This document shows positions 1-30,130 of a stretch of DNA of 30,130 bases, in pieces. The DNA comes from Candidatus Eiseniibacteriota bacterium (GTDB lineage Bacteria > JAFGKV01): contig JALOPK010000005.1 of assembly GCA_025453925.1 (NCBI GenBank), positions 1 to 30,130 of the forward strand, given 5' to 3'. The notes beneath the pieces are model-generated. The model was given only the letters and a program-made list of their open reading frames with translations, searched no databases and had not been told where the DNA came from. The stretch's first letter is position 1, and each line of letters starts with the position of its first letter. A program made the translations under genes and the position numbers.

Positions 1-1
1 G

Positions 2-502
2 ATTCAGGACCGCAAGATCGAAACGCTGGAGCTTCCGCCCGAATTGGCGATCCCCGAGAAGCAAAAGACAGAAGTCCCAAGACCGACCATCCCTGTGGAA
101 GCTGAGGAAGACGAAGATGTCCCCGAGGATGTTACCATCCAGGAGACCATCCTCGACGCCCAGACGGCGGCCGCTGCTCCGGCTGAACCACCGCCTCAGC
201 TCCCCGAGTTCGGAAAGTTCGTGGCGTACGACACCAAACCTGAGTTCATCCGCTATACCACTCCCGAGTATCCGGAGATGGCCAAGAAGGCGGGGATCGA
301 GGGCACGGTGCTCGCGCAGCTCCTCGTGGGAGCGGACGGCAAAGTGTACGATGTGCGGGTCATGAGCGGCCCGGAGATCTTCCACCAGCAAGTGAAGACC
401 GCTGCGCTGGCATCGCTTTTCTCTCCCGCCAAGCAGCGCGACAAGCCCGTGGCGGTATGGGTGGCGGTGCCGTATCGGTTCAGCCTCAGGGACGCCGGCT
501 GA
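2..502 (+). CDS. TonB-domain energy transducer, C-terminal part (5' end outside window)
   Basis: This is the end of a TonB-like protein. TonB spans the periplasm and passes energy from the ExbB/ExbD motor to outer-membrane receptors. The reading frame is open from base 2, so the true start lies upstream of the window; the TTG at 44 is only an internal codon. About 166 residues are visible. First comes an acidic, proline-rich linker rich in Pro, Glu and Asp, then a TonB C-terminal domain with the usual YPEMAKKAGIEGTV segment, a DGKV turn, and a closing FSPAKQ...VPYRF strand. The membrane anchor is not visible. Family assignment is firm. Whether it is the main TonB or one of several paralogues cannot be told. 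It is followed by 189 bases without a gene. Confidence 0.9.
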   Translation: MQDRKIETLELPPELAIPEKQKTEVPRPTIPVEAEEDEDVPEDVTIQETILDAQTAAAAPAEPPPQLPEFGKFVAYDTKPEFIRYTTPEYPEMAKKAGIEGTVLAQLLVGADGKVYDVRVMSGPEIFHQQVKTAALASLFSPAKQRDKPVAVWVAVPYRFSLRDAG

Positions 503-678
503 GGAGCCTTCGCGGATCGGATTGCTTTTGAGTCGTTGTGGTCGCCCTAGGGCTGTACGGCCAAGCGTCTGAAGGGAGAGGCGGTTCCCCGCCCTGATAC
601 CTCCTCTCTCGAGACGCGGTCGTCGGCCCTGTGACGTCAGTGTCGCGTGTGAATCGTGAGGACGAGTCTTCAACCGAC

Positions 679-684
679 AGGAGG
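679..684 (+). promoter_or_regulatory. Ribosome binding site deciding the start at 692
   Basis: A perfect AGGAGG lies 7 bases before TTG 692. It argues against the in-frame GTG codons at 656 and 686: 656 is upstream of it and 686 is only one base away from it. Starting at 692 also places the signal peptide at the exact N-terminus. Confidence 0.75.
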
Positions 685-691
685 TGTGCGC

Positions 692-2956
692 TTGAGACTC
701 ACGTTGTTCTGTGCGCTTCTTTCGTTGGCGCTAGTCGGGTCGGTCTCTGCCGACTTCTACCGTGACGCCAAGGCTCCCGCTCCCGGCCGCAACTCGGTCG
801 AGTCGAGGGGCAATGTCGCCATGGATCCTGCAGGTCCAGCGACCCAGGTTCCATCGAGGATTCCCCAGGCGAATCGTTCGCCGATGATGCCTCCCGATGC
901 AGGCAGCAACTGGGTGCTTGGGCAGGGTATCCAGTACCCAACCGGCGCCGGCAACGAGATGCTTGGCCCCCTCTGCTACTACAATACCCGCAAGGTCGTC
1001 GGTGGTGATGACGATCTCTTCGTCGCGGGGTGGGAGTCGGGGAACGAGAACAGCAGTGAAGTAATGGTCACGAGCTGGGATACGTTCTTCGGTCTGTGGA
1101 CGAACCCGGTGGAAGTCAGCCAGTCTATCACGGATGCCGGTCGGCTCGATCTCGCCCGTGGTACGGATGGCACCGTGCACGCAGTCTGGCACCAGAACTA
1201 CCAGACGGGCGTGGCGACCTACGAGGTTTTCTACGCGCAGCTCCCCGCGGGAGCATTCGCGTGGAGCGCACCAGTGCGCGTGTCCCTGGCCGATGCCACC
1301 GAATCCAATTTCCCCAATGTTGGTGTCGACAATGAAGGCCACGTGACGGTCCGCTGGGCGGAGCTACGCCGGGACGCGGCCGGAAACATCCTTGAGTACT
1401 CGGGCTATGCAATCAACACGTCGACGGACAACGGCGTGACGTGGAGCGATGCCAACGTGGGATGGGCCACCGAGGACACGCTGAAGATCTACGGCGCCAT
1501 GTGCACGGATCCGGTGTCCGGCGACATCTACCTGGTGGACGCCGACCCCGAATCCGATCCCGCTGACGAATACGATGACATCCTCGTCTACCACTACGAC
1601 AAGGCCGCGGACATGTGGGAAGGGCCGGAGATTGTTGCCTACGGCGGTGACATCAACGCACCCCTTCTGCACGCGTGTCTCTATCCCTCGGCCACAGTCG
1701 GTCCCGACGGGACCGTGCATATCCTCTACTCACAAACCACCAACGCCGATGTGGGCTACATCTGGATTGACCAGCAGGTCAGCATGCCGGTTTCGGCACA
1801 GCTCTTCATCGTGAGCGGGACCTATGGCAACTGGTCGGCTCCGGAGCCGATCCACCCCGGGGATGCCGGAATCTACGAGGGTTATGAGGGTGCCTACCCT
1901 GACTCCACCTGGCTGCAGTTCTGCAGCTTTGCCCAGGTGGGCGTGGATGCCACCAACAAGCTCTACGTTGCCACCCGTGCCTTTGAGTACTACAACGGCT
2001 CCTACCTGACCGGGTTCGGCGACATGTCGTCCGATATCGGCGGAAGCAACTTCCAGCCTGAGGAATGGATCGCCTGCAAGGATCTGACTCGTGCCGGCGA
2101 GTGGGTGTGGACGAGAGGTTCCGACATCAACCTCCGGCCGGACAGCATCGGGGTGAAGTACTCGAAGATCCCTGAGCGCGTGCCCACCACGGGCGCCCCG
2201 GCCGTGTGGGACGAGACCTACAACGGCCTCAAACCCGAGAAGGTCATGTTCGTTCGGCTCACCGACTTCGACGCCCCCGGTCCGCTCACCGAGATCGTGC
2301 CCTCGCGGCCGGTCGTGAACGGTCCGGTGTCCTTCACGTGGGTGAATCCTCCCGAAGAGGATCTCGGCGGCATCCGGATCGTGCGCCTGACCACGGGCGG
2401 GGCGACCTTGGTCGGTCTGCGGCGCGGGCTCATCCCGCTGAATGCGGACGGCGAATGGATGTATGACCCCGAACAGGACATCGTGTTGATCGAGCCGGAT
2501 GAAGTCAGCGGCGAGATCCCGACCGAATGGGTGGACGAAGCGGCGCCCGCCGGTACTGTGTATTACACGTTCGTGCCGTTCGACAATGATCTGCACCACC
2601 TGTACCCGATTCCCGCCGAGGCCGTGGTCCGCGTCGACTCGGTCATCGTCGTGAGCGCTGACCAAAGCGGCCGGCCCGCACGCCTTCGGTTGGATGCGCC
2701 GGCACCAAACCCGGCCACTTCCAGCGCGACCATCAGCTATGCGGTGGCCGAGGCCGGGCAGGTTCGGATCGCAGTGTACGATGTGAGCGGCCGGTGCGTG
2801 GCGACTTTGGTGGATGGCCTCGTCGAGGCAGGTTCCGGCGTCGTCCGCTGGAATCTCTCCCACGCCAACGGCTCGCCGGTCGGCAACGGCGTCTACGTCT
2901 GCCGTCTTGAGCAGGGTTCGATGAGCACCACACGCAACGTGGTCGTCGTGCGCTGA
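692..2956 (+). CDS. Large secreted BNR/propeller-like protein with FlgD/Por-type C-terminal domain
   Basis: This is a predicted exported protein of 754 residues from TTG 692; a longer reading from GTG 656 is possible but lacks a ribosome site. Residues 1-20 form a clean signal peptide (MRLTLFCALLSLALVGSVSA, cleavage before DFYRD). The middle carries sialidase/BNR-like repeats of the kind DGTVHAVWHQN and DNEGHVTVRW, suggesting a beta-propeller, followed by a fibronectin-like segment near residues 535-660 (GPVSFTWVNPP...). The last 85 residues resemble the FlgD-Ig/type IX sorting domain: PAPNPATSSATISY, VRIAVYDVSGR, NGVYVCRL. Such tails are common in FCB and candidate-phylum bacteria and usually mark secreted or surface proteins. 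No catalytic residues could be identified, so no enzymatic role is claimed. A strong hairpin lies just downstream. Confidence 0.85.
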   Translation: MRLTLFCALLSLALVGSVSADFYRDAKAPAPGRNSVESRGNVAMDPAGPATQVPSRIPQANRSPMMPPDAGSNWVLGQGIQYPTGAGNEMLGPLCYYNTRKVVGGDDDLFVAGWESGNENSSEVMVTSWDTFFGLWTNPVEVSQSITDAGRLDLARGTDGTVHAVWHQNYQTGVATYEVFYAQLPAGAFAWSAPVRVSLADATESNFPNVGVDNEGHVTVRWAELRRDAAGNILEYSGYAINTSTDNGVTWSDANVGWATEDTLKIYGAMCTDPVSGDIYLVDADPESDPADEYDDILVYHYDKAADMWEGPEIVAYGGDINAPLLHACLYPSATVGPDGTVHILYSQTTNADVGYIWIDQQVSMPVSAQLFIVSGTYGNWSAPEPIHPGDAGIYEGYEGAYPDSTWLQFCSFAQVGVDATNKLYVATRAFEYYNGSYLTGFGDMSSDIGGSNFQPEEWIACKDLTRAGEWVWTRGSDINLRPDSIGVKYSKIPERVPTTGAPAVWDETYNGLKPEKVMFVRLTDFDAPGPLTEIVPSRPVVNGPVSFTWVNPPEEDLGGIRIVRLTTGGATLVGLRRGLIPLNADGEWMYDPEQDIVLIEPDEVSGEIPTEWVDEAAPAGTVYYTFVPFDNDLHHLYPIPAEAVVRVDSVIVVSADQSGRPARLRLDAPAPNPATSSATISYAVAEAGQVRIAVYDVSGRCVATLVDGLVEAGSGVVRWNLSHANGSPVGNGVYVCRLEQGSMSTTRNVVVVR

Positions 2957-2972
2957 CCTTCAGACGCTTCAT

Positions 2973-3012
2973 GCACAACGGCTCCCGGCCTTGGGCCGGG
3001 GGCCGTTTGTGC
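2973..3012 (+). terminator. Long GC-rich hairpin, probable transcription end of the secreted-protein gene
   Basis: The arms 2973-2990 and 2994-3012 pair over 18 positions with one T-G wobble and one bulged T, around a 3-base loop. It starts 17 bases after the stop codon at 2956. No clear T-run follows, so it may act as a rho-assisted end or an RNA-stabilising stem. The ten-base word CTTCATGCAC occurs on both sides (2967-2976 and 3012-3021). Confidence 0.6.
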
Positions 3013-3668
3013 TTCATGCACGCAGACGGTTGAGCGATGGAGGGCCGCGCGGAGTCGGGACTCACTCACCGCGCCCGGGACGGCGTGCGAGACAGTTGAG
3101 GCCCTGCCCAGGGTCCTTCGGTGCGGCCGTGGGCCATGGCAACCGTGTCGCCATGGTCACACCCGTGCTCCTCCCCCATGCCATGACCTGGACACGGGAC
3201 ACTCGTAACACTGTGGGTGTGAGACGCGGTGGAAGGAGGCAGGTGCGCTCTCTGCCGGAATGCGCCGTCCATTCGCGAACGGCCATCGGTGCGCAGGGCA
3301 GCACGAGTCCGAACTGAGTACTCGGCGGAGAGGATACCCCTTCCCCGCGTGGGAGAAGGCGGGGTCGAGGGCGCGAGCCTGGTCACTGGGGCCGATTGCG
3401 GGGAGCAGAGAGTCGAAAGCCCCCTGCAGGTGCCCCCTCGCGGTCATCTTCTCCCGCCGGGCGAGGAGATGGCGTGTCACACCGCGGACACAGATAGGCA
3501 GACTCCCCACCACCCGCATTCTTACGTGTCGGCAACCGCCAGATCATATGACCGGGGTACGGATTCCGCACCGAGAGGGATCCGGGAGAGTGAGGGGCCG
3601 GTTCCCATGATCGGGAGTGGTTGTGGAGACTTCCCCGGTGAGGGGGCAAGAGGGGAGGCCGACACCGC

Positions 3669-3705
3669 GTGCGGCCCGGCAGAGTCGCCTCCGCACGGGC
3701 CGCAC
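3669..3705 (-). terminator. Hairpin downstream of saccharopine dehydrogenase gene
   Basis: GTGCGGCCCG (3669-3678) and CGGGCCGCAC (3696-3705) are perfect complements separated by 17 bases. The stem lies about 27 bases beyond the stop codon of the minus-strand gene ending at 3733. There is no obvious U-tract, so the terminator role is inferred from position and stem strength. Confidence 0.45.
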
Positions 3706-3732
3706 TGGCCGTCGACTACGAAATCGAGTGGT

Positions 3733-5067
3733 CTAGGACTCCCACTCCTCAACGCATTCGATCTTCAACGTCTTGAGCTCGTCGAGGATTGGATCATACA
3801 GTTCACTCACCACGGGGATATGCACGCCGGTCAGGCGCAGTCGCCCTTCCAGCAGCAGCTTGGTGCCGACGGCGGCCGGGAGGCTCACTGTCTTGGACAT
3901 CGCCGAATCGCCCTCCGGCTCGCCGAAGGCCACCAGGGTTGACGTAATGCGCCGCAGCGATGGCCGCCCGGGATAGGAGGCGAGGAACTCGTGCAGGAGC
4001 ACGATCATGTCCTTCTCGCCCTTCCTATATGGCATGAGCTCGGCCAGACGCAGCGCAAGTGCATCCGCCAATGACTCGGCGCCCAGCGGTATGGCACGGT
4101 CCTCGAGAAGTCCCATCCATGCGATGTTGTTCATCTCACGGCTCTGCGGGTGGAGTGACAACCTGCGCGCCACGGCGCCTCTCAGGTCTTCCCCGGGTCT
4201 TCTCCCCGCTATCTCGGCGACGACCTTGGCAAAGGTCATGGTGAGAAGATCCGCCCGTGGCTGGGGATTCACGATTCCGAGCTCGACCAGCTTCTGCCAG
4301 GTCGCGCACCAGCCGAAGTTGCGGAGGGTGCCGCGGAACATGGTGCGTACGCCATGGAGTCCGTATGTGTCGATGTAGCTCACCGAATCGCGGTTAGGAT
4401 AGCCTTCCAGCTCACCAACTCCCGACGCGAACACTGGCCAGTGTGTGGCGAAGAGGCGTGTGTTGGGGATTTCCTTCAGATTCCCATCCTCCAGGAACTT
4501 GGCGCTGTTGGTCCCGGCGAGGACCACTCCCTTGGGACTCCATGAGAACTTGTAGCCCAGAGGATTGTCATCATTGTCCGGAGCCGGGAGTCCTCCGCAG
4601 TAGGAGCGAAAGGAGACTACCGAACCCCCTGAGCCCTTCACCGCTTCGATCACCCGCATCGCCGACATATGGTCGATCCCGGGATCAAGCCCCAGCTCAT
4701 TCAAGAACAGGACACCCGCCTGCCGTGCAGCCTCATCAAGGGCGCGCATTTCGGGCTTGACGTAGCTCGTGGTCACGAGATGCCGTTTGTGGGCGATGCA
4801 CTTGCGGGCCACGTCAAGGTGGAAGACGTAGGGCAACAGGCTGATGACGACGTCCGCTCCCGCGATGAGGACATCCAGCGCGTCCATCCCGCCCGCGGCG
4901 TTGACATCAAGCGCCACTGCTTTGCCTCGCGGGTGGGCGCCGAGAATCCCTTCGGCCTTCGACACGGTACGCGACGCGACCGTTACGGTGCTACCTTCGC
5001 AGTTGAGCAGGTATCGGACCAGCGGTCTCGAAACCAAACCCGCTCCGAGTACGAGAACGTTCTTCAT
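3733..5067 (-). CDS. Saccharopine dehydrogenase (L-glutamate-forming), SDH half of AASS-type enzyme
   Basis: This enzyme oxidises saccharopine to glutamate and alpha-aminoadipate semialdehyde with NAD(P)+, the second step of saccharopine-route lysine breakdown, in the cytoplasm. It has 444 residues, about the length of the SDH half of animal and plant AASS. An N-terminal Rossmann fold (VLVLGAGLVS, residues 4-13) is followed by ISLLPYVFH, NELGLDPGIDHM, YCGGLPAPDNDDNPLGYKFSWSP (given in pieces: YCGGLPAP, NPLGYKFSWSP) and LEGYPNRDS, all signature stretches of the eukaryotic-type SDH. ATG 5067 is chosen because GAGGAG lies just upstream and the Rossmann strand begins at once; an open frame continues to 5253 but overlaps the upstream gene. 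The gene follows the lysine-ketoglutarate reductase after 40 bases and is probably co-transcribed with it. Synthesis rather than breakdown of lysine is possible in principle, but no other pathway gene is present here. Confidence 0.92.
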   Translation of the reverse strand: MKNVLVLGAGLVSRPLVRYLLNCEGSTVTVASRTVSKAEGILGAHPRGKAVALDVNAAGGMDALDVLIAGADVVISLLPYVFHLDVARKCIAHKRHLVTTSYVKPEMRALDEAARQAGVLFLNELGLDPGIDHMSAMRVIEAVKGSGGSVVSFRSYCGGLPAPDNDDNPLGYKFSWSPKGVVLAGTNSAKFLEDGNLKEIPNTRLFATHWPVFASGVGELEGYPNRDSVSYIDTYGLHGVRTMFRGTLRNFGWCATWQKLVELGIVNPQPRADLLTMTFAKVVAEIAGRRPGEDLRGAVARRLSLHPQSREMNNIAWMGLLEDRAIPLGAESLADALALRLAELMPYRKGEKDMIVLLHEFLASYPGRPSLRRITSTLVAFGEPEGDSAMSKTVSLPAAVGTKLLLEGRLRLTGVHIPVVSELYDPILDELKTLKIECVEEWES

Positions 5068-5107
5068 GGTGACTCCTCTCCGCACGCCGATGCGTGTCGA
5101 TTGCTCA

Positions 5108-6433
5108 CTATGTAGCCTTGAGATGACGGGCGACGTGTCGTTCGAGATATGCGAAGTGCGGCGTGAGTTTCCCATGCCAGAGGATGGTGGCGCGTCGCAC
5201 TTCGGGGGGGAGGCCGCTCTCATCGAGCGAGGCCTGGTAGTCAGCAGTGGCAAGGGCCGGAACGAACGGCGTCAGCGCGCGGCTGAAAGCTTCCGACGCT
5301 TCGCGGGGGAACTCGCACGGCAAATTGTCTACGGCCATGACTACCGGCCCGCATCCGGCGACTCCTGGGACGGTGGTATGATGAATCGGATCGTAGACGT
5401 AGATCGGCTCATCCGGGTCGGTCGCCTTCACGGTGAATTCAACAGAACCTTCTATGTCGCAGCTCACATCACCGACCACTCGGAGCCTTGGGCGCACGGG
5501 ACCGGTCATCTGGTGATGAAGCTGGTCCTTGGTGATGAGGCGGGGATACCTGTTGTCCCAGTATACCCCATTGAGCAGCACCGTCAGGGAGGTCCAGTAC
5601 CTGTGGAAGGCCGAGCGGTACTTCCCTGGGTTCGCGAAATAGTCCGCCAGTTCGAAGGCCTGCGCGGGATCGACCGGCTCGACGAGGTGCTCCTCCTTGA
5701 ACACGACCTTGTAGATGTGATCGCGTGCTCCCCGTCCAGTCATCAGGGCCGCCAGCTCCGAGGGGGCGATCTCTTCGACCGGGAAGCATGCGAGCATCTC
5801 CTGGGCGCCGGTGGAGACGTTTCCATAGCCGGTGAATCCGAACACCACGGGGCACAGCGCCTCGGGGAGGCCTTGCGCCATGGCAGAACCGATGGCGCAC
5901 AGCTCATCCTTCGCATGGGTGGTCGTCCCGTAGTGGTGCGCCGGGAGGACCCGTTCCAGCGGTGTGTGCCACCCTTCCCACTTGAGCCGCTTGCCGAGCG
6001 CCCAGAGCGTGTCGACCATGCCGGCCTTCCCGGCGAAGTTGCCGAAGAAGATCAGCCGTCGCCCTTGCTCGTCCACCATCCGCTCGTAGTCGATCAGATT
6101 GCAGCCCTGCTCCATGAGGCGGGCCAGCATGGGCATGTTATGGGTCTGACCCTTGATCACATGGGAGAAGAACACGTATGTTCTGTTCCGAGCAATGAAC
6201 TCCAGCGGTATCTCTTTCACCGCGAAGACCACGTCACAGGAGGCGAGGTCTTCGTTGATCAGGCCTCCGGCCGCTTCGTACTCGGCGGCCAGGCAGGCTC
6301 GGATGGGGGATGGCTGGATGACGAAGGAGATGCCGTGTGCCGCGTTGAGCGACTTCACATCGGAAGGCACGATGGGGACTCGCCGTTCCCATCGGTTCTT
6401 GTCTTCTCTGCGTATGCCGATTCGTGTATGCAC
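5108..6433 (-). CDS. Lysine-ketoglutarate reductase (saccharopine-forming), LKR half of AASS-type enzyme
   Basis: This enzyme condenses lysine with 2-oxoglutarate to saccharopine using NADPH. It has 441 residues, matching the N-terminal LKR half of AASS. Visible signatures are IGIRREDKNRWERRVP at the start (residues 5-20), the alanine-dehydrogenase/PNT-type fold that follows, YVFFSHVIKGQ, LIDYERMVDEQGRRL, FFGNFAGKAGMVD, a nucleotide-binding VFGFTGYGNVS, LLNGVYWDNRYPRL and DNLPCEFPREAS. Start GTG 6433 has GGAGG (+ strand CCTCC at 6441-6445) 7 bases away and places the conserved motif at the N-terminus; the longer frame to 6556 adds 41 unrelated residues. It is the first gene of a two-gene operon with SDH and is transcribed divergently from the sulfatase-fold gene. 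Confidence 0.92.
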   Translation of the reverse strand: MHTRIGIRREDKNRWERRVPIVPSDVKSLNAAHGISFVIQPSPIRACLAAEYEAAGGLINEDLASCDVVFAVKEIPLEFIARNRTYVFFSHVIKGQTHNMPMLARLMEQGCNLIDYERMVDEQGRRLIFFGNFAGKAGMVDTLWALGKRLKWEGWHTPLERVLPAHHYGTTTHAKDELCAIGSAMAQGLPEALCPVVFGFTGYGNVSTGAQEMLACFPVEEIAPSELAALMTGRGARDHIYKVVFKEEHLVEPVDPAQAFELADYFANPGKYRSAFHRYWTSLTVLLNGVYWDNRYPRLITKDQLHHQMTGPVRPRLRVVGDVSCDIEGSVEFTVKATDPDEPIYVYDPIHHTTVPGVAGCGPVVMAVDNLPCEFPREASEAFSRALTPFVPALATADYQASLDESGLPPEVRRATILWHGKLTPHFAYLERHVARHLKAT

Positions 6434-6440
6434 GATAGTG

Positions 6441-6445
6441 CCTCC
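6441..6445 (-). promoter_or_regulatory. Ribosome binding site deciding the LKR start
   Basis: GGAGG on the minus strand lies 7 bases before GTG 6433. It supports the short N-terminus of the lysine-ketoglutarate reductase over the extended frame beginning at 6556. Confidence 0.7.
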
Positions 6446-6648
6446 GGAGCACCATGTCGGGGAATGGTGATGACAGGGATATCCGCGCACGGTGAAAGTC
6501 ATGTACGGGATCGTGCCGGGACTAGTACCGGCGGGCAAGTTCGCGGGATGCGCCATCCCGTCAAGACCCGCGGGGCCTCGCTCCGCCCGGCCGCGGATGA
6601 CGCGATGCGCTCCGCGCGAGTCGGCACACCCTCGATAGGAGTCGCGTG

Positions 6649-7929
6649 ATGCCCTTTCCCAACATAGTGCTCGTCATCCTGGATGCCTGCCGCAGGGATG
6701 CGCTGCGTCCATACGCCGCGCCAGTGATCTACGGAGATCAGCCTCCATCCTTCCTTTCCCGTGTGGTAACGGAAGGGGTCGTGGTCGAGGACTGCCAGAG
6801 CACATCATCGTGCACCGCTATCAGCGTCGCCACCATACTGACCGGCATCGGACCGCACGAACACGGTATCACCACGCTGGTGGGGGCCTCACTTCGGGAC
6901 GGAGTACCTTCCCTGGCGGCCCAACTGCGGCGCGTGGGGTACACGAGCGGTTTCTTTCCATCGAGTGCCGTGCTCAACCGAACCACGAGAATCCCGGACA
7001 GTTTCCACCACACCGACGATGGTTTTCTCGAACCGCTCTACCGTGAACTGGCCGTCGGACGTGAGCTGGACCTGCCCATGTTCCGGCGTCACTTCTACCA
7101 GCCGCCGACGTCACGGACGCTCCCCGGGTCCCTGCGGTTCTGCGAAGTCACCACGGAATCGGCCGTTTCGTGGATCGCCCGCACTCCGGATCCTCTTTTC
7201 GCCGTGATCCACTTCATCGAGCCCCACTACCCATACTGGCCGCCACTCGAATGGCGGGTATCCTCCGATCCGCTGGATCCCGCCAACTACCACGCGTCTC
7301 TCCGGCATCTGGATACCGTATGTCTCGGCCGCCTCGCGGACGTGCTTCGAGGACGCGGCAGCGAGGCACTGGTGGTCATCACCAGTGACCATGGAGAGTA
7401 CTGGGGCACCCATGGGTTCAGACCCAGCGGCGATCATGGCGACCTTTACCAGGAGGTGCTGGCGGTGCCTCTCGTCTTCTGGGGCTCCGGCACGGAGCGG
7501 CTTCTTCCCACGCGGTCGGCTCCTTGGTCACATCTCGACCTATCGCCGACCATCCTCGGGCTCCTTGGCCAGCCATCGCCTTCCATGGCGGGCGGGGTCG
7601 ATCGTTCGGCGTCAGGAGAGGAATGGCCTCGGCCGTCATGGGAGGACGCGGCGTTCAACGATCCCAACTACGTTGCGGCCATGGGCGGATTTCGGCGGGG
7701 TGGTGTGGCAGTCCGAATGGGTCGGTACAAGCTTATCCATCGAACACCCGAGCTCGGCGGGCCGGAGCTCTACGACCTGGCGGCCGATCCCGGGGAGCGA
7801 CGCAACCTGGTGGATCTCTCCCCCGCCGCGCACCGCACCATCGCGCGCTACCTGCCCCCGCCCATTGCGTACGCCCCGCGGCCCATGCCGGAAGTGAGTA
7901 GCCGGCTGGCTGCGCTAGGATACCTTTAG
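6649..7929 (+). CDS. Sulfatase-family (alkaline phosphatase superfamily) hydrolase, non-canonical active site
   Basis: This is a 426-residue member of the sulfatase/phosphodiesterase fold. Metal-binding elements are visible: NIVLVILDACRRD near residues 5-17, ITSDHGEYWGTHG in the middle, and HGDLYQEVLAVPLVFWG. The C-terminal part has the usual YKLIHRTPELGGPELYDLAADPGERRNLV ending (seen as YKLIHR, LYDLAADPGERRN). At the nucleophile site the sequence is SCTAISVATILTG (residues 54-66) instead of the classic C/S-x-P-S-R; alignment on LTG puts Thr56 at the nucleophile position with Cys55 beside it. It may therefore be a phosphotransferase or phosphodiesterase relative rather than a true sulfatase. 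ATG 6649 is preferred over GTG 6646 because AGGAG (6637-6641) is 7 bases away. No signal peptide is evident. The substrate is unknown. Confidence 0.85.
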   Translation: MPFPNIVLVILDACRRDALRPYAAPVIYGDQPPSFLSRVVTEGVVVEDCQSTSSCTAISVATILTGIGPHEHGITTLVGASLRDGVPSLAAQLRRVGYTSGFFPSSAVLNRTTRIPDSFHHTDDGFLEPLYRELAVGRELDLPMFRRHFYQPPTSRTLPGSLRFCEVTTESAVSWIARTPDPLFAVIHFIEPHYPYWPPLEWRVSSDPLDPANYHASLRHLDTVCLGRLADVLRGRGSEALVVITSDHGEYWGTHGFRPSGDHGDLYQEVLAVPLVFWGSGTERLLPTRSAPWSHLDLSPTILGLLGQPSPSMAGGVDRSASGEEWPRPSWEDAAFNDPNYVAAMGGFRRGGVAVRMGRYKLIHRTPELGGPELYDLAADPGERRNLVDLSPAAHRTIARYLPPPIAYAPRPMPEVSSRLAALGYL

Positions 7930-8094
7930 TCCAATCGGAGTCTCGTCACCGCCTGCAACCGATTCCCGGGTTTCGTTCGGCCCCTTGTGGTGTGGTCACC
8001 ATCAGTCTTCCAGGGAAGAGAAGTGCTGCCCACCGGGCGGGATCAAGACCAGGTCGGCCGAAGGGGCACGTGGGTCCTGCCGAGTTCTCCCGGC

Positions 8095-8820
8095 TCAGGA
8101 GAGGTGAGTTTGTCCCGCCTCCACTCGCAAGGTCTCTCCCGGCTTCAGTGCGGTGATCCTCTCGGGCAGGGGGGTCTCCTCACACAGCTCGGGGAGAAAG
8201 CGACCCGTCTCATGGGCGCGCAGTTCTTCGGCGGACAGGTGCGCCAACACCCATCGTCTCGGGGAGAGCTCCCGCACGAATTGCTCCCAGCCAGAGCCCT
8301 GCCAGGGGCAGAGCAGGAGCACGTCGACAGGCCGGAGCTCCGCCAGCGGAAGGGAGCGTGTGTTCTCGTTGTCCCCATCGTGGAACAGACGAAACCCAGC
8401 CACATCGAGGAGGTAGGAGACATGGTGATGCCCATGGGTAGTCCGGAACCATGTTACCGATGCCGGGCCCACCGTAGCGGACCCGGAGCTGCCCACGCCG
8501 TCGCGCTCCTGCGGGGTCACTGATGCGACGCGCACCTTGCCGCGGAGGGCTTCCATGACGTCGGGCGGGCCGATGACCACGGTGTCCGGGCCGGTACCGC
8601 GGAGGACGGAGCGCGCATCGACATGGTCCCAGTGGCCGTGGGTGATCAGGACAAGATCGAGCTTCCCCGGAGGCGTCCAGCGGGGAGGGGCTCCCAAGAA
8701 CCGTGGCGGTGGCATCCAGAGCGCATCGACGGCACAGGCGAATTCATCCACAGAGATGAAGAAACCAGCATTGCCAGTCGCCGTGACGCACAGCGTCGAC
8801 GCCACGGGCAACTCGCTCAA
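8095..8820 (-). CDS. Metallo-beta-lactamase-fold metal-dependent hydrolase
   Basis: This is a 241-residue MBL-fold protein, last gene of the long overlapping operon. The zinc motif HGHWDH lies at residues 61-66, preceded by the usual opening TGNAGFFI and VDALW strands. A later THGHHHVSYLL region and FHDGD supply further metal ligands. It resembles the UPF0173/L-ascorbate-lactonase-like branch, whose substrates vary, so no reaction is claimed. The start is taken as TTG 8820 because TTGA overlaps the stop of the preceding gene by four bases, as at other junctions here. A GTG a few codons later would also work. The open frame continues to 9084, but that part is only the antiparallel-frame overlap with the glycosyltransferase gene and shows no domain. 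Confidence 0.8.
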   Translation of the reverse strand: MSELPVASTLCVTATGNAGFFISVDEFACAVDALWMPPPRFLGAPPRWTPPGKLDLVLITHGHWDHVDARSVLRGTGPDTVVIGPPDVMEALRGKVRVASVTPQERDGVGSSGSATVGPASVTWFRTTHGHHHVSYLLDVAGFRLFHDGDNENTRSLPLAELRPVDVLLLCPWQGSGWEQFVRELSPRRWVLAHLSAEELRAHETGRFLPELCEETPLPERITALKPGETLRVEAGQTHLS

Positions 8821-9560
8821 GTGCGCGATTGGCCTGCGACGGGTCCCCGCCGCCGGTGTGTCACGTGGTGGAAGCCGAGTCTGAGGACGAGCCAGAATGC
8901 CTCGCGGACAATCTCCTTGGTCATCTTTGACGTGCCGGAATGCCGATCTTCGAAGATGATCGGCACCTCGACGATTCTGAAGCCGTTCCAGTGGCACCAG
9001 TAGGTGGTTTCGATCTGAAAGGCATAGCCATCGGAGGCGAGTCGATCGAGCGGCACGCTGCGAAGCGCCTCCCTGGTGAAGCACTTGAATCCTCCGGTGA
9101 GATCCCGCACCGGCACGCGTGTGACCGCGCGAGCGTAAATGTTGGCAAAGTAGCTCAGCAGCAACCTTGCCAACGGCCAGTTCACCACATTGACGCCGTT
9201 CAGGTAGCGGGATCCGATGACCACATCCGCTTCCTCGGCCCGCTGCAGCAGCTTGGGTATCATCGACGGATTGTGGGAGAAATCAGCGTCCATCTGCACG
9301 ATGCGGTCGGGGTCCAACTCCAAGGCCCGGCGGAAACCCTCCACGTATGCGGACCCAAGCCCCATCTTCCCGGGGCGCTGGAGGAGGTGGACACGGGGAT
9401 CCGTTTGCGCAAGTGCGGCCACGACCTGCCCCGTCCCGTCGGGAGAGTTGTCGTCGACGACGAGGACGCTCAGGTTTTTCCCTAGTGCCAGCAACTGGGG
9501 CAGCAACTGCGAGATGTTCGCGCGCTCATTGTAGGTGGGGATGACCACCAGGGAATTCAC
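8817..9560 (-). CDS. Polyprenol-phosphate mannosyltransferase-like GT2 (DPM1 family)
   Basis: This 247-residue family 2 glycosyltransferase resembles dolichol/polyprenol monophosphomannose synthase, which moves mannose from GDP-mannose to a lipid phosphate on the cytoplasmic face of the membrane. Visible motifs are VVIPTYNERANI at the start, VVDDNSPDGTG, the metal-binding DADFSHNP, GSRYLNG, DLTGGFKCF and IEVPIIFEDR-like SKM ending (VEVPIIFEDRHSGTSKM). It lacks C-terminal membrane segments, as soluble bacterial Ppm1/DPM1 enzymes do. Start GTG 9560 overlaps the stop of the preceding GT2 by four bases (GTGA). The sugar could also be glucose or N-acetylglucosamine. Confidence 0.88.
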   Translation of the reverse strand: MNSLVVIPTYNERANISQLLPQLLALGKNLSVLVVDDNSPDGTGQVVAALAQTDPRVHLLQRPGKMGLGSAYVEGFRRALELDPDRIVQMDADFSHNPSMIPKLLQRAEEADVVIGSRYLNGVNVVNWPLARLLLSYFANIYARAVTRVPVRDLTGGFKCFTREALRSVPLDRLASDGYAFQIETTYWCHWNGFRIVEVPIIFEDRHSGTSKMTKEIVREAFWLVLRLGFHHVTHRRRGPVAGQSRT

Positions 9561-10516
9561 CGGTCTCCTCCTCGTGGGGCGAGGCGATTCTCTACGGGCG
9601 CATCATCTTCACTCTTCAACAGGTGAACCATCATCTCCCCGAGAAGGCCGATGGAGATGAATTGAAAGCCAAGTATCGTCGAGAGGAGGCCAAAGATCAA
9701 CAGCGGTCTTCCGCCGATGGCGTGGGTCTGCAGCCAGATCACGGCAAGATAGAGATTCACCAGCACCCCGAGTCCGAACAGCGCCAGACCCACGAAGCCG
9801 AAGAGGTGCAGGGGTCGTCGCCGGTACTTCATCAAGAACACGACCGTCATGAAATCGAGCAGACCGGCCACAAAGCGTGATGCACCGAATTTAGACCTCC
9901 CGAACCGGCGTGGACGGTGTCGTACCCGGATCTCCCCCACGCGGAAACCGCGCCAATGGGCCAGCACGGGGAGGAAACGGTGGAGCTGGCCATACACCCG
10001 GACTTCTTCCACCACTTCACGCCGGTATGCCTTGAGGCCGCAGTTGAAGTCGTGCAGCGGCAAGCCGCTGGCCAGTCTGGTGGCCCAGTTGTAGATGCGG
10101 GACGGAAGGCGCTTCGAAAGCGGATCCTTCCGTTCGGCCTTCCAGCCCGAAACGGCATGGAATCCCTCGTCAAGTTTGTCGAGCAGGAGTGGAATCTCGT
10201 GAGGGTCGTCCTGAAGGTCGCCATCCATGGTCACGACGACATCGCCCCGGGCCGCGCGAAACCCCCGCGCCAGAGCGGCTGATTTACCGACGTTGGTACG
10301 AAAGCGAATCACCCCCAGTTGGGGCTTCTCACCATGCAAGCGCTCAAGCACCGCACGGGTGCCGTCAGTACTCCCGTCATCGACGAAAATGATCTCGTAC
10401 CCCTCGATCCGATCGGGCTGGAGCGGCTCCAGCACCTCGCAGATCTCGTCTACCAGCCCGGGAATGCTCTCCTCCTCGTTCAACACGGGGCACACGATGC
10501 TCAGGAACGACTTCAT
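9557..10516 (-). CDS. Membrane-anchored GT2 glycosyltransferase (GtrB/ArnC-like)
   Basis: This 319-residue polyprenyl-phosphate sugar transferase has an N-terminal GT-A domain with SIVCPVLNEEESI, FVDDGSTDGT, MDGDLQDDP and the QLHRFLPVLAHWRGF region typical of the GtrB/DPMS type. Two hydrophobic membrane segments near residues 235-260 and 270-295 follow. Proteins of this kind load a sugar onto undecaprenyl phosphate for later transfer outside the membrane. It starts at ATG 10516, overlapping the stop of the GT4 gene by four bases, and itself overlaps the next GT2. Two lipid-sugar synthases side by side suggest more than one activated sugar, or two steps in building a glycan. The exact sugar cannot be told from sequence by eye. 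Confidence 0.88.
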   Translation of the reverse strand: MKSFLSIVCPVLNEEESIPGLVDEICEVLEPLQPDRIEGYEIIFVDDGSTDGTRAVLERLHGEKPQLGVIRFRTNVGKSAALARGFRAARGDVVVTMDGDLQDDPHEIPLLLDKLDEGFHAVSGWKAERKDPLSKRLPSRIYNWATRLASGLPLHDFNCGLKAYRREVVEEVRVYGQLHRFLPVLAHWRGFRVGEIRVRHRPRRFGRSKFGASRFVAGLLDFMTVVFLMKYRRRPLHLFGFVGLALFGLGVLVNLYLAVIWLQTHAIGGRPLLIFGLLSTILGFQFISIGLLGEMMVHLLKSEDDAPVENRLAPRGGDR

Positions 10517-11625
10517 GGCATTCCTCCTGCTGTTCGCTCGAGCTCGCGGAGCGTCGCCCGCGCTGTCTCATTCCAATCGAATCGGGTCGCCCACTCCAAA
10601 GCGCCACCTGAGAGCCGATGTCGCAACGACGGGTCCTCCAGCAATCGCGTCATTGCCTCGGCCAGGGACCGCGCGTCGCCATGGGGCACGTGGAGCCCGC
10701 TCATGTCATGCCGGATGGATTCGACCAACCCAGGACTCCTGCTTGCCAGCACGGGCGTCCCGCAGGCGCTGGCCTCGACGGCGGAGAGACCCCATCCCTC
10801 CTTGGGGGAGGGGACCACGACTGCCATCGCCGACCGCATCAACTCGACTTTCCGTTCGAGAGGTACGTAGCCGAGAAACTCCACCATTCCCTCCACACCA
10901 AGCGCCCGCGCCCGGCCCTGCAGTCTCGGCAGATCATCGCCGGAGCCGGCGATGGCGATTCGGACCTGCGGGTGAACCCGTCGGAGGAGTGCCCCCGCCG
11001 ACAGAAGCGTATCGAGCCCCTTGTAACGCTTGAGGCGTCCGACGTAGAGGAACAGCGGTTCCCTCGTCACCGGCTCTCGGGGTGGCCGGTATAGGTTCCG
11101 GTCAACTCCACAGTACACCACACTGATACGGTCGGGATCCAAACCCCTGCTGACCAGATCGCTCTTCGTGCTTTCCGAGATCGCAATCACGGGGGTCCTG
11201 CGGTACACCAGGGGCACGGCCCGCTCCCAGAGGTAGACGTACGCGGCGAGCGGGAACGCCGCCTCCGCAAACACCGTCGTGCCGAAAAGGTGGGGAACCA
11301 ATGCGAGAACCCTGTGGCGAACGTAGAGTGGTGTGTAGAACGGGATCTTGTTGATGTCATCCACCACGACGTCCCATGGCTCGCGGAGGAGATGCCGCCG
11401 GTAGTAGGCCGCCGCCGCGAAGTTGAAGTTCATCCAGTTGCCGCAGCGGAGGGTTCGTATGCCCTCTACCATCTCCTCCGCCGCGAACCCCGGTGGCCGA
11501 CTGCAGAGCAGCGTCACCGAGTGGCCCCAGGCAGCCAGGCGGCGAAACACCTCATGGACATGGACCTCCGCTCCTCCGGCCTGAGGGTTCCGAATCTCCC
11601 TCCAGTTGATCACGAGGATCTTCAT
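10513..11625 (-). CDS. GT4 family glycosyltransferase
   Basis: This is a 370-residue GT-B fold retaining glycosyltransferase. The N-terminal domain shows NPQAGGAEVHVHEVFRRLAAWGH (seen as QAGGAEVHVHEVF), typical of acceptor-side GT4 domains. The C-terminal donor domain has YVGRLKRYKGLDTLL, IAGSGDD and the E-x7-E signature in KEGWGLSAVEA, which contacts the nucleotide sugar. It starts at ATG 11625, overlapping the stop of the methyltransferase by four bases. The frame is open upstream to 12249 but that 208-residue extension lies antisense-in-frame to the methyltransferase and has no domain. It probably adds a sugar to a lipid-linked or surface glycan together with the neighbouring GT2 genes. 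Confidence 0.9.
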   Translation of the reverse strand: MKILVINWREIRNPQAGGAEVHVHEVFRRLAAWGHSVTLLCSRPPGFAAEEMVEGIRTLRCGNWMNFNFAAAAYYRRHLLREPWDVVVDDINKIPFYTPLYVRHRVLALVPHLFGTTVFAEAAFPLAAYVYLWERAVPLVYRRTPVIAISESTKSDLVSRGLDPDRISVVYCGVDRNLYRPPREPVTREPLFLYVGRLKRYKGLDTLLSAGALLRRVHPQVRIAIAGSGDDLPRLQGRARALGVEGMVEFLGYVPLERKVELMRSAMAVVVPSPKEGWGLSAVEASACGTPVLASRSPGLVESIRHDMSGLHVPHGDARSLAEAMTRLLEDPSLRHRLSGGALEWATRFDWNETARATLRELERTAGGMP

Positions 11626-12422
11626 GGCCGCTTTGCCGCCAGCACGCCCACGACGTAGCCTGTCCACAGCTCGATCGCCCCATGCGTGAGCGTCCTGTCC
11701 GCCCATCGCGCCAGGCGGATCATGCCGATGTCCGGCGGGAACAGGGGCAGGTGAAACAGTTTTGTGCGCCGTCCCAGCTCCCGCAGCAGGCGGTACGCGA
11801 GGGAGGGATGCATCCACTCCCCGTAGACCTTGAGGACCGTGAATCCCGGCCGGGAGACCTCTCGGGCGATCCCCTTCGGCGTGTACTGCGTCTCCCACCC
11901 GCCAAACCACAATCCCAGCGGGATGAGGATTCGCTTGAGGAGAGTCCACGGATGGAACGTCTGAGGGACGTCGACCAACAGAGTTCCGTTCTCTTGGAGA
12001 ACCCGGTGGTTTTCCCGCAAGACCGCGCCCGGTTCGAGGAAGTGCTCGAGCACTCCCTGATGAAAAACGGTTCCGAACGAGGCCTCGCGGAACGGGAGGT
12101 AGCGGGCGTCGCCCCGCACGGCACGTAGTCTGACCCCGCTCTCCCGGGCGAATGCCAAGGCGAGCGAAAGCGCGCTGGGGGCCGCGTCCAGTACCACGAC
12201 CTTTCGTCCGGTCCCGGCCAGTGCCACGCTGTCGCGGGCGCTTCCGCATCCGACCTCGAGCACGGGGTCATGGCCTTCGCCAGTGGCGAGCAGCGCGGGG
12301 ATACGAGGTGAGTTCGGGTAGATGTCATGGGGCGAGGACTGGCGTTCGGCCCAGAAGTGCTGCCACGGGCCGCGGGCCGATGCGCCTCTTGCGTCACGCA
12401 GTCCCCCAGTGGCGGCTCTCAC
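11622..12422 (-). CDS. SAM-dependent class I methyltransferase
   Basis: This is a 266-residue Rossmann-fold methyltransferase. Motif I is VLEVGCGSARD (residues 54-64); an acidic strand end (VVVLDAA) and FHQGVLEHF, typical of the Methyltransf_11 group, follow. The C-terminal third has hydrophobic stretches (LLKRILIPLGLWFGG) that could bind a membrane or lipid acceptor. Start GTG 12422 shares its first base with the TAG stop of the phosphoesterase gene (TAGTG), a one-base overlap. Placed directly before three glycosyltransferases, it may methylate a sugar or lipid intermediate; that is inference. Confidence 0.85.
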   Translation of the reverse strand: MRAATGGLRDARGASARGPWQHFWAERQSSPHDIYPNSPRIPALLATGEGHDPVLEVGCGSARDSVALAGTGRKVVVLDAAPSALSLALAFARESGVRLRAVRGDARYLPFREASFGTVFHQGVLEHFLEPGAVLRENHRVLQENGTLLVDVPQTFHPWTLLKRILIPLGLWFGGWETQYTPKGIAREVSRPGFTVLKVYGEWMHPSLAYRLLRELGRRTKLFHLPLFPPDIGMIRLARWADRTLTHGAIELWTGYVVGVLAAKRP

Positions 12423-13153
12423 TAGAAGCCCCAGTGAAGCCGCCAGGCGAGGAAATCGGGCAGGGCATCCACTGCGCGGATCTTCGCCTGGGCAGTGGCC
12501 ACCGCGTACCGGATCCTGACCAGATCGACCGAACGACTCCCGAGATCAACCACCGCGAAGCTGGCCCGGGGGTCTCCATCGCGGGGCTGTCCGACGCTGC
12601 CGACGTTCACGAGATACCGCCAGCCGGGCTTCAGGGTGTGCCGCCCCGGTCTCCGGTCGAACATCTCCTGTCCGTCGCCTCTCCCGTAGATGAACGGGAC
12701 ATGGCTGTGACCGACCATGCAGAGTAGGCGATCCGACGCCTCCACCGCATGGCGGACATCATCGACCTCCGCCAGATATGACCACTCGGACGGGGACATC
12801 GGGGAAGCGTGCACTAGCAAGATGTCATCTTCCCTGTGCTCCAGCGGCAGGGCGGCGAGCAGACTTCGGTGAGATTCTCCCAGTTGGGAAGCCGTCCACG
12901 ATGCCGCCGCCGCTGCGGCCTCGTTGAACGACCCCGTGTCGATCCGGCCGATGGCGGCCCAATCGTGATTGCCGGCCACCATCATCGGTTGGTGTTCCAT
13001 GACCCGCTCGATGCACGCGACGGGATCGGCGCCATACCCGACGAGATCCCCGCCCAGCATCATGCGCCGGATGCCTCGGGACGCCAGCTCGCCCAAGACC
13101 GAGTTCAGCGCCTCGAGGTTGCCGTGGATATCAGAGAAAACCGCAATGCTCAC
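12422..13153 (-). CDS. Calcineurin-like metallophosphoesterase (YfcE/MJ0936-type)
   Basis: This is a 243-residue metal-dependent phosphoesterase. The full motif set is visible: D8-I-H10, GGDLVGYG (Asp36), GNHD (61-64), a histidine in LVHASP and GHSHVPF. Small proteins of this type hydrolyse phosphodiesters or nucleotides, and the substrate is unknown. Start GTG 13153 overlaps the nusB stop by four bases (GTGA), so translation is probably coupled. It has no signal peptide and is cytoplasmic. Confidence 0.88.
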   Translation of the reverse strand: MSIAVFSDIHGNLEALNSVLGELASRGIRRMMLGGDLVGYGADPVACIERVMEHQPMMVAGNHDWAAIGRIDTGSFNEAAAAAASWTASQLGESHRSLLAALPLEHREDDILLVHASPMSPSEWSYLAEVDDVRHAVEASDRLLCMVGHSHVPFIYGRGDGQEMFDRRPGRHTLKPGWRYLVNVGSVGQPRDGDPRASFAVVDLGSRSVDLVRIRYAVATAQAKIRAVDALPDFLAWRLHWGF

Positions 13154-13587
13154 GCCGGATCCCTGCCACTCATTTCTTCCGGGCGCAGGATGCGGGCCGC
13201 GGCATCGAGCAGACCATTCACGAAATGGCCCGATTCGTCTCCCGCGTACTCCTTACCGAGTCTGACCGCTTCGTCGATGATGACTTCGACGGGAAGGTCC
13301 GACTGAGCTCGAAGCTCATGGAGAGCGAGATAGCACACCGCCAGTTCCACCTGTCCCATACGATCCATCGACCAGTTCTCAAGGACCCGGTCGAGCACTC
13401 CGTCGGCTTCGGATCTGTCGCGCATGATGCAGATCAGGACATCACGTGCTCGGGTCCGATCGTCTGGATCCACCGCGTGGAAATCCAAACCATCATTCAG
13501 AACTTCCTCCGGGTTGTCACCCTCCATGAGCCATGCGTACACGGCCTGGAGCAGAGCTTTCCTCATCCGGTGTCGGGTGCCCGGCAC
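13150..13587 (-). CDS. nusB: Transcription antitermination factor NusB
   Basis: NusB binds boxA RNA with NusE (ribosomal protein S10) and prevents early termination in ribosomal RNA operons. This 145-residue protein has the expected all-helical pattern: RKALLQAVYAWL near the start, VELAVCYLALHELR, and the signature LPVEVIIDEAVRLGKEYAGDESGHFVNGLLD (seen as VIIDEAVRLGKEY and FVNGLLD) near the end. Start GTG 13587 lies 6 bases after ribH; the ATG seven codons later is an alternative. The ribH-nusB order is common in bacteria and supports the assignment. Confidence 0.95.
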   Translation of the reverse strand: MPGTRHRMRKALLQAVYAWLMEGDNPEEVLNDGLDFHAVDPDDRTRARDVLICIMRDRSEADGVLDRVLENWSMDRMGQVELAVCYLALHELRAQSDLPVEVIIDEAVRLGKEYAGDESGHFVNGLLDAAARILRPEEMSGRDPA

Positions 13588-13593
13588 GCTTCT

Positions 13594-14070
13594 CTACCGC
13601 GCGATTTCTTCGATCTGCTGGTTGAGCCTGGCCATCTCGATGGCGGCCAGTGCTGCGCTCCACCCACGGTTGCCGGACTTCGTTCCCGCCCGCTCGATGG
13701 CCTGTTCCACGGTGTCGGTGGTGAGCACCCCGTAGATCACCGGGCATGGCGCCTCCAGGGCAACACCGGCGATGCCCTTCGACGCTTCCGCGGCGACGAA
13801 GTCGAAATGGGGCGTACTCCCCCGAATCACGGCGCCGAGACAGATCACTGCGTCAAACGAACCCTTCGAAGCCATGCGGCGCGCCGCCATCGGAAGCTCG
13901 AATGCGCCCGGAACCCATGCCGCGGTCACCCGTGACTCATCGCCTCCGTGTCGGGTCCAGCAGTCCATGGCTCCTTCCAGTAGCCTCTTCGTGATGAGGT
14001 CGTTGAACCGGCTCACCACGATGCCGAGTGAGAGCCCCGTTGCATCGAGTTGACCGTGCATCTCCTTCAT
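13594..14070 (-). CDS. ribH: 6,7-dimethyl-8-ribityllumazine synthase
   Basis: RibH joins 5-amino-6-ribitylaminouracil with 3,4-dihydroxy-2-butanone 4-phosphate to make lumazine, the penultimate step to riboflavin. The protein has 158 residues, the family norm. Visible signatures are [10 protein letters not shown] near the N-terminus, [29 protein letters not shown], and [19 protein letters not shown] 14070 is chosen because AAGGAG lies 5 bases away and the ATGA overlap with the ribBA stop fits translational coupling. A longer frame to 14091 has no better support. Confidence 0.97.
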
Positions 14071-15359
14071 GATGTCTCCTTCCTGTGCCACGGGCTGCCT
14101 TCATTGTGGACGCACTCGTTGATGATGTCCTCGGATACGCTGGCATCCAGCTGCGGGCCCAGCCCGAACAAGTGACCGAGCTTGGACCGCTTCGTGTCGA
14201 GATATCGCGCATTGATGGGGTTGGGTCGCACCTCGAGCGGCACTCGCTCGACGACCTGGAGCCCATGGCCCTCAAGCCCCACGACCTTCCGTGGATTGTT
14301 CGTGATGAGCCGTATCGACGAGAGCCCCAAGTCGGCCAGGATCTGGGCGCCGATCCCGTAGTCACGCAGGTCGGCCGCGAGTCCCAGCGACAGATTCGCT
14401 TCCACGGTATCCAACCCCTGTTCCTGGAGGCGATACGCCTTCAGCTTGTTGACCAGACCGATGCTTCGCCCCTCCTGGCGCATGTAGAGCAACACGCCCT
14501 TCCCGGTCTCGGCGATAAGGCGCATAGCATGATCCAACTGCGGGCCGCAGTCGCACCGGAGCGAACCGAACACATCGCCGGTCAGGCACTGGGAGTGCAC
14601 ACGAACCAAGACCTGGTCGCTGCCACGCACATCGCCGCGCACTAGGGCAAGGTGGTGATCTCCCTCGTAGATGCTCTCGTACAGGTGGAGACGGAAACAG
14701 CCATGGTGCGTGGGCATGTCGATCTCGAGCAGTTTCGAGACAAGCTTCTCTCGCGTTCGCCGGTAGCGGATCAACTCCTCGACAGTGAGCAGCTTGAGTC
14801 CATGGACCCGGGCAAACTCCTGAAGGCGAGGCAGGCGGGCCATGTGGCCGTCGTCGTCCATGATCTCGCAGAGGACTCCTACCGGGCACAGCCCCGCCAA
14901 TCGGGCGAGGTCTGTCGAGGCCTCCGTGTGACCGGCGCGGCGAAGCACGCCTCCGAGCCGCGCCACAAGTGGGAAGATGTGGCCCGGTCGCGCCAGATCC
15001 CCCGGCGGGGTGTCAGGGTGGGCAATGGCTCGAATGGTTGCGGCGCGGTCATAGGCGGAGATGCCAGTGGTCGTGCCCTTGACATAGTCGACGCTCACCG
15101 TGAACGCGGTGCCGAAGGGGGCCGTATTCCGATCCACCATGGGGGTGAGATCCAACTCCCGCGCCCGGTCTTCAGTGATGGCCACGCAGACCAGTCCCCG
15201 CGCCTCCCTGGCGAGGAAGTTCACATCCTCGGGGCGGATCTTGTCCCCGGCCATCACGAGGTCTCCCTCGTTCTCTCTCCTCTCATCGTCAACGACCACG
15301 ACCATCCGCCCCTGGCGTAGGTCGTCCAGCACGTCCTCGACTGTGCTAAACCCACTCAT
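14067..15359 (-). CDS. ribBA: Bifunctional DHBP synthase / GTP cyclohydrolase II
   Basis: RibBA feeds both arms of riboflavin synthesis. The N-terminal half makes 3,4-dihydroxy-2-butanone 4-phosphate from ribulose 5-phosphate; the C-terminal half opens the ring of GTP. The protein has 430 residues. [11 protein letters not shown] (24-34), RPGHIFPL and [10 protein letters not shown] mark the RibB half; [18 protein letters not shown] with its three zinc cysteines and RQEGRSIGL mark the RibA half. ATG 15359 has AGGAGGGA directly upstream and overlaps the end of ribE by 14 bases. Both active sites look complete. Confidence 0.97.
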
Positions 15360-15972
15360 CCATTCCCTCCTCACGACTCGTCCCAGACGGTCCGCACACG
15401 AGCCGCTCTACATATCGGGCTACGAGATCCACTTCCAGGTTAAGGTAGTCACCAGGGCGTTTCCGGCCAAGGGTCGTATGCTCCGAACTGTGGGGGATCA
15501 GCGACACGGAGAAGAACTCGGCATGGCACGCCGCAACGGTGAGACTGACGCCGTCCAGGGCCACGCTCCCCTGGGCCGCGACAAACCGCGCGACCTTGGG
15601 AGCATGGGCGATGTCGATCCATGTGCCGGCCGATTCGATTCGGCGATTCCGCATGCGAACCACGGCATCTACATGGCCGGCGACCAGGTGACCGTCAAGA
15701 CGTCCATCGGCCCGAACAGGCCGCTCGAGATTTACTTCCCGGGGCCCCCGCCATGACGCCAGGGTCGTCCGTTTCAGGGTTTCTCCCGTCGCTTCGACCG
15801 AGAATACGTCGCCGCTGGTGCGGACGACGGTTTGACACACCCCGTCGATGGCGATGCTGCTGCCGACGGCAAGGTCGGCGGTGAGCGGAGTTCGCACCGA
15901 CAGGAGCACGACGCCACCTTTGCTCTGCCACGCCACCAGGGTGCCAACCATCTCAACCAGCCCAGTGAACAC
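15346..15972 (-). CDS. ribE: Riboflavin synthase, alpha subunit
   Basis: Riboflavin synthase dismutates two lumazine molecules to riboflavin. The 208-residue protein begins [11 protein letters not shown], the invariant start of the family, and contains the two tandem lumazine-binding halves, each with its own barrel: IDGVCQTVV and LDGVSLTVA are the matched motifs, and GHLVAGHVD links them. Start GTG 15972 follows the ribD stop directly (TGAGTG) with GGGAGG upstream. The C-terminus reads into the ribosome site and start of ribBA, a 14-base overlap. Confidence 0.97.
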
Positions 15973-17091
15973 TCATCGTCCTCCCAGTTCCATTTCAATG
16001 GCTGCGTCGCTTCCCAACCGGCGCGCTGCGGTGAGGCGGCCTCGGGGGGCCGAGATCAGATCGACCGAACCAAGGTTATGCACGGAAGCCACAGCCTCAT
16101 CGCCAAGGAACACCGGGGCCAGGAACAACGTTGCACGATCCACCAAACCCGCGGCGAGGAACGCAGCGGCCACACGCGCTCCGCCCTCCACCAACACGCT
16201 CTGGATGCCTTCTCGGCGCAGTGCGTCCAGCGCGCCGGAGAGGTTCAGGAGGCCCGGAAGGCGTTCCGCGACCGGCACCACGCGGGCGCCCGCCGATTCC
16301 AGCGTTCTGATGCGGTCCGCCGGCGCGTTCTCTCCACACAGAATGATGGGTGTCCGGGCGGAATCGGCCAGTAACCGGGCTTCGGGCGGAGTCCGCGCTT
16401 CGGCGTCGAGCACCACGGGCCGCGGTTGCGCCACATGCCCTTTGCGCAGTCGCGCGGTCAGGGCGGGGTCGTCGGCCTGGACAGTGCCGATGCCGACCAG
16501 CACCGCATCCATCCGGGCACGGAGGCGATGAGCGTGCCTGCGGGCGGCTCTTCCCGTTATCCAGCGGGCCGGACCGGTTGCGGGGGCGATGCGCCCGTCG
16601 GCCGACATGGCAAGTTTGAGGTGAACGTATGGCCGGCCCTTTGCCATCGCGACAACGTAGGGTTCAATCAACCGGCCGCAGACTGACGCGAGCACCCCAC
16701 TGTGCACCTCAATGCCGGCATGGGTGAGAAACGCGAACCCTTTCCCGTTCACCAGAGGGTTCGGATCCTGCATTCCCGCGACGACGCGTCTGATTCCCGC
16801 GTCAACAATGGTGCCGGCGCAAGGGGGAGTTCTCCCGTAATGCGCGCATGGCTCGAGCGTCACGTAAAGATCGGCGCCGATCGCCTCCGATCCCGCAGCA
16901 GCCAGTGCGATCACCTCGGCGTGCGCCTCACCCGCCCGGTGGTGAAACCCCGCGCCACGCATGATCCCGTCCTTGACCACGATCGCACCGACCGGAGGGT
17001 TCGGGGTGGTCTGCCCCTCCGCCCGCCGTGCCAGTGCGGCGGCGCGCTTCATCCAGTGCTCATCAGTGGACACCGGCCGGGTGGCAGTCAA
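15973..17091 (-). CDS. ribD: Bifunctional riboflavin deaminase/reductase
   Basis: RibD carries out steps two and three of riboflavin synthesis: deamination of the pyrimidine and NADPH-dependent reduction of its ribosyl side chain. The protein has 372 residues from TTG 17091. The deaminase zinc site is H57-A-E59, with PC at 81-82 and C91 (PCAHYGRTPPC). The reductase half shows PYVHLKLAMSADGRIA, DAVLVGIGTVQADDP, VLVEGGARVAAAFL. TTG 17091 is supported by GGAGGAG 5 bases upstream; the frame to 17172 adds 27 residues without family similarity. It is the first gene of the rib block, 106 bases after the relA stop. No FMN riboswitch was recognised in that gap. Confidence 0.95.
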   Translation of the reverse strand: MTATRPVSTDEHWMKRAAALARRAEGQTTPNPPVGAIVVKDGIMRGAGFHHRAGEAHAEVIALAAAGSEAIGADLYVTLEPCAHYGRTPPCAGTIVDAGIRRVVAGMQDPNPLVNGKGFAFLTHAGIEVHSGVLASVCGRLIEPYVVAMAKGRPYVHLKLAMSADGRIAPATGPARWITGRAARRHAHRLRARMDAVLVGIGTVQADDPALTARLRKGHVAQPRPVVLDAEARTPPEARLLADSARTPIILCGENAPADRIRTLESAGARVVPVAERLPGLLNLSGALDALRREGIQSVLVEGGARVAAAFLAAGLVDRATLFLAPVFLGDEAVASVHNLGSVDLISAPRGRLTAARRLGSDAAIEMELGGR

Positions 17092-17096
17092 GGGTT

Positions 17097-17103
17097 CTCC
17101 TCC
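17097..17103 (-). promoter_or_regulatory. Ribosome binding site deciding the ribD TTG start
   Basis: GGAGGAG on the minus strand ends 5 bases before TTG 17091. It is the only strong site near the expected N-terminus and favours an unusual TTG start for ribD. Confidence 0.7.
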
Positions 17104-17197
17104 ATTTCCCCAACCTCGCGCATGGATCCACAGCCTGCCCGTGAAGTTAGCAGGGGTGGTGGGAGCCAGCAATGGGGCCCAGCGAGACGGGCCAGGA

Positions 17198-19354
17198 TCA
17201 CCGGGAGCGGCCCCCGCCAGCGAATGAAGCCCCCACCGATCGCCCCCGAGATGCTTCCAGCACGCCAGGGAGCTTCCTGAGTGCGGCCAAGACCTGATCG
17301 AGATGGGTCGTGTTGGCGACGACCACTACCAACTGCAACCAACGGTGAGAACCGTCCTCCTCCGCGACATCCAGGCCTGCAAGCCGTCCGTTCGCCCCCT
17401 GGATGGCGGTTTCAAGATCACCCAGTACCGCTCGCCGCTGACCCACCAGCACCGCGAGGTAGGCGGTGAACGCTTCGCCGGGCGTCACGTCCCACTCGAC
17501 GTCAAGCCAGCGGGCAGGGTCCCCTCTCTTGGCGTTCGCACAATTTGCCCGATGGATGCTCGCACCCCGTCCCCGCGTCACCATCGCCGTGATTCGATCC
17601 CCCGGAATCGGCCGGCAACATGCAGCAAACCGGACCGCCAACCCACGGAGATCTCCCAGCCGGACGCCGCGTGACTCCCTGACAAGCTCCCGATGTTCCG
17701 CAGGCTGAGCTGGCGTCTCCGTCTGTGGCCTCAGCACCTCGATCTGCGGGCGGCCGACCGCGCCGACGGCCACGGAATGGAGCAGCTCATTGACGGTGGG
17801 ATGCTGCAGCGCCTTGGCAAGCTCCTCCCATTCTCCCTGCGTCTTGGGAAGAGGAAGCCGGAGCTTCCTGAGGTGCTTGAGAATCATGATTCGCCCGGCA
17901 GTCTGGAGGCGTTCGCGTTCGGCACGCCGGAGATAGCGCCTGATCTTCTGCCGGGCGCTGGTCCCCGCCACGCGGGCCAGCCAGTCCAACGTCGGATGGG
18001 CGGACGGCGATGTCAGTATCTCAACCTGGTCCCCGCTGCGCAGAACGCGATCCATTGGAACTGCCTTGCCGTTCACCCTCACGCCGGAGCAGCGGAGGCC
18101 TATGTCGCTGTGCAACGCGAAGGCAAAATCGAGGGCCGTAGATCCTGCGCGCATCGGAATCAGTTTGTTCCGTGGGGTCAGCACCAAGACTTCAGCGCTC
18201 GGCATGCTCTCCCTGAAGGCACGCACTAGGTCCCTGGAGTCTTCGCCGGCCTCTTGGGTCTCCAGCAACTGCCTGTACCAGCCGAAATGGTCGCCCAGCA
18301 CGTACCGTGCGCCGGTCTGTTCCATGTGGTAGCGCCAATGCGCCGCGACGCCGAACTCCGCGATGTCCTCCATCATGGCGGTACGTATCTGGAGTTCAAC
18401 CGCGGTGCCGTCCTCGGTGCGCACCGTGGTATGGATGCTCCGGTACATGTTGGGTTTTGGAACCGCGATGTAGTCTTTGAAACGACCTTCCATCGGTGAC
18501 CACAGCGTGTGGGCAAGCCCGAGGGCCCGGTAGCAGTCCTCCACCGATCCGGTGACCACGCGGAGCCCCACCAGATCGAAGATCTCGCCAAAGGACTTCC
18601 CCTGGAGTTTCATCTTCCGGTAGATGCCATAGAAGTGCTTCACCCTACCCGCGATCGCTGCCTTGATGTGATCCCCGGCGAGGATTTGCGTCAGCGGAGC
18701 GGTCAGCACGCCGACCAGTGCCTCCCGTTCCTCGCGCCGGGCCGACACCAGTCCCTTGATCTGCTGGTACGATTCGGGGTCGAGCTCCTTGAACGCCAGA
18801 TCTTCGAGCTGCACGCGAAACCAGCCCATACCGAGGCGATGGGCCAGGGGGGCATAGATCTCCAGGGTCTCCGAGGCGGTAGCCCGGCGCCTCTCCACCG
18901 GGAGAAAGGAGAGAGTCTGCAGGTTGTGCAGGCGGTCGGCCAGTTTGATGATGATGACTCGGACATCTTCGCCCAAGGCCAGGAGCAGTCTTCGCAGATA
19001 CTCGGCTTGCCGCGCCTCGCGATGGGGGACATCCAGCGACGACATCTTGGACAGTGCCGAAACCAAAGCGGCCGTATTCGCTCCAAATGCCCGCTGGACG
19101 GTGCTGAGGGAAGTACCACCATCCTCGACAACATCGTGAAGAAGGGCAGCGGCGACGGCATCGGTGCCCTGGCCAAGGCGCGCAACGGTCAATGCGACCG
19201 CCTGAGGGTGGACGAGATAGGCTTCGCCTGAGGCGCGAGTCTGGTGCTGATGCGCCGCGCACGCGACATCGAAGGCCCTGCGGAGAACATCACCGTCCAA
19301 GCGGGCATCGAGTGCAAGGGCTTCCGAAAGGAAACTATCCGAGTGCAACGTCAT
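17198..19354 (-). CDS. relA: Bifunctional (p)ppGpp synthetase/hydrolase (Rel/SpoT type)
   Basis: This enzyme makes and degrades the stringent-response alarmone (p)ppGpp. It has 718 residues in the full Rel layout. The N-terminal HD hydrolase domain carries YLVHPQAVA, LLHDVVEDGG and KLADRLHNLQTL, all key residues present. The synthetase domain carries GRVKHFYGIYRKM, FDLVGLRVV, the RFKDYIA motif typical of bifunctional enzymes, PKPNMYRSIHTTV and VELQIRT. A TGS domain (VLVLTPRNKLIPMRAGST), a zinc-finger-like ACCRPIPGD region and a C-terminal ACT domain follow. Both activities therefore look intact. ATG 19354 is the best start, but no ribosome site precedes it and it abuts the 3' strand of the RNase P RNA P1 helix. 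TTG 19348 and TTG 19300 are alternatives. The open frame runs back to 19465, which is inside rnpB. Confidence 0.95.
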   Translation of the reverse strand: MTLHSDSFLSEALALDARLDGDVLRRAFDVACAAHQHQTRASGEAYLVHPQAVALTVARLGQGTDAVAAALLHDVVEDGGTSLSTVQRAFGANTAALVSALSKMSSLDVPHREARQAEYLRRLLLALGEDVRVIIIKLADRLHNLQTLSFLPVERRRATASETLEIYAPLAHRLGMGWFRVQLEDLAFKELDPESYQQIKGLVSARREEREALVGVLTAPLTQILAGDHIKAAIAGRVKHFYGIYRKMKLQGKSFGEIFDLVGLRVVTGSVEDCYRALGLAHTLWSPMEGRFKDYIAVPKPNMYRSIHTTVRTEDGTAVELQIRTAMMEDIAEFGVAAHWRYHMEQTGARYVLGDHFGWYRQLLETQEAGEDSRDLVRAFRESMPSAEVLVLTPRNKLIPMRAGSTALDFAFALHSDIGLRCSGVRVNGKAVPMDRVLRSGDQVEILTSPSAHPTLDWLARVAGTSARQKIRRYLRRAERERLQTAGRIMILKHLRKLRLPLPKTQGEWEELAKALQHPTVNELLHSVAVGAVGRPQIEVLRPQTETPAQPAEHRELVRESRGVRLGDLRGLAVRFAACCRPIPGDRITAMVTRGRGASIHRANCANAKRGDPARWLDVEWDVTPGEAFTAYLAVLVGQRRAVLGDLETAIQGANGRLAGLDVAEEDGSHRWLQLVVVVANTTHLDQVLAALRKLPGVLEASRGRSVGASFAGGGRSR

Positions 19355-19805
19355 GGGACGGCCCCATAAGCCGAGTTCTGTCCCCCGCACCCAAAGGCGG
19401 TGGGTGAGGAAGGACGCGTCGTCCTCTCTCGAACCGCCGTCCTTTGGGTGCGGGGTGGCGATCATTCATCTGGGCCCCGCGTCACCGCGGGGCTCGTGCG
19501 GCCTACCCGGAGGGCTTGAGACGGGGCGGCTCTCCCTCCCTATTCGGCCTTGCTCCAGGTGGGGCTTGCCTGGCTTCCGAAGTCACCTCCGGAACCGGTG
19601 AGCTCTTACCTCGCCTTTTCACCCTTACCCCGCACTCAAAGGCAGCGCATCGGGAGACCGCGCGGCCTTTGAGTGCGGGGCGGTATGTTTTCTGTGGCGC
19701 TTTCCGCCGGTCACCCGGCCTTCGCGTTACGAAGCACCCTGCCCCGTGGAGCTCGGACTTTCCTCCCCCCGGTCGTGCCGGGGAGCGATCGCCTGGGGCC
19801 GTCCC
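19355..19805 (-). ncRNA. rnpB: RNase P RNA, bacterial type A
   Basis: This is the catalytic RNA that trims tRNA 5' leaders. Reading on the minus strand, conserved landmarks appear in order: GGAGGAAAGTCCGAGCTCC near the 5' end, GGCGGAAAGCGCCACAGAAA, a 16-bp P12 helix (arms 19665-19680 and 19628-19643), the P18 stem with GCCCCGCGG...CGCGGGGC, a 15-bp P19 helix (arms 19441-19455 and 19383-19397), and the 3' signature ACAGAACTCGGCTTAT. P1 closes it: GGGACGGCCCC (19795-19805) pairs with GGGGCCGTCCC (19355-19365). A further 7 bp can form outside it (19807-19813 with 19346-19352). P12 and P19 are unusually long and nearly identical in sequence. It sits between a zinc-ribbon gene and relA on the same strand. 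Confidence 0.96.
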
Positions 19806-19820
19806 AGACGTTGATCTGAT

Positions 19821-19841
19821 TCGTAAGCGGCCTGCTTACGA
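19821..19841 (-). terminator. Hairpin at the end of the zinc-ribbon gene, just before rnpB
   Basis: TCGTAAGC and GCTTACGA pair perfectly (8 bp, 5-base loop). The stem contains the TAA stop of the zinc-ribbon gene and lies about 8-16 bases upstream of rnpB. There is no T-run, so it could be a weak terminator or a processing or stability element separating the mRNA from the RNase P RNA. Confidence 0.45.
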
Positions 19842-20540
19842 CAGCGTGACGATAATCCTACCGCAGAACTGACAGGTGTGCAGTTTGTCGCGCTTGCGGA
19901 TCTCGTTGACCGTCTGGGGTGGCAGCGTCCCGTGGCAGCCCCCACACACGTAGCCCGCCACGACGGCCACGGCAAGACCACCCTTTCCCGCCAGAATGCG
20001 CTCGTAGCGGCGGAGCACCGTCTGGTCGATGGTCGCTGCAACCTGGGCTCGCTCGCCGCCCTTGATCTGAATGCTCTCGTCAAGCCGCGCGGCCAGCGCG
20101 TGAAGTTCACGCTCCCGCTCTCCAAGCCGTTTCTGGGCGGCCTTCTGCGCCTCCTCGGAGGCGCAGAGAACGCGATCAAGATGTTCGATCTCGACCATGG
20201 CGCCGAGCACACGGTCCTCGGCCTGGGCCTGGCGAAGGCGCGATCGCTCGATCTGCCCGAGCAGCGCACGGTACTCTTCGTTGGTCTTGGCGGTGTTGAG
20301 CTGGCTCTGATAGCGCAGCACAATCTGGCCGATCTCATCGACCTCCTTCTCCGCCGCCCGTTTCTCCAGCTCTCTCTGACGATGCTTGTCCCTGCCGTCG
20401 GTGAGGGCGGCGACGGCAGTATCGAGGTCGGCCTGCTGTTCGGCCAACCTCTTGGGCACGAGAGCCCTCTTCTTCTCCAACTCCGCGATCAGCGTGTCGA
20501 TCTCCTGGAGCTTGAGAAGCCGTTCGATGGTCTCGTCCAT
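19836..20540 (-). CDS. Coiled-coil protein with C4-type zinc ribbon (DUF164/zf-RING_7 family)
   Basis: This is a 234-residue cytoplasmic protein. Residues about 1-170 form a long charged coiled coil (many Glu, Lys, Arg and Ala-Glu-Lys-rich heptads). The C-terminus is a zinc ribbon with C199-x2-C202 and C223-x2-C226 (CGGCHGTLPP and CQFCG). The family is widespread in bacteria, often beside rnpB, and its precise job is not established; a nucleic-acid-linked or chaperone-like role is often supposed. It starts at ATG 20540, 66 bases after tRNA-Val, and ends 30 bases before the RNase P RNA. The ribosome site is weak. Confidence 0.88.
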   Translation of the reverse strand: MDETIERLLKLQEIDTLIAELEKKRALVPKRLAEQQADLDTAVAALTDGRDKHRQRELEKRAAEKEVDEIGQIVLRYQSQLNTAKTNEEYRALLGQIERSRLRQAQAEDRVLGAMVEIEHLDRVLCASEEAQKAAQKRLGERERELHALAARLDESIQIKGGERAQVAATIDQTVLRRYERILAGKGGLAVAVVAGYVCGGCHGTLPPQTVNEIRKRDKLHTCQFCGRIIVTLS

Positions 20541-20606
20541 GTGCTCGCATGCCTGACTGTGCGCGTGAGGGAAGACAGACCCCGGAAGGCCTGATGAGAG
20601 AAGAAA

Positions 20607-20682
20607 TGGTGGGCGGAACAGGGATCGAACCTGTGGCCCCCGGCTTGTGACGCCGGTGCTCTGCCAGCTGAGCTACCCGCCC
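20607..20682 (-). tRNA. tRNA-Val (anticodon CAC)
   Basis: This is a full 76-base cloverleaf with encoded CCA. The acceptor GGGCGGG (20676-20682) pairs with TCCGCCC; the D arm has GCTC/GAGC; the anticodon stem CCGGC/GCCGG holds the loop GTCACAA, giving anticodon CAC (valine, codon GUG). The T arm is ACAGG-TTCGATC-CCTGT. It is the first element of the co-directional block leading to the zinc-ribbon gene and rnpB. Confidence 0.96.
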
Positions 20683-20709
20683 AAGGGCACGACCACATCC
20701 AATCGAAAC

Positions 20710-20738
20710 AAAGTTGTCTCCCGGGATGATTCTGTCAA
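20710..20738 (-). promoter_or_regulatory. Candidate promoter for tRNA-Val
   Basis: A perfect TTGACA (-35) lies at 20733-20738 on the minus strand. A 17-base spacer places the -10 at AACTTT (20710-20715), which is a poor match. The predicted start would be about 20 bases before the tRNA. The -35 is convincing, the -10 is not. Confidence 0.35.
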
Positions 20739-20947
20739 GGCGGGATGCACATCCGAGGTTCAGGGTCGAACTGGGCGAAGTGGGTCGGCAGTTGAGAGAG
20801 CCTGTTCAGTGGTGATTTGGTCGGCCCTGAGCAGTGCGCGATGGGCAGTTGTATGCTGTCCTGGAACGGATTGCGGCCGAATATGCTTCCGCCGGGGACG
20901 GGTCGGAGTCAAACCCCTCGGGCCCCCACCTCAATGAGCAGTGCGGG

Positions 20948-22024
20948 CTACGGCTGCACAGGAGCGACCAAGCCCGACTCAGGCTTCACATTGGGGGATG
21001 TGTCCGAGCGGACCCGCAGAACGCCAAACACGAGGCTCCCCACCGACAGCTGCAGGTAGAAGGTGAGCAATCTCCAGCCGGCTGTCATGAGGCCCAGGAG
21101 GCTTTCGGGAATGAGACCGCGGTGTACCAGCATGAATGCCGCCTCGAGACCGCCTGCCGCTCCGGGTGACGGCACGAACACACCGAGGGTGAACACCACC
21201 CATTGGAGAACGAAGAATCGCGACGGGTCAACACGGATGGAAAACGAGGCCAGGAGTGCCGAGACCACGGAGTACCGACACGCCCACTGGATCGCCGTGA
21301 GCGTCAGGGTTGCCAGAAGACGGGTCTTGCCGCGCCTGGCAATGAGCCGGTACACTCCCGCACAATCCGACCAGGCTGCTCCGACTCGGCGAGCGACGGG
21401 GTTTTTCCTGCCCCGTGTCAGGATGATCCATGCCCCCACGACTGCGCAGCATGTGGCCATGACTATATGCGGACCCCTGGTGCTGATGATGGTCGCGAAA
21501 CGGGCAAGACCCACCGGTGCCTGGACCGAGGTCACCAGAGCGACAGGGATTGCGAACGCGAAGAACACACCATCTTCCACGCTTCCCAACGTCATCAGCG
21601 AGGCCGCCGCGCCGACCGAAAGCCCTCGTTCGACGAGCATTCCGAGCTTCACGTAGCCCCCGCCGAAGGCGGTTGGGGTGATGGCTGACCCCAACTCGGT
21701 CCCGATCACCATGGAGAAAAGGTCATGAAGCGGGATCCTGGCTCCCAGGAAGCGTGTCCACACGCGCAGCCTTAGCGCGTGGGTAAACCAGGGAACGAAT
21801 CCAAGCAGCACCGCGAGTATCAGGTAGTCCAGCGCAACCCGTTGATGAACGAAGACCGCGCCGAAGTCCGTTGTTGAGGCAGTGAGCAGGAGATTGAAGA
21901 TCACTCCAGCCGGGATCAGAAGCAAAAGATGGCGGAAGACTGTCCGGATCCGATCCGGCTTTGCCTGTGCGTCAGGTCGTGCCAGCGCACGCCTGGCTGA
22001 GCGCCCTGCACTGAGGGTCTTCAT
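20948..22024 (-). CDS. YbhN/UPF0104 family integral membrane protein (LPG-synthase TM-like)
   Basis: This is a polytopic membrane protein of about 358 residues with seven or eight hydrophobic helices. It belongs to the family of the lysylphosphatidylglycerol synthase transmembrane region, some members of which act as lipid flippases. Typical landmarks are WFTHALRLRVW, GTELGSAITPTAFGGGYVKLGML near residue 110, and VFVPSPGAAGGLEAAF near residue 300. ATG 22024 is chosen; TTG 22042 is an alternative and neither has a clear ribosome site. It is the last gene of the glycolipid-type operon. A role in moving the glycolipid across the membrane would fit but is inference. Confidence 0.8.
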   Translation of the reverse strand: MKTLSAGRSARRALARPDAQAKPDRIRTVFRHLLLLIPAGVIFNLLLTASTTDFGAVFVHQRVALDYLILAVLLGFVPWFTHALRLRVWTRFLGARIPLHDLFSMVIGTELGSAITPTAFGGGYVKLGMLVERGLSVGAAASLMTLGSVEDGVFFAFAIPVALVTSVQAPVGLARFATIISTRGPHIVMATCCAVVGAWIILTRGRKNPVARRVGAAWSDCAGVYRLIARRGKTRLLATLTLTAIQWACRYSVVSALLASFSIRVDPSRFFVLQWVVFTLGVFVPSPGAAGGLEAAFMLVHRGLIPESLLGLMTAGWRLLTFYLQLSVGSLVFGVLRVRSDTSPNVKPESGLVAPVQP

Positions 22025-22063
22025 GGGTCCGCGAGGGGGCAAGGACCGGTGAGTGTGTGACCC

Positions 22064-23215
22064 CTACCGGGAACGGAGGCGCTCATAGGTCTCGAGGAGG
22101 CGGCTGATGGAAGACTCCCACGTAAGTGTGCGCTCGATCACCCTTCGGGCCTGTCGACCCTTCGCTCGGAGGCCGTTAGAGGAGAGCATGACAATGTTCT
22201 CGGCCATTGCAGCGGCCGAATCCACTTCCCCGAGCAGGCCGACGCTTTCGGGCACCCGCTCCAGTAAGGCCCCCGCGCGCACGCCGATGACCGGCAATCC
22301 CGACGCCTGGGCTTCTACGACCGAGAGTGCGAAGGTCTCATGAGGGCCCGCGGTGAGGTAGATGTCAGCCGAGGCCAGTACCCGTGCGAGTTCGTGCCGA
22401 TCGCTCTGGTAGGGCAGCAGCACGATTCGATCCGTGGAGGAGGCGACTGCCTCCACCCTGGCGCGCAACGGCCCGTCACCCACAATGACAAGCTTGCTTT
22501 CAACCCGTGGCATGGCCAGGGCGAAGGCCTCCAGCAGTACGTCTATCCGCTTCTCCCCGTCGATGCGTCCCGTGTAGGCAATGAGCACGTCACCGTCCTC
22601 GACGCCTAGATGACGACGCAACGTTTCGTCTCTCTTGTCGGGATGAAACAGCTCCGCGTCCACACCCAGGGGCACCTTCTCGATTCTTCTGACTCCGGCT
22701 GCGCGCAGCGTTTCGATCATGGTGTCTGATGCGGCGAGCACCGCATCACAGCGGTTGTACACGTGTCGTAGATGCCCCTCTGCGAGGCGGGTTCCCACTT
22801 CCGCGAGGCGCGGCGCGCGGCGGCGGAGAAACGGGCGCACGTAGGCATGGGGGTAGTCGGTATGACAGAAGCCGACCACTGAAGCGCCGCTGAGCCCTCT
22901 GAAAGCAAAGGCCACCAGGGGCAGCAGATAGCCGGTGCCCAGTTCGACAATCTCGGGCTCCTCTGCTCGGAGCAGTCGAAGCACTCTGTCCAGGCGGAGG
23001 ATGGCACGATAGGGGGCGCATCCGGGAATGACTGGACCGCGCAGCACATGGGTGACCATGCGTCCTTCACGGATCGTCTCGTCCCGGACACCCGGGACGA
23101 TCATGACGTGGCGGTGGGTTGTCCGGCGGAGGAGAAAGCGGCGTTTTTCCTGGAGGTAGGTGCGTATGCCTCCGCTGGTGGGTGTGTAGGCATTCGTGAG
23201 ATCGCAGATGGTCAT
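22064..23215 (-). CDS. GT4 family glycosyltransferase
   Basis: This is a 383-residue GT-B glycosyltransferase. The N-terminus MTICDLTNAYTPTSGGIRTY is a typical GT4 acceptor domain opening; FCHTDYPHAYVRPFL and LAASDTMIETLRAAGVRRIEKVPLGVD follow (seen as FCHTDYPHAYVR, VPLGVDAELFHPD). The donor domain has YTGRIDGEKRIDVLLEA, IVGDGPLRARVE and E-x7-E in HETFALSVVEA. ATG 23215 overlaps the stop of the PHP-domain gene by four bases (ATGA). In related organisms a PHP domain and a GT4 like this occur in one polypeptide, which suggests the two products act together. Confidence 0.88.
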   Translation of the reverse strand: MTICDLTNAYTPTSGGIRTYLQEKRRFLLRRTTHRHVMIVPGVRDETIREGRMVTHVLRGPVIPGCAPYRAILRLDRVLRLLRAEEPEIVELGTGYLLPLVAFAFRGLSGASVVGFCHTDYPHAYVRPFLRRRAPRLAEVGTRLAEGHLRHVYNRCDAVLAASDTMIETLRAAGVRRIEKVPLGVDAELFHPDKRDETLRRHLGVEDGDVLIAYTGRIDGEKRIDVLLEAFALAMPRVESKLVIVGDGPLRARVEAVASSTDRIVLLPYQSDRHELARVLASADIYLTAGPHETFALSVVEAQASGLPVIGVRAGALLERVPESVGLLGEVDSAAAMAENIVMLSSNGLRAKGRQARRVIERTLTWESSISRLLETYERLRSR

Positions 23216-25083
23216 CGGGTCCTCTGCCCATTGATTGGCTGAACCGGAGACGCATCCTTCCCATCAGCCGCGCGTCGCAATCCCGCATGTCGGATTCGTG
23301 AACTGGCGGCGCCCAGGGTCCCCGCGGCGGACGCGTCTGCATCGGAGTGCACGCGGATCTCGTCGACCGCGGCAATCACTGCATGTCCAGAATCGCGCGG
23401 GAGTGCGTGCCGCCCGTCATCCGCGTTCCACCCGTGCGTGAGGCGGCGCCCTCGGAGGCCGAAACGGAGAGTCACCGGCATGTCAAGCACCACGCCCACG
23501 AGCACCCCGAGCATTCCGATCGGGCCGGATGTGTGAACGTACACGCGTCCGTAGTCCTGCTCAGAGAAGCGAATGAGCCAGTCCACGACGGCGATAGTCC
23601 TTCCCGCGCGGAGATCCCGTGCCAGCGACGAAGCCGCGACGGCATCAGACGTGAGGAGCGCAAGAGACCTGACTTGCCGGAGCTCCGGCCCCAGAAAGCT
23701 GCGGAATGACCGACTCGCCCTCATGCGGGAAGCCCGCATGTCCGAGAAGACTGGGCCTCGCTGCACGCCGGGACCATCCACGTACTTTCGCCGGAGCGTC
23801 CGCATGATGCCGCGTTGACGGTACTCGGCCACGAGGGCTGCCGCCAGTGGCACTACCGGCAGCGCTGAGACCAACCCCGCCATGGCCTCATCCGACACGG
23901 TGCGGTTCCAGCGAAGGTGGTGAGCAGCATGTTCACCCAACCGAGCGAGGGTCGCGAATCGCGTCCTTCCGGCATCGATGCCCACGTCCAGGTCGACGCT
24001 AAAGGCGCGCCTCACCTGTTTGTCCGACGCACAGGCCCGCTCGAGAGCGTGTTCAAGCCGCGACCCCTTGTTCAGGAGCTGAAGGGCCTCCGCGAGGATG
24101 CGGATGGATGTGTGTCTGAGGAATGGGGAGGCCGTGGAACCCGGAATCGGTTGACCGACGAGGCGCTCAACCATCACTTCCCGCATGCGGGCACTTCTCG
24201 TTGCCGCAGAACCCCTCGATCGGAGCGCGGCGTGCGCATGTCCCAGGATTTGCTGGGCCACCGAGGGAATGGAACCTGGTTGTCCGGCCGCACGTGACCG
24301 GCCTTCCGCGAGATGGGCAAGAAGCGCGGTCACGTCAACCGCCCGGGGCGTCACCGTGAAGGTAGTCCCGATAGCGATACCCGCATGCTCGTCCGAACCT
24401 CCGCCCTTGGTCTTACGCCACGGGCACGGGCCATAGGGGGCGAACCCGTGTTTGTTCGCAAGGTCGGCGAAGGTATCGGGAGTGAGCGAGTCCAGTACAT
24501 CGTCAAGCAGGGTAGGGGGTTGGATCTGCTTGCCGCCGTCTTCTGTTTCGAACGCCTTGAAGAGGAGCAACAGCTTCTCGAAGTGGGCGAGACTGAGTCG
24601 GCCCATGCGGAAGAACGGGTGGGCGATGCAGTGAAACACCTTCTCCATGACAAGAAACGAAACCAACTCGTACACATTGGCGCGGAGTTCCTGCACGGCA
24701 CGATGAGTGTCCTCACGCAGCCCCAGAGCGATAACATGAATCATCGTCCCATCGTTCGGGAACAGCGCGTTTATCTCCTGTCCCACGATGACATCTGGAA
24801 GATCGGCAAGGTCCAAGGCCCCTGCGATAGTATCGTGGTCCGTGACAGCGAAGAAATCCATGCCCCTCGCCATGGCCAGATCGTATGCTCCACGAGGCGT
24901 TGTGTAGCTCTCAGGGCTCCTCAACCTGCCGAGCACGCAGCGGGGAGGGGGGGAGCGATGAGTGTGAACATGGAGGTCCACCCGAGCGATGTGGCCGTTC
25001 CCAAGGGTGTGCGCCGGTGCGGATTGGGATGAGACACCCCGGGAATGGCCCATGGACGATCCGGGAGGTGCGCGCATCACCAC
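23212..25083 (-). CDS. PHP-domain metal-dependent phosphoesterase with truncated GT4-like C-terminus
   Basis: This is a 623-residue two-part protein. The N-terminal PHP domain has its metal ligands: RVDLHVHTHRS (about residues 34-44), AVTDHDT, CIAHPFF and GGGSDEHAG. The stretch NVYELVSFLVMEKVFHCIAHPFFRMGRLS...FEKLLLLFKAFE (seen as AHPFFRMGRLS, HFEKLLLLFKAFE) matches the PHP part of large PHP-GT4 fusion proteins. After a linker, residues about 450-560 resemble only the first half of a GT4 (VYVHTSGPIGMLGVLVGVVLDMPV split as YVHTSGPIGMLG and VLDMPVTLRFG) and then end; no donor domain or E-x7-E is present. GTG 25083 and ATG 25077 are the possible starts, neither with a strong ribosome site. It lies between two complete GT4 genes in one operon. 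Confidence 0.8.
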   Translation of the reverse strand: MVMRAPPGSSMGHSRGVSSQSAPAHTLGNGHIARVDLHVHTHRSPPPRCVLGRLRSPESYTTPRGAYDLAMARGMDFFAVTDHDTIAGALDLADLPDVIVGQEINALFPNDGTMIHVIALGLREDTHRAVQELRANVYELVSFLVMEKVFHCIAHPFFRMGRLSLAHFEKLLLLFKAFETEDGGKQIQPPTLLDDVLDSLTPDTFADLANKHGFAPYGPCPWRKTKGGGSDEHAGIAIGTTFTVTPRAVDVTALLAHLAEGRSRAAGQPGSIPSVAQQILGHAHAALRSRGSAATRSARMREVMVERLVGQPIPGSTASPFLRHTSIRILAEALQLLNKGSRLEHALERACASDKQVRRAFSVDLDVGIDAGRTRFATLARLGEHAAHHLRWNRTVSDEAMAGLVSALPVVPLAAALVAEYRQRGIMRTLRRKYVDGPGVQRGPVFSDMRASRMRASRSFRSFLGPELRQVRSLALLTSDAVAASSLARDLRAGRTIAVVDWLIRFSEQDYGRVYVHTSGPIGMLGVLVGVVLDMPVTLRFGLRGRRLTHGWNADDGRHALPRDSGHAVIAAVDEIRVHSDADASAAGTLGAASSRIRHAGLRRAADGKDASPVQPINGQRTR

Positions 25084-25093
25084 GTGTTCTGAC

Positions 25094-26218
25094 CTAGTTC
25101 GTTGTCGTCCACAGGCTGCAGTAACTCCTGATGAGCCCAGCGTTTATGGCGTCCCAGCTGTACGATGCAGCGGTGTCTCGGGCCGCCCGGCCCATTGTGA
25201 CGCGGCGCGCCCCATCCAGGATCAGGGATTCCACCGCGTTGGCCATGCTCTGCGGATCATGTGGACAGGCGAGCACGCCGTCCTTGCCAGGCGTAATGAT
25301 GTCAGCAACCCCGCCTTGTGCGACTCCGATTGCCGGCAGGCCAGAGGCGAACGCCTCCAGAACGACGTTGCCGAACGTCTCAGTGGTGGAAGGGAAGACG
25401 AACAGATCAGCCGATGCATACCACGTTGACAGCAGATCCCCATGCTGGTACCCCGGGAATTGAGCATAGGGCAGCGCGTGCTGGAGCTCGTCACGCATGG
25501 GACCATCGCCGACGATGGCCAATGCGAACGGGCACCCGCGTTGTTCAAGGATACGAGAGGCCGCCACAAGGTCATCGAGGTCCTTCTCCTTCACGAGTCT
25601 GCCGACGAAGAGCAGCAGCGGCCTGTCCGCGGCTCCTACACTCCGCCTGAGAGCATCGCTGCGATAGGCCGGGGAGAACCGGTCGAGATCCACCCCCCGT
25701 TGCCACAGCTCAACTCGTCGGATGCCGCGCTCGGTCAACTCGCGCACTGCGCTGGGAGAAGGCGCATAGGTCTTCTCGAATTGATTGTGGAACCAGTGAA
25801 GGAACCGCCACCCGAGGCCCGCGACCTTAGTGAAGCCATAGTAGGAGAGGTAGGACACGAAGTGGGTATGGTAGCTGGAGACCGCAGGAAGTCCCCGTCG
25901 CCGCGCGTAGTCAGCTCCAAACATTCCCAGGAGGCTCGGACTGGTCACGTGAATCAGATCCGGCCGATACCGGTCCAGTTCCCGATCAAGTGGGTGCAGG
26001 TAGGGGATCGCGAGACGGTATTCCGAATAGAGGGCGACCGGCAGGGACACGAGCTTGTAGACGCGGTGACTCCAGGAGAACGACCTATCCGGCTTGAACG
26101 GAGAGAAGAATCGGTAATCGACTCCCCGCCTGTCCAGGCTCTGGGTCAGGTTGCACAGTGTGCGGACAACGCCATCCGTGTTGGGAGGAAGGCTCTCGGT
26201 GAAGTAGGCGACTCTCAT
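25094..26218 (-). CDS. GT4 glycosyltransferase, SQD2/MgtA/PimB-like
   Basis: This 374-residue GT-B enzyme resembles glycosyltransferases that put sugar on diacylglycerol or phosphatidylinositol. The N-terminus MRVAYFTESLPPNTDGVVRT and DLIHVTSPSLLGMFG, SSYHTHFVSYLSYYG are characteristic of this branch. The donor domain has FVGRLVKEKDLDDLV, IVGDGPMRDEL and E-x7-E in TETFGNVVLEAFASGLP. It starts at ATG 26218, two bases after the PAP2 stop. Together with the PAP2 phosphatase it could turn phosphatidic acid into glycosyl-diacylglycerol; the substrate is inferred from family and neighbours only. Confidence 0.88.
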   Translation of the reverse strand: MRVAYFTESLPPNTDGVVRTLCNLTQSLDRRGVDYRFFSPFKPDRSFSWSHRVYKLVSLPVALYSEYRLAIPYLHPLDRELDRYRPDLIHVTSPSLLGMFGADYARRRGLPAVSSYHTHFVSYLSYYGFTKVAGLGWRFLHWFHNQFEKTYAPSPSAVRELTERGIRRVELWQRGVDLDRFSPAYRSDALRRSVGAADRPLLLFVGRLVKEKDLDDLVAASRILEQRGCPFALAIVGDGPMRDELQHALPYAQFPGYQHGDLLSTWYASADLFVFPSTTETFGNVVLEAFASGLPAIGVAQGGVADIITPGKDGVLACPHDPQSMANAVESLILDGARRVTMGRAARDTAASYSWDAINAGLIRSYCSLWTTTN

Positions 26219-26220
26219 GA

Positions 26221-26751
26221 TTACCTCACCAGCCTGACGCCTATCCCGGCACTCACCATGCCCAAGATGGCACCGGCGATCACGTCACTGGGGTAATGGA
26301 CGCCATTGGCGACACGGGAGACGGCCACCAGTGCCGCCAGGGAGTAGCATGGAGCGGCCGCGCTCGGGTGGACGCTGGCCGCCAGCGAGGCAAAGACGAA
26401 GGCGCCCGCGGCGTGACCAGAAGGGAAGCTGAAGTCGCCAGGGGGCCGGACCCTCGCCAAGATAACCGCCGAGCGTCTGAAGGGGCGGGGCCGGCGGACA
26501 ATGGCCTTCACCGCGGTCTGCACCAGCAACTCTAGGGCGAAGGCAATGAGACCCGCGGGGATCACCGTGCGGAGCGTCGAAGGATCCTGGCATGCCAGGA
26601 GGCCCGCAGCAACCGCATAAGAGTGCCCATCGCCGAGCGCAGACGCGGCCTTCATCACGTCGGCTATGAGCCGCCTCTCCGCCACGCGGAAGGCGAACTG
26701 GGAACCAGAGAGATCCCATCGGTGCATCAGATGGAGGGCGGTTCCGTACAT
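26221..26751 (-). CDS. PAP2-family membrane phosphatase
   Basis: This is a 176-residue membrane protein of the type 2 phosphatidic acid phosphatase family, which removes phosphate from lipid phosphates such as phosphatidic acid or undecaprenyl pyrophosphate. All three catalytic motifs are visible: K82-x6-R89-P90, P110-S-G-H113 and S145-R-x5-H152-x3-D156. Several hydrophobic helices surround them. ATG 26751 has AGGAG 6 bases upstream. It is the first gene of the five-gene operon that continues with GT4, PHP, GT4 and the YbhN-like protein, and an 11-bp direct-repeat array lies 59 bases upstream of its start. Confidence 0.9.
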   Translation of the reverse strand: MYGTALHLMHRWDLSGSQFAFRVAERRLIADVMKAASALGDGHSYAVAAGLLACQDPSTLRTVIPAGLIAFALELLVQTAVKAIVRRPRPFRRSAVILARVRPPGDFSFPSGHAAGAFVFASLAASVHPSAAAPCYSLAALVAVSRVANGVHYPSDVIAGAILGMVSAGIGVRLVR

Positions 26752-26809
26752 GAAGGACTCCTGCCGGCTGGGGACCTATCCAACTCTCGACTCACACAAT
26801 GGGGCCGGG

Positions 26810-26849
26810 GCGTGCAGGTCGCGTGAGGACTGCGTGAGAATCGGGTGAG
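26810..26849. promoter_or_regulatory. Four-unit direct repeat with 11-bp period, candidate PhoB/OmpR-type operator
   Basis: Heptamers start exactly every 11 bases: GCGTGCA (26810), GCGTGAG (26821), GCGTGAG (26832) and GGGTGAG (26843), each followed by a 4-base spacer. Winged-helix response regulators of the OmpR/PhoB family bind such 7+4 arrays; read on the other strand the units are CTCACGC-like, similar in form to actinobacterial PHO boxes (GTTCACC units). The array lies between the divergent PAP2 operon and the secreted-protein gene at 26970. The identity of the regulator is inference. Confidence 0.5.
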
Positions 26850-26969
26850 GGGATGCCGGACTCGACTGATCGGCCGAGAATAGAGCCCTTGTGCCCCGCG
26901 TCCTGGAGGTGCACGTTGCTGCGCGGCGGGCCGTCTCGGAATCTGAATGGTCCCGTTGAGGAGGAAACG

Positions 26970-27590
26970 ATGACAGGAGCGTTCGCCCTCGCAATCGTTC
27001 TCGCGGCCGCGGCCACGGGGAATCATGCGGCTATCTCAGGAGACACCGACCCGAGCGGCATCTACCTTACCACCATGGGCGACCTTTCGGTGCTTGTGGG
27101 TGAGAGATGTCTGGCGTTTTCCTACCTATCGGTGTTCGGCCCGACTGCGCACATCTACGATGGCGCAGGAATCGCCCGCGAGGAGGAGGCAGGCCGGTTC
27201 GTCTGGGCGGATGAACACGGCTCGGTGGCGTTCGTCTTCCACGGGGATGCCCTGCGGCTCGAGGTGGAGGGCATTGCTTCCTTCTGCGGGGCAGGGTGGC
27301 CCGGCGACACCGTCAGCATCGCCGCGAGGCATGCGCCGAGCCGCCGCGTGGTCGCGGTGGACCAGGCGCATTTCCACACGGTCGGTTCAGAAACGCCGGT
27401 CTCCCGGAGAGCCTATGTCGTGCGCGGCGACACCGTTGAGGTGGTTCCCACCCGCCATGGCAACGGCGAGGGCTTCGTCCTCGCCCGATTCGTGGGACCC
27501 GCGCGGACTACCGTCGGCCTTCTTCGCGAGCACGAACTGGCGCCCGAGCCCGCACCGAAACTCCCTCCCATCGCAACCGAAGCGCAGTAG
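26970..27590 (+). CDS. Small secreted protein of unknown function, possible SH3-like C-terminus
   Basis: This protein has 206 residues from ATG 26970, chosen because GAGGAGGAA lies just upstream and the signal peptide then starts at once (MTGAFALAIVLAAAATG, cleavage near residues 17-21). The middle contains FSYLSVFGPTAHIYDGAG and GIASFCGAGWPGD, with two cysteines (in ERCLAF and SFCGAG) that could form a disulfide. The last 60 residues, AYVVRGDTVEVVP to TTVGLLREHEL, look like a bacterial SH3 or wall-binding fold. No catalytic motif was recognised and I do not know the family. It is transcribed away from the PAP2 operon and toward the large peptidase gene; the 11-bp repeats lie about 120 bases upstream. 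A longer frame from 26853 has no ribosome site. Confidence 0.75.
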   Translation: MTGAFALAIVLAAAATGNHAAISGDTDPSGIYLTTMGDLSVLVGERCLAFSYLSVFGPTAHIYDGAGIAREEEAGRFVWADEHGSVAFVFHGDALRLEVEGIASFCGAGWPGDTVSIAARHAPSRRVVAVDQAHFHTVGSETPVSRRAYVVRGDTVEVVPTRHGNGEGFVLARFVGPARTTVGLLREHELAPEPAPKLPPIATEAQ

Positions 27591-27714
27591 CCGGAAACCG
27601 GCCGGCCGCTGCGGCTATCGCCTCAGCGGGTGCGCGGGCCCCATGATCGGGCGGATGGATTGGTCCACGGTGTCGCTTCGCTGGCGCCCCCGCACCCATG
27701 GCGCCCTCATGGAG

Positions 27715-30130
27715 CTACTTGACCAGGATCATGGGCACCACGAGGCTCGAACCTCGACGATCCTGGGCCTTCAGCAGATAGGTGCCCGAGCCCAGCCCGG
27801 GCCCCACTATCACCCCTTCCAATCTCGCGTCCACCGGCAGGGATCGAACTCGCGCGCCGCGCACGTCATACACGTCGAGCCGTACCGGCCCGATGGCCCC
27901 GTCGATTCGAACCATGACGTCGTAACGGGCCGGCACAGGCGTCACTGCCAGTGCGAGCCGTTGCGGCATGGTCGTCGGGCCCGGCCCGGCCGCTCCCGGC
28001 CGGAGCAGTGCACTGGTGTGGGCAGGGTCGCGACCATTCTGCGGCCAGTCATCCGCCGGGCCGGCCGGCAGGCCGAGGGCCCAGACCTGCATCGTTCCCT
28101 GCGTCCCGGGCAGGATCACGTCGGTCGTGAGGTCGCCGTCCACATCGGCCACCGCGGGGCCGGCCTGGAGCTGCTCGCCCAACAGGAGCGGCCAGCCCTC
28201 CGTGCAGGTGCCCGCGCCCTCGTACACCGAGATCTTCCCCTGTTCCGATGCTACGGCAACCTCCTGTGCACCGTCTCCGTCCAGATCGGCGATCACGGGG
28301 CTGGCCCAGACTTCGGCTCCCGTCGCGCGGGGCCAACCGGGGAGCTCAACGCCTTCTCCATCCAGAACGTGGATCATGCCCGACAGGGTGGCGACGACCA
28401 CTTCGGCCCGGCCATCGCCATCAAGATCGCCCAGAGCGCACGGCGCCTGCACCCGTTCCCCGAGGACGGCGGGCCACCCGGGAAGCGCGGCACCCGCCAG
28501 ATCGAACGCCGCGACGCTCCCCGTTTCATCTGCGACCACAATGGCGGCGATTCCACCGTCGAACACGCCAAGCGCGGCGCCGCCCCATGATCGACCCGCC
28601 AGGGAGTTCGGCCATCCGGCCAGTTCCTGACCTTCTGCGGAGAACACGTGCAGCATGCTGTCCATCGACGCCACCGCAAGTTCCGGCCTTCCGTCGCCAT
28701 TCAGATCTCCGGCGGCCGGAGAGGAGTAGAGCGGGGCTCCCACGGCCACGGGCCAGCCGGGGGCCGAGACTCCACCGGCCGTGAGGCACACCAGGTCGCC
28801 GGAGAAACTGGCGGCGACGATCTCAAGGCCGCCATCGCCATCGAGATCCACCGCCGTCACGGGGTTAGGAATGCCGTACTGCGAGCCGGAAAGGGAATTG
28901 GGCCACCCAGGGCGCTCGCTTCCATCCAGCCCGAACACGTGGAGCTTCGCGCCACGGGTACCGACGATCACCTCAAGAGACCCATCCCCATCAAGATCGG
29001 CGAGCGTCGGCGTGGCCCAGAGCTGGTCCTGGATCTGCACCGGCCACCCCGGCAGGGGCTGCCCGGCGGAATCCAGAAGGTTGATTCTCCCATTCCGGTC
29101 GCTTGCCCCAAGAACTCCATCAGCATACACAGGGCTGCTCGCCAATATGCCCAGCCCCGTCGCGGGCCAGCCGGCCAGTGGTGAGGGCGTGTCGGGATGG
29201 TCCTGGGTGAACTCCTGATAGGTGAGCGTGAGATCGACCTCGGACGTATTGCAGACGACCATCACCTCCGGGTCCCATGTCGCGCCGAATCCGTCGAGGG
29301 ATACGACAAGAGTGCCCGCCACCTCACCCCGGTCATAGACCTCCATTGACCCACCACAGAATGGATACCGCACGTGGAGCACGTCGAGGTGGCGCCATTC
29401 ATCGCCTGGGCCGCTGATCGCCCACTCCATCAAGGCCCCGTCCCGGAGCCGCAGGTAGTCGATGCCCCACACCGCCACCTGCTCTGATGTTGAAGGGACG
29501 GGATAGGTTCCATGATCCTGGGCGAGACCCGGAGCGAGCGGCAGGTTGATCAGCGAGTACCCATACGCACCGCCGTGGAAGTCGGGCGACGGGTTGTCAA
29601 TGAGAATCGCCAGACTCCAGTTCTTGAACAGAGTCGCGAAATCAAGTTCGAAGCCCGAATCCTGCAGCGCATTCTCGATCCCGGTGATGCCGTTGGCGGG
29701 CTCAGCCAGGAGGGAGCGGGTGAACGGTGGTCCGCCGAAGCGGTCATATAGGTAGATGGCGAAAAGCGCGGTGCAGAAGTAGTCGCCCTCATCCGGCTCC
29801 CAGTTGGTGAGGGAAGCATCGGTGTTCTGTGCCCACGTGTCCGCCCATCCCCCGGCATTGAGATACCCCACCAGGAGTTCGGCGAGGCCGGAGCAGCCTT
29901 CGTTGATCCACAGTACTTCGTTGGCATCCTGGTTCCAGTTGATCATGTGCTGGAGCTCATGTGCCGGCACGACTGCGCCGAAGTCGGACGTGCGCGGATC
30001 CAGATTGTCGTCGTAGTACAGCATGTCCAGCTCATTGCTCGTCGGGTACACCGATGACGGGTACTCGTTGGTCGGGCTGAAGTAGCCGCCCACACCCGCG
30101 GGACCGATGTTGAGCACGAGAATATGGATG
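27715..30130 (-). CDS. Large secreted metallopeptidase-like protein with propeller repeats (N-terminus outside window)
   Basis: At least 800 residues are visible and the frame is still open at the window edge, so the N-terminus is missing. Near the visible start is HELQHMINW, an HExxH zinc-peptidase motif, with a possible glutamate ligand in NEGCSGLAE about 20 residues later (gluzincin-like, M30-type arrangement). From about residue 315 there are roughly eight tandem repeats of 45-50 residues, each with a GWP motif (LPGWPVQI, RPGWPNSL, APGWPVAV and so on) and often a DLDGDG calcium-type loop, forming an FG-GAP/VCBS-like beta-propeller. WPQNGRDPAHTS closes the repeats. The last 80 residues (VRLDVYDVRGARVRSL ... 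GSGTYLLKAQD) look like a FlgD/Por-type C-terminal sorting domain. A surface or secreted enzyme acting on extracellular protein is likely; the actual substrate is unknown. Confidence 0.85.
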   Translation of the reverse strand, partial: IHILVLNIGPAGVGGYFSPTNEYPSSVYPTSNELDMLYYDDNLDPRTSDFGAVVPAHELQHMINWNQDANEVLWINEGCSGLAELLVGYLNAGGWADTWAQNTDASLTNWEPDEGDYFCTALFAIYLYDRFGGPPFTRSLLAEPANGITGIENALQDSGFELDFATLFKNWSLAILIDNPSPDFHGGAYGYSLINLPLAPGLAQDHGTYPVPSTSEQVAVWGIDYLRLRDGALMEWAISGPGDEWRHLDVLHVRYPFCGGSMEVYDRGEVAGTLVVSLDGFGATWDPEVMVVCNTSEVDLTLTYQEFTQDHPDTPSPLAGWPATGLGILASSPVYADGVLGASDRNGRINLLDSAGQPLPGWPVQIQDQLWATPTLADLDGDGSLEVIVGTRGAKLHVFGLDGSERPGWPNSLSGSQYGIPNPVTAVDLDGDGGLEIVAASFSGDLVCLTAGGVSAPGWPVAVGAPLYSSPAAGDLNGDGRPELAVASMDSMLHVFSAEGQELAGWPNSLAGRSWGGAALGVFDGGIAAIVVADETGSVAAFDLAGAALPGWPAVLGERVQAPCALGDLDGDGRAEVVVATLSGMIHVLDGEGVELPGWPRATGAEVWASPVIADLDGDGAQEVAVASEQGKISVYEGAGTCTEGWPLLLGEQLQAGPAVADVDGDLTTDVILPGTQGTMQVWALGLPAGPADDWPQNGRDPAHTSALLRPGAAGPGPTTMPQRLALAVTPVPARYDVMVRIDGAIGPVRLDVYDVRGARVRSLPVDARLEGVIVGPGLGSGTYLLKAQDRRGSSLVVPMILVK

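Follow-up and report, generated by a model that had tools for sequence, protein, structure and literature searches.

A putative four-unit Pho box precedes a five-gene operon predicted to glycosylate membrane lipids in a Candidatus Eiseniibacteriota bacterium

Bacteria that replace their phospholipids when starved of phosphate have been described chiefly among Proteobacteria, cyanobacteria and a few other groups, which do so via PlcP-Agt and SQDG enzymes. In the PlcP-Agt system a Pho box lies before a gene pair encoding a phospholipase and a diacylglycerol (DAG) glycosyltransferase (PMC8528852), and Agt is also found in D. alaskensis (PMC5193443). The PHO box is built of 11-nt direct repeats, each with seven conserved and four variable bases, which are bound head to tail by the response regulator; its motif in S. 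coelicolor is GTTCACC (PMC4415409). Glucosaminyl-phosphatidylglycerol (GlcN-PG) is the product of the GpgSDF enzymes of P. aeruginosa (PMC12713373).

We analyzed a window of 30,130 nucleotides (the whole stretch of DNA studied here), which represents contig C60 of a 3.9-Mb draft genome (G000, 82% complete), and compared it with the genomes of a sister species (G001) and a family member (G002). A sequence-only reading had described four repeats upstream of a PAP2-GT4 operon, and its positions and period proved exact when the window was read: GCGTGCA, GCGTGAG, GCGTGAG and GGGTGAG begin at 26810, 26821, 26832 and 26843, precisely 11 bp apart. The functional strand is the minus strand, in the direction of the PAP2 operon, on which the units read CTCACCC, CTCACGC, CTCACGC and TGCACGC with GATT, AGTC and GACC between them. 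The end of the array lies 59 bp upstream of the PAP2 start codon (Table 1). It shares with described PHO boxes the 11-nt repeats (about 7 + 4), the TCAC core seen in S. coelicolor, a fixed distance to the -10 element and an occurrence before pst, but differs in having four units of a lineage-specific CTCAC/CTAAC type, and we treat it as a putative PhoB site. Judged from the sequence comparisons that follow, the four repeats are very probably a PhoB-binding array that precedes a five-gene operon for lipid glycosylation.

Table 1. Features of the array, the operon and its surroundings, and arrays used for comparison.
Feature	Position	Strand	Basis or remark
Pho-box unit 1 (putative)	26839..26849	minus	CTCACCCGATT; sequence and array alignment
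Pho-box unit 2 (putative)	26828..26838	minus	CTCACGCAGTC; sequence, genome pattern search and array alignment
Pho-box unit 3 (putative)	26817..26827	minus	CTCACGCGACC; sequence, genome pattern search and array alignment
Pho-box unit 4 (putative), weakest (TGCAC)	26806..26816	minus	TGCACGCCCCG; sequence and array alignment
-10-like hexamer CATTGT	26796..26801	minus	15 bases from unit 4 start; array comparison
Ribosome-binding site AGGAG before PAP2	26758..26762	minus	sequence
PAP2 phosphatase	26221..26751	minus	PF01569 4e-22; motifs intact
GT4a glycosyltransferase	25094..26218	minus	78% identity in sister species, 59% in KSB1
PHP-domain metal hydrolase, 623 aa	23212..25083	minus	PHP residues ~31-270; GT4 N-lobe remnant residues ~438-601
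GT4b glycosyltransferase	22064..23215	minus	nearest NCBIfam NF053787 GlcNAc-PG synthase
LPG_synthase_TM / flippase-like membrane protein	20948..22042	minus	PF03706, TIGR00374
Divergent signal-peptide protein, 206 aa	26970..27590	plus	no Pfam match; outside module by the evidence here
pst array, G000			TTCAC-CTAAC-CTCAC-TACAC; four units
pst array, G001			TTCAT-TTCAT-CTCAC-CTCAC; four units
pst array, G002			CTCAC-CTAAC-CTCAT-CTAAC; four units
PAP2-operon array, G001			CACAT-CTCAC-CTCAT-TTCAT; four units, place matching window array

We searched the three genomes for the three CTCAC units of the window at 11-bp spacing. The few matches included, in each genome, an intergenic site on the contig that carries phoU. 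This site precedes a porin-pstSCAB-phoU operon in all three (contigs G000:C455, G001:C131 and G002:C148), and in G001 and G002 phoB-phoR flanks it on the other side, so that it occupies the phoR-pst intergenic region. The sister species has the PAP2 operon with an array at the corresponding place, while G002 carries the pst array and lacks the PAP2 operon. Besides Pst-PhoU, G000 encodes a PhoB-type response regulator on contig C486 (TIGR02154, 255 bits, below the cut-off of 296) with a histidine kinase gene next to it. The orthologue of this regulator adjoins pst in both G001 and G002; the G001 protein is 75% identical and is encoded within the phoB-phoR-pst cluster.

Two further sequence patterns were seen in these genomes. 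The palindrome TAGGACATGTCCTA occurs at 11 sites in G000, three in G001 and none in G002 (control 0), with copies upstream of PAP2 at G001:C220:2237-2250 and just past phoR at G000:C486:2907-2920; the two copies that were read are extended by more A/T, and the element may be an operator or a dispersed repeat. G002 has TTAAC/TTCAC arrays at 11 bp at C258:13463-13549, C232:3398-3920, C81:13909-13962 and C182:7036-7100. They lie upstream of genes for pilus-like, secreted or membrane proteins and may belong to a wider Pho regulon.

The pattern is rare. Three perfect CTCAC units at 11 bp occur at a single site in the 3.9 Mb of G000, the window array. The 40-bp array pattern with up to three mismatches matched once in the window and in none of 100 dinucleotide shuffles, a post hoc test, as the pattern was derived from the array itself. 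We also used a composite pattern of four YTMAY units plus ATNNT, written after all five arrays had been viewed and without requiring the PAP2 sites. It fits the three pst arrays with 0, 0 or 1 mismatches and the window array with 1, and the second-best upstream region within the window has 6. At up to one mismatch it finds only the pst and PAP2 promoters in the whole 3.9 Mb of G000, and only the pst and PAP2 sites in the 4.8 Mb of G001; the reversed pattern, allowed three mismatches, gave none in G000 and one in G001. The strict array is not scattered at random: its sole other site in G000 precedes the pst operon, in line with the association with phosphate genes that the initial reading had expected. 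A short pattern of two units gave 15 matches versus 9 for its reversed control, so two units alone are uninformative.

In all five arrays an xATxxT hexamer begins 15 bases past the point where the last unit starts (CATCTT, CATATT, TATCAT, CATTGT and CATCTT), an offset that does not vary among the pst and PAP2 arrays compared. A -10 criterion played no part in first noticing the pst arrays and the two PAP2 arrays. Each of 11 arrays has a -10-like hexamer at offset 48, with a mean of 3.91 of 6 matches to TATAAT compared to at most 2.27 at offsets 40-47. The -10 element of E. coli phoA lies at an equal offset. The window promoter has a poor -10, CATTGT, and no proper -35, and the placement of array and hexamer would fit an activator that replaces the -35 element. 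This arrangement also bears on the divergent secreted-protein gene at 26970, which had been suggested to share the control. The array lies within the shared intergenic region and PhoB-type activators are able to act at a distance, so it might drive this gene as well, or instead. Yet it is towards PAP2 that the conserved -10 lies, the distance from array to PAP2 is similar across phyla and the sister species has no comparable divergent gene there; we therefore consider control of the divergent gene improbable and did not retain the suggestion. Large secreted proteins are encoded elsewhere in the window as well (656-2956 and 27715-30129), one with a Por_Secre_tail/FlgD-like C-terminus and one with FG-GAP repeats.

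The operon and its array recur in a second phylum. A KSB1 genome (WJMF01000192) carries both, with the units TTCAC-TTAAC-TTTAT-CTAAT and TACATT at the -10 position. The PHP gene is found in 9 of 82 genomes of the KSB1 phylum, and PAP2, GT4a and the PHP gene follow in identical order in six of them. GT4b and the flippase gene are complete in G047, G428, G429 and G418; for G426 and G419, our simple gene caller did not recover the two together. All six operon genomes have an array 71-94 bp upstream of PAP2 with 2-4 mismatches, some of them with four (shuffle p 0.003-0.017), and the variant G439 has one 101 bp upstream. The combined shuffle p of 2e-25 is indicative only, given a p floor of 0.0033 and the relatedness of the KSB1 sequences, and the -10 agreement in KSB1 is partly due to selection since arrays were chosen as the best match of a pattern that includes the -10. 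The operon of G429 and phoB-phoR are arranged divergently. The array is thus present before the PAP2 operon both in the sister species and in KSB1 genomes. Among about 109 unrelated PAP2 genes, mostly from Clostridia, an array with up to three mismatches was found at only four, two of them those of the sister species and KSB1, which indicates that the array tracks the operon and not PAP2 genes in general.

The operon runs on the minus strand in the order PAP2, GT4a, PHP protein, GT4b and flippase-like protein. PAP2 and GT4 enzymes had been recognized in the sequence-only reading and are confirmed, but the set is larger: besides PAP2 and two GT4s it holds a PHP hydrolase that carries a truncated GT4 lobe, as well as the flippase-like protein. 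The PAP2 motifs KX6RP, PSGH and SRX5HX3D are intact (K82, R89-P90, P110-H113, S145-R146, H152 and D156). GT4a scores 77 bits across most of the length of the alpha-MGlcDAG synthase model (cut-off 400), and a plasmid tblastn search with GT4a yielded generic glycosyltransferases only. The 623-aa protein has no Pfam match at 1e-3. Its structure model (mean pLDDT 73) has a PHP domain resembling 3e38 (VIA-align Z 19.3, rmsd 3.3, 198 aligned) and 2anu (Z 18.5), with a Foldseek E of 2.5e-8 to 7ug9, while residues 438-601 resemble the N-terminal lobe of GT4 enzymes (Z 8-10 to HepE, BshA and MshA). The PHP metal ligands H38, H40, D82/H83, E103, H116, H155, D231 and H233 are invariant in eight homologues.

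Many other genomes encode a fusion of the PHP domain to a complete GT4 domain, in proteins of about 800-850 aa. Arrays accompany the fusion genes of G242, G166, G477, G515, G466 and G489; that of G499 has a perfect array which the narrower promoter window of the 32-promoter test missed. No array was found at the PHP-GT4 genes of G146, G157, G305, G085 and G377. BLAST against the Pst/Pho proteins of the window genome identified phosphate genes next to several of these loci. G184 and G039 share the order phosphoglucomutase, PHP-GT4, GT4b, deacetylase-like gene, pstB and phoU; the PHP-GT4 gene lies beside pstA/C-like, pstB and phoU genes in G515, beside phoU and phoBR in G536 and beside pstS and pstC in G488. 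A protein with a PhoU domain and a phosphotransferase (APH) domain is encoded near the pstB-phoU-PHP-GT4 cluster on G184:C46 and G039:C66. A literature search combining PHP domain and glycosyltransferase with phosphate limitation, glycolipid or diacylglycerol found no relevant paper. These loci may reflect a Pho-controlled remodelling route distinct from PlcP-Agt and present in several phyla, with a PHP hydrolase-GT4 core, often one protein of ~800 aa, that would turn phospholipid into glycolipid and that is split here, with PAP2, another GT4 and a flippase added; we put this forward tentatively, at slightly less than even chances.

The linkage to phosphate genes also speaks to the identity of the regulator. 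Direct repeats of 11 bp are common to many OmpR-family regulators, and G000 encodes a second OmpR-type response regulator on contig C92, which might bind the array in place of PhoB. We regard this as very unlikely because the array lies before pst in G000 and in the phoR-pst intergenic region of G001 and G002, and because module loci repeatedly adjoin pst, phoU or phoBR. Of the 32 module promoters, 16 have up to three mismatches at period 11, compared to 0-1 at periods 8, 9, 10, 12, 13 and 14, and the same threshold is reached at 12 of 27 module starts versus 7 of 145 other intergenic-led genes on the same contigs (Fisher p 5e-7); both figures are indicative only, since for some genes of the set the array was known beforehand and the sequences are not independent of one another. 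Repeats of 5-7 bp occur often and looser patterns do yield background matches, but the genome-wide uniqueness of the array, its pst partner, its conservation in the sister species and KSB1 and the period specificity leave a chance repeat in GC-rich DNA a negligible probability. The pst pairing, the conservation, the linkage to pho genes and the restriction to period 11 together argue for a Pho-box array that controls a membrane-lipid operon.

What this operon makes is less certain. It resembles PlcP-Agt by its logic, a Pho box before phosphatase and DAG-type glycosyltransferase genes, but it comprises a PAP2 phosphatase, a PHP hydrolase, a pair of GT4s and a flippase-like protein, and a calcineurin-like PlcP phospholipase C beside a glycosyltransferase is absent from it. 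With GpgSDF it shares a GT4b and a flippase-like protein whose nearest models are GpgS and GpgF, yet their scores are 276 bits (NF053787, GlcNAc-PG synthase; cut-off 480) and 55 bits (NF053789; cut-off 320), the window operon holds no deacetylase gene, and it adds PAP2, GT4a, the PHP gene and the Pho box. HexSDF of C. difficile belongs to another organism group and is regulated differently. Its likeness, by description, lies in the logic of synthase, deacetylase and flippase (PMC10128005).

As GT4b and the flippase-like protein are nearest to the enzymes that make GlcN-PG, itself a phospholipid, a phosphate-saving product is uncertain. The array could be a Pho box and the operon product a glycosylated phospholipid similar to GlcN-PG, which would alter membrane charge and save no phosphate. 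This would agree with those nearest models, with the KSB1 flippase-like protein (86 bits) and with G184, where a GlcNAc-PG-deacetylase-like DUF2334 protein and pstB-phoU come after the PHP-GT4/GT4b pair. Against it, every score is far under its curated cut-off, the window operon is without the deacetylase, PAP2 and the PHP hydrolase suggest phosphate removal, and phosphate control is most sensible for phosphorus-free lipids; we consider a glycosyl-PG unlikely but the main rival. Given the PlcP-Agt-like logic without PlcP and the similarity to GpgS/GpgF, a glycosyl-DAG is the likeliest product, at somewhat better than even chances.

With good confidence, we interpret the array as a Pho box of four units through which PhoB would activate a phosphate-sparing glycolipid operon under phosphate limitation. 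From sequence and protein families, we infer PhoB binding, induction, substrates and lipid product as follows. At low phosphate, phosphorylated PhoB (encoded on C486) would bind the direct repeats head to tail, substitute for the missing -35 and bring RNA polymerase to the -10 hexamer, switching on all five genes. PAP2 and/or the PHP hydrolase may then strip phosphate-bearing head groups to leave diacylglycerol as the acceptor that GT4a and GT4b would glycosylate; the flippase-like protein would carry the glycolipid across the membrane, sparing phosphate.

The pst pairing, the sister species, KSB1 and the encoded PhoB/PhoR and Pst-PhoU all uphold a Pho-type 11-bp array upstream of the PAP2-GT4 operon, and support the finding as real and the sequence-only reading as correct in essence. 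The operon is probably a new form of phosphate-controlled lipid remodelling of the PlcP-Agt type, and the recurring PHP-GT4 core is its most interesting extension. A putative operator of an uncultured lineage was thereby obtained from sequence alone. If true, a second enzyme set marked by a Pho box would explain phosphate economy in KSB1 and other uncultured phyla, offer a marker gene by which phosphorus-free lipids could be traced in soils and sediments, and give PHP-GT4 fusion proteins a first function. Because the array stands before pst and before the KSB1 operon, bacteria of poorly known phyla probably replace phospholipids by sugar lipids when phosphate is exhausted, using an enzyme set unlike the known one.
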